Source: Gulosibacter sediminis (GTDB taxonomy: Bacteria; Actinomycetota; Actinomycetes; Actinomycetales; Microbacteriaceae). Taken from it: a stretch of 64,000 bases of DNA. The position numbers and the translations under genes were made by a program. Below the pieces are notes generated by a model. That model had not been told where the DNA came from. It was given only the letters and a program-made list of their open reading frames with translations, and searched no databases. This document shows positions 1 to 64,000 of the stretch, piece by piece (positions within the stretch are counted from its first letter, which is position 1; every line of letters starts with the position of its first letter). Location: the NCBI RefSeq assembly GCF_023370115.1, contig NZ_CP097160.1, positions 806,001-870,000 of the forward strand. Direction: 5' to 3'.

Positions 1-194
1 GCTCGTGGTGGGGCAACCTCTGGCAGAAGCGGGCGCTCACGTCACGCTTCACCGAGGAGGTGCTCGAACGCGAGCTCGCGAGCCAGCAGGAACTCGAGGA
101 GATCTCGAGCGCCTGGCAGGCCTGGGGGAGCGACGCCGACGCCATGTTCATCATGACGCACGGCGAGCTCCTCGCCTTCCGGCCGACGGTTTAG
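1..194 (+). CDS. SAM-dependent methyltransferase, C-terminal end (partial)
   Basis: Only the last 64 codons are in the window; the frame is open from base 3 to the TAG at 192-194. The translation begins SWWGNLWQKR and ends HGELLAFRPTV. A WWGNLW block followed by a charged helix and a closing HGE(L)L strand is what I know from the C-termini of actinobacterial class I SAM-dependent methyltransferases. The SAM-binding region lies outside the window, so the substrate cannot be inferred. It converges with the next gene, with only 12 bases between the stop codons. Confidence 0.55.
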   Translation, partial: SWWGNLWQKRALTSRFTEEVLERELASQQELEEISSAWQAWGSDADAMFIMTHGELLAFRPTV

Positions 195-206
195 CGGGCG
201 TGCGGC

Positions 207-1205
207 CTAGCGCTTCGGCGACCAGCCGAGCGCGGGGCCGATGCGCGTCGCGAGCTGCTCGAGCATCTGCTTCCAGTCGGCCAGCTCCATCTCGAACGGC
301 AGCTCGAACAGTAGATCGTCGGCCGCCTGAATCGCGGCGTCGTTCGCAACAAACTCGAGGATCTCGTCGAGCGAGCCGAGCACATCCTTCGCGATGATTG
401 TGTTGCGGCCGACGATGCCCTCGGTGCGCGGGTTGCGGCCCTCGGCGTACGCGCGGTACTTCTCGACCTGCGCATCCGTCGCCCCGTCGGTGGGCACGAT
501 GACGCGAGCCACCGTGACGCGCGAGCCGCCGGCCGCGCGGTAGGTGTCGATCTGCTTGCGCTGCGCCTCCGAGAAGTTGGTGATGCCGTTCTCCGACGAC
601 GAGATGTTGCTCACGAGCCAGTTGAGGCCTGATTCGCCGGCCCACGTGGCCGACTTGAGCGAGCCGCCGCCATACCAGAGGCGCTCGGCGAGGCCCTCGG
701 CGTGCGGCTCGACGCGCTCGGAGTCGAAGTCGCCGCCGAAGCCCGAGTACGCCTCGAGCTCGCGCACTCGCTCGCCGCGCAACAGTGAGCGTAGCCGCTC
801 GATGCGGCCGTAGCCGTAGTCCTCCTCGCGCCAGCCGGAGTCGAAGACGAGGTCGTTCGTCGCCTCCTCGTAGCGCGGAGGATGCACGCTCAGGCCGGGC
901 AGCACACGGCCGCCCGTGAGGACATCCGCCGTCGCGAGGTCTTCCGCGAGCCGGAACGGGTTCTCGAACTCGACCGGAATCACGGCGTTGCCGAGCTGGA
1001 GGTGGGAGGTCTCGCGCGCGAGGGCGCCGAAGAGCACCGCGGGTGAAGGCACGCCGTACTGCATGTGCCGCGTGCGCAGCCAGCCCGAGTCGAGCCCGAG
1101 CTCGTCGGCGAAGCGGAACAGCTCGATTGCATCCTCGAAACCGGCGCGCGGGGCGTCGCGTTCGAAGGGAACGAGGTGGATGAATCCGAGGTGGGTGAAC
1201 GCCAT
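207..1205 (-). CDS. LLM-class flavin-dependent oxidoreductase
   Basis: A 332-residue protein of the luciferase-like monooxygenase (F420/FMN TIM-barrel) superfamily, a usual length for the family. The N-terminus (THLGFIHLVPF) is the first barrel strand. LQLGNAVIPVEFENPFRLAEDLATAD and a later GG(R)VLPGLSVHPPRYEE block are the standard cofactor-side motifs of the family. The substrate is unknown. The start is the ATG at 1205, which has TAGGAG five bases upstream; the frame stays open further, but that extension lies inside the helicase gene. It starts 7 bases after the XPB helicase stop, so it is probably the last gene of that leftward operon. Confidence 0.8.
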   Translation of the reverse strand: MAFTHLGFIHLVPFERDAPRAGFEDAIELFRFADELGLDSGWLRTRHMQYGVPSPAVLFGALARETSHLQLGNAVIPVEFENPFRLAEDLATADVLTGGRVLPGLSVHPPRYEEATNDLVFDSGWREEDYGYGRIERLRSLLRGERVRELEAYSGFGGDFDSERVEPHAEGLAERLWYGGGSLKSATWAGESGLNWLVSNISSSENGITNFSEAQRKQIDTYRAAGGSRVTVARVIVPTDGATDAQVEKYRAYAEGRNPRTEGIVGRNTIIAKDVLGSLDEILEFVANDAAIQAADDLLFELPFEMELADWKQMLEQLATRIGPALGWSPKR

Positions 1206-1212
1206 GATGCTC

Positions 1213-2856
1213 CTAGCTTGCGGGGATTTCGTCCGCGTCGAGGATGGAGTAGGAGTACCCCTGCTCGGCGAGGAAGCGCTGTCGGTTCTGCGCGAAGTCT
1301 TGGTCAACAGTGTCGCGCGCCACGACGGTATAGAACGACGCGGTGACGCCGGATGACGACGGGCGCAGCAGGCGGCCGAGGCGCTGCGCCTCCTCCTGCC
1401 GCGAGCCGTACGACCCCGAGATCTGAATCGCGACCGAGGCATCCGGCAGGTCGACCGAGAAGTTCGCGACCTTCGACACGACGAGGATCGGCTCGGCGCC
1501 CGAGCGGAACGCGTTGAATAGTTCCTCGCGCTCGGCAACCGGGGTCTGGCCGGTCACCTTCGGCGCCTGGAGCTCCTCGGCGATCGCGTCGAGCTGGTCG
1601 AGGTACTGGCCAATGATGAGGATGCGCTCGCCCGCGTGCTTGTGCACGAGCCGGCGCGCGACGTCGTGCTTCACCTCGGCGCTTGCGGCGATGCGATAGC
1701 GGTCTTCGTCGCTCGCACCGGCGTACTCCATGCGGGCCTCATACGGCAGGTCGACGCGCACCTCAAAGCACTCGGCGGGCGAGATGTAGCCCTGCGCCTC
1801 GATCTCTTTCCAGGGCGCGTCGAAACGCTTCGGCCCGATGAGCGAGAACACGTCACCCTCGCGGCCGTCCTCGCGCACGAGTGTCGCGGTGAGGCCGAGG
1901 CGTCGGCGCGCCTGCAGCTCGGCCGTGAGCTTGAAGACGGGGGCGGGGAGGAGGTGCACCTCGTCGTAGACGATGAGGCCCCAGTCGAGCGCGTTGAGCA
2001 GCGACAGGTGGGCGTACTGGCCCTTCCGCTTCGCGGTGAGGATCTGATAGGTCGCGATCGTGACCGGCTTGACCTCCTTCACCTCGCCCGAGTACTCGCC
2101 GATTTCTTCCTCGGTGAGCGAGGTGCGGGCGAGCAGCTCGCTGCGCCACTGGCGCGCCGAGACGGTGTTCGTCACGAGGATCAGGGTGTTTGTGTCGGCC
2201 GCGGCCATCGCGCCGGCGCCGACGATCGTCTTGCCCGCGCCACAGGGCAGCACGACGACGCCCGAGCCGCCGGTGAAGAAGTGGTCGACGGCGTCGCGCT
2301 GGTAGTCGCGCAGGCTCCAGCCGTCCTCGTTGAGGTCGATTTCGTGCGGAGTGCCCGGCGTGTAGCCTGCGAGGTCTTCGGCTGGCCAGCCGAGCTTCAC
2401 GAGCTGCTGCTTCAGCTCGCCGCGCGCCCAGTCGTCGACCCGCATGACGCCGGGCGCGAGCTCACCATGGAGCATCGGCGCGATCTTCTTGTTCGACGAG
2501 ACCTGCCGCAGCACCGACTCGTCGGTGCTGCGCAGCACGAGCCCGCCGTCCTCATCGCGGTCGACCGTGAGGCGGCCGTAGCGGTTCACGGTCTCGCGCA
2601 GGTCGATCGCGACGGCATCGGGCACCGGAAACTTTGCGTAACGATTCAGCGTGCCGAGCATCTCGTCGGCGTCGTGGCCGGCCGCCCGCGCATTCCAGAG
2701 GCCGAGCCGCGTGATGCGGTAGGTGTGGATGTGCTCGGGCGCCCGCTCGAGCTCGGCGAACACCGCGAGCTCGTGACGGGCCGCATCCGCGTCGGGGTGC
2801 GCCACTTCGAGCAGCACCGTGCGGTCGCTTTGAACGATGAGAGGTCCGTCAGCCAT
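1213..2856 (-). CDS. DNA repair helicase XPB (DEAD/DEAH family)
   Basis: A 547-residue SF2 helicase closely patterned on actinobacterial XPB/ERCC3-like proteins. These unwind DNA at damage sites with 3'-5' polarity. Seen directly: Walker A PCGAGKT with Lys209, a DEVH box at about 298-301, motif III LTATLVREDG, and motif VI AQRLGRLLRP near the C-terminus. The N-terminal MADGPLIVQSD matches the family start, so the ATG at 2856 is preferred; a TTG at 2865 is an alternative. The helicase-associated gene ends 11 bases upstream and the flavin oxidoreductase follows 7 bases downstream, which indicates one transcript. Confidence 0.93.
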   Translation of the reverse strand: MADGPLIVQSDRTVLLEVAHPDADAARHELAVFAELERAPEHIHTYRITRLGLWNARAAGHDADEMLGTLNRYAKFPVPDAVAIDLRETVNRYGRLTVDRDEDGGLVLRSTDESVLRQVSSNKKIAPMLHGELAPGVMRVDDWARGELKQQLVKLGWPAEDLAGYTPGTPHEIDLNEDGWSLRDYQRDAVDHFFTGGSGVVVLPCGAGKTIVGAGAMAAADTNTLILVTNTVSARQWRSELLARTSLTEEEIGEYSGEVKEVKPVTIATYQILTAKRKGQYAHLSLLNALDWGLIVYDEVHLLPAPVFKLTAELQARRRLGLTATLVREDGREGDVFSLIGPKRFDAPWKEIEAQGYISPAECFEVRVDLPYEARMEYAGASDEDRYRIAASAEVKHDVARRLVHKHAGERILIIGQYLDQLDAIAEELQAPKVTGQTPVAEREELFNAFRSGAEPILVVSKVANFSVDLPDASVAIQISGSYGSRQEEAQRLGRLLRPSSSGVTASFYTVVARDTVDQDFAQNRQRFLAEQGYSYSILDADEIPAS

Positions 2857-2867
2857 AACCTGCAAGT

Positions 2868-4547
2868 TTAGTCGCGTCCGGCGACCCGGGTGCCCTCGAC
2901 CGCGACGATCGCCCGCAGTGGAACCGTGCGCTCGACCTCGGCCTCGGTGTCACGGGCCCGCAGCCGCTGCTCGGTGACCGAAATCGGCACCACTTCGAGC
3001 TGCGCGGTGCGGTCGCCCCCGAGGGCAATCTCGAGCCGGAGCTCGGCCCGGTCGCGCCGCGCGAGCTCGAGGCGGCGGCGCAGCCAGGTCGCCTCGTCGT
3101 CGCGCTCGGGCTCGGCCGCGGTGTGCTCGGCGAGGGCGGCGGCTGCGGCGCGGAGGGTCGCGCTCGGCTCGGGCCGGTAGGCGGGTGCCGTGACCGGGTC
3201 GACGCCGCGGCGAAGTTCGCCGTCGAGGTCCTCGAGCGCCGCGGGGTAGCGGGCCTCGATGAGCGTGAGTAGCGTCGTCTCGGGGCTCGCAGCGGAGGCG
3301 AGTTCGGCCTCGGTTGGGCGCAGCGCGAGCGAGCTCAGGGCGGTGTCGATCCGCAGAGTGTCGAGCAGCTCCGGCGATTCGGCGCGCACCCGCGAGCTGA
3401 TGCGGCCGAGGTCGTCGACATGTGCGCGCACGCGCACCCGGCCGAAGCGCTCGGCGCTCGACTCGAGCAGGTAGGCGACGGGCTGTGGGATGCCCGTGAG
3501 CGAGAGCTGCTCGAGCTGCCCTCGGATGCCGGCCAGCGTCTCGCCGGAGAGCAGGGCCCGCTCGATCGACGCCTGCGTCAGGCGGAACTGGCTCGCGAGG
3601 GCGCGGTGCTCGAGATCGGCGACGCCGCGCAGGGCGGCATCGTCGGCCGCGCTGAGCGGGCCTGGAGCGATGATGGTCTGGTCGGGCTGCACGTAGACGC
3701 CGCGCACCGGCGGCGTGAGCTCGCCCGCGAGCAGTTCGCTCGCCTCGTCGCCGCGCCCGTCGAGCACGAGCGCGCCGAGCCGCGTGAGCGTGCCACGCGC
3801 GGCGTCGGCGAGGCCGAGCGCAACCGCCGGATGCTCGGGGTCGCGCAGCCAGGCGGCCTCGCGCACCTCGTCGAGCGTGAGCTCGGCCAGCCAGGCCTCG
3901 GCGAGGATGCGCCAACGCTGCTGGATCGGCTGCGCGGCGAGGCCGCGACCGGCCTCGGTGGGCGCCCAAATATCGCTGGCTGGTGCCATGAGTTCTGCGT
4001 GGGCGAGCCAGGCGAACACGGCCGAGACGACCTCGACGGGCCGCTCGAGCTCGCCGGCGAGGCGTCGCAGTTCGATCGCGCTGAGCCGAACGCCGGTGCG
4101 CGCGTGCTGCACGGCGCGGCGCCGCGCATCCAGCTGCCAGAGCGCGTCGAGCGCGAGCTGTGCGCCCTCCTGGGCCCGGTCGCTGCCGCTCGGCGCGTCG
4201 TCGGCGAGCGAGGCCGCGTACTCGGGCACCTCGGGCAGCATGCGCTCGAGTTCGGCCCGCGCGTGCGGCAGCAGCTCGATGGCATCGCCGCGCACCGCGA
4301 GCTGTAGCCGGGCGGCGGCCTCGAGCGCAGCGTCACTCCCGAGGCGAAGGCCGCGCAGCAGACGCCAGTGCAGGCGGCGCAGTCCCGAGGCGACGTTCAC
4401 GTCGTCGCTGAGCCACTCTGCGAGGTCGATCGGGTCGGTGAGCCCGCGCGTCGGCACGCGCCGCGCGCGCAGCAAACGGACAAACCCCGACTCATCAAGC
4501 TGTCGGAGCGCAGCGAGAATTCGTAGCGAGTCGGGGACTGGAGTCAC
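2868..4547 (-). CDS. Helicase-associated domain protein (partner of XPB)
   Basis: A 559-residue protein without ATPase motifs. It is rich in Arg, Leu and Glu and contains repeated helical segments. The C-terminal part (VYVQPDQTIIAPGPL, then a helical and beta region) is the helicase-associated fold found beside XPB in actinobacteria. It probably assists the downstream helicase, but no catalytic residues are visible. The start is the GTG at 4545-4547, which overlaps the TGA of the upstream membrane-protein gene in a GTGA arrangement. The frame is open upstream to 4655, but that part lies over the membrane-protein gene. Confidence 0.75.
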   Translation of the reverse strand: MTPVPDSLRILAALRQLDESGFVRLLRARRVPTRGLTDPIDLAEWLSDDVNVASGLRRLHWRLLRGLRLGSDAALEAAARLQLAVRGDAIELLPHARAELERMLPEVPEYAASLADDAPSGSDRAQEGAQLALDALWQLDARRRAVQHARTGVRLSAIELRRLAGELERPVEVVSAVFAWLAHAELMAPASDIWAPTEAGRGLAAQPIQQRWRILAEAWLAELTLDEVREAAWLRDPEHPAVALGLADAARGTLTRLGALVLDGRGDEASELLAGELTPPVRGVYVQPDQTIIAPGPLSAADDAALRGVADLEHRALASQFRLTQASIERALLSGETLAGIRGQLEQLSLTGIPQPVAYLLESSAERFGRVRVRAHVDDLGRISSRVRAESPELLDTLRIDTALSSLALRPTEAELASAASPETTLLTLIEARYPAALEDLDGELRRGVDPVTAPAYRPEPSATLRAAAAALAEHTAAEPERDDEATWLRRRLELARRDRAELRLEIALGGDRTAQLEVVPISVTEQRLRARDTEAEVERTVPLRAIVAVEGTRVAGRD

Positions 4548-4804
4548 TTGTACCTGCGGTTCGCGATGATGCGCCAGACGATCACCGCGGTGACGCCGAT
4601 GAGCGCGATCGGGAACCCCCACCAGGCGACGAGCAACGCCACGGGCCAGAACCACGTCGCGTCAGTTGCGAAATCGACGCCCACGAGCGGGGCGATGAGC
4701 ACGGCGAGCAGGCAGATAACCGCCACGATCGCGAGTGTCGCGGTGGCATTGGCGAGCACACGCTCGCCTCGACCCACCGGAGCCTGGTTCTGGGACTTGG
4801 TCAC
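4544..4804 (-). CDS. Small membrane protein, unknown function
   Basis: An 86-residue protein. Two to three hydrophobic segments are visible: about residues 20-42 (NATATLAIVAVICLLAVLIAP), and from about 52 to 80 a long stretch that could cross twice. A basic tail (NRRYK) probably faces the cytoplasm. I do not recognise a family. It is the first gene of the leftward operon with the helicase-associated protein and XPB, and its stop codon overlaps the next start, so it is translationally coupled to DNA repair genes for unknown reasons. Confidence 0.65.
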   Translation of the reverse strand: MTKSQNQAPVGRGERVLANATATLAIVAVICLLAVLIAPLVGVDFATDATWFWPVALLVAWWGFPIALIGVTAVIVWRIIANRRYK

Positions 4805-4894
4805 CGAACAAGCCTAAGCCACCGCGGGCGTCGGTAGAATGAGGGTTCGTTCGATTCGACGCAGCCGCGACCGCGCTGCACAAGGAGATGTGCC

Positions 4895-5278
4895 ATGCCA
4901 ACGGGCAAGGTCAAGTTTTATGACGCCGACAAGGGCTTTGGGTTCGTGCAGGGCGACGACGGTCAGGAAGTCTTCCTGCACGCCACCGCGCTGCCCGCCG
5001 AGGTGACGCAGCTGCGCGCCGGCACCAAGCTCGAGTACGGCATCGCTGACGGCCGTCGCGGCCCGCAGGCGCTGTCGGTGCGCGTCGTGGAGGCTCCCGC
5101 TTCGGTGACGCGCATGAAGCGCAAGTCGGCCGACGACATGGCGGTCGTGGTCGAAGACCTCATTAAGGTGCTCGACCGCTCGGCCGGCCAGCTGCGTCAC
5201 GGCAAGTACCCCGAGGGTGCCACCGGCGCCAAGATTGCGGCGATGTTGCGCCGCGTTGCGGATGACTTCGATGCCTGA
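4895..5278 (+). CDS. Cold-shock domain protein, long form
   Basis: A 127-residue protein. The cold-shock domain occupies about residues 1-68, with RNP1-type KGFGFV and RNP2-type VFLH, so it binds single-stranded nucleic acid as an RNA chaperone. Residues about 70-127 form an actinobacterial extension (DDMAVVVEDLIKVLDR..) not found in the 67-residue CspA type. AAGGAG at 4881 sits at good spacing before the ATG. The next gene starts inside its last codons (8-base overlap), so the two are coupled. Confidence 0.9.
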   Translation: MPTGKVKFYDADKGFGFVQGDDGQEVFLHATALPAEVTQLRAGTKLEYGIADGRRGPQALSVRVVEAPASVTRMKRKSADDMAVVVEDLIKVLDRSAGQLRHGKYPEGATGAKIAAMLRRVADDFDA

Positions 5279-5735
5279 GCCGCTGACGCAGCTCGCGCTC
5301 GTCGCGCTCGGTGAGGTCGCCCCCGCCGAGCAGATTGGCGAGCTCGTTTCGACGAGCGAGCCCAACGAGGAGGGCGTGCGCACGCTCCGCTTCGCCTCGG
5401 ATGTTCCGGGGCACCCCGACTGGTTCTGGACCGTCTGGACGACGCAGGTCGAGGACGACGAACCGACCGTGCTCGAGTGCGATCTGCTGCCCGGCGAGGA
5501 TGCCCTGCTCGCGCCCGCATGGATTCCGTGGGCCGAGCGCCTGGCCGAGTTCCGCGCGACCCACGACCGCAACGGCAAGCTCGTGGACGAGGATGACGAA
5601 CTCGACGACGAGGGCGAAGCGCCCGAAGTCGAGGAAGCCGAAGCCGAGTCGGACGCGCCCCGCAGCACGCGCGGCAAGTCCTCGACGCGCACGCAACGTC
5701 GCACGCGCCGCCGGCGCCGCCGCCGGAGCTCCTAG
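5271..5735 (+). CDS. DUF3027-like protein
   Basis: A 154-residue protein. It has a conserved core (VPGHPDWFWTVWTTQ, then EPTVLECDLLPGEDALLAPAW) followed by an acidic stretch and a strongly basic tail of Arg repeats. The core resembles the DUF3027 family, which often follows a cold-shock gene in actinobacteria. No enzyme motif is seen. The basic tail suggests nucleic-acid binding, which is inference. The start is the ATG at 5271, overlapping the cold-shock stop by 8 bases. It converges with serC with no gap (stops at 5733-5735 and 5736-5738). Confidence 0.75.
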   Translation: MPEPLTQLALVALGEVAPAEQIGELVSTSEPNEEGVRTLRFASDVPGHPDWFWTVWTTQVEDDEPTVLECDLLPGEDALLAPAWIPWAERLAEFRATHDRNGKLVDEDDELDDEGEAPEVEEAEAESDAPRSTRGKSSTRTQRRTRRRRRRRSS

Positions 5736-6845
5736 CTAGAGGCGCTCGGCGACGTAGTCGATCGCGGCCGCGAGGCGCTCGACGTCGGAGGTTGGTACGG
5801 AGGCGAAGGTGCCGACCCGCAGCTGGTTGCGGCCGAGCTTGCGGTACGGGTCGATGTCGACGACGCCGTTTTCGCGCAGGATCGTGCGCAACTGCGCACT
5901 GTCGACCTCGGGCACGAGATCGAGCGTCGCGACGACCTGCGAGCGGTACTCGGGCTGCTGCACGAACGGGGTGACCCAGTCGCGCTCGCCTGCCCAGGCG
6001 TACAGGTAGTCACTCGAGGCCTTCGTGCGTGCCGAAACGGCGGGCAGGCCGCCGAGCTCGAGCATCCACCGCAGCTGCGAGTCGAGCAGCGAGAGCGTCG
6101 CGACCGCGGGCGTGTTGAGCGTCTGCTCCTTGCGCGAGTTCGCGACGGCCTGCGTGAGACTCAGCGATTCGGGGATGTAGCGGCCGGATGCGGCGACGCG
6201 CTCGATGCGCTCGAGGGCCGCGGGGCTCAACAGCGCGAACCAGAGGCCGCCGTCACTGCCAAAGTTCTTCTGCGGGGCGAAGTAGTAGACGTCCCACTCG
6301 CTCGGCGTGGCCTCGGTGCCGCCGGCCGAGCTTGTCGCGTCGACCATCGTCAGCGCGCCGGCGACGTCGACTCGCTTCGGCGTGACCATGGCACCCGTCG
6401 AGGTCTCGTTGTGCGGGGTGGCGTAGAGGTCGATGCCCTCGGCCGCCTCGAGGAGCGCGACCTCGCCGCCCGGCGCCTGTCGAACATCCGGCGCCTGCAA
6501 CCACGGCGCGGCCGCGGCCTTGGCGAACTTGCCGCCGAACTCGCCGAACGACGCGACCTGTGCGCGCGTTTCGATCAGCCCGAATGCCGCCGCGTCCCAA
6601 AATGCCGTCGAACCGCCGTTACCGAGTACGACCTCGTAGCCGTCGGGCAGGGCGTAGAGCTCGGCGAGCTGTGCCCGCACCGATGCCACCAACTGCTTCA
6701 CCGGCGCCTGGCGGTGCGAGGTGCCGAGCACGTCACGACCGCGGGCCACGAGTTCGTCGAGCTGCGCTTCGCGGATCCTCGAGGGGCCCGAGCCGAACCG
6801 GCCGTCAGCGGGCAGAAGATCGACGGGGATGCGAATGTCAGTCAT
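5736..6845 (-). CDS. serC: Phosphoserine aminotransferase
   Basis: A 369-residue class V aminotransferase that makes 3-phosphoserine from 3-phosphohydroxypyruvate and glutamate in serine biosynthesis, with PLP. The PLP lysine lies in FAPQKNFGSDGG. The N-terminal FGSGPSRIREAQL, the TSHRQAPVKQL block and the TPHNETSTG segment match the actinobacterial SerC branch. The start is the ATG at 6845 (MTDIRIP). The DtxR-type regulator gene diverges from it, with under 100 bases between them. Confidence 0.92.
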   Translation of the reverse strand: MTDIRIPVDLLPADGRFGSGPSRIREAQLDELVARGRDVLGTSHRQAPVKQLVASVRAQLAELYALPDGYEVVLGNGGSTAFWDAAAFGLIETRAQVASFGEFGGKFAKAAAAPWLQAPDVRQAPGGEVALLEAAEGIDLYATPHNETSTGAMVTPKRVDVAGALTMVDATSSAGGTEATPSEWDVYYFAPQKNFGSDGGLWFALLSPAALERIERVAASGRYIPESLSLTQAVANSRKEQTLNTPAVATLSLLDSQLRWMLELGGLPAVSARTKASSDYLYAWAGERDWVTPFVQQPEYRSQVVATLDLVPEVDSAQLRTILRENGVVDIDPYRKLGRNQLRVGTFASVPTSDVERLAAAIDYVAERL

Positions 6846-6941
6846 GACAATAAGAATACGTCCGGCGTGCGCCTGCGCATTGCATTCGGGCGGAGCCGAT
6901 ATATTTGGATAACGTGCCTGGCGAACAGCGGAAGGGGGTGC

Positions 6942-7634
6942 ATGGTGTCGAACCTGGTGGACACAACGGAGATGTACCTCCGAACGATTCTTGACCTCGA
7001 AGAAGAGGACATCACTCCGCTGCGTGCCCGAATTTCCGAGCGACTCGGACACTCGGGGCCGACGGTGTCGCAGACGATTGCGCGCATGGAGCGCGATGGC
7101 CTCGTTGAGGTAGCCCCAGACCGACGACTCGTGCTGACCACGACGGGTCGGGAAAAAGCGATTCGGGTGCTGCGCAAGCACCGCATCGCCGAGTCGTTGC
7201 TGGCGAACGTGATCGGCCTCGACCTCGCCATCGTGCACGATGAGGCCTGCCGCTGGGAGCACGTCATGAGCGACGAGGCCGAAGAGCGCATCTACAAGCT
7301 GCTCGGGGAACCGACCGAATCGCCGTACGGCACACCGATCCCCTCGGAGGTCGACTGCGGGCTGCAGCCCGACGTGGAGTTTTTTCGCGGCGTCGCGTCG
7401 CTCGACCAGGCCGAGATCTCTTCGGGCGATGTCGCCGAGGTGCGCCGCCTGGGCGAGCCGCTGCAGGCCGATCTCGAGTCGATGCGGATGTTCCGGGAAC
7501 AGGGCGTGCTGCCTGGCAGTCGCGTCGTGGTCGAGTACCTCGGCGATGACATTCGGCTCTCGCCGGTGGGCGGGTCGACGAAGGTCGACGTGCCAATTCA
7601 GCTCGCCCGGCACGTGTACATCACGGCCGAGTAG
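6942..7634 (+). CDS. DtxR/IdeR-family metal-dependent repressor
   Basis: A 230-residue iron or manganese sensing repressor. The N-terminal winged helix (about 1-65) carries the recognition helix region GPTVSQTIARMERDGLV. The dimer and metal region contains the DtxR ligands: Met in DTTEMYLRTI, and Cys, Glu and His in DEACRWEHVM. The last 80 residues form the SH3-like domain. GAAGGGGG at 6931 precedes the ATG at 6942; the GTG at 6945 is an equally spaced alternative. It diverges from serC, a pairing common in this bacterial group. Confidence 0.92.
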   Translation: MVSNLVDTTEMYLRTILDLEEEDITPLRARISERLGHSGPTVSQTIARMERDGLVEVAPDRRLVLTTTGREKAIRVLRKHRIAESLLANVIGLDLAIVHDEACRWEHVMSDEAEERIYKLLGEPTESPYGTPIPSEVDCGLQPDVEFFRGVASLDQAEISSGDVAEVRRLGEPLQADLESMRMFREQGVLPGSRVVVEYLGDDIRLSPVGGSTKVDVPIQLARHVYITAE

Positions 7635-7675
7635 ACGCGCCGTTATAATTAAAAAGTGGGTCTGACCAGGGAAAC

Positions 7676-7734
7676 GTTATCTAAAGTATCCGAATTCGTT
7701 ACATTACCGTGACATTTTCGTGATCTTTCGTTAC
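7676..7734. promoter_or_regulatory. Phased GTnAC pentamer array, first NlpC/P60 gene
   Basis: GTTAC 7698, GTGAC 7709, GTGAT 7720 and GTTAC 7730 lie 11, 11 and 10 bases apart, all on one face of the helix. Weaker copies sit at 7676 (GTTAT) and 7686 (GTATC). The layout resembles direct-repeat boxes of MtrA-type response regulators, which control cell-wall hydrolase genes in actinobacteria. The assignment to MtrA is inference. Confidence 0.5.
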
Positions 7735-7749
7735 CGTTGGTATATCGAC

Positions 7750-7860
7750 GAACGCAGCCGCGTTCACGATGTACCGGGGCACCGCGAACCCGCCCCCTCG
7801 GTACTTCTCACCTAGATCTCGGTGGGCGGGGGAGCATCCGCGGTGCGGAGGGTCGAAACC
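7750..7860 (+). promoter_or_regulatory. Structured 5' leader of first NlpC/P60 gene
   Basis: A small hairpin GAACGC(7750-7755)-AGCC-GCGTTC(7760-7765) precedes a larger fold: GCACCGC(7779-7785) pairs with GCGGTGC(7840-7846), and CCCGCCC pairs with GGGCGGG inside it. TACCGGGG(7772-7779) could instead pair with CCTCGGTA(7796-7803), giving a rival hairpin or a pseudoknot. The ribosome site GGAGGG(7847-7852) directly follows the outer stem. The same element recurs at 8993-9100. Confidence 0.6.
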
Positions 7861-8895
7861 TTGCAGAACACCACCCCCACTGGCGCACTTACTCGTCGGG
7901 AAGCCCGCGAGATCGAGCGCCGCACCGGCGTCCGGCCCCTCGCGTCGACGACTGCCTCCCCGTGCCCCACCACCTCGAACGTCTGGGACACCGGTCGCAT
8001 CGACCGCAACGAAATGGCCGCGCTGCTCTCGGTGATTCCTACCGAGCTCGCTGCCGAAGCTGAGGCCGCCGCCGCGACGAGCGGCGAAGGCCGTGGCCTC
8101 ACGGTTCGCGCCGAGCGCCCCGCCGCGCTCGTGGCCCGGGGCCGTCGCCGCACCGCCGGCGGATTCGCCGCCGCCGCATCCATCACCGCGCTTGCCGCGG
8201 TCGGCCTCACCTCGGTCGTTGGCCAGGGTGCCGTTGTGGCCGACAGCTCGAACCACGAGGCTGACCTGCTCGCCCGCGTCGGCGCAAACGAGGCGCTCAA
8301 GCAGTCCGACGGCATCGTGAAGTCGGACGAAGCGAGCGACGCTGAGAAGGATGCAACCGCTGAGACCAGCAAGCCGGCCGCCGAGTCGAGCGAGCTGACC
8401 GAGATCGAGTCGTTCGACGCCGCCTCGGTGTCGTCCGCTGCTGCGGCCACCGAGGTTGAGGAGCCCGAGGTCGAGGTCACCGAGGTGAGCGCCGAAGGGT
8501 CCACCGAGACCGCGACCGACGACACCACGGCCGCCGCCGACTCGAGCGCCACCGCATCTGCGAGCACCTCGGGCAGCTCGATCATGTCGATCGCCGAGCA
8601 GTACCTGGGCACTCCCTATGTCTGGGGTGGCACTACGCCGTCGGGCTTCGACTGTGCCGGCTACGTCGCGTGGGTGCTCAACGAGGCTGGCTACAGCGCC
8701 ACGACCTCGATCGCGCAGCTCGCGTCGATGGGCACTGTGACGACCGACCCGCAGCCGGGCGACCTCGTGATCTACGACGGTCACATCGGCTTCTATGCCG
8801 GCCCGAACTCGATGCTGCACGCTCCGTACGCAGGCGATGTCGTCCGCTACGGCACCATTGACTGGGGCTCGCACTACTTCGTGCACCTCGGTTAA
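7861..8895 (+). CDS. NlpC/P60 cell-wall endopeptidase, membrane-anchored or exported
   Basis: A 344-residue protein. The N-terminal cytoplasmic part has LTRREAREIERRTGVRP and DTGRIDRNEMAALLSV, shared with its neighbour. One hydrophobic segment (GGFAAAASITALAAVGLTSV) acts as signal or anchor. A long Ala/Thr/Ser/Glu linker leads to a C-terminal NlpC/P60 domain with Cys265 (GFDCAGYVAW), His308 (DGHIGFY) and His320, the expected catalytic set for cleaving peptidoglycan stem peptides. The TTG at 7861 is chosen because GGAGGG lies 8 bases upstream and the paralogue at 9101 starts in the same way. Regulation is likely through the phased repeats and the folded leader. Confidence 0.85.
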   Translation: MQNTTPTGALTRREAREIERRTGVRPLASTTASPCPTTSNVWDTGRIDRNEMAALLSVIPTELAAEAEAAAATSGEGRGLTVRAERPAALVARGRRRTAGGFAAAASITALAAVGLTSVVGQGAVVADSSNHEADLLARVGANEALKQSDGIVKSDEASDAEKDATAETSKPAAESSELTEIESFDAASVSSAAAATEVEEPEVEVTEVSAEGSTETATDDTTAAADSSATASASTSGSSIMSIAEQYLGTPYVWGGTTPSGFDCAGYVAWVLNEAGYSATTSIAQLASMGTVTTDPQPGDLVIYDGHIGFYAGPNSMLHAPYAGDVVRYGTIDWGSHYFVHLG

Positions 8896-8905
8896 ATCGG
8901 ACTCC

Positions 8906-8976
8906 GTGACAAATCTCGTTATCTTTTTGTGAGATTTCCGTCACATGGGCGTGACATTCCCGTGATCTTTCGTTAC
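8906..8976. promoter_or_regulatory. Phased GTnAC pentamer array, second NlpC/P60 gene
   Basis: Seven pentamers: GTGAC 8906, GTTAT 8918, GTGAG 8929, GTCAC 8940, GTGAC 8951, GTGAT 8962 and GTTAC 8972. Steps are 12, 11, 11, 11, 11 and 10 bases. This is a longer version of the array before the first NlpC/P60 gene, and the proximal four copies align with that array. It suggests cooperative binding of a response regulator such as MtrA (inference). Confidence 0.55.
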
Positions 8977-8992
8977 GCTCATTTTTGTCGAC

Positions 8993-9100
8993 GAACACGA
9001 CCGTGTTCAGGTCATACCGAGGCACCGCAAACCCGCCCCCTCGGTACACTCACCAAAGTCTCGGTGGGCGGGGAAATATCCGCGGTGCGGAGGGTCGAAA
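8993..9100 (+). promoter_or_regulatory. Structured 5' leader of second NlpC/P60 gene
   Basis: Same architecture as the leader at 7750-7860. The small hairpin is GAACAC(8993-8998)-GACC-GTGTTC(9003-9008): compared with the first copy, a G-C pair became A-U on both arms. The outer stem is GCACCGC(9022-9028) with GCGGTGC(9082-9088). The competing pair is TACCGAGG(9015-9022) with CCTCGGTA(9039-9046), perfect here. GGAGGG at 9089-9094 is the ribosome site before TTG 9101. Confidence 0.6.
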
Positions 9101-10165
9101 TTGGACAACACCACTCAGAATGGCGCAACGCTCACCCGCCGTCAGGCACGTGAGATCGAGCGTCGTACCGGCGTCCGTCCCGTAGCAAACGCCGAGCCCG
9201 GCTCGTCGTTCCACCGCGAGGACACCGGTCGCATCGAGCGCAACGAGATGACCGCGCTCATCTCGGTGCTCCCGACCGAACTCATTACGCAGCTCAGCGA
9301 GCCGGCCGCCGAGGCCGAGGCACCCCGCGGCCTCACGGTCCGCGCCGCCCGCCCGGCCGCGCTCATCGCGCAGCGTCGTCGTCGTACCGCGGGTGGCTTC
9401 GCCGCCGCGGCCTCGGTGACCGCACTCGCCGCCGTCGGCCTCACCACTGTCGCCGGTCAGGGCGCCGTTGTTGCCGACACGCAGCACCAGGCCGACCTGC
9501 TCTCGGCCGTCAACTCGCAGGTGACCGGCGCGACCGCCGACGCCGCGAGCCAGGCCGCCGAAGACGAGAAGGCCGAAGAGGCCGCCGCGCAGGAGCAGGC
9601 CGCTCCCGCCGCCGAGTCGACCGAGGCAACCGAGATCGAGTCGTTCGACACCGCAACCGTCGCCTCGGCGGCCGTCGCCGTGCCGACCGAAGAGCCCGAA
9701 GAGACCACGACTGCTGCCGACACGAGCAGCTCGTCGTCGACCGAGGCTTCGTCGTCCGACAGCACCGGCAGCAGCAGCTCGGCCTCGACCCCGGCTCCGG
9801 CCCCGGCGACCGGCAACGTGCAGCAGGTCATGCTCAGCTACCTCCAGTCGATGCTCGGCTCGTACGGCATGGACTGCACCGACTACGTGCAGAACGCGCT
9901 TGCCGCGGCTGGCCTCACGACCGCTCGCCTCGACGGCGGCTACGACTACGGTGTGGGCGACTTCACGCAGTTCGGCACCCAGATCGACCCGAGCCAGGCG
10001 CAGGCCGGCGACATCATGATCAAGTACGGCTACCACGTCTCGGTGTACGCCGGTGGTGGCCAGGCGTACCACGGTGGCTGGAACGGTGCGGCGGACGACA
10101 ACGTCCTCACCTCGTACCAGGCCGACCCGTACTTCTACGACGTCATCATTCGCGTCAACGGCTAG
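9101..10165 (+). CDS. NlpC/P60-like cell-wall hydrolase, paralogue
   Basis: A 354-residue protein. It is a clear paralogue of the preceding gene over the N-terminal REIERRTGVRP block, the DTGRIERNEMTALISV block and the membrane segment near residue 100. The Ala/Glu/Ser/Thr linker is different and the catalytic domain has diverged: Cys259 in GMDCTDYVQNAL, His312 in GYHVSVYAGG, and His324 in YHGGW. It is probably an NlpC/P60 or CHAP-like amidase/peptidase acting outside the membrane. The start is the TTG at 9101, matching the paralogue. A strong terminator follows. Confidence 0.8.
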   Translation: MDNTTQNGATLTRRQAREIERRTGVRPVANAEPGSSFHREDTGRIERNEMTALISVLPTELITQLSEPAAEAEAPRGLTVRAARPAALIAQRRRRTAGGFAAAASVTALAAVGLTTVAGQGAVVADTQHQADLLSAVNSQVTGATADAASQAAEDEKAEEAAAQEQAAPAAESTEATEIESFDTATVASAAVAVPTEEPEETTTAADTSSSSSTEASSSDSTGSSSSASTPAPAPATGNVQQVMLSYLQSMLGSYGMDCTDYVQNALAAAGLTTARLDGGYDYGVGDFTQFGTQIDPSQAQAGDIMIKYGYHVSVYAGGGQAYHGGWNGAADDNVLTSYQADPYFYDVIIRVNG

Positions 10166-10180
10166 TACCGGTTTCGCATG

Positions 10181-10215
10181 CGGGCGGGCAGCACTCTTCG
10201 AGTGGTGTCCGCCCG
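10181..10215 (+). terminator. Rho-independent terminator after second NlpC/P60 gene
   Basis: A 16-bp stem with one mismatch: CGGGCGGGCAGCACTC (10181-10196) pairs with 10200-10215 across a TTC loop, followed by TTTGCGTTT. It ends the NlpC/P60 transcript. Confidence 0.75.
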
Positions 10216-10372
10216 TTTGCGTTTCCGCCCCAGCACGCCGGCGAGGTGTCGAATGCGTGAACTCTGCGTGACGAGCTCGCGCGTCGCCGCGGCAAAATCG
10301 GCTACTCCCGCGAGTGGGGCAGTAGCATCTTCCACAGATCACCCCGGTGACTCGAGTCCGAAAGGAGCAGTC

Positions 10373-10540
10373 ATGACCTTGCAACGTCGTCAGGTCAGGC
10401 CGCAGGCGTGCGCCTGCTCCGGTTTCGAGCGCCATTTCCACCATGGAATAGTCGCGCCTGCGTCCAGTGATGGCACTGCCCTGTGGCAGTGCCATTTTTT
10501 GTCTGCATTCCAGGAGCAAACATGCGCACACTCGTTTTGA
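10373..10540 (+). CDS. Putative leader peptide before HNH gene
   Basis: A 55-residue reading frame with a strong ribosome site (GAAAGGAGCAGTC before the ATG at 10373). It encodes MTLQRRQVRPQACACSGFER at its start and then runs through a terminator hairpin and past the start of the HNH gene. Two Cys codons lie exactly in a hairpin (GCAGGC 10402-10407 with GCCTGC 10412-10417). Neither the sequence nor the composition suggests a stand-alone protein. A regulatory upstream ORF is more likely, but this is inference. The rest of the 10166-10521 gap holds the terminator at 10181 and no other gene that I can see. Confidence 0.35.
   Translation: MTLQRRQVRPQACACSGFERHFHHGIVAPASSDGTALWQCHFLSAFQEQTCAHSF
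10471..10500 (+). terminator. Terminator or attenuator directly upstream of HNH gene
   Basis: A perfect 10-bp stem, TGGCACTGCC-CTGT-GGCAGTGCCA (10471-10494), followed by six T residues. The HNH start codon is only 22 bases past the T run, too close for a separate promoter. Read-through therefore probably controls the HNH gene. Confidence 0.8.
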
Positions 10541-11016
10541 ACGCCGGGTACGAACCGATCGCCGTGGTCTCAGACCGCCGCGCACTCGTGCTGGTGCTTG
10601 GCGGTAAAGCCGCCATGCTCGAGGCCGACGACACCGTGCCGCTCCGCTCCACGAACGAGGAGTTCTCGCGGCCTCGGGTGATCCTGCTCAAGCGCTACGT
10701 GCGCATCCCCATGGCGCGCCGCATGCCAGTGTCGCGCAAGGGCGTGCTGCGTCGCGACGACAACAGCTGCGCCTACTGCGGCCGCTTCGCGAACACGATC
10801 GACCACGTGCAGCCCCGCTCGCGCGGTGGACGCGACTCGTGGGAGAACCTCGTGGCGTGCTGCCTGCGCTGCAACAACGTCAAGGGCGACCGCACACCCG
10901 AGGAGATGGGCTGGCAACTGCTGCGCCGCCCTGCGGCCCCGGTCAGCCACGGCTGGCACGTGCGCGGCGTCGACCGGGAGTCCTCAGAGGAGTGGGCGCC
11001 GTACCTCGCGGCCTAG
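10522..11016 (+). CDS. HNH endonuclease family protein
   Basis: A 164-residue protein. Residues about 80-140 form the HNH fold: CAYCGR supplies the first zinc-type Cys pair, TIDHVQPRSRGG carries the metal-binding His, and WENLVACCLRCNNVKGDRTP gives the Asn and the second Cys pair. The N-terminus MRTLVLNAGYEPI is typical of a widespread actinobacterial and cyanobacterial HNH family whose role is not established. The start is the ATG at 10522 with CAGGAG at 10511. It is preceded by a terminator and a leader ORF, and its stop abuts the stop of the SRPBCC gene. Confidence 0.88.
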   Translation: MRTLVLNAGYEPIAVVSDRRALVLVLGGKAAMLEADDTVPLRSTNEEFSRPRVILLKRYVRIPMARRMPVSRKGVLRRDDNSCAYCGRFANTIDHVQPRSRGGRDSWENLVACCLRCNNVKGDRTPEEMGWQLLRRPAAPVSHGWHVRGVDRESSEEWAPYLAA

Positions 11017-11526
11017 CTAGCGGTCGCGGTGGCGCGCGCCGTGGGGGAGTGACTCCGCGGTCGCGCGCTCGATGAGCTCAACGTCGCGGGCAGCCGCGCG
11101 GAAGTCTTCCATGCGCGCTTCGAGCTGGGCGCGAAGCTTGACGAGCACGACCTGCTCGGCCTGCGGCCCGAACAGGGGGATTCGGTGGCGAAAGGCCACC
11201 TTCCACGTGACGCGCGTGCCGCCGTTCGTCGGAGTGAAGTGCCAACCCTCGCCGTAGCTCTCGAGCCACCACGGGCCCTTGATGAGCCTGGTGCTCGAGA
11301 GCTGCCCGGGCAACCAGAGGTCGTACTCCTGAATGAGTCGCAGGCCGTCATCGAGGCGCACGAACACCTGCGTGCCCTCGCCGAGTGCCTCCGCATCCCG
11401 CAGCAAGAGCTGCTTGACGACCCGCGTGTCCCACGCCGTGCGGTCGGGGCCGAGCGTGTGCGCGAGCGCGAACGCTTCCTCGGGGATGAGTGGAACGGTG
11501 GCCGTGACCTCGTACGACTGCGACAT
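11017..11526 (-). CDS. SRPBCC (START-like) family protein
   Basis: A 169-residue protein. It starts MSQSYEVTATVPLIPEEAF and continues with alternating beta strands (WWLESYGEGWHFTP, then GTRVTWKVAF) and a long C-terminal helix, the pattern of polyketide cyclase/START-like ligand-binding proteins. The ligand is unknown. It lies 9 bases after the AIM24-like gene on the same strand, so the two probably share a transcript. Confidence 0.75.
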   Translation of the reverse strand: MSQSYEVTATVPLIPEEAFALAHTLGPDRTAWDTRVVKQLLLRDAEALGEGTQVFVRLDDGLRLIQEYDLWLPGQLSSTRLIKGPWWLESYGEGWHFTPTNGGTRVTWKVAFRHRIPLFGPQAEQVVLVKLRAQLEARMEDFRAAARDVELIERATAESLPHGARHRDR

Positions 11527-11535
11527 GCTTCCAGT

Positions 11536-12204
11536 CTACGAACTGGTCTGCAGCGGCCACCCCTCGGAGGGCTGGATCACGACAAATCCCTGCCCATGGA
11601 ACGCGAGCTGGAACGCCTCGCCGCTGCCGCGACCGATGAGCGAGCCCATCTTGAAGTCGTTTTTCAGCGTGGGCTGGAGGTTGGCCGACCAGGCGACGGT
11701 GGCCTGCGGGTCGGTGTACACGGGGCCCTGACTCGCGTCGAGCACGAAGGGCGTGCCGTCTGAAGTCAGCGCGACGGTGCCCGTGCCACCAATCTCGAGG
11801 TTGAAGAGGCCGCCAGCAAGCAGCCCGGCGTTGCCGAGCATCCGCGGTTCGTACTGGAGGGTGTCGTCGAAGGCGAGGAGGTGGTCGGTGTTGAGGGTGA
11901 TGCCCTCGTTCTCGAGCTCCATCATGAAGACCTGCTGGGCGCGATTCGCGAACCACGCCTCGCCCTGGCCAGTCACGTGCATGAGTCCCTTGCCCTCGCC
12001 CGTGAACTGCTTCTTGAAGAACTGACCAACCGACTTTGAGCCCTGGTGCGCGAAGTCGAGCCCGCCACGGTAGGCGACCATGACGCCCTTGCGCGCGATC
12101 ACGCCGGGGCCGAAGCCAGTACGGAGGAGCCTGCTGCTCTCGAGCACCCAGCGGTCGGTCGACGGGTCGCGAAAGTTGTCCTTGTCAAAGATGGGGCTGC
12201 GCAT
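11536..12204 (-). CDS. AIM24-family protein
   Basis: A 222-residue beta-rich protein. Gly-rich strands (GPGVIARKGVMVAYRGGLDFAHQG, then GEGKGLMHVTGQGEAWFAN, then FNLEIGGTGTVALTSDG) match the AIM24/TerD-adjacent beta-helix family, whose biochemical role is unknown in bacteria. The ATG at 12204 has AAAGGAACG upstream. It is the first gene of a two-gene unit with the SRPBCC protein. Confidence 0.8.
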   Translation of the reverse strand: MRSPIFDKDNFRDPSTDRWVLESSRLLRTGFGPGVIARKGVMVAYRGGLDFAHQGSKSVGQFFKKQFTGEGKGLMHVTGQGEAWFANRAQQVFMMELENEGITLNTDHLLAFDDTLQYEPRMLGNAGLLAGGLFNLEIGGTGTVALTSDGTPFVLDASQGPVYTDPQATVAWSANLQPTLKNDFKMGSLIGRGSGEAFQLAFHGQGFVVIQPSEGWPLQTSS

Positions 12205-12359
12205 GGTGCGTTCCTTTCGTCTTGCTGCAAGTTATACACGCGTTGACCAGGCGCGCTCACTGCTTGCCCGCCGGTGCACCCCTTGCGGCGGAGGCGGATT
12301 ACTCCAGGGGGCGGACATAGGCTGGCCGAACACCATCAACGTCGATGAAACGAGGGTCC

Positions 12360-13778
12360 ATGTTCTCCACTGCTGACGAACTCATTGCCGCGCTGCAGCC
12401 CGCAAGCGGCGGTCGAGACGTTATTGATCCGAGCACCGGTGAAGCATTCACGCAGGTGCCCGTCGCCACGCCCGAGGACCTCGATGCGGCGGTCGACCGC
12501 GCCGAGGCCGCGCAGAAGTCGTGGGCAAAGTTGTCGCACGCAGAGCGCAGCGACTACCTGAATAAGGCGGCGGATGCGATTGAAGCGTCGAGCGAGGCCC
12601 TCGCGGTGCTCCTGTCGCGCGAGCAGGGCAAGCCGCTCAACGGCCCGAACGCCCGCTTCGAGGTTGGCGCCTGCGTCAGCTGGCTGCGCGCGAATGCCGC
12701 GTTTGAGCTCGAGCCCGAGGTGCTCGTCGAGGACGACACCCAGCGCGCCGAGCTCCACTACGACCCGATCGGCGTCGTCGCCGCGATCAACCCGTGGAAC
12801 TGGCCGATGATGATCGCCATCTGGCAGTTCGCGCCCTCGCTGCGGATGGGCAACACGGTCGTCTCGAAGCCGGCCAGCTCGACCACCCTCTCGGTGCTCG
12901 CGCTCGCGAAGGTCATGAACGAGGCGCTGCCCGAAGACGTGCTCATCGTCGTGCCAGCGAACAGCAAGGTCGGTGCGGCGCTCACGCGCCACCCGAAGAT
13001 CGGCAAGGTCATGTTTACGGGCTCGACCGAGGTCGGCCGCATCATCGCGCGCGACGCCGCCGAGAACATCGCCCGCGTCACCCTCGAACTCGGCGGCAAC
13101 GACGCGGGCATCGTGCTGCCCGACGTCGACGCCAAGGCGATCGCGGAGGATCTCTTCTGGGGCGCGTTCATCAACACCGGCCAGACCTGCGCGGCGCTGA
13201 AGCGCCTTTACGTTCCGGCCGAGATCTACGACGACGTCGTCGAGGCGCTCGTTGAGGTCGCGAAGAACATGCCGATGGGTAACGGCCTCGACGAGCAGAA
13301 CGTGCTCGGCCCGCTGCAGAATCAGGGCCAGTACGAGGTGGTCGACCGCCTCGTGAACGCAGCCCGCGACGGCGGCGCGACGATCAACGTCGGCGGCGAC
13401 CCGGATGCCTCGGCACCCGGCTTCTTCTACCCGACCACGATCGTGTCGAACATCAGCAACGACAATCCGCTCGTGGCCGAGGAGCAGTTCGGCCCCGCCC
13501 TGCCGATCATCAAGTACGACTCGCTCGACCAGGCGATCGAGTGGGCGAACAGCCTCGAGGTCGGCCTCGGGTCGAGCGTGTGGAGCTCCGACACGGCCAA
13601 GGCCGTCGAGGTCGCCCGCCAGCTCGAGGCCGGCACCACGTGGATCAACGCGCACGGCGCCATCGACCCGCGCATCCCGTTCGGCGGCGCGAAGGCGTCG
13701 GGCTACGGCCTCGAGTTCGGCACTGCCGGCCTCAAGGCGCTCGGCCAGCCGCACGTGATCACCATCCCCAAGGCGTAA
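12360..13778 (+). CDS. NAD(P)-dependent aldehyde dehydrogenase
   Basis: A 472-residue enzyme of the ALDH superfamily that oxidises an aldehyde to the acid. Seen: the Rossmann entry NPWNWPM (about 144-150), MFTGSTEVGR for the cofactor, the general base Glu243 in TLELGGNDAG, and the nucleophile Cys277 in NTGQTC. Closest in style to succinate-semialdehyde or betaine-aldehyde dehydrogenases; the substrate is not decided by sequence. The ATG at 12360 with GAGGG upstream is preferred over an upstream in-frame ATG. It stands alone and is closed by a terminator. Confidence 0.88.
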   Translation: MFSTADELIAALQPASGGRDVIDPSTGEAFTQVPVATPEDLDAAVDRAEAAQKSWAKLSHAERSDYLNKAADAIEASSEALAVLLSREQGKPLNGPNARFEVGACVSWLRANAAFELEPEVLVEDDTQRAELHYDPIGVVAAINPWNWPMMIAIWQFAPSLRMGNTVVSKPASSTTLSVLALAKVMNEALPEDVLIVVPANSKVGAALTRHPKIGKVMFTGSTEVGRIIARDAAENIARVTLELGGNDAGIVLPDVDAKAIAEDLFWGAFINTGQTCAALKRLYVPAEIYDDVVEALVEVAKNMPMGNGLDEQNVLGPLQNQGQYEVVDRLVNAARDGGATINVGGDPDASAPGFFYPTTIVSNISNDNPLVAEEQFGPALPIIKYDSLDQAIEWANSLEVGLGSSVWSSDTAKAVEVARQLEAGTTWINAHGAIDPRIPFGGAKASGYGLEFGTAGLKALGQPHVITIPKA

Positions 13779-13796
13779 TCGCGCTGAAGAAGATCG

Positions 13797-13824
13797 CGGC
13801 CCCACTCGCATGAGTGGGGCCGCG
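13797..13824 (+). terminator. Terminator after aldehyde dehydrogenase gene
   Basis: A perfect 12-bp stem GCGGCCCCACTC-GCAT-GAGTGGGGCCGC just after the stop codon. The T run is weak (a GTTTCG follows at some distance). It also separates the gene from the opposing tRNA-Arg. Confidence 0.7.
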
Positions 13825-13835
13825 ATCGTGTTTCG

Positions 13836-13907
13836 TGCCCTCGGCGGGAATCGAACCCGCGCACACCCTTTAGGAGAGGGACGCTCTATCCACTGAGCTA
13901 CGAAGGC
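13836..13907 (-). tRNA. tRNA-Arg (anticodon CCT)
   Basis: Read on the minus strand, all arms can be drawn: acceptor GCCTTCG with CGAGGGC, D-stem GCTC/GAGC, anticodon loop CTCCTAA with anticodon CCT (reads AGG), and T-arm GCGGG-TTCGATT-CCCGC. The discriminator base is A and CCA is not encoded. One anticodon-stem pair at the top is mismatched. Confidence 0.92.
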
Positions 13908-13994
13908 GCAGTGCAATCGTAGCGGGCCCGCGAATGCGTGAAACTCCACGGCCACTGCGGCAATCACCGGGCAACGTCGAATAGGTTGAAACCT

Positions 13995-16900
13995 GTGTGG
14001 GGCATTTTCCGTAGGCAGAACGCCAAGAACAACGACGAACCAGCCGTCGACGTCTCGGCGGAGCGCGATCGCAAGGAGGCGAGCGCGACCGAACCCATTC
14101 TCGAACGCGAACAGGGTGAGCGAGAACTCGAGGACGGCGTCGCGGTTGGCGACCGCCCAACCGAGTGGATCAACCAGGCGCGCGCGACCCGTGCGACCAA
14201 GCCCGCCGAGGAAGCATCCGAGTCGACCGACACCACGGCGTTTGCGCCGATGCCGACCCTGCCCGCAGTCGAGGTAGAGGAGCAGGATGCCGAGTCCGAG
14301 TCGCCGGCCGACAGCGAGTTCGCCGCACCCGAGACCTCGCCTGTGGCGGCGCAGCCGGTCAATATTGTCGACACGCACGTTCGCTGGCGCGAAGAGATCG
14401 CTGAGCTCGGCGGCACCTCGCCGCTGCGCAACTTCGCGGCTCGCCGCGGCACTTACATTGACCTGACGACAGCGCATCCCTCCGGCATCGCGACGCTGCT
14501 CGCGCGACGCCCCGTCATGCTCTCGAGTCTCGTGCGCGAGCCCATCGCGTTCCGCACCGCGCTCGAGGCCGCCGGCCTCGTCGCCCGTCGTGGCGCCGAG
14601 CTCGAGGCGGGCCGGGGGCTGAGCTGCGTGCAGCTCGCCATCGGCTTCGCGAGCTGGCTGTCGAGCGACGGCGAGCTCCACGCTCCCATCTTCCTGCGCA
14701 CCGCGACCCTGCGCCGCCTCGGGCGCGACTACGAGATTCGTCTCCGCGGCAAGCTGCAGCCGAACATCGCCCTGCTGCGCGCCCTGTTTGACGACGGCGT
14801 GACCGTGCGAGCGAGCGAGCTGCAGACGCGCGTCGGCGACTCGGGCTCGCTGTTCCCCGACTCGGCGTTCGAGTACGTGCGCGAGGCGGGGGCGAAGCTG
14901 CCGAAGTTTGAGGTCGACTCGATGGCAGCGCTCTCCACCTTCGCCGACTTCTCGGGCGCGATGCTCGACGACGCCGAGGAGCTGCGCCACCCGGTGCTCG
15001 ACGCCCTCGCGGGCGATCGGGATGCGCGCGAGCGGCTCTCGCGGCCGATCAGCGCCGAGACCTCGATCGATCCCGACCGCCGCGACCCCGCATCCGACCG
15101 CCTACTGCTCGATGCCGACACCGAGCAGGAGCGCGTCGTCGACGCGATCCTCGGCGGCTCGAGCTTTGTCGTCGAGACGCTGCCCGGCACCGGCGTGACC
15201 CAGACCGTCGTGAACGCGATCGGCCACCTCGTCGACCGCGACCGCCGCGTGCTCGTCGTGACGCCGCGTATCGCCTCGATTCGCGCCATTCGCGCACGGC
15301 TCAAGCACGTGGGGCTCGAGGGCCTCGCGGTGACGCCCCGCACGCTGCGCCGCGACGTCATCGCCGCGATCTCGCGCAATGAGCGCGCGGATCGCCCGAA
15401 CACGGCCGACCTCGACGACGCGCTCGTGCGCCTGCGTCGCGTCCTCGCCGACTACCGCAGCGCGCTCACGACCGACCACCCTGAGTTTGGGGTGTCGCCG
15501 CTCGACGCGCTCGAGGAACTCAGCCGACTCGAGCTGCGCGATGTGCCGCCGTCGACGACCGCGCGCCTCGGCCACGAGCAGCTCGTCGCGCTGCGCGAAC
15601 CCGCGAAACGAGCCGGCGTCGCCGCACAGATGCGCGACCTCGCCGAGCTAGGGGAGTTCCGCTTCTCGCACGACGAATCGCCCTGGTACGGGCTCGGCTT
15701 CCAGAGCACCGACGAGGTTGAGCACGTGCACTCGACCGCAGTGCGCCTCGCCGACGGCCGCACGAGCGAGCTGCTGCGCTCGGGCGAGAAGCTCATCGAG
15801 CAGACGAACCTCCGCGCGCCCGAGACCTTCGCCGAGCTCGGCATTTACCTGCGGCTGCTCGCCGACATTCGCGAGACGCTCGACCGCTTCACGCCCGAGA
15901 TCTTCGACGCCGACCTGTCGGAGCTCATCGAGGCGACCGGCCCACGCCGCGAGGGCAGCGACATGTCGGCCTCCCGTCGCCGTGAGCTGCGCAACTACTC
16001 GCGCGAGTTCGTGCGCCCCGGCGTGACCGTGAACGAGCTGCACGAGTCGCTCAAGTACGTGCAGCGACAGCGCATCATGTGGCACCGTTACGTGCGTGAC
16101 GCGGCGCAGCCGAACGTGCCGACCGGCATCGACCGCATGCGCTCGGAGTGGCGAGATGTGAACGCGCTCGTGCAGATTGTCGACGCGCCCCTCGGTGACG
16201 CCGGTAAGACGACCCTCGCCGACACGAAGCTCGACGAGCTCGAGGAGCGCCTGCAGCAGTTCGCGGCGAAGTCGGAGGTGCTCGACAACGCCGTAGATCG
16301 GCTCGCCCTCAACGAGCAGCTGCGGGGCCAGGGCCTCGGCGAGCTGCTCGACGACCTCGGCGAGCGCCACCTCGAGTCCCATGAGGTCGAGGACGAGCTC
16401 GAGCTCGCCTGGTGGCAGTCGGTGCTCGAGGAGCAGCTCGCGAACGAGAAGGCGCTGCTCAACGCGAACACGCGCGTGTTGACGCGACTCGAGAGCGACT
16501 TCCGCGTCGTCGACGAGGCGCACACCGCATCCAGCGCCGACCAGCTCGCCTGGCAGCTTGCGCAGGCGTGGAAGGTCGCTCTCGTCGACCGGGCCGAGGA
16601 AGCGGATTCGCTGCGCGAGCTGCTGCGCACGCCGGGCCTCACCTCGCGCCAGCTCGTGGATCAGGCAGCGGGCCTCTCGCGCTCGGTGTCGCAGGTGTGG
16701 ATCACGACGCCCTACGACGTGCCCCGCATCGACCCGCGCGCGAAGTTTGACGCCGTGCTGCTCGTCGATGCCGCGGCCGTGCAGACCGCCGAAGTCGTCG
16801 GCGCGATTCGCCGCGGCACGCAGGTGATCGCCTTCGGCGACCCGGTGACGCAGTACCCGACCCCGTTCAGCGTGGCCGTGCTGCCGCCGAGCGAGCCGCA

Positions 16901-18047
16901 GCCGGGCGTGAACCGCAGCGAGGCCGAGGTGCAGGCGAGCATCGACGACACCGCGTACGCGCAGCTCGCGCAGCTGCTGCCGACGATCTCGCTGACGCGC
17001 TCGTACCGCGCCGGCGGCGAGGACCTCACCGAGCTCGTCAACGAGCGCTTCTACGGCGGCCGGCTGCACTCGATGCCCTGGGCCGGCGCGTTCCTCGGCC
17101 ACTCGTCGCTCACGTACTCGTACGTGCCCGGCGGCACCGGCCTGCCCGACCGCCGCACCGGCACCGTCGAGGCGACCGATGCCGAGGTCACCCGCGTCGT
17201 TGAGCTCGTGCTCGACCACGCGATTCACCGCCCGCGCGAATCGCTCATGATTGTGAGCGCGTCGGCGGCCCACGCCGAACGCGTCGAGCAGGCGATCTGG
17301 TCGGCGGTCTCGCAGCGCAGCGACCTCGCTGAGTTCTTCACGAAGCCGCGCAACGAGCCGTTCACCGTCGCGACCATCGAGGCTTCGGCGGCGCAGGCGC
17401 GCGACCGTGTCATTTTCTCGCTCGGCTACGGTGTGACGCCGCACGGCCGCGTGCTCTCGGACTTCGGGGTACTCGGCAGCCCGCTCGGCGAGCGCGCACT
17501 CGCGGTGACAATGACCCGCGCGCGTCGCTCGCTCGTCATCGTCACCTGCGTGCGCCCCGACCAGTTCGAGGTGTCGCGCCTGACCCGAGGCACCGTCGGG
17601 CTCGCCGAGATCCTCACCGAGCTCGGCGAGCGCACCGAGCAGCCCGGCGGCTCCGACCCCGACGGCAGCGGCGAGGCGCCGATGCTCGTTGACCTCGCAC
17701 GCCGCCTCGCGTCGTTCGGGATGCGCGTCGAGCTCGGCTTCCGCGGCGAGATTCCGCTCGCCGCGTCGTACGGCAACCGCGCCATCGTCATCGACATGGA
17801 TGTCGCCGCCGGCGAGTCGACGCCGACCACGACGCTGCGGGAGTCGCTGCGCCTGCGGCCCGAGCTACTCAAGCGCCTCGGCTGGTACTACCTGCGCGTG
17901 CGCGCGTTCGAGCTGTTCGCGAACCCCGAGGCCGTGGCCCGGCGCATCGCGATCGCGCTCGACGTGCCGATTCCCGACGAGGATGCCGCCGACCTGCCTG
18001 AGCTCACGCGCGGCAAGCCGCAGCTGCCGCGAGCGGAGGCGGAGTGA
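13995..18047 (+). CDS. Giant SF1-helicase-like protein with degenerate ATPase motifs
   Basis: About 1350 residues. An acidic, low-complexity N-terminal region (about 20-130) leads to a helicase-like body. The order of SF1 motifs is recognisable: a Q-motif-like DTEQERVVDAI, Walker A region LPGTGVTQT in which Val401 stands where Lys is required, motif II region LLVDAAA with Asp925-Ala926 instead of Asp-Glu, GDPVTQ (motif III), LTRSYRAGG (motif IV) and VTMTRARRSLVIVT (motif VI). Coiled-coil-like segments fill the middle. ATP hydrolysis is therefore doubtful, and a structural or DNA-binding role is possible. The start GTG at 13995 has only weak ribosome-site support. The next small gene overlaps its stop. 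Confidence 0.75.
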   Translation: MWGIFRRQNAKNNDEPAVDVSAERDRKEASATEPILEREQGERELEDGVAVGDRPTEWINQARATRATKPAEEASESTDTTAFAPMPTLPAVEVEEQDAESESPADSEFAAPETSPVAAQPVNIVDTHVRWREEIAELGGTSPLRNFAARRGTYIDLTTAHPSGIATLLARRPVMLSSLVREPIAFRTALEAAGLVARRGAELEAGRGLSCVQLAIGFASWLSSDGELHAPIFLRTATLRRLGRDYEIRLRGKLQPNIALLRALFDDGVTVRASELQTRVGDSGSLFPDSAFEYVREAGAKLPKFEVDSMAALSTFADFSGAMLDDAEELRHPVLDALAGDRDARERLSRPISAETSIDPDRRDPASDRLLLDADTEQERVVDAILGGSSFVVETLPGTGVTQTVVNAIGHLVDRDRRVLVVTPRIASIRAIRARLKHVGLEGLAVTPRTLRRDVIAAISRNERADRPNTADLDDALVRLRRVLADYRSALTTDHPEFGVSPLDALEELSRLELRDVPPSTTARLGHEQLVALREPAKRAGVAAQMRDLAELGEFRFSHDESPWYGLGFQSTDEVEHVHSTAVRLADGRTSELLRSGEKLIEQTNLRAPETFAELGIYLRLLADIRETLDRFTPEIFDADLSELIEATGPRREGSDMSASRRRELRNYSREFVRPGVTVNELHESLKYVQRQRIMWHRYVRDAAQPNVPTGIDRMRSEWRDVNALVQIVDAPLGDAGKTTLADTKLDELEERLQQFAAKSEVLDNAVDRLALNEQLRGQGLGELLDDLGERHLESHEVEDELELAWWQSVLEEQLANEKALLNANTRVLTRLESDFRVVDEAHTASSADQLAWQLAQAWKVALVDRAEEADSLRELLRTPGLTSRQLVDQAAGLSRSVSQVWITTPYDVPRIDPRAKFDAVLLVDAAAVQTAEVVGAIRRGTQVIAFGDPVTQYPTPFSVAVLPPSEPQPGVNRSEAEVQASIDDTAYAQLAQLLPTISLTRSYRAGGEDLTELVNERFYGGRLHSMPWAGAFLGHSSLTYSYVPGGTGLPDRRTGTVEATDAEVTRVVELVLDHAIHRPRESLMIVSASAAHAERVEQAIWSAVSQRSDLAEFFTKPRNEPFTVATIEASAAQARDRVIFSLGYGVTPHGRVLSDFGVLGSPLGERALAVTMTRARRSLVIVTCVRPDQFEVSRLTRGTVGLAEILTELGERTEQPGGSDPDGSGEAPMLVDLARRLASFGMRVELGFRGEIPLAASYGNRAIVIDMDVAAGESTPTTTLRESLRLRPELLKRLGWYYLRVRAFELFANPEAVARRIAIALDVPIPDEDAADLPELTRGKPQLPRAEAE

Positions 18048-18235
18048 CCCGCAAGCATCGGCGGGTGACCACCGAGGCACCCGCTGGCAGCGATCCGCAT
18101 CCGGCCGAAACCTATCCCGAGCTCGCGGGCGAAGACCGCCCCGAGCAGTGGGGGGATGCGCCGCGCAAGGCGGAGGACTCCGCGAACGATGACCGGCTGC
18201 GCGATAACGTGCCGCCACACAACGTGAACGTTTAG
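18044..18235 (+). CDS. Conserved small hydrophilic protein
   Basis: A 63-residue protein, strongly hydrophilic, beginning MTRKHRRVTTEAPAGSDPHP and ending RLRDNVPPHNV. It has no membrane segment and no known motif apart from RPEQWGDAPRK, a pattern I associate with short conserved proteins of Microbacteriaceae. The GTG at 18044 overlaps the TGA of the giant helicase-like gene (GTGA), so its translation is coupled to that gene. Confidence 0.7.
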   Translation: MTRKHRRVTTEAPAGSDPHPAETYPELAGEDRPEQWGDAPRKAEDSANDDRLRDNVPPHNVNV

Positions 18236-18241
18236 GTGTCG

Positions 18242-19552
18242 ATGAGTACGCGTCACCCCGAGCGCGACGACGAAGAACGTGATCTCGTCGCCGCCGAAAC
18301 CGGGCAGATTCCCCTGGGCGACATCGCCGCCGCCGCGAAGCAGGCCGACCGCATCCCACGCGAGATCTGGATTCTCATCGGTGCAACGTTCTTCGTGGCC
18401 GTCGGATTCGCGCTCGTCGTGCCGGTGCTGCCGCAGTACGCCGAAAGCTTCGGCGTCGGCGCTTTCCTCGTGTCGGTGGTGGTGAGCGCGTTCGCATTCA
18501 TGCGATTCATCACGGCGCCCGTCGGCGGCATCCTCGTCGATCGCTTCGGCGAACGGCCGATGTACATTTCCGGCCTGCTCATCGTCGCGATCTCGAGCTT
18601 CGCATCTGCCTTCGCGAGCAGCTATGTCGAGCTGCTCATCTTCCGCGGGCTTGGCGGCATCGGCTCGGCACTCTTTACCCTGTCGGCGTCGGCGATGGTC
18701 GTGAAGTTCTCGCCGCCGCGGATCCGCGGCCGCGTGACCTCGTTGTGGTCGGGCACGTTCCTCATCGGCAACATTTCGGGGCCGATCTTCGGCGGCATCC
18801 TCGGTCAGGCTGGCATGAGCGTGCCGTTCTTCGTCTACGGCTGCGCGCTGGTGGTCGCCGCGGTGCTCGTGGCGGTGTTGCTGCGGGGCGGCCCAACGCG
18901 CGCTGGAAAGGGTGCGGTGAAGGCGCCGCCGATGACGTTCGCCGAGGCCCTCGCGATTCCGGCCTACCGCACCTCGCTGCTGTTCGGCTTTGCGAACGGC
19001 TGGGCGAACCTCGGCATGCGCGCCGCCGTGATTCCGCTGTTCGTGAGCCAGGTCGTCAACGACGAGCCGTACGCCGCGGGCCTCGTGGTGGCCGCCGCGG
19101 CGGTGGGCATGGTGCTGATTCTGCAGTGGTCGGGTCGGGCGAGCGACCACCGCGGGCGTCGGCCGCTCATTCTCGCGGGACTCGTCGTGTCGGCCGCGGC
19201 GATGGTCGCAATGGTGTGGTCGCACGAACTCTGGGCGGTGCTGCTGGTCAGCTTCGTCGCCGGCATCGGCAGCGGCCTCTGCGGCCCCGTGTCGCAGGCG
19301 GCGGTGGGCGACATCATCGGGCCGAACCGTTCGGGCGGCCGCGCGCTGTCGCTGTTCCAGATGCTGCAGGACCTCGGCCAGATCGCCGGGCCGATGATTG
19401 CGGGGCTGCTCATCGATTTCGTGAGCTACGAGCTCGCCTTTGTGGTTGCCGCCGGTGTGCTGCTGCTGCCGGCGATTGCGTGGGCGTTCACTCGCGACAC
19501 GTTGCCGGGAAACGAAAGTGGGCCCGGCCAACGGCCGAGCCCAATTCGGTAA
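18242..19552 (+). CDS. MFS transporter (drug-efflux type)
   Basis: About 436 residues with around 12 hydrophobic segments. It has the MFS signature after helix 2 (GGILVDRFGERPMY) and the related RASDHRGRRPLI loop between helices 8 and 9, which mark a major facilitator antiporter. The substrate is unknown. The ATG at 18242 is used; the GTG at 18236, directly after the preceding stop, is possible. A GC-rich hairpin overlaps the final codons (about 19519-19541) and may help to end transcription. Confidence 0.85.
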   Translation: MSTRHPERDDEERDLVAAETGQIPLGDIAAAAKQADRIPREIWILIGATFFVAVGFALVVPVLPQYAESFGVGAFLVSVVVSAFAFMRFITAPVGGILVDRFGERPMYISGLLIVAISSFASAFASSYVELLIFRGLGGIGSALFTLSASAMVVKFSPPRIRGRVTSLWSGTFLIGNISGPIFGGILGQAGMSVPFFVYGCALVVAAVLVAVLLRGGPTRAGKGAVKAPPMTFAEALAIPAYRTSLLFGFANGWANLGMRAAVIPLFVSQVVNDEPYAAGLVVAAAAVGMVLILQWSGRASDHRGRRPLILAGLVVSAAAMVAMVWSHELWAVLLVSFVAGIGSGLCGPVSQAAVGDIIGPNRSGGRALSLFQMLQDLGQIAGPMIAGLLIDFVSYELAFVVAAGVLLLPAIAWAFTRDTLPGNESGPGQRPSPIR

Positions 19553-19559
19553 GCAGCGA

Positions 19560-19955
19560 CTACTGGTGGCGGGTCGCGAGCAGGTCGCGGATCTCGACGA
19601 GCAGGTCGGTCTCGGTCGCCGCGGCCTCTTCCTCTTCTGGGCGGTGGCCGTGCTTTCGGATGTACATGGCTTCGTTCAGCTTGTTCATCGGCAGAACGAT
19701 GACGAAGTAGACGACGAGCGCGATGAGCAGGAAGTTGATGACGGCGGCGATGACCTGGCCGACGCCGAAGGCGACGGGGCCAACCTGCCACACGGCGCTG
19801 GCGAGCTGGTCAGCGTTGAACATTGCGGCGATGAGGGGGTTAAAGATGCCCTCAACGAGCGCGTTGACGATCGCAGTGAATGCCGTACCGATGATGACCG
19901 CGACGGCAAGTTCGACAACATTGCCCCGCATAATGAATTCTTTGAAGCCTTGCAT
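19560..19955 (-). CDS. mscL: Large-conductance mechanosensitive channel
   Basis: A 131-residue protein. It begins MQGFKEFIMRGNVVELAVAVIIGTAF, the family's N-terminal helix and TM1 with the gating VVELAVAVIIG stretch. TM2 is about residues 66-90, followed by the cytoplasmic helix bundle. Normal length for MscL, which opens under membrane tension to release solutes on osmotic downshock. The ATG at 19955 has AAGGAGGAGC directly upstream, so the longer frame is rejected. It converges with the MFS gene. Confidence 0.97.
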   Translation of the reverse strand: MQGFKEFIMRGNVVELAVAVIIGTAFTAIVNALVEGIFNPLIAAMFNADQLASAVWQVGPVAFGVGQVIAAVINFLLIALVVYFVIVLPMNKLNEAMYIRKHGHRPEEEEAAATETDLLVEIRDLLATRHQ

Positions 19956-20124
19956 GGCTCCTCCTTGTGAGTCGGAATTAGCGTCATGTCCGGCTACCGG
20001 GGAGAGAGCGCACCCGTCGCGCTTGCGGCTGGGCGCAATCATCGCAGCAGCGAACTGAGCATAACCCTGCGCTAAATAAACAAGTGCGACACGCCGCACA
20101 GTTCATCGGAATTTGGGGCGCTGG

Positions 20125-20706
20125 CTAGCTGGAATTGGCGCGGGTATCGAGATACATCGATGGGGTCACGATGCCCGCGACGCGCACATCGTGGGGCTCG
20201 CGCGGCAGCCGCTCAAGCACCTCGTCATCGTGCACGACCGCGACGAGGCGGGCCCGCTGCTCGGGTTCGAGCACCTCGAGGGCACGGTCGTAGTAGCCGC
20301 CGCCCCAGCCGAGGCGCGTGCCGCTTCGGTCGGCCGCGGCCGCCGGTAGCAGGAGGAGTTCGGCCGTGTCGAGGCCGGATGCGAGGGCCGGGCCGAGCGG
20401 CTCGGGCACGCGCAGGCGGGGATGCTCGGTGAGCTCGCCCGTGTCGACGCACCACTCGAGGGTGGTTTCGGAGCTGGCGCGGGGGAGGAGTACCTGCACG
20501 TCGTGGTCGCGGGCCCAACTCAGGAACGCGGTGGTCGGTGGCTCGAGGGTGGTGGACGCGAAGCAGGCGACCACGCGGGCGTCGAACTTGCGCGTGAGGC
20601 CGCGCAGCTGCTCGGCAAGGCTGTCGGCGAGGGCCGCGGTGGCGGTCTGCCCGCGCATCCGTCGCATGCCGCGCACCGTTGCGCGGAGCTCGTATTTGCT
20701 GGCCAT
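20125..20706 (-). CDS. 5-formyltetrahydrofolate cyclo-ligase
   Basis: A 193-residue enzyme of the 5-FTHF cyclo-ligase family, which converts 5-formyl-THF to 5,10-methenyl-THF using ATP. The signature RLGWGGGYYDRAL is present near residue 130, with the phosphate-binding Gly-rich loop. The N-terminus has the expected basic KYELRATVRGMRRMR helix. It is transcribed divergently from galU with a short shared promoter region. Confidence 0.92.
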   Translation of the reverse strand: MASKYELRATVRGMRRMRGQTATAALADSLAEQLRGLTRKFDARVVACFASTTLEPPTTAFLSWARDHDVQVLLPRASSETTLEWCVDTGELTEHPRLRVPEPLGPALASGLDTAELLLLPAAAADRSGTRLGWGGGYYDRALEVLEPEQRARLVAVVHDDEVLERLPREPHDVRVAGIVTPSMYLDTRANSS

Positions 20707-20749
20707 GGGTCAACGCTAGCGGTCAACGCGGATGATTAGGATGCACATT

Positions 20750-21691
20750 ATGACGTTTGAGGTGAACAAGGCGGTCATTCCCGCAGCTGGTCTCGGCACC
20801 CGATTCTTGCCGGCAACGAAGGCGATGCCGAAGGAGATGCTTCCGGTCGTCGACCGGCCCGCGATCCAGTATGTAGTCGAGGAGGCCGTCGAGGCGGGGC
20901 TGACCGACATCCTCATGGTGACCGGGCGCAACAAGACGCCGCTCGAGAATCACTTCGACCGCGTGCTCGAGCTCGAGTCGGCGCTCGAGGAGCGCGGCGA
21001 CCAGCACAAGCTCGAGGCCGTACGGCACGCGAGCAACCTCGCCGACGTGCACTACCTGCGTCAGGGCAGCCCGCTCGGCCTCGGCCACGCGGTGTACCGC
21101 GCCCACCAGCACGTTGGCGACGAGTCGTTCGCCGTGTTGCTTGGCGACGACATCATTGCCGAGGGTGGCCAGCTGCTGCGTGAGATGGTGCGCGTGCACC
21201 GCGAGACCGGCGCGAGCGTTGTCGCGGTGCAGGAAGTGCCGCAGGAGCAGGTGTCGTCGTACGGTGTCGTCGCGCCGCAGCTCGTCGACGGCGAGTTCAA
21301 GAGCGCGGGTGACTATGAGTGGCCGACCTACTGGGTGAACTCACTCGTCGAGAAGCCCGCCGTTGAGGACGCGCCGTCGAACTTCGCGGTGATCGGTCGC
21401 TACGTGCTGCGCCCCGAGGCGTTCGCGATTCTCGAGAACACGCCTCCCGGACGCGGCGGTGAGATTCAGCTCACCGACGCCCTCGTCGAGATGGCCGCGA
21501 ACCGTGAGGAGACCGGCGGCGTCGTCGCGCTCGTCTACGGCGGCCGTCGCTTCGACACCGGCAACAAGTTCGAGTACCTCAAAGCGAACATCGAGCTCGC
21601 GATTGCGAACTCTGACCACGGCCCCGAGGTGCGCGAGTGGATCCAGCAGTACGCGCAGCAACTCGCGCAGCAGTCGCAGAGCGGAAGCTAG
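20750..21691 (+). CDS. galU: UTP--glucose-1-phosphate uridylyltransferase
   Basis: A 313-residue nucleotidyltransferase that makes UDP-glucose for cell-wall and capsule sugars. The N-terminal AGLGTRFLPATKAMPKEMLPVVDRP is the diagnostic nucleotide-binding loop of GalU. Other family blocks (GLGHAV, GEIQLTDAL, GRRFDTGNKFEYLKAN) are intact. Three in-frame ATGs lie at 20732, 20741 and 20750; the last is preferred because AGGATG lies about 8 bases before it. The acetyltransferase gene follows after 2 bases. Confidence 0.95.
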   Translation: MTFEVNKAVIPAAGLGTRFLPATKAMPKEMLPVVDRPAIQYVVEEAVEAGLTDILMVTGRNKTPLENHFDRVLELESALEERGDQHKLEAVRHASNLADVHYLRQGSPLGLGHAVYRAHQHVGDESFAVLLGDDIIAEGGQLLREMVRVHRETGASVVAVQEVPQEQVSSYGVVAPQLVDGEFKSAGDYEWPTYWVNSLVEKPAVEDAPSNFAVIGRYVLRPEAFAILENTPPGRGGEIQLTDALVEMAANREETGGVVALVYGGRRFDTGNKFEYLKANIELAIANSDHGPEVREWIQQYAQQLAQQSQSGS

Positions 21692-21693
21692 CT

Positions 21694-22329
21694 ATGTTTG
21701 CCGGGGTGGAGCATCCCGCGCTCACTGACGGCGAGCTCACCCTGCGTTCGCTGCGCACGCGAGATGCGCGGGAACTCGAGCGCGTGCTGCTCGAGAACCG
21801 ACCCTGGCTACAGCCGTGGGAGGCGACGCTGCCAGGAGGTTCGGGCAACTGGAACGTGCGCGGCGCGGTGCGCTCGCTGCTTGAGCAGTCGGGGCAGCGC
21901 ACCGCTGTGCCCTGGGTGCTCGAGGTTGGCGGGCAGCTCGTGGGGCAGCTCACGATGTCGAACATTCAGTGGGGCGCGGTCTTGCAAGGGACGATCGGGT
22001 ATTGGGTCGCGCAGAGCGTCGCGGGTCGCGGGTTTACGCCGAGCGCGGTGGCGATGGCCACCGATTACGGTTTTCGCCAGCTTGGCCTGCACCGGGTCGA
22101 GATCTGCATTCGCCCCGAGAACGGACCGTCGCTGCGGGTCGTGGAAAAGCTCGGCTTTCGCTTTGAGGGGCGCCGTGACCGGTACATCCACATCGATGGT
22201 GACTGGCGCGATCACTACTGCTTCGGTCTCGTGCGTGACGAGGTGCCGCAGGGCGTGCTGGCACGCTGGCGCGCGGGCGACGTCGATGAGCGGGTTGCGG
22301 CGCGGCCCGAAACGGGACCGCTTTCCTAG
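21694..22329 (+). CDS. GNAT acetyltransferase, RimJ/RimL type
   Basis: A 211-residue protein. The pattern (LTLRSLRTRDARELERVLLENRPWLQPWE, then GTIGYWVAQSVAGRGFTPSAV for acetyl-CoA binding, then LHRVEICIRPENGPSLRVVEKLGFRFEG) is that of ribosomal-protein-type N-acetyltransferases. The start is the ATG at 21694, directly after galU, so the two are co-transcribed. The actual acceptor is unknown. Confidence 0.88.
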   Translation: MFAGVEHPALTDGELTLRSLRTRDARELERVLLENRPWLQPWEATLPGGSGNWNVRGAVRSLLEQSGQRTAVPWVLEVGGQLVGQLTMSNIQWGAVLQGTIGYWVAQSVAGRGFTPSAVAMATDYGFRQLGLHRVEICIRPENGPSLRVVEKLGFRFEGRRDRYIHIDGDWRDHYCFGLVRDEVPQGVLARWRAGDVDERVAARPETGPLS

Positions 22330-22343
22330 ATAGCGCTGCGGGC

Positions 22344-23120
22344 GTGCAGGAGATCATCGGCTCGATGCCGAACTACGGGGCCGCGCACTGGGCGATGCTG
22401 GCGCTGCTCGTCGTGCTCGTGGCCGTGTGCGTGCCGCTGGGCCGGCGCATCCGTGACACTGCGCGCGAAGCGCAGGCGTATCGCTGGTGCGGTTGGGCAC
22501 TGCTCCTCTGGTCGATCGGGTGGTGGGTCTGGGCGATGCTGCCCGAGAACTGGAACCCCGCGGAGTCGCTGCCGCTGCACTATTCGGATGCGCTGCGGCT
22601 CATCGCGGCGCTCGCGCTGATCACGCGCCAGCGGTTTTGGCTCGCACTGTTGTTCTTCTGGGGTCTCACGCTCAACCTGCAGGCCGTCGTGACGCCGTCG
22701 CTGAACTACTACGTGTCGCCCGGGGCCGAATTCGTTGACTACTGGAGCTTTCACCTGCTCGTCCAGCTCGCGGCGATCGTCATCGTGTGGGGCCACGGGT
22801 ATCGGCCGAGCTGGCGCGAGTACTGGTGGGCATTCGGGTCGGCGGTGGCGTGGGCCGTTGTGGCAGGAGTTGGCAACGTGATTTCGGGTGCCAACTACGG
22901 GTTCCTCGCGCATAAGCCGCCCACCGCATCCGCCCTGGACGCGATGCCGGAGTGGCCCTGGTACGTGCCGATTCTGTTGCTGCTCGTTGGGGGAGTGTGG
23001 GCGCTGATGACCTGGCAGTTCGTCCACGGATGCGGGAAACTGCGAAATACCTGGGAAACCACATACGTCACACCAGACACTCCCGGAACAATCCGCGGCA
23101 ACGATCGGGCGGCACCCTAA
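22344..23120 (+). CDS. TIGR02206-like (YwaF-type) membrane protein
   Basis: A 258-residue integral membrane protein with about seven hydrophobic segments. The short conserved features (LPLHYSDALRLIAALALITRQ and a later Asn-Gly-rich VISGANYGFLAHKPP) match the YwaF/TIGR02206 family, which has no established role. The start is a GTG at 22344. It follows the acetyltransferase by 14 bases and precedes a coiled-coil protein gene by 9 bases, so it may belong to the same run. Confidence 0.7.
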   Translation: MQEIIGSMPNYGAAHWAMLALLVVLVAVCVPLGRRIRDTAREAQAYRWCGWALLLWSIGWWVWAMLPENWNPAESLPLHYSDALRLIAALALITRQRFWLALLFFWGLTLNLQAVVTPSLNYYVSPGAEFVDYWSFHLLVQLAAIVIVWGHGYRPSWREYWWAFGSAVAWAVVAGVGNVISGANYGFLAHKPPTASALDAMPEWPWYVPILLLLVGGVWALMTWQFVHGCGKLRNTWETTYVTPDTPGTIRGNDRAAP

Positions 23121-23129
23121 CGTGATCGC

Positions 23130-24380
23130 ATGCAGGAATTCGGAGGGGCAAGCAGTCTCGCGCTCGCGTTGATCGCGTTGCTTGCCGTCGGATTCTACGT
23201 GCCGACGTGGGTTCGCGAGCACAACGCTCGGGCGAGCGAACGAAATGCGGTGCGCCTGCAGCAGACGATTCGCGCGCTCGCGCAGACGGCGGCCCACCCC
23301 GAGGTGTACGAACTCGAGGCGAACGCCCGCGAGGTTCGCACGCAGCGCCGCGAGCTGAAGCGTGCCCGGCAGCTTGAGGCCGACGCGGTGCGGGAGCAGG
23401 CGCGCGCGGTCGCGGCAGAACGAGAGGCATCCGCCCGGCTGCGACTGGCCGAGGCACGGGCAAGCAGACAAGAACGAGAGGCAGCGGAGGCGGAGATGGC
23501 AGACGCAATTGCACGACGTGAGGCCGCTGCCCGGGCACGGGCCGCGGCGGCGCGTGCGGCGCAGCGCGAAGCAGAGATTCGCGGCACGTGCGAGACGGCG
23601 CAGGAGCGGTGGGCTGGTGGCTCGTCGGGTTCGGAACGTGCAGTCGAGCGGAAGATCACGGGTCAGGTGCCCCGCATCGATGGCTCGCGTGAGGCGGCGA
23701 AGCGTCGGCAGCGTGGCCGACTGACGGCGACCGGCGTGGGCGCATTTGGTCTGCTGCTCGCCGTGATCGGCCTGGTCGTCGGTCTCAGTGGGCTCGGTAT
23801 TTCGCTGCTGGTGTTCGGCGCCACGGCGGCGGTTGGCGCTGGCTGGATGCTTTCTCGCATTAATTCGGTGTGGCTCGCGCAGCAGGACGAAGTTGTCGTT
23901 GCGGCGGCCCCCGAAGCACAGGAGATTGCCGAGCAGCTCGAGGAGATTGCCGAGGCGCGGCCGAAGCAGCGCGACCTCATCTTCTTTGACGTCGAGACGC
24001 GAGAGGATGCGGCGCCGGCGCCCGCGAACTCGTGGACGCCCGTGCCGCTGCCGAAGCCGCTTTACCTCGGTCGGGCGACGTCGGACGAGCTTGACGGGCC
24101 CGACGGTGGTCCCGACGGGCCCGGCGGCAAGCGCGACCAGATGGATGCTGACCTCGCGCAGTTGCTGCGCGAGGAGTCGGACCGCTCGACGCAGGCACTG
24201 CGCGACGCGCACCGCGATGTCGCGAGCCTGCCGAACGGTGTGCAGCGCATCCGCCCGATCACCGTCGGCAGCGCGAGCGAGTGGAGCCACATGGGCGACG
24301 TCGACGCGATCGTGCAGGACGCCGGCGCCGGCGAATACGACGACTTGGACGCGTTGCTTCGTCGCCGTCGCGCGGGTTAG
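23130..24380 (+). CDS. Membrane protein with long coiled coil, unknown function
   Basis: A 416-residue protein. A hydrophobic N-terminal segment (about 9-26) is followed by a very Ala/Glu/Arg-rich coiled coil (about 30-155). A hydrophobic hairpin of two segments (about 203-246) comes next, and the hydrophilic C-terminal half has an Asp/Gly/Pro-rich stretch. I do not recognise a family. The architecture suggests a bitopic or hairpin membrane scaffold, possibly for envelope or division, which is inference. The ATG at 23130 is the only well-placed start. Confidence 0.6.
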   Translation: MQEFGGASSLALALIALLAVGFYVPTWVREHNARASERNAVRLQQTIRALAQTAAHPEVYELEANAREVRTQRRELKRARQLEADAVREQARAVAAEREASARLRLAEARASRQEREAAEAEMADAIARREAAARARAAAARAAQREAEIRGTCETAQERWAGGSSGSERAVERKITGQVPRIDGSREAAKRRQRGRLTATGVGAFGLLLAVIGLVVGLSGLGISLLVFGATAAVGAGWMLSRINSVWLAQQDEVVVAAAPEAQEIAEQLEEIAEARPKQRDLIFFDVETREDAAPAPANSWTPVPLPKPLYLGRATSDELDGPDGGPDGPGGKRDQMDADLAQLLREESDRSTQALRDAHRDVASLPNGVQRIRPITVGSASEWSHMGDVDAIVQDAGAGEYDDLDALLRRRRAG

Positions 24381-24463
24381 TCAGTAGGATGAGGGGCTGA
24401 CGGTCGTCGTTCGTGACGGCCCGGCAGCTCCCCGTATTCAGCAACAAGGTTGGCAGGCACTCG

Positions 24464-25438
24464 ATGGCGCGACGCGAAGGTCCGGATCCGTTCGACCAGA
24501 CCAGCAACGATTCGCTGCAGGTTGAGTCGGGCCTGTTTACCTCCGCTGGTCGCGACCGCGGTCGCACCGGCGCGTCGAATGCCCGTGCGGCGGGCGGTGG
24601 CCCCGGGGCTCGCTGGCGGAGTTCTTCGCAGCAGCGCCGCGTCAACCTCGTCACGCTGCTCATCGTCGTGCTCGTCGTCGTGATCGTGCTGCCCATGCTC
24701 ATTTCTTTTGTGGGGGCGAATCGTCGCGAGGCGATTGCCGCGGCGGATGCTGCTGGCGTGCAGCCTGTGAATGTGGTCGTGATCGACGCCGATGTGCAGG
24801 CGGCGGCCGATTCGTCGAGCCCCGTGCTCGGCGCCTACGCGATGTCGTCGGCGTTCGTGGCCGACGAGACGAGCGACGAGATGCAGCAGCGCATCGAGGC
24901 CGTGTCGTCGTCGGTCATTGACAACAATGCTGGCGAGACGCAGTCGCTTTCGGATGACTCGATTTCGTACTTCACGGGCACCTACGCGCCCGAGCTCGTG
25001 TCGATGGTGCCCGAGCACAAGGCGAACTGGTCGGCGATGAACTGGGACACCTCGACCGAGATCGACACGGCCGCCGAGCAGGTCAACACGGCGCTCGCCG
25101 GGGGCCAGCTTGATCAGATTGCCAACGCGGTGATTCAGCTGGCAACCGCGCTGGGTGACGCTCGTGACGAGCACTACGCGAACCGCGTGACCTATGTCGC
25201 GCCCTCGCCGACTGCGACGCCCGACCCCAGCCCGAGCGCAACGCCCGAGGAGACCGAGGAGCCCGAAGAAACCGAGGCGCCCGAGGCGCCCGAGGAGACC
25301 GAGGAGCCCACCGAGACCGGTGGCATCGGTGGCGGCGGCAGTGACCCCGAGCCCCCTTCGGACCCGGTTGACCCGGAGCCCACGCAGACCAGCGACGACA
25401 CCGGTAACGGCGGCGGCAACGGCCTGGGCAACGGTTAA
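24464..25438 (+). CDS. Exported or anchored protein with Pro/Glu/Thr tail, unknown function
   Basis: About 324 residues. A cytoplasmic Arg/Gly-rich N-terminus is followed by one transmembrane segment (about 62-84, VNLVTLLIVVLVVVIVLPML). An extracytoplasmic domain of about 130 residues comes next, then a low-complexity tail of TPE/EPEET repeats ending in Gly/Asn. It has no cell-wall sorting motif. The tail may cross the peptidoglycan. An in-frame GTG at 24413 is an alternative start. It follows the coiled-coil membrane protein in the same direction. Confidence 0.6.
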   Translation: MARREGPDPFDQTSNDSLQVESGLFTSAGRDRGRTGASNARAAGGGPGARWRSSSQQRRVNLVTLLIVVLVVVIVLPMLISFVGANRREAIAAADAAGVQPVNVVVIDADVQAAADSSSPVLGAYAMSSAFVADETSDEMQQRIEAVSSSVIDNNAGETQSLSDDSISYFTGTYAPELVSMVPEHKANWSAMNWDTSTEIDTAAEQVNTALAGGQLDQIANAVIQLATALGDARDEHYANRVTYVAPSPTATPDPSPSATPEETEEPEETEAPEAPEETEEPTETGGIGGGGSDPEPPSDPVDPEPTQTSDDTGNGGGNGLGNG

Positions 25439-25501
25439 GGCTTACTGCTCGTCCGTCGACTCGCCTGAGTCTTCATGGGGCGCAGGACTATTGGGCTGAG
25501 T

Positions 25502-26649
25502 TCAGTAAGCCAACATTCCCATATTGTTCGCGCCTCGCCCGCGCGCCGCGAGCTTGTTGGCGTCGGTGCCAGTTCGCTCGTGCGCGTGGGTGGCCGCCAT
25601 CGATTTCGCGCTGCCGCGAAACGGATGGTAACGTTGACTCTTGTTGTAAGGGCCTATGGCGCAGTTGGTAGCGCGTCTCGTTCGCAATGAGAAGGTCAGG
25701 GGTTCGAATCCCCTTAGGTCCACGTAAGTTGAGAAATTCGAAACCTGCCCCGCCTGATGGCGGGGCAGGTTCGCGTCCGGGTCCGGTTGGGGCGTCTCGC
25801 CCCGGTGCTCCTGAGCGAGGACAGCGGCAGCCGGCTCGGCTGGTAGGAACGTGACGTGTTCGTCCTCGTCGATGAAGATCCGCTTGAACAGCGCGCGGTT
25901 GAGGATGCGGCGTTCAGCAGGTTCGGACTTGCTGTAGAGGTCCCCGAGGTCGGTGAGGACACCGAGGATCTGATCGAGTCCCTCGTGAGCGTTGTGGTAG
26001 GTAGTCGCGAGACTGTCGAGGCGGTTGGTGATCGCGTCCAGGCTGGTGCGGATGCGGTCCTGTTCGCTCTTGAGCAGGTCGAGCGGGATGGCATCGGCGT
26101 AGTGGGCCTGGACGAGCTTGAGGCGTTCGGCTTCGAGCTTGTCGCGCTGGGCGGTCAGCACGGCGCGTTCATCGTCGCTGGAGGCTTCGAGCTGGGCGAA
26201 CACCTGATGCAGGACCTGGCTGACGTGCTCGGCTTCCTCATTGGTGAGCCCGTTGGTGCCGTAGTCGCGTTCGATGCGGTCCTCGACCCGTTCGGCGAGG
26301 ATCGCCGAGCGGGTGCAGCCGTTCTTCTTGCGTCGCCCTGAGCAGGTGAAGTACTCGTAGCGATCGCCCTGCTTGTCACGGGGCCGTTCGATCATGAGCT
26401 TGGCGCCGCACGAGCAGCACACGGTCCCCTTGAGGTAGTGGTCGTACTTCCGGGGCCGCTCACCGACGGCGTTCTTCGCATCGAGCTGCGTCCGGACTCG
26501 CAGCCAGGTGTCTGTGTCGACCAGCGGGCTGTGGGCGCCGTCGTAGGTGACGCCGCGGAAGGTGACGGTGCTGCCCTGGTAGTAGGGGTTGGTCAGGACC
26601 TTGTGCAGCCCCGTGGTGGTGACCGGCTTCGCCGGCTGGGAGGGTGTGG
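25502..26649 (-). pseudogene. Serine integrase/recombinase, N-terminus missing
   Basis: An open minus-strand frame runs from about 26649 to the TGA at 25502-25504. It contains the end of a recombinase domain (LHKVLTNPYYQGSTVTFRG, then TWLRVQTQLDAKN), a zinc-ribbon (CCSCGAKLM ... CSGRRKKNGC), a long coiled coil and a tail. This is the C-terminal two thirds of a large serine recombinase. The catalytic serine resolvase domain is gone, cut by the IS3-family element that begins at about 26650. The last codons run antisense through tRNA-Ala, as expected for an integrase adjoining its att site. It is not expected to be active. Confidence 0.8.
25650..25722 (+). tRNA. tRNA-Ala (anticodon CGC)
   Basis: A full cloverleaf of 73 bases: acceptor GGGCCTA with TAGGTCC, D-stem GCGC/GCGC, anticodon loop TTCGCAA with anticodon CGC (reads GCG), T-arm AGGGG-TTCGAAT-CCCCT, discriminator A. 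No CCA is encoded. The 3' half is overlapped on the other strand by the end of a serine integrase frame, which marks it as an integration site. Confidence 0.92.
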
Positions 26650-26697
26650 TGAATCGGCCTGGGTTTCGTTCCGTTCTTGAAGCAAGGATGGAACACG

Positions 26698-27009
26698 ATG
26701 AACCAGAAGTACTCTCCCGAGATGCGCGAGCGCGCGCTGCGGATGCTCGATGAGGCCAAGGCCTCCGGTGAGCACTCGAATCTGATGTCCGCCGTGCGGC
26801 ATGTTGCGGGGCTCCTCGGCATGAGCGCGGAGACGCTGCGGGTGTGGCATCGCCGCCGCGAGGTCGACGCCGGCGCGAAGCCCGGTGTCCCGAGCGATGT
26901 CGCTGAGGAGAACAAGCGCCTGCGCCGCGAGGTGGCCGAGCTGCGAAAGGCGAATGAGATCCTCAAGGCTGCGAGCGTGTTTTTCGCGAAGGAGCTCGAC
27001 CGGCCCTGA
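26698..27009 (+). CDS. IS3-family transposase OrfA
   Basis: A 103-residue helix-turn-helix protein that binds the IS ends. It starts MNQKYSPEMRERALRMLDEA and has the HTH around GLLGMSAETLRVWHRR. A leucine-zipper-like helix (EENKRLRREVAELRKANEILKAA) at the C-terminus serves for dimerisation. AAGGATGG lies before the ATG. orfB starts 6 bases after its stop. Confidence 0.88.
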   Translation: MNQKYSPEMRERALRMLDEAKASGEHSNLMSAVRHVAGLLGMSAETLRVWHRRREVDAGAKPGVPSDVAEENKRLRREVAELRKANEILKAASVFFAKELDRP

Positions 27010-27014
27010 CCGAG

Positions 27015-27761
27015 ATGATCCGCTTCATCGACGAGTATCGAGAGCGGTTCGGGGTCGAGCTCATCTGCCGGACGCTGCGCCCGGCAGTGCAGGGATTCAT
27101 CACGTCCCGCGGGTATCGCGCCGCGAAGACCCGCGTAGCCTCCGCCCGGCAGCTGCGCGACGAGCTGCTGGTGCCCGAGGTCGCCAGGCTGCATGCGGAG
27201 AACTACGGCGTCTACGGGCGGCGGAAGATGCATGCTCTCCTGAAACGGCAGGGGTGGGACATCGGCCGCGACCAGACCGAGCGATTCATGCGCCTCGCGG
27301 GAGTGCGTGGGGTTCGCAAGTCGAAGAAGGTGTTCACGACCAGGCCGGACAAGGCGCAGGCCCTACCGCGGGACCTCGTCCAGCGGCGGTTCCGTGCGGA
27401 CGCGCCGCGCCGACTCTGGGTTGCAGACATCACGTATGTGGCCACCTGGGCGAGCTTCGCATACGTCGCGTTCGTCACCGACGTCTATTCACGTCGGATC
27501 GTGGGCTGGAACGTCGCGGCGACGCTGCGCGCGGAGGTGCTGCCGCTGCAAGCGCTGGACATGGCCGCCTGGGGCGCGGACGGCCCGCTGGACGGGCTGA
27601 TCCATCACGCCGATCACGGCTCGAACTACATGTCGATGGTCTACACCGACCGGGTCGTCGAGCTTGGCGCAACACCCTCGACGGGAACCGTCGGGGACTC
27701 GTATGACAACGCCCTCGCCGAGGCGGTCAACAACCTCTACAAGACCGAGCGGGTCTGCTGA
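27015..27761 (+). pseudogene. IS3-family transposase OrfB, C-terminus truncated
   Basis: 248 codons of a DDE (rve) integrase-fold transposase. The first Asp (WVADITYV), second Asp (HHADHGSNY) and the Glu region (DSYDNALAEAVNN) are all present. The protein ends at YKTERVC because the left terminal repeat of the next IS begins at 27751. The conserved tail (WVDWFNHRRLH type) is missing, so activity is unlikely. Confidence 0.85.
27747..27750. repeat. Left GAGC direct repeat of composite
   Basis: The GAGC quartet abutting the GGGTCTGCTGAAGG end of the left IS copy. The same quartet follows the right IS copy at 33009-33012. Confidence 0.45.
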
Positions 27762-27816
27762 AGGTTTGGTTGAGTCCTTGACCGCATGATTCCGAAGCAG
27801 GAGTCGTGCTGGAAGG

Positions 27817-28110
27817 ATGGCTATCGTGCCGAAGATCTATTCTGATGAGTTCAAACGGGACGCTGTAGCGATGGTGGCTGCGGGCTCGTCGCAGCGGCAG
27901 GTGTGCAGGGATCTGGGGATCTCGAAGACCGCGTTGCAGACCTGGATCCGAGATGACCGGTTCCGTTCGCATGGGATGACCCCTACGACGGATCTTGACG
28001 AGCGTCGCGAGATGACCGCGGCGTTGCGGCGGATCCGGGAGATGGAGAACGAGGTACTCCGGCGGGCTGCGGCGTATCTGTCGCAGGCGCATCTGCTGCC
28101 CCCAAAATGA
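27817..28110 (+). CDS. IS3-family transposase OrfA (left copy)
   Basis: A 97-residue HTH protein (SSQRQVCRDLGISKTALQTWI is the HTH) with a C-terminal helical zipper (IREMENEVLRRAAAYLSQ). GGAAGG precedes the ATG. The last codons are CCC CCA AAA TGA: the heptamer C CCA AAA (28101-28107) is a correctly phased -1 slippery site, and orfB begins in the -1 frame at 28107. An OrfAB fusion is thus expected. Confidence 0.92.
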   Translation: MAIVPKIYSDEFKRDAVAMVAAGSSQRQVCRDLGISKTALQTWIRDDRFRSHGMTPTTDLDERREMTAALRRIREMENEVLRRAAAYLSQAHLLPPK

Positions 28111-28991
28111 TCTACCCGCTCGTCCGTGAGATGGCCGCGGCCGACGCCCCTGTACGGGTGCCGGTCGCGGTGGCGTGTCGGGTACTCGGGTTCTCTGAGC
28201 AGGCGTATTACAAGTGGCTGCGCCGGCCTGTGTCGGCGCGTGAAGTCGAGGAAACGCACCTGATCGAGGTGCTCCGGGAACTGCACGAGGACAACCCTGA
28301 GGGCGGGTATCGGGTGCTGTCGGACGATCTTGCCGAGCGTGGTTACCAGCTCAGCGAGCGGCGTGTGTGGCGGTTATGCCGTGTCGCGGGGATTCGTTCG
28401 ACGATCACGGCCCGCAAACGCCGGTATCGGACAGCGGGGCCGCCGGTGCATGACGATCTCGTGAATCGCGAGTTCACCGCGCATGGTCCGAACCAGCTGT
28501 GGTTGACCGACATTACCGAGCACCGGACCGCCCAGGGGAAGTTGTACTGCTGCGCAGTTAAAGACGTCTACTCGAACCGTATCGTCGGGTACTCGATCGA
28601 TTCGCGGATGAAGGCCCGCATCGCGGTGAACGCGTTGGAGATGGCGATCGCGCATCGCGGTATCCCTGAGGGTGTGATCGTGCATAGCGACCGCGGTTCG
28701 CAGTTCCGGTCCCGGAAGTTCGTCAAGGCCCTGCACACGTACAACCTGATCGGCTCGATGGGGCGTGTGGGTGCGTGTGGCGACAACGCCGCGATGGAAT
28801 CGTTCTTCAGCTTGTTACAGAAGAACGTCCTGGATCGGCACTTGTGGGCCACGCGTGCTGAGTTGCGTCTGGCGATTGTGCAGTGGATCGAGGGGGTCTA
28901 CCACCGCAAGCGGCGGCAACGACGACTTGGGAAACTGACCCCGGTGGAGTTCGAGACCATAATGATGGAAGCCGTCGCACTGGCGGCATAA
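28107..28991 (+). CDS. IS3-family transposase OrfB (left copy)
   Basis: A 294-residue DDE transposase of normal length. Catalytic residues: Asp in WLTDITEH, Asp in HSDRGSQFRS, Glu in DNAAMESFFSLLQK. An N-terminal HTH_21-like region (CRVLGFSEQAYYKW) precedes the rve core, and the C-terminal RRQRRLGKLTPVEFE is complete. ATGA overlap with orfA. This copy looks functional and could mobilise the whole composite. Confidence 0.93.
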   Translation: MIYPLVREMAAADAPVRVPVAVACRVLGFSEQAYYKWLRRPVSAREVEETHLIEVLRELHEDNPEGGYRVLSDDLAERGYQLSERRVWRLCRVAGIRSTITARKRRYRTAGPPVHDDLVNREFTAHGPNQLWLTDITEHRTAQGKLYCCAVKDVYSNRIVGYSIDSRMKARIAVNALEMAIAHRGIPEGVIVHSDRGSQFRSRKFVKALHTYNLIGSMGRVGACGDNAAMESFFSLLQKNVLDRHLWATRAELRLAIVQWIEGVYHRKRRQRRLGKLTPVEFETIMMEAVALAA

Positions 28992-29081
28992 ACCCCGGAC
29001 TCAACCAAACCTTCAGCAGACCCCCACCGTCATTCGCACCTGGCGCGACCCGAGCGGCCGCGGATCGGAAGGAGACCGACC

Positions 29082-31538
29082 ATGACCCCCACACCGGCAC
29101 CCCCCGCGTGGGCGCACCGCACCACCGATGCCACCGCCGAACAGTTGGCGGCGGTGGATGCGTGGTGGCGGGCGGCGAACTATCTGAGCATCGGCCAGAT
29201 CTACCTGCAGGGTAACCCGCTGCTGCGCCACCGCCTGATCCGAGACGACATCAAGCCGCGGCTGCTGGGCCATTGGGGCACCACCCCGGGCCTGAACTTC
29301 CTCTACGCCCACCTGAACCGCGCCATCCGCGACCGCGACCTGAACACCCTGTACGTGACCGGGCCCGGGCACGGCGGACCCGGCATGGTCGCCAACGCCT
29401 ACCTGGACGGCACCTACACCGAACGCTACCCGGGCATCGACCGCACCGAAGAGGGGCTGCGGGCGTTGTTCCGGCAGTTCTCCTTCCCCGGCGGGATCCC
29501 CTCGCACGCGTCACCCGAGACGCCGGGGTCGATCAACGAGGGCGGCGAGCTGGGCTACTCCCTGGTGCACGCCTACGGGGCCGCGTTCGACAACCCCGAC
29601 CTGCTGGTCGCCTGCGTGATCGGTGACGGGGAGGCAGAGACCGGGCCGTTGGCGACCGCGTGGCACGGTAACAAGTTCCTCAACCCCGCCGCGGATGGGG
29701 TGGTGCTGCCGATCCTGCATCTGAACGGGTACAAGATCGCCAACCCGACCGTGCTGTCCCGCATCCCCGAGGAAGAGCTGGTCGCGCTGCTGCGCGGCTA
29801 CGGCCATCACCCCCACGTCGTCACGGTCGGCTTCGATGGCGAGACCCCGCAGGAGTCCCACGCGACGTTCGCGGCGGTCCTGGATGCGGTGCTGGATGAG
29901 ATCGCGGACATCAAGGCCGCCGCGGCGGCCGGGACGCTGGAGGGGCGGCCGGCGTGGCCGGCGATCGTGCTGCGCAGCCCGAAGGGGTGGACCTGCCCGA
30001 AGATCATCGACGGTCTGCCGGTGGAGGGCACCTGGCGGGCACACCAGGTGCCGCTCGCCGAGGTCCGCGACAATCCCGAGCACCTGCGGATCCTCGAGGA
30101 CTGGCTGGCGTCCTACCGCCCGCACGAGCTGTTCGACGTGACCGGCGCCCCCCGCCCGGCCACGGTCGCGATCGCCCCGGACGGGGATCGGCGGATGAGC
30201 GCGAACCCGGCCGGCAACGGCGGACAACTCACCGTCCCGCTGCGGCTCCCGGACTTCCACAAGCACGCGCAGCCGGTCGACCCGGCCGAGCGGGGTGCGG
30301 GAACCGGGGAAGCGACCCGCGTGCTGGGCGAGTGGCTGGCGGGGGTGATCCGGGACAACCCGGACAACTTCCGCATCTTCGGCCCGGACGAGACCGCCTC
30401 CAACCGGCTCGCCCCACCCGTCTACCAGGCCACCGGCAAGCAGTGGAACGCGGCCGTGGAGCCCGTCGACGAGCACCTGGCCCCGACTGGGCGGGTGATG
30501 GAGGTGCTCAGCGAGCACCAGTGCCAGGGCTGGCTCGAGGGCTACGTCCTTACCGGCCGGCATGGGCTGTTCAACTGCTACGAGGCGTTCACCCACATCG
30601 TCGACTCGATGTTCAACCAGCACGCCAAATGGCTCGAAGCGGCCCGGGAGGTGTCGTGGCGGGACCCGATCCCGAGCTTCAACTACCTGCTCTCCAGCCA
30701 CGTCTGGCGGCAGGACCACAACGGGTTCTCTCACCAGGATCCCGGGTTCATCGACCTCGCCCTGAACAAGAGCCCCGACATCGTCCGCGTCTACCTGCCG
30801 TTCGACGCGAACACGCTGCTGTCCACCTACGACCACTGCCTGCGCTCGGCCGGGTACATCAACGTCGTCGTCGCCGGGAAGCAGCCCGCCCCGCAGTGGC
30901 TGACGATGGACGAGGCGATCGAGCACTGCACCCGCGGGCTCGGGATCCTGCCGTGGGCGGGCACCGAAACCGAAGGCACCGAGCCGGATGTGGTGCTCGC
31001 CGCCGCCGGCGACGTCCCCACCCTCGAGACCCTCGCCGCGGCGGCGCTGCTGCGCGAGCACATCCCCGACCTGAGAGTGCGGGTGGTGAACGTGGTCGAC
31101 CTGACCCGGCTGCAATCCGAGGACCAGCACCCGCACGGTCTCCCGGACCGGGAGTTCGATGCGATCTTCACTCCCGACAAGCCGGTGATCTTCGCCTACC
31201 ACGGCTACCCGTGGCTGATCCACCGACTCACCTACAAGCGCGCCGGGCACCAGAACCTGCACGTGCACGGCTTCCAGGAGCGCGGCACCACCACGACCCC
31301 GTTCGACATGGTCATGCTCAACGACCTCGACCGGTACCGGCTGGCGATCGACGTCCTCGACCACGTCCCGGGCCTCGCCGCCCGCCACGCGGAGCTGCGG
31401 CAGGAGCTGCAGGACGCCCGCCTGCATGCCCGCGCCCACACCCGTGAGCACGGCACCGACATCCCCGCCGTCGCCGACTGGCACTGGCCCCACCCCGACA
31501 CCACCGACCCACCATCGGGAAGGAACCGAAATGAGTGA
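29082..31538 (+). CDS. xfp: Xylulose-5-phosphate/fructose-6-phosphate phosphoketolase
   Basis: An 818-residue thiamine-diphosphate enzyme that splits xylulose-5-P or fructose-6-P with phosphate to acetyl phosphate and a shorter sugar phosphate. Full family length. Family blocks are visible: [14 protein letters not shown] near the start, the GPGHGGPG phosphate loop, FPGGIPSH, the ThDP/Mg site [16 protein letters not shown], and C-terminal [19 protein letters not shown] precedes the ATG. Its upstream region was cut by the left IS, only 58 bases away, so its native promoter is probably lost. It ends by overlapping the ATPase fragment (ATGAGTGA). Confidence 0.95.
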
Positions 31539-31800
31539 CACCAGAACCGTGACCCTGCAGGTCAGCGGCATGATCCGCGCGACCTCCAAGAACGTCACCG
31601 AAGCCCACCTGAGCCGCCAACCCGGGGTGATCGCCGTGGACGCGAACCCGGTCTCGCAGACCGCGACCGTCACCTACGACCCCGAGACCACCTCGGTCGC
31701 GCACCTGCAGCAGTGGGTCATCGACTGCGGGTATGGGTCTGCTGAGGGTTTGGTTGAGTCCAAGACTGCTCCGCTCGGGAGAGCAGCGCTGAAAGGATAA
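31531..31800 (+). pseudogene. Copper-type P-ATPase, N-terminal fragment
   Basis: The first 68 residues form a heavy-metal-associated (HMA) fold: TVTLQVSGMIRATSKN, then HLSRQPGVIAVDANP, then VTYDPETTSVAHLQQWVIDCGY. This matches the N-terminal domain of an actinobacterial copper-translocating P-type ATPase as I know it. The CxxC pair of a normal HMA is replaced (GMIRATSK). At 31735 the right IS begins and the frame then runs into IS sequence to a stop at 31800. The rest of the ATPase is absent. Confidence 0.7.
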
Positions 31801-31805
31801 TCGCC

Positions 31806-32095
31806 ATGCCGATCAAGTACAGCGAGGAGCTCAAGCGTGCGCTGTCGCGCTGGTGGAGTCCGGTATCGCACAGAAAACCGTGTGCAAAGACCTTGGGATC
31901 TCGAAGTCCGCGCTCGGCGCGTGGATCCAAGATTCCAGATTCAAAACCTGTGGGATGACCCCGTCGAAGGATCCTGACGAGCAGCGCGAAATGCGGCAAG
32001 CGTTGAAGCGTATCCGTGAGCTCGAGATGGAGAACGAGGTGCTGCGCCGTGCGGCAGCGTACCTGTCACAGGTGCACATCACGCCCCCAAAATGA
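31806..32095 (+). pseudogene. IS3-family transposase OrfA (right copy), frameshifted
   Basis: The start MPIKYSEELKR (ATG 31806) is in one frame; ESGIAQKTVCKDLGISKS and everything after it, to the TGA at 32093-32095, is in another. Comparison with the left copy (KRDAVAMV) shows that one base is missing between 31839 and 31840, where KR-D-AVALV is expected. The HTH and the CCCAAAA heptamer (32086-32092) are otherwise kept. Confidence 0.85.
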
Positions 32096-32976
32096 TCTAC
32101 CCGCTAGTCCGTGAGATGGCTGCGGCCGGCGCCCGTGTCAGGGTGCCGGTCGCGGTGGCGTGCCGGGTGCTGGGGTTCAGTGAGCAGGCGTACTACCAGT
32201 GGCTTAAGCAGCCAGTGTCGGCCCGTGAGGCCGAAGAGCAGCATCTGATCGGGGTGCTACGGGAGTTGCACGAAGACGACCTCGAGGGTGGGTATCGGGT
32301 CCTTGCCGATGACCTCCACGATCTTGGCTATCAGGTCTCGGAGCGGCGGGTGTGGCGGCTGTGCATGATCGCTGGCATCCAGCCCGTGATCTCGAGGCGG
32401 AAACGCCGCTATCAGAAGGCCGGGGAGCCCGTGGGGGACGATCTTGTGGGGCGTGATTTCACCGCAGATGCTCTCGGCCAGAAGTGGTTGACCGACATCA
32501 CCGAGCATTGGACCGGGGAGGGCAAGCTCTACCTCTGCGCGATCAAGGATGTCTGTTCGAACCGGATCGTGGGGTACGCGATCGATAAGCGAATGAAGGC
32601 GTCGCTCGCGGTTCGTGCGCTCGAGAATGCGCTCTTGCAGCGCGGCTACCCGAAGGGTGTGATCATACATTCTGATCGTGGGGGCCAATTTCGAAGCCGG
32701 AAATTCCAGAAGGCTCTGAAACAGTATGGGCTTCAGGGGTCGATGGGCAGAGTCGGGGCGTGTGGGGACAACGCGGCGATGGAGAGTTTCTTCTCGCTGT
32801 TGCAGAAGAACGTGCTCGACCGGCGGCCCTGGCGGAGCCGGCAGGAGCTGCGCCTCGCGATCGTGTCGTGGATCGAGGGGAAGCATCACCGGAAACTGAG
32901 ACAGCGCCGGCTCGGGAAGCTGACACCGGTCGAGTTCGAGACCATAATGATGGATGCCGTCGCTCTGGCGGCATAA
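32092..32976 (+). CDS. IS3-family transposase OrfB (right copy)
   Basis: A 294-residue DDE transposase with Asp in WLTDITEHW, Asp in HSDRGGQFRS and Glu in DNAAMESFFSLL. Same length and end (MMDAVALAA) as the left-copy OrfB, with many substitutions. Because OrfA and therefore the OrfAB fusion are frameshifted in this copy, it would depend on the left copy for transposition. Confidence 0.9.
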   Translation: MIYPLVREMAAAGARVRVPVAVACRVLGFSEQAYYQWLKQPVSAREAEEQHLIGVLRELHEDDLEGGYRVLADDLHDLGYQVSERRVWRLCMIAGIQPVISRRKRRYQKAGEPVGDDLVGRDFTADALGQKWLTDITEHWTGEGKLYLCAIKDVCSNRIVGYAIDKRMKASLAVRALENALLQRGYPKGVIIHSDRGGQFRSRKFQKALKQYGLQGSMGRVGACGDNAAMESFFSLLQKNVLDRRPWRSRQELRLAIVSWIEGKHHRKLRQRRLGKLTPVEFETIMMDAVALAA

Positions 32977-33008
32977 ACCCCGGACTCAACTCAACCCTCA
33001 GCAGACCC

Positions 33009-33012
33009 GAGC
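33009..33012. repeat. Right GAGC direct repeat of composite
   Basis: GAGC directly after the CAGACCC end of the right IS copy, matching 27747-27750. The sequence beyond (33013-33108) codes for nothing I recognise and does not continue the interrupted OrfB. Confidence 0.45.
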
Positions 33013-33108
33013 AGCCCACACAGGTGACGCCACTGCAAGAAGGTCAAGGGCGGGTTCGAGTTGCACCGGATACTGCCCAGGAGGCCGCCACGCCGCAGCG
33101 GCACCCGA

Positions 33109-33792
33109 CTATCGAGGTGTGGCTACGTGTTCGAGCGCATCGATATCGAGAATCGTGACCTCCCGGCGCCCGTGCAATTCGATAAGGCCGGAGGCAGAGA
33201 GCGCGGCAAGGCGTCGACTCAGGGTCTCTGGTGTCGTGCCGAGGTACGCCGCGATTTCCTGTTTCGCCATCGGAAGTCTCACCGTGGCCGCTCCGTCCCG
33301 CATGGTGCCAGGTAAGTCCAGGAGGTAGGCCGCGACACGGGCATTGACATCGCTGGAGGTGATGGCGGCCAGCAGTCGCTCGACGGAAGAGAGGCGGTCG
33401 GAGAGCGTCCGCAGCATCCGCTGACTGATGTCGGGGTAGTCACGAAGTAGGACTGCAAGGTCGGCATGGTCGAACACGCACATCCTGCTCTCTTCCAGCG
33501 CGACGGCGAGATCGTTCGGACGGTGGCCCGTCAGGAAGGCACGTTCACCCACGACGTCACCCTCGGTCACCGTTCGCAGGATCTGCTCCTGACCATTGGC
33601 GGCCGCGTGGCTGACCTTGAGCTGCCCACTGTGCATCACCAGCAGGCGCGAGACCGGCTGTCCGGGCGCATAGACGATCTCCCCCTTTTCGGCGAGTACC
33701 GGGCGGGCGAAGTCCGCAACACGCAACTGTTCCTGACGGGTGAGGCCTTGGAAGATCGGGACGCGGGTGACGCACAAGTCATCCTCGGGCAT
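33109..33792 (-). CDS. Crp/Fnr-family transcriptional regulator
   Basis: A 227-residue protein. The N-terminal cyclic-nucleotide-type beta barrel (about 15-130) is followed by a dimer helix and a C-terminal winged helix with MAKQEIAAYLGTTPETLSRRLAALSASGLI (recognition helix ETLSRRL). Only one Cys lies near the N-terminus (DDLCVTRVP), so a full FNR iron-sulfur cluster is not apparent. ETxSR recognition helices read TTGA half-sites, and such a site is found at 33871-33884 between this gene and the metal-binding protein gene. Probably the local regulator of the metal/stress genes. Confidence 0.9.
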   Translation of the reverse strand: MPEDDLCVTRVPIFQGLTRQEQLRVADFARPVLAEKGEIVYAPGQPVSRLLVMHSGQLKVSHAAANGQEQILRTVTEGDVVGERAFLTGHRPNDLAVALEESRMCVFDHADLAVLLRDYPDISQRMLRTLSDRLSSVERLLAAITSSDVNARVAAYLLDLPGTMRDGAATVRLPMAKQEIAAYLGTTPETLSRRLAALSASGLIELHGRREVTILDIDALEHVATPR

Positions 33793-33870
33793 GACACCAC
33801 TTTATCCCACGCCGACCCGACGCGACCGTAACGGACGGGCCAGCGGCGCTCGGGGAGGAGCCCCGCGAAC

Positions 33871-33912
33871 TTGATCTATGTCAAGGAGTTCGCGGCACGG
33901 CGAACCTACGGT
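33871..33912 (+). promoter_or_regulatory. FNR/CRP-type operator and class II promoter
   Basis: TTGATCTATGTCAA at 33871-33884 matches the FNR consensus (TTGAT-N4-ATCAA) with one mismatch. TACGGT at 33907-33912 is a TAnnnT -10 box. A start site at about 33919 would put the operator centre at -41.5, the standard class II activation position. An outer pair CGCGAAC (33864-33870) and GTTCGCG (33888-33894) extends the symmetry. Confidence 0.65.
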
Positions 33913-33953
33913 GAAGGTGTCAGTAAGAAACACCAAGACGGAAGGACTCCACA

Positions 33954-34187
33954 ATGACCACCGCGACCACAACCCACACCATCCTCCGCGCGGAAGGTTT
34001 TTCCTGCCCTTCCTGCGTGGCCAAGATCGAGAAGCAGGTCGGCCGCCTCAAGGGTGTCCAGAACGTGAAGGTCCACTTCGCCTCCGCCCGCATCGAGATC
34101 GACCACGACGCCGAGCGCGTTTCGGTGGATGACCTTGTTGCCGCCGTCGTGAAGGCCGGCTACAAGGCCACGCCCGCGGCCTTCTAA
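33954..34187 (+). CDS. Heavy-metal-associated (HMA) domain protein
   Basis: A 77-residue protein of a single ferredoxin-like HMA domain. The metal site is SCPSC (GFSCPSCVAKIEKQVG), a CxxC pair typical of copper chaperones and ATPase N-domains. Probably delivers a soft metal ion to the P-type ATPase encoded directly downstream. The ATG has GGAAGGA upstream and the gene lies behind an FNR-type promoter. A strong hairpin follows its stop. Confidence 0.9.
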   Translation: MTTATTTHTILRAEGFSCPSCVAKIEKQVGRLKGVQNVKVHFASARIEIDHDAERVSVDDLVAAVVKAGYKATPAAF

Positions 34188-34192
34188 CGCCA

Positions 34193-34213
34193 GCGGGCCC
34201 CACGGGGCCCGCT
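34193..34213 (+). terminator. Hairpin after HMA gene
   Basis: GCGGGCCCC-AC-GGGGCCCGC, a 9-bp GC stem right after the stop codon, followed by TCACATTT. It could end transcription or reduce read-through into the ATPase gene, giving more HMA protein than ATPase. Confidence 0.6.
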
Positions 34214-34275
34214 CACATTTCCCCCTTCATCCTGCCGGTACGCCGGCTCAAGACGCAGAAAGGTCGTACCCGAAA

Positions 34276-36276
34276 GTGAACAGGCTCCAGAAATGGGTCT
34301 ATGGAAACTGGTCCGTTCCCGTCGTGTCCGGCGTGCTCATCATCATCTCGTTCGCCCTCCAGTGGCTGGGCGGAGGTGTCGCCAACCTCACCGTCAGCCC
34401 GCAGTGGTGGCTGGACGCCGGCACCCACGCCGCGCATGCCAGCGCGGCCTTCACCCTCGGGGATGTCTTCATGATCGCCGCGGCCGCCGTCGCCGGCTAC
34501 GGGATCGTACTCAAGGCGGTTCGCGCGCTGATCGCCAAGGTCATCGGCATCGACCTGCTGGTGTCGGTCGCGGCCATCGGCGCTGTCATCATCGGCAACT
34601 TCTGGGAGGCCGCGGCGGTGACGTTCCTGTTCGCCATCGGCCACGCCCTGGAAGCTGCCACCTTGAACAAGACGCGCTCGGCACTGGCCGAACTGGTCGC
34701 TGTTGCCCCGGATTCCGCGACCGTCGTGCGCGACGGTCAGCAACAGGAGGTCCCTGCCGCGCAGGTGAGAATGGGCGAGATCGTGCTGGTCAAGAACGGC
34801 GCGAAGGTCCCCGTCGACGGTCGAGTCGTCTCGGGCACCGGCGCCATCGATGAGGCCTCGATCACCGGCGAATCGATCCCGGTGGAAAAATCCAAGGGCG
34901 GACAGGTCTTCGCCGGCACCGTCTCCCGCGGCGGTTTCCTGCAGGTGCTGGCCACCGGCATCGGTGCCGATACCACCCTAGCCCGGATCATTCACCGGGT
35001 CGAGGAGGCCCAGGACGCCAAGGCCCGCACCCAGGCGTTCATCGACCGCTTCTCCGGCTGGTACACCCCCGCGGTGATGGTGCTGGCCCTGGCGGCCGGA
35101 CTGATCTCCGGCGACGTGGTGCTGGCCCTGACTCTGCTGGTCATCGGCTGTCCCGGCGCCCTGGTGATCTCCATCCCGGTCGCGATCGTGGCCGGCATCG
35201 GCCGCGCCGCCCGCAACGGCATCCTGATCAAGGGCGGCGAATTCCTGGAGACCTCGGCGAAGATCTCCGCGGTCGCCGTGGACAAGACCGGCACCCTGAC
35301 CGAGGGACGCCCGCAGCTGACCGACGTCGTCGTCCTGGACTCGGCGTTGGAGCGCAGCGAGGTGCTGCGCTGGGCTGCCGCCGCTGAGGCCGGCTCCGAA
35401 CACCCGCTGGCCCGTCCCATCCTGGACACCGCCCAGGCCGAGGGAGTAGGCCCGCACGGCATCCCCGGCACGGTCACCCCGGTCCCCGGCAAGGGCATCG
35501 TGTCCGATGTCGACGGTTGGCGGGTACTGATCGGTAACCCGCCGCTACTACTCCAGTACGGCGTTGTCGATGACGGCAGCGCCGCCCAGGCGGCGGAATC
35601 GCTGGCCGCCGAGGGCAAGACGCCGATGATCGTGGCGGTCGATGACAAGGTGATCGGCGTCGTCGCCGTCGCCGATCAGGTCCGACAGGATGCACCCGAG
35701 ATGGTTGCCCGCCTGCACCGGGCCGGCGTGGAGAAGGTGGTCATGCTCACCGGTGACACCCGGCTGGTGGCCGAGGCCATCGGGAAGGCGACCGGGATCG
35801 ACGAGATCCACGCCTCCCTGCTTCCCGAGGACAAGCTGGACGTGGTCGCGCAGCTGCAGCAAGAGGGCCACACGATCGCCATGGTCGGCGACGGCGTCAA
35901 CGACGCCCCGGCCCTGGCCACCGCGAACATCGGCGTGGCGATGGGGGCGGCCGGCTCGGCCGTAGCCGTGGAGACCGCGGACATCGCCCTGATGGGCGAC
36001 AACCTGCTCAAGCTGCCGGAAGCTATCGGATTGGCCAAGCGGACCGTGTCCGTCATGCGGCAGAACATCGCGATCGCCCTGATCACCGTGGTGCTGCTGC
36101 TGGCCGGCGTCTTCGCCGGCGGAGTGACCATGTCGATCGGCATGCTCGTCCACGAAGCCTCCGTACTGGTGGTCATCGCCAACGCGATGCGACTACTGCG
36201 CAACGCCCGCGGCTCCACCACGATGCCCAAGAGCGAGAGGACCACCGGAACAGCGGTGCAACAGGTCAACGCCTGA
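34276..36276 (+). CDS. P1B-type heavy-metal translocating ATPase with CPG motif
   Basis: A 666-residue metal-pumping ATPase. The phosphorylation site DKTGT has Asp336; the TGES loop (about 197-200), SEHPLA (HP motif) and GDGVNDAPAL hinge are intact. Membrane segments flank these as expected. The metal motif in the key helix is CPG (292-294, VIGCPGALV) rather than CPC, CPH or SPC, so the ion cannot be assigned from the usual table. There is no HMA domain of its own; the separate CPSC protein upstream may supply it. The start is a GTG at 34276 with GAAAGG upstream. Confidence 0.9.
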   Translation: MNRLQKWVYGNWSVPVVSGVLIIISFALQWLGGGVANLTVSPQWWLDAGTHAAHASAAFTLGDVFMIAAAAVAGYGIVLKAVRALIAKVIGIDLLVSVAAIGAVIIGNFWEAAAVTFLFAIGHALEAATLNKTRSALAELVAVAPDSATVVRDGQQQEVPAAQVRMGEIVLVKNGAKVPVDGRVVSGTGAIDEASITGESIPVEKSKGGQVFAGTVSRGGFLQVLATGIGADTTLARIIHRVEEAQDAKARTQAFIDRFSGWYTPAVMVLALAAGLISGDVVLALTLLVIGCPGALVISIPVAIVAGIGRAARNGILIKGGEFLETSAKISAVAVDKTGTLTEGRPQLTDVVVLDSALERSEVLRWAAAAEAGSEHPLARPILDTAQAEGVGPHGIPGTVTPVPGKGIVSDVDGWRVLIGNPPLLLQYGVVDDGSAAQAAESLAAEGKTPMIVAVDDKVIGVVAVADQVRQDAPEMVARLHRAGVEKVVMLTGDTRLVAEAIGKATGIDEIHASLLPEDKLDVVAQLQQEGHTIAMVGDGVNDAPALATANIGVAMGAAGSAVAVETADIALMGDNLLKLPEAIGLAKRTVSVMRQNIAIALITVVLLLAGVFAGGVTMSIGMLVHEASVLVVIANAMRLLRNARGSTTMPKSERTTGTAVQQVNA

Positions 36277-36402
36277 CATCGAACCCGCGTAAGCGGCAAA
36301 CAGGTACCCAGCCGCTACCGCTCCCGGCGCGGGACACACCGACAAATTCACAACAACGACCCGAACACCGAAAACGAAAAACGCAACTGGAGGAGAGCAA
36401 TC

Positions 36403-36828
36403 ATGAACGGAAAGAACTTCACCCTGGGAGACAACGTCGAGCATTTCACCATCGCGGACGTGGCCCGGGACAACCCCGACTTCCGGAAGGTGCTGTGGAC
36501 CGGTGAACACGCCCAGATCGTGGTGATGACCATCCCGCCCGGCGGCCAGATCGGCGACGAGGTCCACGAGCACACCGACCAGATCCTGACCTTCGTCTCC
36601 GGCACCGGCGAAGCCGATCTCAACGGCCACACCCACCCCATCGATGCCGGTGACCAATGCGCGGTACCGGCCGGAGCCCGGCACAACTTCCGCAACACCG
36701 GCGACGAGCCGCTGGTGCTCTACACCATCTACAGCCCACCGGAGCATGCTGCCGGCGCCGCCTTCGCGACCCGGGAGGAAGCCGACGCCGCCGAAGCCGC
36801 CGGTGAGGACGAACCCCCTCGGCTCTGA
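36403..36828 (+). CDS. Cupin-domain protein
   Basis: A 141-residue single cupin. Motif 1 is PPGGQIGDEVHEHTDQILTFVSG (His, His, Asp/Gln pattern), motif 2 is AGDQCAVPAGARHNF. A metal site with three His residues is likely. Function unknown; small cupins of this kind occur in stress islands. GGAGGAGAGC lies before the ATG. It sits between the ATPase and an oxidoreductase in the same direction, each separated by 60-130 bases. Confidence 0.85.
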   Translation: MNGKNFTLGDNVEHFTIADVARDNPDFRKVLWTGEHAQIVVMTIPPGGQIGDEVHEHTDQILTFVSGTGEADLNGHTHPIDAGDQCAVPAGARHNFRNTGDEPLVLYTIYSPPEHAAGAAFATREEADAAEAAGEDEPPRL

Positions 36829-36892
36829 CCCCCATCGTCACGTTATCTAGGGCACTAAGACACACCGCTCAGATCAGAAGGAGATCGCATTC

Positions 36893-37801
36893 ATGTCCAA
36901 GGTCTACGTCTTCACCGACTACGGCGGACCCGAAACCCAGCAGCTGATCGACCGGCCTATTCCGGAGCCTGGACCCGGGGAACTGGCCATCGAGGTCCGG
37001 GCCGCCGGTGTGAATCCGGCCGACTGGAAGATGCGCGAGGGCCGGCTGGGTCGTGCCTGGTCGTTGCCGGCGCCGATGGGCCGTGAAGCCGCCGGCGTGG
37101 TCATCGCGGTGGGCGGCGGGACCGAAGGCTTCGCGGTGGGCGATGAGGTGCTCGGCCTGGTGGCGCCCGGGCAGGGCGGACTGGCCGAGCACACGCTCTT
37201 GAGCGCCTCCACCACTGTGGCCAAGCCCGAGGAGATCTCCTTCATCGACGCCGCCACCATTCCGGTGGCCGCAGCCACCGCCTATGACGCCACCCACCAA
37301 ATCGAACTGGAACCAGGCCAGACCCTGCTCTTGTTGGGCGCTGGCGGCGGGGTGGGGCTGATGGCCGCGCAGATCGGCCGGGTACACGAGTTCACGGTCC
37401 TCGGCGTGGCCGACGTGGCCAAGCGGGAACTGATCGAGTCCACCGGTGCGGCCTTCATCGGATCCGGTTCGGGCGTGGCCGATCGCGTGCGAGAAGTCGC
37501 TTCCAGCATCGACCTGATCGTCGATCTCGTCGGCGGTGACGCGCTGCGTGCCGTCGCCGATCTGGTGGCCGATCCGGGGCGGATTATCTCCGCGGCCGAT
37601 CCGGACGCCGCGGTCGAACTGGGCGGCCGGGGCTTGGCACGTACGACTGAGGCCATGGGGAAGATCACCGAGGTGATCCAGTACGGGCTGGTCGACCCCC
37701 ATGCGGACACCCAGTACGACCTCAATGACGCAGGTCAGGCGATCGCAGCCGTGGAGACCGGGCACGCCGGCGGCAAGGTCGTCGTGGTTCCCGAAGGCTG
37801 A
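36893..37801 (+). CDS. NADP-dependent quinone-reductase-like oxidoreductase
   Basis: A 302-residue medium-chain dehydrogenase of the zinc-free quinone oxidoreductase branch. N-terminal GroES-like domain (AAGVNPADWKMREG), then the Rossmann fold with the GAGGGVGLMAAQI nucleotide loop. No catalytic zinc ligands are seen. It probably reduces quinones or enones with NADPH, as part of a redox stress response. AGAAGGAGA precedes the ATG. Confidence 0.9.
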   Translation: MSKVYVFTDYGGPETQQLIDRPIPEPGPGELAIEVRAAGVNPADWKMREGRLGRAWSLPAPMGREAAGVVIAVGGGTEGFAVGDEVLGLVAPGQGGLAEHTLLSASTTVAKPEEISFIDAATIPVAAATAYDATHQIELEPGQTLLLLGAGGGVGLMAAQIGRVHEFTVLGVADVAKRELIESTGAAFIGSGSGVADRVREVASSIDLIVDLVGGDALRAVADLVADPGRIISAADPDAAVELGGRGLARTTEAMGKITEVIQYGLVDPHADTQYDLNDAGQAIAAVETGHAGGKVVVVPEG

Positions 37802-37973
37802 TCAGCCATGCCGGGCGTGGGGGCGAGTTGCGTACTGCGGATGCCCTTACGCAACGCGTCCATCATGGCCCGATCTGCGTCGTCGCTGACGAGGGCGCGA
37901 ACCTCGTCCCTGGCACGTGATGATGTCAGCCGCATTGGTGCGGACTCGCCGAACTCGGGAAGGTCGACCTGAC

Positions 37974-38729
37974 GTGACCAGCGCCGACCTTCCGGCGCTG
38001 GACGCCCACGTCCACATCACTCCCGACGTCACCCGAGACCAAATCACAGCCCTCGGCGACGCCGTCGTGTTCGCTATGACCCGAAGCCTCCACGAAGCTA
38101 GTCAGGTCAAGAACCGACGCGATCACTCGCTCATCTGGGGGCTCGGTATCCATCCGGCAGTCGCAACCGCCCGCGCCGCATGGGACCCGGAACGGTTCAA
38201 AGACCTCCTCCGTTCCTTCGCGCTAGTTGGCGAGGTCGGCCTGGACCGCCGCGGAGGCGACTGGGCTCGGCAGTGCTCCATCTTCCAAGACGTACTGACC
38301 ATCGTGCGCAGCGGGCCCGTGCTGGTCTCCATTCACAGCTCCGGAGCGACAACCGAGGTCGTCCAGTACCTTACCGATGCCAAGACGCGCGGAGCGATCC
38401 TGCACTGGTTCAACGGAGATGACACCGATGTCAAGCGGGCGATCGACGTCGATGCATACTTTTCGGTCAACGCTGCAATGTCCGAAGATCAGATCCGACG
38501 ACTTCCGCGGGACCGGGTTCTGTGCGAGACCGACTTTCCCGCACGCAAGGTGCGTTCCCGCAGGCCAGCCGACACAGGAAGCATCGAGTTACTGCTGAGT
38601 CAGGCCTGGGGTACAAGCTCACAAGAGGTTCGCGCAGCGACCTGGTGGAACTTGCGCACGCTCAGCGAGCGCTCCGGTGCCATCGACCGCCTACCCGAAC
38701 CTGTCGCGGACACGCTCTTGTACTTATAG
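37974..38729 (+). CDS. TatD-family hydrolase (QatD-like)
   Basis: About 251 residues of a metal-dependent TIM-barrel hydrolase. DAHVHI supplies the first metal His pair, WGLGIHP and GEVGLDRRGG the second block, SIHSSG the next His, ILHWFNGDDTDVKRAI and YFSVNAAM follow, and CETDFPA carries the catalytic Asp. The HWF(S/N)G plus FSVN pattern resembles TatD nucleases of the Qat defence system more than housekeeping TatD. No qatA, qatB or qatC is adjacent, so it may be an orphan. The GTG at 37974 is chosen; the frame is open to a GTG at 37917. The 3' end overlaps the HTH gene. Confidence 0.65.
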   Translation: MTSADLPALDAHVHITPDVTRDQITALGDAVVFAMTRSLHEASQVKNRRDHSLIWGLGIHPAVATARAAWDPERFKDLLRSFALVGEVGLDRRGGDWARQCSIFQDVLTIVRSGPVLVSIHSSGATTEVVQYLTDAKTRGAILHWFNGDDTDVKRAIDVDAYFSVNAAMSEDQIRRLPRDRVLCETDFPARKVRSRRPADTGSIELLLSQAWGTSSQEVRAATWWNLRTLSERSGAIDRLPEPVADTLLYL

Positions 38730-39051
38730 TTTCCTGAACCTCCGCATTCGAGGGAGCGGTGCGACGAAGACGCACACCTCGCTCGCGCAACAGTGACGCT
38801 AGCCGCTGCCGACTCACGCCGACTTCCGTGGCTATCGTGCGCAGCGTCTCACCGGCGGCGTATTGAGCCTCTGCCGAAAGGAGCACCTCACCGCTGACCC
38901 TTGCCTGCTGTCGGACGTGAGGCTCCTCGCGACGGACACCATGCCGCGCACGAAGACGGATCGCGCGGTGCATCAAACTCAAGCGGGCCAGCGGCGGGGC
39001 AAGTTTCGACAAGCCTCCCGCTAGGTCCACCATTGTGATGAGTCGGGACAT
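38662..39051 (-). CDS. Helix-turn-helix protein of mobile-element type
   Basis: About 129 residues if started at the ATG at 39051 (39033 and 38973 are alternatives). The clear feature is an HTH, YAAGETLRTIATEVGVSRQRLASLLRERGVRLR, of the type found at the C-termini of serine recombinases and in small resolvase-associated proteins. The N-terminal part is basic. No catalytic domain is present. It could be a recombinase tail or an accessory DNA-binding protein. It converges on the TatD gene, overlapping its end by 68 bases. Confidence 0.45.
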   Translation of the reverse strand: MSRLITMVDLAGGLSKLAPPLARLSLMHRAIRLRARHGVRREEPHVRQQARVSGEVLLSAEAQYAAGETLRTIATEVGVSRQRLASLLRERGVRLRRTAPSNAEVQETISTRACPRQVRVGGRWHRSAR

Positions 39052-39081
39052 ATGTCCCAGATGAGTCACGGGATATGTCAC

Positions 39082-39460
39082 TCAACGAGAGCCTGGCCAT
39101 CGGCCAGGCTCTCGTTGTTTGTTTCTCCAGTAGCCGCGGTCGGGGTCGATGTCGTGGGTGGAGAGCACTTCGCCGGTGGTGAGGTGGGTGACGGTGACGG
39201 TGGTGTCGTCGGCGATCGCGAGGACGTATTCGAAGGCGTTGCGGCCGCCGCCGTGGTGGGTGGTGTAGACGCGGCCGTTGTCGGTGAGGGTGGACGCGGG
39301 TGGGCCGTGGCGTTCGATGTTCGCGAGGAAGCTGGGGACGACGTCGTCGCCGGTGACTGAGGTGTGGACGGTGCAGGAGAGCAGGTATCGGTCGTGGTCG
39401 TCGAGCCAGTTGAGGACGAACCGTCCCGAGATCTGCGCCGCTGCTATGCGGGGGAGCGGC
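39082..39460 (-). pseudogene. IS481-family transposase remnant with internal deletion
   Basis: The minus-strand frame reads FVLNWLDDHDRYLLSCTVH, TLTDNGRVYTTHHGGGRNAFEY and then jumps to VLAIADDTTVTVTHLTTGE and YWRNKQREPGRWPGSR. In full IS481 transposases about 110 residues, including the catalytic Glu, separate these blocks. The first part of the gene is also absent. Non-functional. Confidence 0.75.
39083..39117. terminator. Perfect 16-bp hairpin at transposase remnant end
   Basis: CAACGAGAGCCTGGCC (39083-39098), loop ATC, and its exact complement (39102-39117), followed on the plus side by TTTGTTT. It overlaps the last codons of the IS481 remnant. Either a terminator or part of a lost element end. 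Confidence 0.55.
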
Positions 39461-39700
39461 GCTCTCCTGAGCGCGGCTGAGTAGGCAGGCTCGAACGCGT
39501 CGGGGCTGACCGTCCCGAGGCTAGCGTGGAGTCTGCGGGCGTTGTACAAGTTGACCAAGTCAGGGTAGCGAAGTCGATGATGGCGATCGTCTTGTGCTGG
39601 CCGTCGCGGAAGAGTTCCGTGTGCCCGCACTCGGCTTGGTAGATCTCGTTGATCGACTCCTTGAGCGCGATCTCGTGTGCGTTGCCGAGGGACCCAACGC
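39461..39700 (-). pseudogene. IS3-type transposase OrfB remnant, frameshifted
   Basis: The minus strand encodes GSLGNAHEIALKESINEIYQ and DGQHKTIAIIDFATLTW, then continues in another frame as VNLYNARRLHASLGTVSPDAFE. This is the C-terminal part of an IS3-group OrfB, in which ...LTWVNLYNARRLH is expected. One G is missing near 39555. It runs directly into the IS481 remnant, so two dead elements are fused. Confidence 0.65.
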
Positions 39701-39763
39701 ATAAGGATCGGACACAAGCGGTGGTGGATCGAAACCGTGCCGATCGGCCAGCGACACGAAGAA

Positions 39764-39800
39764 GGCCGCTGCCGCCCGTGTATGGCGGGCGGCAGCGGCC
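39764..39800 (-). terminator. Long GC hairpin after MDR transporter gene
   Basis: A perfect 15-bp stem GGCCGCTGCCGCCCG (39764-39778) with 39786-39800 and a 7-base loop, 20 bases past the stop of the leftward efflux gene. It marks the border between the mobile-element debris and ordinary chromosome. Confidence 0.65.
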
Positions 39801-39819
39801 GTCGCATCAGGATTGAACG

Positions 39820-42097
<2,278 letters not shown>

Positions 42098-42113
<16 letters not shown>

Positions 42114-42150
42114 AGAGTGCAAGTCTGCACTATTGTTAGTGAAAGTGCAA
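42098..42150. promoter_or_regulatory. TetR-type operator cluster (TGCACT half-sites)
   Basis: TTGCACTCT (42098-42106) is inverted to AGAGTGCAA (42114-42122) across 7 bases; AGTGCA-AGTC-TGCACT (42116-42131) is a perfect palindrome; a further AGTGCA lies at about 42144-42149. They span the promoter and start region of the regulator gene. Confidence 0.6.
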
Positions 42151-42206
42151 TTGAAATTTTGGTAACGCGGAGTGCGGCTCGTCCGCGGTATCGGCGCGGG
42201 GCGTCG

Positions 42207-43637
42207 TTAGCTGAAATACGTCTCGAGCAGGCGTAGCCAAACCTCACTGATGGTGGGGTAGGAGGGCACCGCGTGCCAGAGCCGGTCGACGGGCACCTCG
42301 CCGACGATCGCGATGGTGGCGGAGTGCAGAAGCTCGCTGACGTCCTGGCCGACAATGGTGGCGCCGATGACGACGCGTCGGTCTTCGTCGACGACGAGCT
42401 TGGCCCGGCCCGTGTAGCCGTCGGCGTGCAGCGCCGAGCCTGCCACTGCGCCAAGGTCGAACTCGACGGCCCGGATGCGAAACCCACGCCCGCGCGCGCG
42501 GGCTTCGGTGAGCCCGACGCTCGCGACCTCGGGGTCGCTGAACACGATGTGGGGCACCGCGTCGTGGTCGGCCGTCGCGACGTGGCGGCCCCAGGGCGCA
42601 TCATCGAGAGACTGACCCCGTAGGCGCGCGGCGATTGCTTCGCCAGCGGCGCGTGCCTGATATTTGCCCTGATGGGTAAGGAGGGCGCGCCCGTTCACGT
42701 CGCCGACCGCGTAGAGCCAGTCGGTGCCAGTCACGAGCATGGTGTCGTCGACCTCGAGCGCGTCGACTCCGGCGGCCTCGAGTCCGAGCCCGTCGGTGTT
42801 GGCGCGTCGACCGGTCGACACGAGTAGCTCATCGGCCTCGAGGATCGTGCCGTCGTCGAGCTCGATGCGGACTGCGTTGCGGCCACCATCGTTCGTGGGG
42901 AATCGGTCGACTCGACGCGGCGAGACGCCCACGCGCACCTCGGCACCGGCCTCGACCAGCGCATCCGCCACGAGCTGGCCAACGAATGGTTCTTCTTGCC
43001 GCAGCAGGCCGCTGCGCGCGAGCAACGTGACCTTCGAACCGAGCGAGGCGTAGGCGTAGGCGAGCTCGACGCCCGCGACGCCGCCACCGAGCACCGCCAG
43101 CCGGGGCGGTACCGACCTCGCGGAGGTCGCATCGCGCGTGCCCCAGGGCTCGGCCTCGGCGAGGCCCGGGATGCTCGGCAGCGTTGGCACGGATCCGGTC
43201 GCGAGCGCGACGGCGCTCGCGGAATAGGTGTGCTCGCCGACCTGGACGCGACCCGGCGCCACGAGCCGCCCCGTGCCGCGGAGCAGCTCGATGCCCGCCG
43301 ACTCGAGCCACGCAACCTGACCGTCGTCGCGCCAGTTGCTCGTGAACGCCGTGCGGCGCCGGAGCACCGCCTCGACGTCGATCTCGCCAATGGCCTGCTT
43401 CGCGCCGTCGACACGTCGCGCTGCGGCGAGCGCCTGGCCGCTGCGGAGGAGTGCCTTCGACGGCATGCACGCCCAGTATGAGCATTCGCCGCCGACGAGT
43501 TCGGCCTCGACGATGGCCGCGCGCAGGCCCTGCTTCGCGGCGTAGTCGGCGACGTTCTCGCCGACGGGGCCTGCGCCGATGACGACGAGGTCGTAGTCGA
43601 CGGCGCGTGGCCCGACGGGTGCGTTCTGCGTTGACAT
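42207..43637 (-). CDS. FAD-dependent NAD(P) oxidoreductase, dihydrolipoamide dehydrogenase/mercuric-reductase-like
   Basis: A 476-residue pyridine nucleotide-disulfide oxidoreductase. FAD loop VIGAGPVGENVADYAAKQG; redox-active disulfide Cys52 and Cys57 in GGECSYWACMPSK (the usual GGTCLNVGCIPSK is altered but the CxxxxC spacing is kept); NAD loop VLGGGVAGVELAYAYA; YAVGDVNG; and a C-terminal dimer domain with HAVPSYPTISE carrying the active-site His. The substrate is unknown; this is not the pyruvate dehydrogenase subunit, since no such genes are near. It stands alone. Confidence 0.85.
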   Translation of the reverse strand: MSTQNAPVGPRAVDYDLVVIGAGPVGENVADYAAKQGLRAAIVEAELVGGECSYWACMPSKALLRSGQALAAARRVDGAKQAIGEIDVEAVLRRRTAFTSNWRDDGQVAWLESAGIELLRGTGRLVAPGRVQVGEHTYSASAVALATGSVPTLPSIPGLAEAEPWGTRDATSARSVPPRLAVLGGGVAGVELAYAYASLGSKVTLLARSGLLRQEEPFVGQLVADALVEAGAEVRVGVSPRRVDRFPTNDGGRNAVRIELDDGTILEADELLVSTGRRANTDGLGLEAAGVDALEVDDTMLVTGTDWLYAVGDVNGRALLTHQGKYQARAAGEAIAARLRGQSLDDAPWGRHVATADHDAVPHIVFSDPEVASVGLTEARARGRGFRIRAVEFDLGAVAGSALHADGYTGRAKLVVDEDRRVVIGATIVGQDVSELLHSATIAIVGEVPVDRLWHAVPSYPTISEVWLRLLETYFS

Positions 43638-43679
43638 GTCAGCTCCTGCGATCGAACGAATGCGCCCAGCGAAGCACAG

Positions 43680-44321
43680 CTACTCGGGCCAAACCCCAGA
43701 ACTTCCGCGTCGGTGGGAGCCCATGAGGTGGGTGTCGATCATGCCGACGGCCTCCATGAGCGCGTACATGGTGGTCGGGCCGACAAACGAGAATCCCTCC
43801 TTGCGGAGCGCCTTGGCCAAAGCGACCGATTCCGCCGACCGGCTCGGCACCTCCTCAGCTGACCGTGGCGCCGGCGTAACGGCCGGCTGAAACGACCAGA
43901 CAAACTCGCTCAGCCCACCTTTGTCGCGCAATTGCACCGTGGCGCGGGCATTGCCGATGGTGGCCATGATCTTCGCGCGATTGCGTACGATTGCCGCGTC
44001 ACCGAGCAGACGTTCGACGTCGCGCTCGTCGTACTCGGCCACGACGTCGGGGTGGAAGTCGTCGAACGCCGCGCGGAAGGCGGGCCGCTTGCGCAGGATG
44101 GTCGCCCACGACAGCCCGGACTGGAAGGCCTCGAGGCTGAGCCGCTCGAACATGCCGTGCTCGTCGCGCACCGGCATGCCCCATTCGGTGTCGTAGTAGT
44201 CGCGCAGCAGTTCGTCGCTGCTCGCCCAGAGTGGCCGGGCGAGACCATCGTCGCCGATGACGAGGCCGGGGGTCAGGTCGATAATGGAGGGCTGAGTCGC
44301 GGTAGGGGTGTGGTCGCTCAT
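43680..44321 (-). CDS. tag: DNA-3-methyladenine glycosylase I
   Basis: A 213-residue base-excision enzyme that removes 3-methyladenine from DNA. Family blocks: YYDTEWGMPVRDEHGMFERLSLEAFQSGLSWATILRKR, then VRNRAKI, then FSFVGPTTMYALMEAVGMIDTH. The Cys-poor zinc site of E. coli Tag is not evident at the N-terminus, which is extended. The start is the ATG at 44319-44321, overlapping the stop of the upstream ogt gene (ATGA). Last gene of the alkylation repair operon. Confidence 0.92.
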   Translation of the reverse strand: MSDHTPTATQPSIIDLTPGLVIGDDGLARPLWASSDELLRDYYDTEWGMPVRDEHGMFERLSLEAFQSGLSWATILRKRPAFRAAFDDFHPDVVAEYDERDVERLLGDAAIVRNRAKIMATIGNARATVQLRDKGGLSEFVWSFQPAVTPAPRSAEEVPSRSAESVALAKALRKEGFSFVGPTTMYALMEAVGMIDTHLMGSHRRGSSGVWPE

Positions 44322-44926
44322 GTCGTCTGCTCCAGTTCGAGAAGGGTGGATTTGGCGTCGAGGCCGCCGATGTAGCCGCCGAGGGTTCCGTCGGCGCGCA
44401 GCACGCGGTGGCACGGCACCACGATGGGGAGGGGATTGGTCGCGCACGCGGTGCCGACCGCGCGCACGGCCTTGGGATTGTCGACGTGCTCGGCGACCTC
44501 ACGGTAGGACTCGGTGCGCCCGTAGTCGATGTGCGGCAGGTACCGCTGCACCGACTGACGGAAGCCGTTGGAGAGCGCGAAGTCGAGCCGGAGGTCGAAC
44601 GAGCGGCGGCGGCCGGCGAAGTATTCGTCGAGTTCCCGAGCAGCGTCGTCGAGTTGGTGGGGCGCACGAAGCACTCGGGGGCTGACCTTGGCAGCGAGTC
44701 GCTCGAGCACGGCGTCAAAATCCTCGCGCTCATAGGCCACCCGCACGAGACCGCGCTCGGTGGCGGCGAGCAAGAGCGGGCCGACTGGGCTGTCGACGGT
44801 GCGGTAGGCGACGTCGAGGAGACCTCGTCGGTTCGCTTGCTCGGCCAAGTGGCCGCGGAGCGAGGTGAGATCAACCGGCCCGAGCGGCAGGTAGTCGGGG
44901 GAGAGGTTTGGTGTGGGGCCGGGCAT
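44318..44926 (-). CDS. ogt: Methylated-DNA--protein-cysteine methyltransferase
   Basis: A 202-residue suicide repair protein for O6-alkylguanine. The acceptor is Cys172 in VVPCHRVL, with the following GGYIGGLDAK helix; the DNA-binding helix is RAVGTACATNPLPI. It has an N-terminal extension of about 40 residues. Its ATG shares one base with the stop of the sigma factor gene upstream (TGATG) and its stop overlaps the tag start, so all three are coupled. Confidence 0.93.
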   Translation of the reverse strand: MPGPTPNLSPDYLPLGPVDLTSLRGHLAEQANRRGLLDVAYRTVDSPVGPLLLAATERGLVRVAYEREDFDAVLERLAAKVSPRVLRAPHQLDDAARELDEYFAGRRRSFDLRLDFALSNGFRQSVQRYLPHIDYGRTESYREVAEHVDNPKAVRAVGTACATNPLPIVVPCHRVLRADGTLGGYIGGLDAKSTLLELEQTT

Positions 44927-45420
44927 CAGTGGCCTCCCTTCAAGGAGTCTTCAGGTGCAAACGTTTTGCGGAGGGTGCGCATGCCGTTGGCCGCAGCTCG
45001 GCGCACCGCGGCCTCGGTGCTGCCAATGAGTTCGGCCGTTTGGGCATGGGTGAGTCCGCCGAAGAAGTGGTACGCGATGGCGAACCGCTGTTGTTCGGGG
45101 AGGGTGCCGACAGCGCGCCAAAGGTCATCCTCGTCGCGCTCGGGCACGCCCAGCTCGGTGCGCGATTCGGGCACATCGGCGACCGGGACCGCGTGCCTCG
45201 CCCGGGCTCTGGTGACGTCGATGGCCTTGCGATAGGCAACGCGCACCAGCCACGCCTCGACGTTCGTGTCGGGTGGTAACTCTGGCCAGGTTTCAAGGGC
45301 CGCCAGAAACGTCTCCGACCAGGCATCGTCAGCGTCGGCGGTCGCCCCGAGCACCGCGCGACAGACGCGCAGCACCGTGACGCCGTGACGCTCGACGGCC
45401 TGGTCGAAGGGTTGCTTCAT
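44926..45420 (-). CDS. RNA polymerase sigma factor, ECF-like
   Basis: A 164-residue sigma-70 family protein. Region 2 (ADADDAWSETFLAALETWP, then NVEAWLVRVAYRKAID) and region 4 (LPEQQRFAIAYHFFGGLTHAQTAELIGSTEAAVRRAAANGMRTLRK) are clear; no anti-sigma factor is adjacent. It is the first gene of an operon with ogt and tag, so it probably directs or tunes an alkylation response. The ATG at 45420 (MKQPFDQ) is chosen because homologous proteins begin close to region 2; an ATG at 45441 is possible. Confidence 0.85.
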   Translation of the reverse strand: MKQPFDQAVERHGVTVLRVCRAVLGATADADDAWSETFLAALETWPELPPDTNVEAWLVRVAYRKAIDVTRARARHAVPVADVPESRTELGVPERDEDDLWRAVGTLPEQQRFAIAYHFFGGLTHAQTAELIGSTEAAVRRAAANGMRTLRKTFAPEDSLKGGH

Positions 45421-45566
45421 GCTCACACAAGGTAGACGCATCAGAACGGTAAAACGTGACCCCTGTGGATGAGTTTTTTTGTGGGAGTTTTCTTGAGCCG
45501 AGTTGCCGGGAGAGTGCGGGCGGACGCGGTGCCAGTTCCTGCCGCATCCGATTTCGGGAAAACGCG

Positions 45567-45611
45567 GGATGCGCGGGGCGGCCGACCGAAGCCGACCAGT
45601 CCCGCGCATCC
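45567..45611 (-). terminator. Terminator after surface protein gene
   Basis: On the minus strand an 11-bp stem of GGATGCGCGGG and CCCGCGCATCC encloses a second stem with a TTCG loop, then TTTT follows. It lies just after the stop of the LATTG surface protein gene. Confidence 0.7.
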
Positions 45612-45622
45612 GCTAGTTCGCG

Positions 45623-47200
45623 CTAGGCCGACTGCTGCTCGCGTCGGCGCTGCAGCACGAGGAGCGCGCCGCCCGCGACGAGGAGAGCGAGGACGAGCGT
45701 GATCATCGGTGCCGTGTTAGCACCGGTCGTCGCAAGGTCGCCGTCGGCTGCAGGGGCCGCCGGGTCGTCATCGGAACTCGGGATTGCCGATGCCGTGGCC
45801 AACTCGGTCGCCGTCGCGGACTCGGTCGCCGTGGGCGTGGGCGTGGGCGTGACGGTCGGCACTACCGGCGTCGTCGCGGTGGGTGTGGCCGTCGGCGTGG
45901 GAGTCGCGGTCGGCGTTGGTGTGGGGGTCGGAGTGGGCGTCGGCTCGCCTCCATCGCCGCCACCGTCTGCCTTGAGCTCTTCGGTCCAGCAGTTGTCTTG
46001 CGCGTACAAATCGGTGTACCCCGCGGGAACCAGCACACATGCGCTGAGGGGGCTGCCGGGCACCTCGGCCGTCAACTCGAGGCCAAGTCGCACGGTGACC
46101 GATTCACCCGAGGCGAGCTGCGCGTCGCCGGTAATGAGGTAGGTGCCTTCGCTCTCGAGTTCGGCCGTGAAGCCGTCGGTGAGGACGAACGGGTCGCGGG
46201 CCTGCATGTTGTCGCCGAGCGTCACGCGAATCGCCACCGGGGCAGTCCGGCCGGCGCCAACCGTAAAAATATCGGAGTTCGTCACGGTAAGCGAGTAGTC
46301 GATGGGCGTACCAACGGCGCCGGTGATGCCGTACCAGTCGAGCCCGTAGTCGCCCTCGACCTCGGTATCGAGCGAAAGGTCGACGTCGCTGTTCGCGACA
46401 AAGAGCTGACAGGAAGTGAGCGTGCCCGCAGTGAGGGTCAGTGCGTCGCCGAACTCGTTGCCGATGTGTCCCGTGCATCCCCAGAGGTAGACGGACCACT
46501 CGCTGATGTCGAAACCGGCCTGGGCGTTGGCGGAGGCACTCAGCACCGGGGTGTAATCACCCGCGGGCACCGATATTTCGCCCTCGGCGGGAATCGCGTG
46601 AACCGTGCCCGAGGCATCTCGCAGCCCGAGTTCGAAGTCCGACTCCGTGCCGACCGGAGTGGGTTGGCCGTCGGCTCCATCGCCGATCAAGACCGAGAGG
46701 TCGATCGAAACGCGAGGTTCGGCGAGTTGGCCAGCCGGTCGGTACTCGGCGATACAGGCGATTGAGAGTTCGCCGACCGGCACGTTCCAGCCACTCGTGC
46801 TGCTACCGGTGACGCTTGCCACGGCGGTCGGGAGCTCGGCGTTGTTCGCGTCGAACTCGTAGCAGGCGAACGTGGCCAACTCGAGGGCGTCTTGGAAAGG
46901 GTCGATAGTGACGTGATAGGTGCCGGCGGGTGCGTCATCGGCGTTGATGCCCCAGGGATTGTCCTGCTCAACGCTGTTGTAGCTCGCCGCCGCCGACGTC
47001 GCGGTGACGTCCCACGGCTCGTCGTAGGGAAGAATGACGGTCTGCCCGTTCTCATCGAGTACGACGCCGGATACCGTAAAGAATTGGCCTGGCGCGGCGT
47101 TCGCGGCACCGCTGCCGAGGCCGATGAGTCCGGCGCCCGCGAGCGCCCCTAGTGCGACGACCGAGGCCGTCCTTTTCCCGAGTCTTGCTCTGCGCTGCAC
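45623..47200 (-). CDS. Cell-wall-anchored surface protein with LATTG sorting signal
   Basis: A 525-residue exported protein. Signal peptide at residues 1-36, cleavage probable after ANA. The body is beta-rich with several Cys residues and two or three Ig- or CnaB-like segments (about 40-410). Then comes a wall-spanning TPTPT repeat region (about 418-465) and a C-terminal sorting signal: LATTG (about 489-493), a hydrophobic helix and RRREQQ. LAxTG is the form used by class E sortases in high-GC actinobacteria. The target or ligand is unknown. No sortase gene is in the window. Confidence 0.85.
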   Translation of the reverse strand: MQRRARLGKRTASVVALGALAGAGLIGLGSGAANAAPGQFFTVSGVVLDENGQTVILPYDEPWDVTATSAAASYNSVEQDNPWGINADDAPAGTYHVTIDPFQDALELATFACYEFDANNAELPTAVASVTGSSTSGWNVPVGELSIACIAEYRPAGQLAEPRVSIDLSVLIGDGADGQPTPVGTESDFELGLRDASGTVHAIPAEGEISVPAGDYTPVLSASANAQAGFDISEWSVYLWGCTGHIGNEFGDALTLTAGTLTSCQLFVANSDVDLSLDTEVEGDYGLDWYGITGAVGTPIDYSLTVTNSDIFTVGAGRTAPVAIRVTLGDNMQARDPFVLTDGFTAELESEGTYLITGDAQLASGESVTVRLGLELTAEVPGSPLSACVLVPAGYTDLYAQDNCWTEELKADGGGDGGEPTPTPTPTPTPTATPTPTATPTATTPVVPTVTPTPTPTATESATATELATASAIPSSDDDPAAPAADGDLATTGANTAPMITLVLALLVAGGALLVLQRRREQQSA

Positions 47201-47295
47201 TACGTTCGTCCTTCGCTCAGGGCGAGAGCACCGCGCTCCCAGGTCACCCCCAGCTCATCGTGACCTCGGCGTTACGAATTCGGAATCACCCGAAG

Positions 47296-48015
47296 TCAAC
47301 GACGATCGTTGACGTTTGGTGACTCGACGTCGGGCGTCGTACTCGCCCGCGTGATGAAACCCGACTCGAATGCGAGCACGACCGCCTGCACCCGGCTCGA
47401 GAGCCCGAGTTTGCCGAGGATGCGGTTGACGTAGGTCTTCACGGTCTTCTCACTGAGGAAGAGCGTCTCGCCGATCTCGGCGTTCGAGCGGCCCCGGCCG
47501 ATTTCGCGGAAGACCTCGAGCTCTCGCTGGGTGAGCGTCATGAGCACCTCGGGCACCTCGCCGGGCTCGTCGACGCCACCCGACGAGGCGGGGTTGAGGC
47601 CGGCGAAACCCGCGGCCAGGCGTTCCAGCACGAGTGGGTCGAACCAGCGTCGCCCATCCCGAGCTGCCTGCACCGCGAAGCGGAGTTCCTCGGCCGAGCA
47701 GGTTTTGAGGAGGTACCCACGCGCGCCCGCCCGCAGGGCCTCGCGCACGTGCTCGTCATCGGGCAGCGTCGTCAGCATGATCACCGCGGCCTGCGGCGTG
47801 CGCTCGAGCACCTGGGCGGTCGCGGTGATGCCATCAACGACGGGCATCGCCACATCCATCAACACGACATCGATCGCGTTGTCGGCCACGAACGCTGCGG
47901 CCGGTGCGCCGTCGGGCAACGTACCCACCACCTCGATATCCGGCTCGCTCGCAAGAATCGCCGCGATCCCCTCGCGCGAGAGCTCGTGGTCGTCGACGAC
48001 TACGACGCGGATCAC
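47296..48015 (-). CDS. NarL/LuxR-type response regulator
   Basis: A 239-residue regulator. Receiver domain with the acidic pair DD at 8-9, phospho-acceptor Asp54 (VVLMDVAMP) and Lys of YLLKTC; C-terminal LuxR HTH (LTQRELEVFREIGRGRSNAEIGETLFLSEKTVKTYVNRILGKLG). It starts with a GTG that overlaps the TGA of the histidine kinase gene (GTGA), so kinase and regulator form a cognate pair. The targets are unknown; the adjacent surface protein gene is a candidate. Confidence 0.93.
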   Translation of the reverse strand: MIRVVVVDDHELSREGIAAILASEPDIEVVGTLPDGAPAAAFVADNAIDVVLMDVAMPVVDGITATAQVLERTPQAAVIMLTTLPDDEHVREALRAGARGYLLKTCSAEELRFAVQAARDGRRWFDPLVLERLAAGFAGLNPASSGGVDEPGEVPEVLMTLTQRELEVFREIGRGRSNAEIGETLFLSEKTVKTYVNRILGKLGLSSRVQAVVLAFESGFITRASTTPDVESPNVNDRR

Positions 48016-49889
48016 GGCCGCACCCCGTCGCCGTGGCGCATGCCCTCCGGATCGTCAAGCGGCACGCGGCCGACGGGCCAACTCGCGTTCACCTCGAAGC
48101 CGCCGCAGTCACCGACCGGCCCCCAGGTAATAGCGCCGCCGCGCGCATCCACCCGGTCGCGCAGCCCGGCCAAACCTGAGCCGGTGCCGACCGAGTCGAT
48201 CGTCGGCAGCAGCGGCGCTTCGTTGCGCACCATGATGTGTACCCGTCCGTTCTCGAGAGCGACCCGCACGTCGACTCTCGAACCCTGCGCGTAGCGCGAG
48301 GCATTCGTGAGCGACTCTTGCACGACACGGTACGCGAGCTCATCGCCGCGTAGGGAGTCGTAGATGTGCGGCGAGACGCGCAGGCCGAGGTCGGCTGCCC
48401 CTTCGACGAGTCGCCACACGTCGAGCCCTGCGTCGCTCGGTTGCAGCAGCCGCGCGATGACCGCGAGTTCGTGCGAGGCGTGCGCGGTCGTGACGAGCAC
48501 ACGCCCGAGCGCGGCTTCACTCTCGTCGGGGTCGTCGTCGAGGCGGACGCGCGCGAGCTGCGCCTGCAGGCTCACGCTCGCGATGGCGTGGCTCACGACG
48601 TCGTGGAGTTCGCGGGCGACGCGCACTCGTTCTTCGCGGGCCGCGCCGATGCGCACCGCAGCGAGCTGCGCCGTGAGCTTCGCCGCGCGGGCTTCCTCGC
48701 GTTGCAACACCGCGTCGCGGTCGCTCCACGCGAGCCCGCCGACGACGCCGAGAAACACGACGAGCAGCGAGAACCCGACGCCCTCGCGGCCATGGTTCAT
48801 GCCGAGCACGGGTGACGCGATGGTAACGAGTGCGATCGCCCAGGTTCGCTGCCGTGACTCGGCCTGCGCGATGCGCCAACACAGCGCGGCGACAGGGAAT
48901 GCGCAGGGCGTAAGCGCCTCGGGCGGATGCGGTGAGTCAAGCGCCGCGGTGACGAGCGCCGCGGCCGCCGCGAGCGCCGCCGGGAGAGGGAACTGTCGGG
49001 CAAGCAGCGCGGCCGCGGGCAGTATGAGCGCGGGCACGAGGGACACCGGCCGGTACCAGTCGCTGTCGAGGGGCGCCGAGAAGAGCAGCATGACGAGGGT
49101 ACCGACGACCGCGAGCAGCGCGCCGAATATGAGGCGTCGTCGCGGCGTCAGCGGCGGTTTGGCCGGCCCGGAACTGCGCTTGTGCGCCACGGCGGGCGGC
49201 ACGGATTGAAGGGCACTGAGCGTGACGTGGAGCCGCTGGATCGCGGCCTTCGCCGCATCCTGAATCGCCCGGATGCGGTCGTCGCGTGGCGCCTGCAACG
49301 CGAACGTCGTGCGCTGCTGAATCTGCGTGAGGGCGGTGCCGAGCGTGTCGATCGAGTCGTTGACGACGCGCTGCCGCTCGACTTCGGCGACACTCTGGGC
49401 GACGCGGGCGACGTCGATCGCCGCGAGCCGTTCGGCCTCGTGCACCGCGGCGAGCGCCGAGTCGGCGCGCCGACCCGCGATGTGGCCGAAGAGCCAGGGC
49501 GTGGCATAGACGATGAACTGGGTGGGGATCGACTCGATCGTCGCGCCGTCGCGCAGCAGCGTGGTGCCGATCTGCGCGAGCAAAAACGCCACCCCGACGC
49601 TGATGGGCGCGCGCGAGCGCCCCAACATGAACAGGGCCCCGATGACGGGCAGCAGCACCTCGGTGCGCCCGTATTCGACCTCGAAACCCGCCGACATCAG
49701 GCTCGCGGCGAGGGTCACGACATTGCCGGCGATCGGCCGATTCATGAGCATCGCGGCGCCGGCGACGGATACCGGCACGACGCTCCACACCCACGGCGAT
49801 GCCGGCGGGCTCAAGAAATAGGTCGTCCACACACCCACGAGAACGACGAAGATCCAGTGCCGGTGGCTGCGCCACCGCAAACCCGCCAT
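48012..49889 (-). CDS. Sensor histidine kinase with duplicated membrane/dimer module
   Basis: A 625-residue protein. The first half has four or five membrane segments (about 10-150) and then a dimerisation-like helix (VARVAQSVAEVERQRVVNDS) that lacks the catalytic His motif. The second half has another set of membrane segments (about 255-400), the active HisKA_3 block ARELHDVVSHAIASVSLQ and a HATPase domain (YRVVQESLTNASRYAQG, then GSGLAGLRDRVDARGG). So one inactive and one active kinase-like module are joined. Partner of the response regulator next to it. Confidence 0.88.
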   Translation of the reverse strand: MAGLRWRSHRHWIFVVLVGVWTTYFLSPPASPWVWSVVPVSVAGAAMLMNRPIAGNVVTLAASLMSAGFEVEYGRTEVLLPVIGALFMLGRSRAPISVGVAFLLAQIGTTLLRDGATIESIPTQFIVYATPWLFGHIAGRRADSALAAVHEAERLAAIDVARVAQSVAEVERQRVVNDSIDTLGTALTQIQQRTTFALQAPRDDRIRAIQDAAKAAIQRLHVTLSALQSVPPAVAHKRSSGPAKPPLTPRRRLIFGALLAVVGTLVMLLFSAPLDSDWYRPVSLVPALILPAAALLARQFPLPAALAAAAALVTAALDSPHPPEALTPCAFPVAALCWRIAQAESRQRTWAIALVTIASPVLGMNHGREGVGFSLLVVFLGVVGGLAWSDRDAVLQREEARAAKLTAQLAAVRIGAAREERVRVARELHDVVSHAIASVSLQAQLARVRLDDDPDESEAALGRVLVTTAHASHELAVIARLLQPSDAGLDVWRLVEGAADLGLRVSPHIYDSLRGDELAYRVVQESLTNASRYAQGSRVDVRVALENGRVHIMVRNEAPLLPTIDSVGTGSGLAGLRDRVDARGGAITWGPVGDCGGFEVNASWPVGRVPLDDPEGMRHGDGVRP

Positions 49890-49942
49890 GAGGTCACTCT
49901 AGAGCGGGCGTGGCGCCTCGGCGAGTGCATTTCGAATGAGAG

Positions 49943-51121
49943 TTAGAGCCGCTCGATGACGGTCGCGTTCGCCATACCCGCGCCCTCGCACATCGTCTGT
50001 AGCCCGTAGCGTCCGCCGCTCGCCTCGAGCTGGTTGAGGAGCGTTGCGAGCAGCCGCGTGCCCGATGAGCCGACCGCGTGGCCGAGGGCGAGGGCGCCGC
50101 CGCGCGGGTTGAGCCGCTCCATCGGCGCGCCGGTCTCGCGCTGCCACGCGAGCGCGACCGAAGAAAAGGCCTCGTTCACCTCGAAGGCGTCGAGGTCGTC
50201 GATGCCAAGGCCGGCCCGCTTCAGAACGCGTTCGGTCGCCGGGATCGGCCCGGTCAGCATGAGAATCGGGTCGTCGCCGACGACCGAGAACGCGACGAAG
50301 CGGGCGCGCGGTCGCAGGCCGAGCGCATCGGCTCGCTCGCGGGACATGATCAGCGCGGCCGAGGCGCCGTCGGTGAGGGGTGAGGAGTTGCCGGGCGTCA
50401 CTTTCCAGTCGAGCTCGGGGAAGCGCCGGGTGTACTCGGGCGTCGCGAACGCGGGCGAAAGGCCGGCGAGGGATGCGGAGGTCGTGCTCGGCCGCACCGT
50501 TTCGTCGACGAGATGCGCACCCGCCTCGGTTTCGATCGGCACGAGCTCGGCGTCGAAGTCGCCCGCGCTCGCGGCGGCCGCGGAAAGCGCGTGCGAGCGG
50601 GCCGCATAGTCGTCGAGCTCGGCGCGCGAGAAGCCCCACTTCGCGGCGATGAGCTCGGCCGAGACGCCCTGGTGCACGAGGCCCTCGGGGTAGCGGGCGC
50701 GCACGCGCGGGCCGAGTGCATCCTGCCCCGCGGTCGAGGAGCCGAGCGGCACGCGGCTCATCGACTCGACGCCACACGCGATCACGACGTCCTGGCTACC
50801 CGACATGATCGCCTGCGCTGCAAAGGTCGCGGCCTGCTGGCTGGAGCCGCACTGCCGGTCGATCGTCGTCGCGGGCAGGGTGTGCGGAAACCCGGCGGCG
50901 AGCACGGCGGTGCGGCCGATGTTGCCGCCCTGCTCACCGACCTGGCTCACGTTGCCGGCGATGACGTCGTCGATGAGTTCGGGGTCGAGGCCAGTGCGCT
51001 CGACGAGCTGCTCGAGCACCGAGGCGAGCAGGTCGACGGGATGCACGCCTGAGAGCGCGCCGCCCGGCTTGCCGCGACCCGACGCGGTCCGTACCGCGTC
51101 GACGATGACTGCTTCGCGCAT
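49943..51121 (-). CDS. Acetyl-CoA C-acyltransferase (thiolase)
   Basis: A 392-residue thiolase of normal length, cleaving 3-ketoacyl-CoA in beta-oxidation or condensing acetyl-CoA. Nucleophile Cys91 (DRQCGSSQQA); NEAF block; GGALALGHAVGSSG with the catalytic His; CEGAGMAN with the second Cys, where CxGxG is usual. The start is the ATG at 51121. It lies 14 bases after the acyl-CoA dehydrogenase gene, so it is part of the same leftward fatty-acid degradation operon. Confidence 0.93.
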   Translation of the reverse strand: MREAVIVDAVRTASGRGKPGGALSGVHPVDLLASVLEQLVERTGLDPELIDDVIAGNVSQVGEQGGNIGRTAVLAAGFPHTLPATTIDRQCGSSQQAATFAAQAIMSGSQDVVIACGVESMSRVPLGSSTAGQDALGPRVRARYPEGLVHQGVSAELIAAKWGFSRAELDDYAARSHALSAAAASAGDFDAELVPIETEAGAHLVDETVRPSTTSASLAGLSPAFATPEYTRRFPELDWKVTPGNSSPLTDGASAALIMSRERADALGLRPRARFVAFSVVGDDPILMLTGPIPATERVLKRAGLGIDDLDAFEVNEAFSSVALAWQRETGAPMERLNPRGGALALGHAVGSSGTRLLATLLNQLEASGGRYGLQTMCEGAGMANATVIERL

Positions 51122-51135
51122 CCGTCGCCCCTTTG

Positions 51136-52293
51136 CTAGCGCGAGCGCTTCGCGATGTCGCGGCCGATGATCTCTTTCATGATCTCGGTCGTGCCGCCGT
51201 AGATCGACTGCACGCGCGAGTCGCGGAAGGCCCGCGCGATCGGGTATTCCTCCATGAAGCCGTAGCCGCCGTGCAACTGTAGGCTGCGGGTGATAACGCG
51301 CTGCTCGAGCTCGGTCGCCCACCACTTCGCCTTCGATGCCTCGACCGTCGTGAGCTCGCCGTCGTTGAGCGCGAGGATGCAGCGCTCGACGTACGCGCGC
51401 GTGATGTCGATCTCGGTCTCGAGCTCGGCGAGGGTGAATCGCACCGTGGCAAGGTCACCGATGGTCTGGCCGAACGCGCTGCGGTTGAACACGTACTCGC
51501 GGCCCCAGTCGTAGGCCGTTTCGGCCGAGGCGAGCGCCGCCGCGCCGATCGAGATGCGCTCGCGGGGGAGCCGCTCGAGCAAATAGATGAGACCCTGCCC
51601 GGCCTCGCCGAGGAGGTTTGCGGCGGGCACCCGAACGTCGCTGAAGAACAGCTCGGCCGTGTCTTGTGAGTGGAGGCCGACCTTGTCGAGCTTGCGGCCG
51701 TGCTCGAAGCCGGGCATGCCGTTCTCGACCACGAAAAGCGAGTAGCCGTGCGAGCCCGCGTCGGGGTCGGTGCGGGCGAACACGAGCACGAGCGACGCGT
51801 TCACGCCGTTCGTGATGAACGTCTTCGAGCCGTTGAGCACCCAGTCGTCGCCGTCGCGCTCGGCGTGGGTGCGGATACCCTGCAGATCGCTGCCGGCGCC
51901 GGGCTCGGTCATGGCCACGGCGCTGAGTCGCGTGCCGTCGGCCATGCCGGGCAGCCAGCGCTCGCGCTGCTCATCGGTCGCGAGGTCGAGCAAGTAGGCG
52001 ATGACGATGTCGTCGTGCACGCCGAAGGCCGCGTTGACGCTCGGAGCCTGCGCCCGCGAGAGCTCCTCGTTGATGACCATGCGGAAGCGGTAATCGTCGA
52101 GGCCCATGCCGCCGTACTGCTCGGGAATCGCGAGGCCGACGAGCCCGGTCTCGCCCATCTTCGGGTAGAGCTCGAGCGGCAGCCCACCGTCGGCCTCCCA
52201 CCGCGCGTAGTTCGGCGTGATCTCGCGCGCGATGAAGTCGCGCACCAGCTCGCGAAACTCCTGGTGGTCATCGTCATAGAACGTGGAACGCAT
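51136..52293 (-). CDS. Acyl-CoA dehydrogenase
   Basis: A 385-residue flavoprotein that introduces the 2,3-double bond in acyl-CoA. AMTEPGAGSDLQGI (FAD/substrate loop), FITNGVNA, and the C-terminal YGGTTEIMKEIIGR with catalytic Glu370 are present. Closest in style to long-chain or glutaryl-type members; chain length is not decided. It is 5 bases downstream of the SDR gene and upstream of the thiolase gene, same strand. Confidence 0.93.
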   Translation of the reverse strand: MRSTFYDDDHQEFRELVRDFIAREITPNYARWEADGGLPLELYPKMGETGLVGLAIPEQYGGMGLDDYRFRMVINEELSRAQAPSVNAAFGVHDDIVIAYLLDLATDEQRERWLPGMADGTRLSAVAMTEPGAGSDLQGIRTHAERDGDDWVLNGSKTFITNGVNASLVLVFARTDPDAGSHGYSLFVVENGMPGFEHGRKLDKVGLHSQDTAELFFSDVRVPAANLLGEAGQGLIYLLERLPRERISIGAAALASAETAYDWGREYVFNRSAFGQTIGDLATVRFTLAELETEIDITRAYVERCILALNDGELTTVEASKAKWWATELEQRVITRSLQLHGGYGFMEEYPIARAFRDSRVQSIYGGTTEIMKEIIGRDIAKRSR

Positions 52294-52298
52294 TGTGC

Positions 52299-53057
52299 TT
52301 ACCTCGCAGCCATTCGAATCGCTCCGTCGAGCCGAATCGTCTCGCCGTTGAGCATGGGGTTGTCAATGATCTGGGTAACGAGGAGCGCGAACTCTTCGGG
52401 GCGGCCGAGCCGGGCCGGATGCGGTACCTGCTTGCCGAGCGACTCGCGCGCCGCCTCGGGCAGCGCCGCGAGCAGGGGCGTGTCGAACGTGCCCGGGGCG
52501 ATCGTGTCGACGCGGATCTGATATTCGGCGAGCTCGCGCGCGATCGGCAGCGTCATCGCGTGAATCGCGCCCTTCGACGCCGAATAGGCGGCCTGGCCGA
52601 TCTGCCCGTCGAAGGCGGCGACCGACGCAGTATTGACCACGACGCCGCGCTCTTCGCCGAGCGGGTCGAGGCGGAGCATCCGCTCGGTCGCGAGCCGAAT
52701 CACGTTGAACGTGCCGACGACGTTGATCGCAAGCACGCGCTCGAAGCGGTCGAGCGGGTGCGGGCCGTGCTTCGAGACGACCTTGAGGGCCTCGGCAACG
52801 CCGGCGCAGTTGACGACGACGCGGAGGTCGCCGAGCTCGGCCGCGGCGTCGAGGGCGGCCGCGACCTGCTGCTCGTCGCGCACATCCGCGTCGGCGAAGG
52901 CGATGCCCGGCTCGGCAGCGAGGGCGTCGGTCGCCGGCGTGCCCGGCAGGTCGACGACGAGCACCCGCGCGCCGCGGTCGCGCAGCCGTTTCGCGGTGGC
53001 GAGGCCAAGGCCCGAGGCGCCCCCGGTGACGACCGCTACCTGGTCAGTGACGTCCAT
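52299..53057 (-). CDS. SDR-family 3-hydroxyacyl-CoA dehydrogenase-like protein
   Basis: A 252-residue short-chain dehydrogenase. NAD loop TGGASGLGLAT, DVRDEQQV, NCAGVA, Ser in NTASVAAFDG, and YSASK with the catalytic Tyr and Lys. The pattern DVTDQVAVVTGGASGLG with a C-terminal GETIRLDGAIRM is that of type II 3-hydroxyacyl-CoA dehydrogenases (HSD17B10-like). It supplies the third step of the beta-oxidation set around it. Confidence 0.9.
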   Translation of the reverse strand: MDVTDQVAVVTGGASGLGLATAKRLRDRGARVLVVDLPGTPATDALAAEPGIAFADADVRDEQQVAAALDAAAELGDLRVVVNCAGVAEALKVVSKHGPHPLDRFERVLAINVVGTFNVIRLATERMLRLDPLGEERGVVVNTASVAAFDGQIGQAAYSASKGAIHAMTLPIARELAEYQIRVDTIAPGTFDTPLLAALPEAARESLGKQVPHPARLGRPEEFALLVTQIIDNPMLNGETIRLDGAIRMAAR

Positions 53058-53157
53058 GTCGACCTTTCCGCCGACCGCCGCCGTTGGCGGTCGCGCGCGT
53101 ACCGCCCACCGTAGTCACGCCACCGCAAAAGTTCATGGAGGCGGCGGCGTGCGGCGG

Positions 53158-53934
53158 CTACTCGCCGCGGAACTCCGGGTCGCGCTTCTCGCGGAAGGCA
53201 GCCATGCCCTCCTTCTGGTCGTGCAGCGAGAACCCCGAGGTGAACGCCTGCTGCTCGTAGCGCACGCCGTCGGTGATGCCGGAGTCCTGCGAGACGCGCA
53301 GCGCGTTTTTCATGGCGTAGATGACGGGCAGCGACTTTGCGGCGATCGTCTCGGCCACCTTGGTCGCCTCGTCGAGCAGTTCGGCGGCCGGCACGACGCG
53401 CGAGACGAGGCCCGCGCGGTCGGCCTCATCGGCGTGCATGACGCGCGCCGTGAACAGCATCTCGGCGGCCTTGTACTTGCCGATCGCGGCGGGCAGGCGC
53501 TGCGAGCCGCCCATGCCGGGAATCACGCCGAGATTGATCTCGGGCTGGCCGAACTTCGCGGTGTCGGCGGCGAGGATGATGTCGCACATCATCGCCAGCT
53601 CGCAGCCGCCGCCGAGCGCGAAGCCCGCGACGGCGGCGATGACGGGCGTGCGCATCGCGGTGAAGGCGTCCCAGCGAGCGAACGGGCCGTTGAGGAACAT
53701 GCTCGCGTAGCTGCGGTCGGCCATCTCGAGAATGTCGGCGCCGGCGGCGAAGGCACGTTCCGAGCCCGTGATGACGATGGCGCCGATCTCGGGGTCGGCA
53801 TCGTAGGCGAGCGCGGCCTCGATGATCTCGCCGCTGAGCTGCAGGTTGAGCGCGTTGAGCGCCTCGGGCCGGTTCAGCGTGATGTAGCCGACGCGGTTGC
53901 GGGTTTCGGTGAGGATGAGGTCGTACTGCGGCAC
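53158..53934 (-). CDS. Enoyl-CoA hydratase
   Basis: A 258-residue crotonase-fold enzyme. Oxyanion-hole blocks FAAGADILEM and AGFALGGGCELAMMCD, with the two catalytic Glu residues in GGGCELAM and GQPEINLGVIPGMGGSQRL. It hydrates trans-2-enoyl-CoA. The start is a GTG at 53934 with AGGAGC upstream. First gene of the leftward operon with SDR, acyl-CoA dehydrogenase and thiolase, a full beta-oxidation cycle. Confidence 0.93.
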   Translation of the reverse strand: MPQYDLILTETRNRVGYITLNRPEALNALNLQLSGEIIEAALAYDADPEIGAIVITGSERAFAAGADILEMADRSYASMFLNGPFARWDAFTAMRTPVIAAVAGFALGGGCELAMMCDIILAADTAKFGQPEINLGVIPGMGGSQRLPAAIGKYKAAEMLFTARVMHADEADRAGLVSRVVPAAELLDEATKVAETIAAKSLPVIYAMKNALRVSQDSGITDGVRYEQQAFTSGFSLHDQKEGMAAFREKRDPEFRGE

Positions 53935-53999
53935 GGATGCTCCTAGCGTGCGGTGGCGGCGCGGGCGGCGGCCCTCGTGTGGCCAATTATGCTGGCGGA

Positions 54000-54449
54000 A
54001 TGACAACACCCGCCGAGTACTGGCGCCAGGTGCGCGACGTGAAGCCCGAGCTGCCGGAAGCGGTGCCCGAAGCGTGGGCCTTCGGCGCGACCCCGGCGCA
54101 CGCCGACGAGCTGCTCGCGTTGGTGCTCGCCGGCACGAAGACCTCGACGGCCTCGTCGCTCTGGGACTTCGAGGCGACCGGCGAGGCCATGCCCCGCGAG
54201 GGCGAGCACAGCATCCTGCTCGACGGGGTGGGCGAGCCCCGCGCGGTCATCGAGACGACGCAGGTGCGCATCCGCCCCTTTGACGAGGTGGATGCGCGCC
54301 ACGCGCACGCCGAGGGTGAGGGCGACCGCACGCTCGCGCACTGGCGCGCGGTGCACGAGCGGTTCTGGCGCGAATACTCCGAGAACCCGCGCGGGTTCGA
54401 GCCCGATATGCCGGTCGTGTGCGAGGCGTTCGTGCTCGTGTATTCGTGA
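54000..54449 (+). CDS. ASCH-domain protein
   Basis: A 149-residue protein of the ASCH fold (PUA-like RNA- or nucleotide-binding). Features: AWAFGATPAHADELLALVLAGTKTSTASSLWDFEATGEAMPREGEHSILLDG, then TTQVRIRPFDEVD and HWRAVHERFWRE. Members have been linked to translation control and to N4-acetylcytidine hydrolysis; which applies here is unknown. It diverges from the enoyl-CoA hydratase gene and converges with the CopB-type ATPase gene. Confidence 0.85.
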   Translation: MTTPAEYWRQVRDVKPELPEAVPEAWAFGATPAHADELLALVLAGTKTSTASSLWDFEATGEAMPREGEHSILLDGVGEPRAVIETTQVRIRPFDEVDARHAHAEGEGDRTLAHWRAVHERFWREYSENPRGFEPDMPVVCEAFVLVYS

Positions 54450-54459
54450 GCGGGCGCCG

Positions 54460-56703
54460 CTAGCTGCCGGCGCGCATCCGCCTCGCGCTCGCCTCGGGCG
54501 TCAGGTCGAGGCGGCGCAGCAGCTGCGCGTTGAGCGCGACCACGATCGTCGACAGCGACATGAGGATCGCGCCGACGCTCATCGGCAGCACGAAGCCGAT
54601 CGGTGCGAGGACGCCCGCGGCGAGCGGCACCGAGATGAGGTTGTAGCCAGCCGCCCACCAGAGGTTCTGGCGCATCTTGCGGTAGCTCGCACGCGACAGT
54701 TCGATCACCGAGAGTACCGAGCGGGGATCGCTCGACGCGAGCACGACGCCAGCCGAGGCGATGGCAACGTCGGTGCCGGCGCCGATCGCGATGCCGACGT
54801 CGGCCTGGGCGAGGGCCGGGGCGTCGTTGACGCCGTCGCCGACCATTGCGACGCGCTTGCCTTCGCGCTGCAACTCGGCGACCTTCGCCGACTTGTCCTC
54901 GGGGCGCACACCCGCGAATACGCGGTCCATGCTGAGCTCGGCCGCGACAGATTCGGCGACGGCCTGGGCGTCGCCGGTGATCATGACGAGCTCGACCCCC
55001 TGCGCGTGCAGGGCGGCCACGGCGTCGCGTGACTCGGAACGAACCTCGTCGGCGAGCCGCAGCGCGCCGATGATCTCGCCGTCGGCGAGTACGTGGAGCA
55101 AGATGGCGCCCTCGGCGTGCCAGGCCGCGGCCGGGGCAGCCTCGGCGAGTCCATGCTGCTCGAGCAGGTACGGGCCGCCGACCTCGATGGTGCGGCCCTC
55201 GACGGATGCGCGCACGCCGACCGCGGGCGAGCTCGAGAAGTCGGTGGCGCTCGCGAGCGCGAGGCCGCGGTGCTCGGCTGCGCCGACGATCGCGCGGGCG
55301 AGCGGGTGCTCGCTGTCGGACTCGGCGGCGGCCGCGAACGCGAGCACCGCATCCGCCTCGAGGCCCGAGGTGGGCTCGATGTCGGTGACGGTCGGCTCGC
55401 CCTTCGTGAGGGTGCCGGTCTTGTCGAAGAGCACGGCGTTGACCGAGCGCATCGACTCGAGTGCGAGGCGGTCCTTGACGAGCACGCCGCCGCGGGCCGC
55501 GCGCTCGGTCGCGATCGACACGACAAGCGGAATCGCGAGGCCGAGCGCGTGCGGGCAGGCGATGACGAGCACGGTGATGGTGCGCACGACCGCCTCGTCG
55601 GGCAGGCCGACGAGTGACCAGGCGACCGCGGTGATGGCCGCGGCGCCGAGGGCAAACCAGAACAGCCAGCCGGCCGCCGTGTCGGCGATGCGCTGCGCGC
55701 GCGAAGACGAGGCCTGCGCGTCGGACACGAGCTTCTGGATGCCCGCCAGCGTCGTGTCGTCGCCGGTGGCGGTGACGCGGATGCGCAGGGCCGAGTCGGT
55801 CGCGACGGTACCGGCGACGACGTGGTCACCGACGCCTCGGCGCTGGGTCGTGGACTCGCCGGTGACCATCGCCTCGTTCATCGCGGCGGCGCCGTCGACG
55901 ATCTCGCCGTCGGCCGGCACGGTCGCGCCGGGGCGCACGAGCACAACGTCGCCGACGGCAAGCTCGGCGGGGGAGACCGTCTCGGTCGTGTCGCCGACGA
56001 CGCGCTCGGCCTCGTCGGGGAGGAGCGCCGCGAGCGAGTCGAGGGCCGAGGTGGTTTGCGCGAGCGAGCGCATCTCGACCCAGTGGCCGAGCAGCATGAT
56101 CACGATGAGCAGCGCGAGCTCCCACCAGAAGTCGAGCTCGTGGTGGAGCAGTCCGAGGCTCGCGCCCCACGAAGCGAGGAACGCGACCGTGATCGCAAGG
56201 CCGATGAGGAGCATCATGCCCGGCTTACGGCTGCGGATCTCACTCACCGCGCCGGTGAGGAACGGGCGGCCGCCCCACACGTACATGACCGTGCCGAGCA
56301 CTGGCGAGACCCACGCGAGCCAGGCCACGTCGGGCAACTCGTAGCCAATGATGCTCGCGAACATGGCGCTGGCTGCGACGACCGGGATTGCGATGACGAG
56401 CATGAGCCAGAAGAGGCGGCGGAATTGGCCGACGTGATCGCCGTGGCCTGCATGACCGCCGTGTCCGGCGTGCATGTCGTGACCGGCGTGCATGTCGTGT
56501 CCAGCGTGTGCGTCGTGTCCCTCGTGGCTCGAGTGATCGGCGTGCTTCACGTGGCCGGCGTGCATATCGTGCGATCCGTGACCCGCATGAGCATCGTGCC
56601 CACTGTGACCGGCAGGCAGCTCGTGCCCGGCGTGCGGATCGGCGCTCGGCTGAGCCTCCTGCCCGGCCAGTTCTTGGTGTTCGTCGTGCGTGTGATTCGC
56701 CAT
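54460..56703 (-). CDS. CopB-type copper/silver-translocating P-type ATPase
   Basis: A 747-residue P1B ATPase. Residues 1-92 are a His-rich metal-binding region made of repeated HAGHD/HDMHAG units. Then come eight membrane segments, MVTGES, the membrane motif CPH (383-385, VIACPHALG), which marks the CopB (P1B-3) group, DKTGTLTKGEP with Asp427, SEHPLA, and GDGVNDAPAL. It pumps copper or silver out of the cytoplasm. A CsoR-like operator lies about 50 bases upstream of its ATG at 56703. Confidence 0.95.
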   Translation of the reverse strand: MANHTHDEHQELAGQEAQPSADPHAGHELPAGHSGHDAHAGHGSHDMHAGHVKHADHSSHEGHDAHAGHDMHAGHDMHAGHGGHAGHGDHVGQFRRLFWLMLVIAIPVVAASAMFASIIGYELPDVAWLAWVSPVLGTVMYVWGGRPFLTGAVSEIRSRKPGMMLLIGLAITVAFLASWGASLGLLHHELDFWWELALLIVIMLLGHWVEMRSLAQTTSALDSLAALLPDEAERVVGDTTETVSPAELAVGDVVLVRPGATVPADGEIVDGAAAMNEAMVTGESTTQRRGVGDHVVAGTVATDSALRIRVTATGDDTTLAGIQKLVSDAQASSSRAQRIADTAAGWLFWFALGAAAITAVAWSLVGLPDEAVVRTITVLVIACPHALGLAIPLVVSIATERAARGGVLVKDRLALESMRSVNAVLFDKTGTLTKGEPTVTDIEPTSGLEADAVLAFAAAAESDSEHPLARAIVGAAEHRGLALASATDFSSSPAVGVRASVEGRTIEVGGPYLLEQHGLAEAAPAAAWHAEGAILLHVLADGEIIGALRLADEVRSESRDAVAALHAQGVELVMITGDAQAVAESVAAELSMDRVFAGVRPEDKSAKVAELQREGKRVAMVGDGVNDAPALAQADVGIAIGAGTDVAIASAGVVLASSDPRSVLSVIELSRASYRKMRQNLWWAAGYNLISVPLAAGVLAPIGFVLPMSVGAILMSLSTIVVALNAQLLRRLDLTPEASARRMRAGS

Positions 56704-56754
56704 CTCGTCTACCCTCTTGCTTCCCTCGCGCGACCGCCCGGGCCACGCATCCTT

Positions 56755-56773
56755 TATACCCCTGTGGGGTATA
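56755..56773. promoter_or_regulatory. CsoR-like copper operator
   Basis: TATACCCCTGTGGGGTATA, a perfect 8-bp inverted repeat with a 3-base spacer, 52 bases from the ATPase start codon. GC-tract palindromes of this kind (TACCCn-GGGTA) are bound by CsoR-family copper repressors. No csoR gene is in the window. Confidence 0.8.
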
Positions 56774-56851
56774 ACCGAGCGTTCGTGTCCAGCATTCCAG
56801 ATTCGGCAAACTTCCTCTCCGTGTCGGAGGCGGCGAGTACCGTGGCGGCCT

Positions 56852-59344
56852 ATGGGAACAAATCGTCAACCGTCGGTAATCGAGGTGCGCGGCGCGCGCG
56901 TGCACAACCTCAAGAACGTCGACGTTGATGTGCCGCTCGACCGTCTCGTTGCGATCGCCGGCGTTTCGGGCTCGGGCAAGTCGTCGCTTGCGATGGGCGT
57001 GCTCTATGCCGAGGGCTCGCGCCGCTACATCGAGGCACTGTCGACCTACACGCGCCGGCGCATGGGGCAGGCGACGCGCGCCGACGTCGACCGCGTGTCG
57101 CACGTGCCCGCCGCGCTCGCCCTGCGGCAACGGCCGGGTGTGCCGGGTGTGCGGTCGACGTTTGGCACCTCGACCGAACTGCTCAACGTGCTGCGGCTCA
57201 TGTTCTCTCGCCTCGCATCCCATGTCTGCCCGAACGGGCACCGCAACCCGCCGACGCTCGCCGTCGCGGCCGAACAACCGATTGCGTGCGAGACGTGCGG
57301 CGTCGAGTTTGAAGCGCCGGGAGCCGAGGCGCTCGCGTTCAATTCGGCGGGCGCCTGCCCGACGTGCGAGGGCATCGGCACGGTGCGGCAGGTCGACGAC
57401 GCGACGCTGATTCGCGACGAAGCCCTCACCATCGACGAGGGGGCCGTGCTGCCGTGGCAGACGTTCGGGTTCAACGTGCAGCCGCAGATCGCACGCGAGT
57501 TTGGTGTGCGCACCGACGTGCCGTGGCGCGAGCTCGCAGATTGGGAGCGCGAGATCGTGCTCGACGGGCCCGAAGAGAAGAAGCACATCACCGTCACGTC
57601 GAAGAAGGGGGTGCACGACCTCGACTTCACGTTCCGCAACGCGCGGCTTACCGTCACGAAAGAGCTCGAGCGTGCCGCCGACGAGAAGCGACTCGCGCGG
57701 GTGCGTCGGTTTCTCGTCGAGTCGGTGTGCCCAGCCTGCCACGGCACGCGGCTGTCGCCGATGGCGCTCGCGCCCACAATCGACGGCCAGAACCTTGCCG
57801 AGGTGACGGCACTCGCGCTCCACGACACCGTGGAGTGGGCCGGGCGGCTCGCGGAGCAGGTGCCGCCCGAGATGCGACCGATGGCGACGAATCTCGCCGA
57901 CACGCTCATTCCGATGGCTCGGCGCCTGCTCGAGCTCGGGCTCGGGTACCTCTCGCTCGACCGGGCGGGCTCGACGCTCTCGACTGGCGAGCGGCAGCGC
58001 GTGCAGCTGGCGAGGGCCGTGCGCAACGAGACGACTGGAGTCCTGTATGTGCTCGACGAGCCATCGATCGGGCTGCATCCGTCGAATCTCGAAGGACTGC
58101 TCGGGGTGATCGACGACCTGCTCGACGGCGGCAACTCGGTCGTGCTCGTCGACCACGACGTCGCCGTGCTGCGGCACGCCGACCACCTCATCGAGATCGG
58201 TCCCGATTCGGGGCGCGGCGGCGGAGCGGTTGTGGCGCAGGGCACGGTCGACGAGGTTGCCGGGGTGAGCGAGTCGCGGATCGGCGGCTTCCTCGCGGGC
58301 CGCGAGGAAATCGTGGTGCGCCCGCGCGTGGCCGGGGCCGAGACGTTTGCGTTCGGGAGCATCCGGCTGCAGACGACGCCGGTGCATACCGTCGAGGCGC
58401 TCGATGTCGCGATTCCGGTGGGCCGGCTCACCGCGGTGACGGGCGTTTCAGGCTCGGGCAAGACGACCCTCGTGCTCGAGAGCTTGGCGCCGGCGCTGTC
58501 TGCGGGTGACGGCGCGCTGCCCGAGCACGTCGCGTCGATCGAACCGGCGACGATCGAGCGGGTGAATGTCGTCGACGCGACGCCGATCGGGCAGAACGTG
58601 CGCTCGACCGTGGCGACGTATTCGGGCGTGCTCGATGAACTGCGCAAGGCGTATGCCAAGGTCGACGGCGCGAAGGCGGCGGGCCTCAAGGCGAGCGACT
58701 TCTCGTACAACACGGGCTCGCTGCGCTGCCCGCGCTGCGACGGCACGGGGCAGATCTCGCTCGACGTGCAGTTCCTACCCGACATCGACATTGTGTGCCC
58801 CGACTGCGATGGCACGCGGTACGGGCCCGAGGCCGACGCGTTCGAGCGCGGCGCCGGAGAGCTGGCGATTTCGCTGCCGAAGCTGCTGCGTTTGACTGTC
58901 GACGAGGCCGTGGCGTTCATCGACGACCTGCCGCGCGCTGCGACGCGCATGGCGCGGCTGCGAGATGTGGGGCTTGGGTATCTGACGTTGGGGGAGTCGA
59001 CGCCCGCGCTCTCGGGCGGCGAGGCGCAGCGACTCAAGCTCGTGTCGGAGCTCGATCGCAGCCAGCGCCACACGCTCTTCGTGTTCGACGAGCCGACCGT
59101 CGGCCTGCATCCGCTCGACGTGCGGGTGCTTATTGGTGTGCTGCAGCGCCTCGTCGACCAGGGTGGCACCGTGGTCGTCATCGAGCATGACCTCGACCTC
59201 ATCGCGAACGCCGACTACCTCATCGACATGGGCCCGGGCGGCGGCATCGACGGCGGTCGCGTCGTCGCGACCGGCACCCCGGCCGAGGTCGCCGCATCCC
59301 CGGCCAGCGCCACGGCCCCCTACCTCTCCCCGCTCCTCCCATAA
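56852..59344 (+). CDS. UvrA-like ATPase (UvrA2 / drug-resistance type)
   Basis: An 830-residue protein with tandem ABC ATPase domains, shorter than the roughly 950 residues of UvrA. Two Walker A loops (GVSGSGKSS near 36 and GVSGSGKTT in the second half), two signature loops ([13 protein letters not shown] and [15 protein letters not shown]) and zinc-finger-type Cys pairs (CPACHG, CPRCDG, CPDCDG). The UvrB-binding insert is reduced, as in UvrA2 proteins linked to drug tolerance and DNA damage. The ATG at 56852 has only a weak ribosome site; the upstream open frame covers the CopB promoter. Confidence 0.88.
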
Positions 59345-59378
59345 CCCGCCCCGCCGGTCTCGCCGCTCTCTCCGAGAA

Positions 59379-59439
59379 GTTGAGTGGTCGTTTTTTGTCG
59401 TTTCCAGGCGCTGGACACCACAAAAAACGACCACTCAAC
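59379..59439. repeat. 20-bp perfect inverted repeat, T-rich and A-rich
   Basis: GTTGAGTGGTCGTTTTTTGT (59379-59398) and its exact complement (59420-59439) flank 21 bases. The stem ends in T6 on one strand and A6 on the other, so it could serve as a bidirectional terminator or be an extragenic palindrome. It lies between the UvrA2-like gene and the exporter gene. Confidence 0.75.
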
Positions 59440-59482
59440 CGCGACTAGACACAGGGGGAAAGGGGCGTGGGACGATGGGGCC

Positions 59483-60877
59483 GTGAATTCACGTAGGCAG
59501 TGGCGAGCTCGCATCGAAAACGTCATCCGCACCGACCCCGCGTCGAGGCCGATGACTGAGGCGCTGCTGTCGATCGACGAGGTGTATGCCCGCAAGGTCA
59601 TCGACCTCGCGATGCGCATCGCCGAGGCGCTCATCGCCGTGGGCGCCTCCGCGAACGAGGTCGTGCTCGCCGTGATCCGCGTCGCGGCAGCGCTCGGCAT
59701 CAAGCCCGTGCACGTCGACATCACCTACAACTCAATCGGTGTCTCCTACCACCGCAACGAGACCGAGCTGCCCTTCACGCTCATCCGTGTGGTGCGCGCG
59801 CCCGTGCCCGACCACACGAAGCTCCAACAGCTTCAGGCGCTGGTCGCCGACATCGAATCGGGCAGCGTGACCCTCGACAACGCGCGAGTACGCTTCCACA
59901 AGATCCGCCGCCGACCGTTCCCGTACCGCCCCGCCGTCATCGTGCTTGCCCAGGGCACCCTCGCCCTCGGCGTGGGCGTGCTCTACGGCGCCAATTGGTT
60001 TGTGCTGCTCATCATCGCGCTCGCCGCCTGCTCGGCCGCGATGACGCAGCGGCTGCTCGGGAAATGGCACGTCCCCTTCTTCTTCTCGCAGGCCGCCGGC
60101 GCCCTCGTCGTCGTCGCGATCGCCGCGGTCTCGAACTGGCTCCGCGACCTCGGCGTGCCGCTGTTTGACGAGGTGCGGCCGACCGTCATCGTCGCGGCCG
60201 GCATCGTGTTGATGCTCGCGGGCATGTCGGTGGTCGCGGCCGCACAGGATGCGATTGACGGCTTTTCGCTCACGGCCGGCGGGCGCATCCTCGACCTCGC
60301 GCTGCTCACCCTCGGCGTCGTCATCGGCATTGTCGGCGGGGTAGCGCTGACCCAGTCGCTGGGCATCGGCATCCCGCTCGCGAGCGAACCGCCTGCGCTC
60401 GGCTCGGTGGGTATGCAGGTCATCGGAGCGATCCTCATCGCCGTCACCGTCGCGGTCTGGAACGGCGCCGGCCTTCGCACGATCGCGATCTCGGCGGCGC
60501 TCGGCGCGACCGCCTGGGGCGGCTACAGCATCGCGCTGCTGGGCGGCATAGGTATGGCCCCCGCGAGCGGCTTCGGTGCACTGCTCGCAAGCTTCCTCGG
60601 CACGCTCATCGCGCACCGCTGGCACGTGCCGTCGATCGCCGTGACCACGGCCGCGATTGTGCCGATGGTGCCCGGTTCGATGGTCTTCCGCGGCATCCTC
60701 GCGATCGTCGCGGCCGAGAACGACCCGCAGGGCCTCATCGTCGGCTTCGCCGAACTCGTCAGCGCTGGCGCGATCGGCCTCGCCCTCGCGTCGGGGGCGT
60801 CGCTCGGCCTGTTCCTCGGCGCGCCGATTCGCGACACCCTGCAGAGCGTCACGCGGCGGCGGGGTCGCATTCGCTAA
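59483..60877 (+). CDS. Threonine/serine exporter family protein (ThrE-like)
   Basis: A 464-residue membrane protein. The N-terminal cytoplasmic domain (about 1-140, ASANEVVLAVIRVAAALGI, then FTLIRVVRAP) and about ten membrane segments in the rest match the ThrE/YjjP-YjjB fused family, which exports threonine and serine. TAAIVPMVPGSMVFRGI is the conserved end of the second domain. The start is the GTG at 59483, after GGGGCC; no better start is near. Confidence 0.88.
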   Translation: MNSRRQWRARIENVIRTDPASRPMTEALLSIDEVYARKVIDLAMRIAEALIAVGASANEVVLAVIRVAAALGIKPVHVDITYNSIGVSYHRNETELPFTLIRVVRAPVPDHTKLQQLQALVADIESGSVTLDNARVRFHKIRRRPFPYRPAVIVLAQGTLALGVGVLYGANWFVLLIIALAACSAAMTQRLLGKWHVPFFFSQAAGALVVVAIAAVSNWLRDLGVPLFDEVRPTVIVAAGIVLMLAGMSVVAAAQDAIDGFSLTAGGRILDLALLTLGVVIGIVGGVALTQSLGIGIPLASEPPALGSVGMQVIGAILIAVTVAVWNGAGLRTIAISAALGATAWGGYSIALLGGIGMAPASGFGALLASFLGTLIAHRWHVPSIAVTTAAIVPMVPGSMVFRGILAIVAAENDPQGLIVGFAELVSAGAIGLALASGASLGLFLGAPIRDTLQSVTRRRGRIR

Positions 60878-61038
60878 CGGCCGACCGGCCGGGCGCTTCC
60901 GGCCAGCGTTGCAGAAGCGGTGGCAGGATGGGCGGGCGAGCGATGGCGCTCGGCCCACCACGCTCGGTGCGCGAGCCGCGCGCGACCACCGCATCACCCA
61001 CCCCTCGCCCCACGGGGCCCGGTTCAAAGGAGAACCTC

Positions 61039-62115
61039 ATGACGACTCGACTTCGCGCCGGCATCATCGGTGCCGGGTTCATGGGGGAGGTGCACGCGCG
61101 CTCGATCCGCATCGCCGGCGGCGAGATCGCAGGCATCGCCTCGTCGAGCCTCGAGCGAGCTCGCGAGGCGGCAGCCACGATCGGCATCGACCGCGCGGCG
61201 AACGCCGAGGAACTCATCGGCGACCCGCACATCGACGTCATTCACGTCTGCACTCCGAACGCGAGCCATGTGCCGCTCGCCCGCGCGGCCATCGCGGCCG
61301 GCAAGCACGTCGTCTGCGAGAAGCCGATCGGCGTCAACCTCGACGCGGCAACCCAGCTCGTCGCCGACGTCGAGTCGAGCGATCGGCTGCTTACCGTGCC
61401 CTTCGCCTACCGCTTCCACGCGATGACGCGGGAGGCTCGTCGCCGCATCGCCGCCCACTCATTCGGCCACCTCACGGGCATCACGAGCGTCTACCACCAG
61501 GACTGGCTGCTTGAGCCTGGCGACGACAACTGGCGCGTCGACGCCGAGGCGGGTGGCGCCTCCCGCGCGTTCGCCGACATTGGCTCGCACCTTGCCGACC
61601 TCACCGAGTTCCTCGCGGGCGAGCGCATCGCGCGGCTCACGGCGCGCACCAAGACTGTGCACGCCGAGCGCTCCGGCCGCGAGGTCACGACCGAAGACCT
61701 CGCGGTGCTGCTCGTCGAGTTCGAGTCGGGGGCCCTCGGCACGCTCTCGATCTCGCAGGTCGCGGCCGGCCGCAAGAATTCGCTCAGCGTCGAGATCGGC
61801 GGCGCCCACGAGACGGTCCGCTTCGAGCAGGAGAACCCAGAAACGCTCTGGATCGGCCACCGCGGGGGCTCGGCGCTGCTGCAGCGCGACCCGAAGCTCA
61901 TCGGCGGCGACGTCGCCCGCCTCAGCAACGTGCCTTCCGGGCATCCGCTCGGCTACCTCGACGCGTTCGCGGCCTTCGTCGGCGACAGCTACGCGGCGAT
62001 GTCGACCGGCGTGATTCCGGACGGCCTGCCGACGGTGCGCGACGGCCTGCGGGCCGTCGAACTCACCGAGCGGGTGCTCGCCTCGGCCGCGAGCCAGGCC
62101 TGGGTCGACGCGTAG
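61039..62115 (+). CDS. Gfo/Idh/MocA-family oxidoreductase
   Basis: A 358-residue NAD(P)-dependent sugar or inositol dehydrogenase. Rossmann loop GIIGAGFMGEVHARSI, CEKPIG with the catalytic Lys, and the C-terminal substrate domain (GGASRAFADIGSHLADL with the conserved His). The substrate is not decided. CAAAGGAGA precedes the ATG. It stands about 160 bases after the exporter gene, and no partner operon genes are seen. Confidence 0.88.
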   Translation: MTTRLRAGIIGAGFMGEVHARSIRIAGGEIAGIASSSLERAREAAATIGIDRAANAEELIGDPHIDVIHVCTPNASHVPLARAAIAAGKHVVCEKPIGVNLDAATQLVADVESSDRLLTVPFAYRFHAMTREARRRIAAHSFGHLTGITSVYHQDWLLEPGDDNWRVDAEAGGASRAFADIGSHLADLTEFLAGERIARLTARTKTVHAERSGREVTTEDLAVLLVEFESGALGTLSISQVAAGRKNSLSVEIGGAHETVRFEQENPETLWIGHRGGSALLQRDPKLIGGDVARLSNVPSGHPLGYLDAFAAFVGDSYAAMSTGVIPDGLPTVRDGLRAVELTERVLASAASQAWVDA

Positions 62116-62136
62116 CGACCCGCGCCGAGCGACCGC

Positions 62137-62427
62137 TTAGGCGAGTCGCTCGATCTCGACGAACACGATGTCGGATGCGCTGCCCCGGTTCTCGACCTGG
62201 TGTTCCGACCCGGCGGCGCGCGTGTAGCTCGTGCCCGCGACGAGCTCGGCCACGATTTCTTCGCCCTCGGCGGTGACGACGTGCATGCGGTCGGTCACCA
62301 TCGGTACCACCACGTATTCGAAGTCGTGGCGGTGCATTGGGATCACCCCGCCAGGCGCGATCGTCCACTTCATCACGCGAAAGTGCTCGGTTTCGAGCTG
62401 TAGTTCGCCGGTTGATCCGGTGCTCAT
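62137..62427 (-). CDS. Small cupin-domain protein
   Basis: A 96-residue single cupin. PGGVIPMHRHDFEYVVVP gives motif 1 (His, His, Glu) and AAGSEHQVENRG motif 2. Probably binds a metal. Function unknown. It opposes the Gfo/Idh gene, converging at 62115/62137, and diverges from the shikimate dehydrogenase-like gene. Confidence 0.82.
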   Translation of the reverse strand: MSTGSTGELQLETEHFRVMKWTIAPGGVIPMHRHDFEYVVVPMVTDRMHVVTAEGEEIVAELVAGTSYTRAAGSEHQVENRGSASDIVFVEIERLA

Positions 62428-62501
62428 GCGCGGGGCTCCTTCGGCTCGTTCGCGGCGAAGTCCGCCGCTCGGGCCCAGCCTACGGGGTACATAATGGCGA
62501 T

Positions 62502-63317
62502 GTGCCGATTCTCAACAAAGACATGTCTCTCTGCATCTCGCTCGCCGGGCGGCCGTCGAACTACGGCACGCGGTTTCACAATTTCCTCTACGACGAAATT
62601 GGCCTGAACTACATCTACAAGGCGTTCACGACGACGAACATCACCGATGCCATCGCCGGCGTGCGCGCCCTCGGCATCCGCGGCTGCTCGGTCTCGATGC
62701 CGTTCAAGGAGGCCGTGATTCCGCTCGTCGACGAGCTCGAAGAATCGGCCGCGGCCATCGACTCGGTGAACACGATCGTCAACACGGATGGTCACCTCGC
62801 TGCCGCGAACACCGACTACGAGGCCGTCGTGCAGCTGCTCAAGAACCACCAGCTCGACACCTCGATGTCGGTGCTCGTGCGCGGCTCGGGCGGCATGGCG
62901 AAGGCCGTCATCGCGGCGTTCCGCGGCGCCGGCTTCGACGACCTCACGATCGTCGCGCGCAACGCCGAGGCGGGCCAGGCCATCGCCGACCGCTACGACT
63001 ACCCCGCGGTCACCGACGACCCCGAGCCCGGCCACAACCTGCTCGTCAACGTCACGCCGCTCGGCATGCAAGGGGCGGATGCTGAGACACTCTCGTTCTC
63101 GGAGGCGCACATCGGCGCGGCGAAGCAGGTCTTCGATGTCGTCGCACTGCCCGCCGAGACGCCGCTCATTCGCGCCGCGCAGGCCGCGAACGTGCCGACC
63201 ATCTCGGGTTCCGAGGTGTTCGCGCTGCAGGCCGCCGGCCAATTCAAGCGCTACACGGGCGTCGAGCTGACGCAGGACCAGATCGACCGGGCCGCCGCCT
63301 TCGCTCGTGAGGCGTAG
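62502..63317 (+). CDS. Shikimate 5-dehydrogenase-like protein
   Basis: A 271-residue protein of the shikimate/quinate dehydrogenase family. The conserved N-terminal LCISLAGRPSNYGTRFHN replaces the SxS substrate loop of AroE; SMPFKEAV has the catalytic Lys, and NTDYEAV the Asp. The NADP loop is RGSGGMAKAVIAAFRG. It belongs to the AroE-like actinobacterial branch that is distinct from the biosynthetic AroE, so its substrate may differ. The GTG at 62502 gives the family start VPILNKDM. The thioesterase gene follows 10 bases later. Confidence 0.85.
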   Translation: MPILNKDMSLCISLAGRPSNYGTRFHNFLYDEIGLNYIYKAFTTTNITDAIAGVRALGIRGCSVSMPFKEAVIPLVDELEESAAAIDSVNTIVNTDGHLAAANTDYEAVVQLLKNHQLDTSMSVLVRGSGGMAKAVIAAFRGAGFDDLTIVARNAEAGQAIADRYDYPAVTDDPEPGHNLLVNVTPLGMQGADAETLSFSEAHIGAAKQVFDVVALPAETPLIRAAQAANVPTISGSEVFALQAAGQFKRYTGVELTQDQIDRAAAFAREA

Positions 63318-63327
63318 ACCCGACGGC

Positions 63328-64000
63328 ATGACGACTCCCAATCTCAACCCCGACGCCGCGCCCTACTTCGTGCGCGAGTCCGCGACGCGGTTCCGCCCGA
63401 ACCCCGAGACCGGCGGCAGCTGGAACAAGCAGGAGCAGCACATCGCGCCCGTCGTCGGGCTCATCAGTCACCTGATCCTCACCGATCGCGATGAGCGTCA
63501 TGGCGACAGCGCGCTGCGCATGAGCCGGCTCTCGTGCGACATCCTCGGCGTGATCCCGATCGAGCCATTCGACGTCGAGATTCGCGTCGTGCGCCCCGGC
63601 CGCACGATCGAACTCGTCGAGGCGGTGCTGACGCACGGCGGCCGCCCGGCGGTGAGTGCCCGCGCCTGGCTCACGAAGGAGTTCGACACCGACGACATCG
63701 CGGGCTCGACCGTGCCGCGCATCCCGTCGGTCGACGAACTGCCGAGCTGGGACATGGAAGACACCTGGGACGGCGCCTTCGTCGAGACGCTCGATGTGCG
63801 TCGCCAGTCGAGCGGCCCGGGGGTCGCGCAGTACTGGATCCGGCCCCAGCGGCCGTTGCTGACGGGCGAGCCGGTCAGCAGCACGGCTCGGATGCTCTCG
63901 GTCGCCGATGTCGCGAACGGCTCGGCGACGCTCGTGTCGCCCGACGAGGTCGCGTTCCCGAACCTCGACCTCACGGCGCACCTCTTCCGCGTGCCGGTCG
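63328..64000 (+). CDS. Acyl-CoA thioesterase-like protein, partial
   Basis: 224 codons, open at the right end of the window. MTTPNLNPDAAPYFVRESATRFRPN, then GGSWNKQEQHIAPVVGLISHLIL, RMSRLSCDILGVIP and LVEAVLTHGGRPAVSARAWL fit the hotdog-fold TesB-like acyl-CoA thioesterase group of actinobacteria, which has an N-terminal hotdog followed by a second one. Only the first domain and part of the second are present. Coupled to the shikimate dehydrogenase-like gene. Confidence 0.75.
   Translation, partial: MTTPNLNPDAAPYFVRESATRFRPNPETGGSWNKQEQHIAPVVGLISHLILTDRDERHGDSALRMSRLSCDILGVIPIEPFDVEIRVVRPGRTIELVEAVLTHGGRPAVSARAWLTKEFDTDDIAGSTVPRIPSVDELPSWDMEDTWDGAFVETLDVRRQSSGPGVAQYWIRPQRPLLTGEPVSSTARMLSVADVANGSATLVSPDEVAFPNLDLTAHLFRVPV

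What the first reader, a model, noticed from the sequence alone, without database searches (positions are those of the whole stretch)
7750..9100. Duplicated folded 5' leader before two paralogous NlpC/P60 genes, with compensatory change
Both genes carry the same 90-110 base leader: a small hairpin, an outer stem GCACCGC/GCGGTGC, an inner GC stem, and a competing TACCG(A/G)GG/CCTCGGTA pairing, ending in the ribosome site and a TTG start. In the small hairpin GAACGC/GCGTTC has become GAACAC/GTGTTC, a change on both arms that keeps pairing, and the rival helix has G-U in one copy and A-U in the other. This is evidence of a selected RNA fold. It does not show the core of the ydaO/c-di-AMP riboswitch often found before such genes, as far as I can recall it, so it may be a different switch or thermosensor.
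Basis: partly seen in the sequence, partly recalled or inferred. Interest (0 to 1): 0.78.

Follow-up and report, generated by a model that had tools for sequence, protein, structure and literature searches.

The report
Pseudoknotted RNA leader before cell-wall genes
The start of the messages for two neighbouring cell-wall-cutting enzymes folds into a knotted RNA shape that evolution has kept in related bacteria, probably to control how much enzyme is made, at the very place where other bacteria of the same order carry a different RNA switch that this family seems to lack.

Summary
Both NlpC/P60 genes carry the same leader. In this genus (Gulosibacter by record titles) it precedes 17 of 19 such genes in 11 genomes, and one gene in a second genus of the family. 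Every helix covaries. The 'rival' helix shares no strand with the other stems and crosses two of them, so the fold is a pseudoknot; on an unsupervised alignment it is the only one of 4196 nine-pair placements to reach both its pairing and its two-sided change. The Rfam searches gave no match. A c-di-AMP switch is implausible: that riboswitch and the diadenylate cyclase domain are each absent from 60 of 60 Microbacteriaceae searched. Yet in other families of the order the c-di-AMP riboswitch sits in the same place, between a DtxR-type gene and NlpC/P60 (6 of 16 loci), sometimes before each of two tandem genes, as the new leader does here. Best reading: a cis-acting RNA, between promoter and a UUG start, that limits translation or decay of hydrolase messages and has taken over the switch's site. 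Measured unpaired segments are mostly poorly conserved, so a small-molecule aptamer is less likely. Function and trigger are inferred, not shown.

The parts
7709..7737 (+). presumed promoter of copy A: GTGACA-N17-TACCGT
   Evidence: GTGACA (GTGACT in one)-N17-TANNNT upstream of 17 of 17 leaders, P0 starting 11-14 nt after it; the assignment as -35/-10 is inference, the strict consensus scan found none
7750..7765 (+). copy A hairpin P0 (GAACGC-AGCC-GCGTTC), predicted near the 5' end of the transcript
   Evidence: 101 of 102 cells paired, loop 4 or 5 nt; 3 two-sided changes on the coding tree; a hairpin of other sequence at this place in a second genus
7771..7779 (+). copy A strand a of the crossing helix (GTACCGGGG)
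   Evidence: a/a' 138 of 152 cells paired; 21 two-sided changes on the coding tree
7780..7785 (+). copy A strand b of the outer stem (CACCGC)
   Evidence: b/b' 99 of 102 cells paired; 11 two-sided changes
7789..7794 (+). copy A strand c of the inner stem (CCCGCC)
   Evidence: c/c' 102 of 102 cells paired; 4 two-sided changes
7796..7804 (+). copy A strand a' (CCTCGGTAC), pairs with 7771-7779 and so crosses stems b and c
7809..7824 (+). copy A hairpin d (CACC-N8-GGTG)
   Evidence: 66 of 71 cells paired, 7 two-sided changes
7825..7830 (+). copy A strand c' (GGCGGG)
7831..7839 (+). copy A small hairpin e (GGA-GCA-TCC); longer in other species, with loops such as GCAA, GAGA and TTCG
   Evidence: 59 of 63 cells paired, 17 two-sided changes
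7840..7845 (+). copy A strand b' (GCGGTG), one nucleotide before the ribosome site
7847..7852 (+). copy A ribosome-binding site GGAGGG
   Evidence: GAGGGTCG in 14 of 17 leaders
7861..8895 (+). NlpC/P60 gene 1, UUG start
   Evidence: Pfam NLPC_P60 E 1.3e-17, scanned from 7852; starts 15 UUG and 2 GUG of 17
8951..8979 (+). presumed promoter of copy B: GTGACA-N17-TACGCT
   Evidence: inference as above
8993..9008 (+). copy B hairpin P0 (GAACAC-GACC-GTGTTC)
9014..9022 (+). copy B strand a (ATACCGAGG)
9023..9028 (+). copy B strand b (CACCGC)
9032..9037 (+). copy B strand c (CCCGCC)
9039..9047 (+). copy B strand a' (CCTCGGTAC)
9051..9066 (+). copy B hairpin d (CACC-N8-GGTG)
9067..9072 (+). copy B strand c' (GGCGGG)
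9073..9081 (+). copy B weak hairpin e (GAA-ATA-TCC, one mismatch)
9082..9087 (+). copy B strand b' (GCGGTG)
9089..9094 (+). copy B ribosome-binding site GGAGGG
9101..10165 (+). NlpC/P60 gene 2, UUG start
   Evidence: Pfam NLPC_P60 E 3.5e-05

Best explanation
The leader is a cis-acting structured RNA, a pseudoknot placed between the promoter and the ribosome site of tandem NlpC/P60 peptidoglycan-hydrolase genes. The message begins near a stable hairpin (P0). Strand a pairs with a' (9 pairs) and c with c' (6 pairs) with only 0-1 nt between c and a', the layout of an H-type pseudoknot; b, lying between a and c, pairs with b' just before the ribosome site and encloses the c-d arm and hairpin e. 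The folded body ends one nucleotide before GGAGGG and a UUG start, so its formation should limit or gate 30S loading and shield the message's 5' end from decay, keeping a potentially harmful cell-wall cutter low or tunable. It stands at the place that the c-di-AMP riboswitch holds in sister families. Shown by computation: the helices, their crossing, the location, the conservation in one genus and in one gene of a second. Inferred: that a/a' and the b and c stems form in one molecule, that translation or decay is what is controlled, that it replaced the switch, and that the fold responds to anything.
For: Covariation of all six helices on 17 leaders; 63 two-sided changes by parsimony on a tree from the coding region alone; the top 6 of 5671 column pairs all lie in the structure. 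a and b abut with 0 nt in 17 of 17, c and a' with 0 nt in 6 and 1 nt in 11. Promoter-P0-pseudoknot-ribosome site-start in 17 of 19 genus NlpC/P60 genes; starts 15 UUG, 2 GUG. Second-genus homologue G406: same promoter spacing, a/a' 8 of 9, c/c' 6 of 6, d 4 of 4, P0 7 of 7 with unrelated letters, UUG start. [quoted passage not shown] No terminator-like site in 7600-9120, so translation or stability rather than attenuation. Two genus paralogues lack the module, one apparently leaderless with ATG. C. glutamicum nlpC is MtrA-repressed and has a c-di-AMP riboswitch thought to act on translation (PMC9960051, passages).
Against: No expression, probing or transcription-start data. Energy models do not agree on one fold and give no consistent ribosome-site exposure (0.05-0.77 nested-forced, 0.16-0.85 with a/a' forced, 15 of 17 leaders). 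Pairing of the ribosome site with a' is not kept by two-sided change (read by eye). In the tree-aware test only 1 of 9 a/a' pairs passes E<0.05 within the structure set and none over all column pairs; 11 of the a/a' changes go to or from mismatch. In G406 b/b' forms 4 of 6 pairs and only the first of three tandem genes has the pseudoknot. Seven other homologues in the order carry no such fold by a descriptor scan or model R2.
Confidence: 0.65

Rival explanations
1. A true riboswitch: the pseudoknot is an aptamer for a small molecule or ion (cell-wall precursor, another nucleotide, a metal; a DtxR-type gene lies just upstream) that opens or closes the ribosome site, standing in for the missing c-di-AMP switch.
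For: Compact pseudoknot with extra hairpins abutting the ribosome site; it occupies the site of the c-di-AMP riboswitch in the syntenic locus of sister families, before each tandem gene as there.
Against: The unpaired segments measured are mostly variable in majority identity: P0 loop 0.35-0.94, J1 0.53-0.76, J2 0.50-0.80 where 13 or more rows have a letter, a'-d linker 0.41-0.64 in its first seven columns, d loop mostly 0.36-0.69, unlike the conserved pockets of known aptamers (established knowledge); the e loop and the joints next to it were not measured. Only one gene class is preceded. c-di-AMP itself is excluded as ligand by absence of the cyclase.
Confidence: 0.2
2. A constitutive element: 5' hairpin and pseudoknot only stabilise the message or set a fixed low translation rate, without sensing.
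For: P0 starts 11-14 nt after the presumed -10 (15 in G406), i.e. near the 5' end; structure kept while loops drift; non-AUG starts in 17 of 17 genus leaders.
Against: A fixed rate could be set by much simpler means; a six-helix pseudoknot under compensatory change is costly to keep for that alone (inference).
Confidence: 0.4
3. The a/a' helix and the b/c stems are two alternative states of one RNA (a switch), not one pseudoknot.
For: Covariation cannot tell simultaneous from alternative pairs; the a/a'-forced optimum equals the free optimum in 3 of 15 leaders and lies within 2.5 kcal/mol of it in 4 more.
Against: No strand is shared; the 0-nt and 0-1-nt junctions are kept in 17 of 17, which alternatives would not need.
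Confidence: 0.25
4. The leader is bound by a protein (ribosomal protein, RNA chaperone or a part of the hydrolase pathway) that represses translation.
For: H-type pseudoknots as protein-bound translational operators are known (rpsO; recalled).
Against: No conserved unpaired recognition motif in the segments measured; no candidate protein.
Confidence: 0.15
5. P0 is a DNA operator and the rest a by-product of duplicated promoter DNA.
For: P0 arms are nearly invariant within the genus, as an operator would be.
Against: Spacer is 4 nt in 11 and 5 nt in 6 leaders; the 6 other sites of the pattern in the own genome all overlap long open frames; in G406 the hairpin has unrelated letters; the other helices covary far downstream.
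Confidence: 0.04

Closest known systems
c-di-AMP riboswitch (ydaO/yuaA leader, RF00379)
   Same: Structured 5' leader before NlpC/P60 cell-wall hydrolase genes, in the same syntenic place in other families of the order; in C. glutamicum thought to act on translation (PMC9960051).
   Different: No covariance-model match in the window or genus loci searched nor in 11 genus genomes; the cyclase needed to make the ligand was not found in the genus.
H-type pseudoknot translational leaders (rpsO operator, SAM-II, preQ1 classes; recalled, compared by tool only through Rfam)
   Same: Crossing helices with a 0-1 nt junction next to the ribosome site.
   Different: Here a third helix b/b' is also crossed and two hairpins are inserted; the ribosome site is outside the conserved pairs; no Rfam match.
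NLPC-P60 RNA motif (recalled from the 2017 list of 224 candidate RNAs; paper not held)
   Same: Name implies a leader before NlpC/P60 genes.
   Different: Recalled as a Streptomyces motif; not verified. If it is in Rfam 15 it was scanned without a match.

Membership tests
c-di-AMP riboswitch RF00379 | match to the family's covariance model | tested here: not met
   no match in the window or in the genus loci scanned; 0 of 11 genus genomes with stricter filters
c-di-AMP riboswitch RF00379 | organism makes c-di-AMP (DAC domain PF02457) | tested here: not met
   0 of 11 genus and 0 of 60 Microbacteriaceae genomes; 28 of 39 other genomes of the order; rings in 11 of 14 control genomes
c-di-AMP riboswitch RF00379 | upstream of a cell-wall hydrolase gene | tested here: met
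   NLPC_P60 genes follow both copies
H-type pseudoknot RNA | two helices that cross, both supported by two-sided changes | tested here: met
   a/a' 8 of 9, b/b' 5 of 6 and c/c' 2 of 6 pairs with changes on both sides (hand-guided); placement control on the MAFFT alignment
H-type pseudoknot RNA | both helices present in the same molecule | not testable with these tools
   needs probing or a structure
riboswitch (ligand-sensing leader) | highly conserved unpaired binding pocket | tested here: not met
   five unpaired segments measured, mostly 0.35-0.80 majority identity over 17 leaders of one genus, one column 0.94; e loop and its joints not measured
riboswitch (ligand-sensing leader) | ligand binding changes expression | not testable with these tools
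   bench test needed
transcription attenuator | intrinsic terminator before the gene | tested here: not met
   0 terminator-like sites in 7600-9120
RNA thermosensor | weak conserved helix covering the ribosome site | tested here: not met
   no Rfam thermosensor match; GGAGGG lies outside the conserved pairs; energies inconclusive
cis-regulatory leader | located between promoter and start of one gene class across species | tested here: met
   17 of 19 genus NlpC/P60 genes and one of three tandem NlpC/P60 genes in G406

The most novel reading that the evidence does not exclude
A new riboswitch class that has replaced another at the same address: after the family lost c-di-AMP and its riboswitch, a Gulosibacter ancestor evolved an unrelated pseudoknot aptamer in the syntenic DtxR-NlpC/P60 locus and put the same tandem cell-wall hydrolase genes under another envelope or metabolite signal.
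Probability: 0.2. Interest if true: 0.9.

Novelty: new variant of a known kind. Interest (0 to 1): 0.7.

Why it matters
It is a well-supported structured leader RNA without an Rfam match, sitting where sister families carry the c-di-AMP riboswitch before the same tandem hydrolase genes. In the genomes searched the family lacks both that riboswitch and the enzyme that makes its ligand, so the locus offers a natural experiment on what follows when an RNA switch is lost and why these hydrolase genes keep RNA-level control. The fold is small, covaries strongly and is directly testable with reporters and probing.

Tried and rejected
c-di-AMP switch, including a divergent one: rejected. P0 as a dispersed DNA operator: the pattern GAACRCN{4,5}GYGTTC occurs 8 times in the own genome; the 6 sites outside the two leaders all overlap long open frames; sites in the other 10 genomes were not examined. 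Third leader in the own genome: the partial hit at C1:1423521 (E 0.023) lies in what reads by eye as excision-repair genes and was dropped.

Homologues outside the genus. Model R1, 299 family genomes: 7 genus genomes and one weak hit (G155, E 0.077). Model R2, 398 family genomes: 10 genus genomes and 4 weak hits (G423, G286, G406, G134; E 0.022-0.045). Class, 394 genomes at E up to 0.01: own genome and one weak hit (G550, E 0.005). I first took all weak hits as chance; on checking, G406 proved a real homologue. The other five overlap long open frames and are taken as chance; hits at these E-values are expected by chance in so many genomes. Only 10-12 candidates per genome were fully scored and the real homologue reached only 25.9 bits, so further homologues outside the genus may well be missed. 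G008 is not among the hits; I cannot tell whether it was in the sample, but R2 finds its leaders in L030. A protein search beyond the genus covered 99 genomes, which did not include the genus of G406.

Folding energies decided nothing; two rows (G10, G1) gave no usable nested energy and the two masked leaders of G007 were left out. A home-made descriptor of the pseudoknot finds 15 of 17 genus leaders (misses G8b and G10) and G406 (24.0; 20 shuffles 0), nothing in L060-L064 and L068, and in L067 a score (20.2) below its own best shuffle (21.6); shuffles of one genus leader reached 28.3. A distant NlpC-like match in G006 (27938-28468) was not counted; model R2 finds no leader there. Literature: searches listed no paper that I recognised as describing this leader (titles and abstract starts only); the 2017 candidate-RNA paper is not held.

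Full report
What is there. The window (G000, one contig of 2.75 Mb) holds a DtxR-type regulator (6924-7634; NCBIfam DtxR E 2.4e-79 but 266 bits against a cut-off of 290) followed by two tandem NlpC/P60 genes (Pfam E 1.3e-17 and 3.5e-05) and, further on, an HNH-nuclease-like gene (NCBIfam hits below cut-off).

Homologues in the genus. A DNA search finds the promoter-leader block in 11 of 11 genomes. A protein search gives 20 rows; two rows in G008 lie in one 143-codon frame, so 19 genes. Seventeen of these have promoter, small hairpin and pseudoknot. The two without it are the middle gene of three in G005, which has the same kind of promoter and an ATG close behind, so apparently leaderless, and the third gene of G008, which keeps the promoter and the small hairpin but not the pseudoknot. 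A further block in G001 (L031) has the promoter repeats, a broken hairpin and no pseudoknot, and a distant match in G006 has no leader by model R2; neither is counted.

A homologue in a second genus. Model R2 gave G406, of the same family but another genus, only E 0.04. Its locus reads DtxR (66% identity), leader, three tandem NlpC/P60 genes, HNH (68%). The leader has GTGACA-N17-TAGTGT, then P0 with unrelated letters (CTAGGCA-ATC-TGCCTAG, 7 of 7), a/a' 8 of 9, b/b' 4 of 6, c/c' 6 of 6, d 4 of 4 with loop GTAA, e 3 of 3, GGAGG and a TTG start. The second and third genes have other, simpler leaders without the pseudoknot (by eye; R2 finds only the first).

The fold. Order of strands: P0 hairpin, a, b, c, a', hairpin d, c', hairpin e, b', ribosome site, start. 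Cells paired on the hand alignment of 17: P0 101/102, a/a' 138/152, b/b' 99/102, c/c' 102/102, d 66/71, e 59/63. On the plain MAFFT alignment, with P0, a, b and c only, 90.1% of 454 cells pair (shuffled 82.5), 47 cells are changed on both sides (17.9), score 0.293 (0.157; 0 of 500 shuffles), and sliding the partner by 1-3 columns drops pairing to 40.5-47.6%. One measure there, further pair types, does not exceed the shuffles (25 against 25.2). On the hand-guided alignment of 14 leaders the score is 0.551 against 0.187 and 22 of 29 pairs change on both sides; this one leans towards the structure.

Is the crossing helix real? Of 4196 placements of a 9-pair helix on the MAFFT alignment, 6 reach its 22 two-sided cells, 1 reaches its pairing fraction (0.84), and only a/a' itself reaches both; the next best are registers of the same helix or of b/b'. 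For b/b', of 4438 six-pair placements only itself reaches both. A home-made test that keeps the tree and the substitutions per branch puts the six best of 5671 column pairs inside the structure, one of them in a/a'; 9 of 35 structure pairs have E<0.05 when only the structure pairs are tested (8 nested, 1 crossing); over all pairs 2 do, both nested, and 0 of 5636 pairs outside the structure. On a tree from the coding region only, parsimony counts two-sided changes: P0 3, a/a' 21, b/b' 11, c/c' 4, d 7, e 17; there are also 22 changes to or from mismatch, 11 of them in a/a'. The junctions a-b (0 nt in 17) and c-a' (0 nt in 6, 1 nt in 11) are what stacked H-type pseudoknots show (the comparison is from general knowledge).

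Known families. Rfam at curated thresholds gives two tRNAs in the window and nothing else; 7500-9400 at E up to 10 gives two matches on the other strand far below their gathering scores. Eight further genus loci have no match, nor have four genus loci at E up to 5. In the nine loci from outside the genus, five have a tRNA and two have RF00379.

The c-di-AMP question. RF00379 is absent from 60 of 60 Microbacteriaceae genomes (11 of the genus, 49 others) and present in 26 of 39 other genomes of the order; the search used stricter filters and rings in 2 of 14 controls, Bacillus subtilis and Corynebacterium glutamicum. The diadenylate cyclase domain PF02457 shows the same split, 0 of 60 and 28 of 39; 25 of the 26 switch-bearing genomes have it, the exception, G331, being 88% complete. 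G406 was not among these 99 genomes.

Same address. Of the 16 RF00379 loci fetched (the best match of each of 16 of the 26 genomes), 7 have a DtxR homologue just upstream, 11 an NlpC/P60 homologue just downstream and 6 both. In G310, G328 and G321 the order is DtxR, switch, NlpC/P60, switch, NlpC/P60, the arrangement of the window with another RNA; in G307 and G303 the HNH gene follows the NlpC/P60 genes as here. Three Microbacteriaceae loci (L060, L061, L062) have DtxR before NlpC/P60 without either RNA as far as I could find. I infer that the new leader took over the site of the switch; the alternative, that the site was empty for long before, is not excluded.

Where it acts. GTGACA (GTGACT in one)-N17-TANNNT stands before 17 of 17 leaders and P0 begins 11-14 nt after it, which would place P0 near the 5' end of the message; the strict promoter scan finds nothing, so this is my reading. 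No terminator-like site is found. b' ends one nucleotide before GGAGGG in both window copies; starts are UUG in 15 and GUG in 2 of 17. This points to translation or message stability. GTNAC repeats at about 11 bp over the promoter resemble the direct-repeat site of MtrA ((A/G)TAACAAT twice with a 3-bp linker; PMC3353115, passages); MtrA represses nlpC in C. glutamicum and a c-di-AMP riboswitch there seems to act on its translation (PMC9960051, passages). The Gulosibacter arrangement looks like the same two-layer logic with a different RNA.

What it probably is not. The unpaired segments measured are mostly poorly conserved even within one genus, which speaks against a small-molecule pocket; the GC-rich stems and the ribosome site outside the conserved pairs speak against a thermosensor; P0 spacing, distribution and its other letters in G406 speak against an operator. 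Energy models were inconclusive.

Distribution. Within 299 and 398 sampled family genomes and 394 class genomes the models find the genus, G406 and five weak hits that I take as chance (checks in 33, 34, 63, 67, 82). Sensitivity outside the genus is low, so the element may be wider spread in the family.

Verdict. A real, selected, pseudoknotted leader RNA without an Rfam match, in two genera, at the site that the c-di-AMP riboswitch holds in sister families; most likely a cis-acting limiter of translation or decay of cell-wall hydrolase messages. Whether it senses anything is open.

Noticed in passing
window 7660-7737 and 8900-8979: GTNAC/GTGAT repeats at about 11-bp spacing across the promoters of both genes and of the genus homologues, resembling MtrA sites reported for C. 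glutamicum nlpC; similar blocks occur before NlpC/P60 genes of other Microbacteriaceae (L063, L067).
   Followed up: partly
60 Microbacteriaceae genomes: No diadenylate cyclase domain and no c-di-AMP riboswitch in any of 60 family genomes, whereas 28 and 26 of 39 other genomes of the order have them; suggests loss of c-di-AMP signalling in the family.
   Followed up: partly
L112-L116, L069-L072, L080, L082: The DtxR-NlpC/P60 locus (with HNH downstream in some) is conserved in other families of the order, with the c-di-AMP riboswitch in the gap where this leader stands.
   Followed up: partly
L029 (G005), L030 (G008), L121 (G406): Tandem NlpC/P60 paralogues without the pseudoknot: one apparently leaderless with ATG, one with P0 only, and in G406 two with other small hairpins, one of them (CGGTGTT-CGAA-AACACCG) ending at the ribosome site.
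   Followed up: partly
L063 and L067, upstream of the NlpC/P60 homologue: A different small hairpin (such as GGTTC-GCAAG-GAACC) sits at the place of P0 behind the same kind of promoter in other genera, so a 5'-proximal hairpin may be older than the pseudoknot.
   Followed up: no
window 10373-10540: Small open frame with a ribosome site (MTLQRRQVRPQACACSGF...) running into a terminator-like hairpin (10469-10496) just before the HNH-nuclease-like gene; could be a leader peptide with an attenuator.
   Followed up: no
L010 (G007), both leaders: A stretch at hairpin e reads N in the held sequence of both copies; these rows were partly left out of the counts there and wholly of model R2.
   Followed up: no
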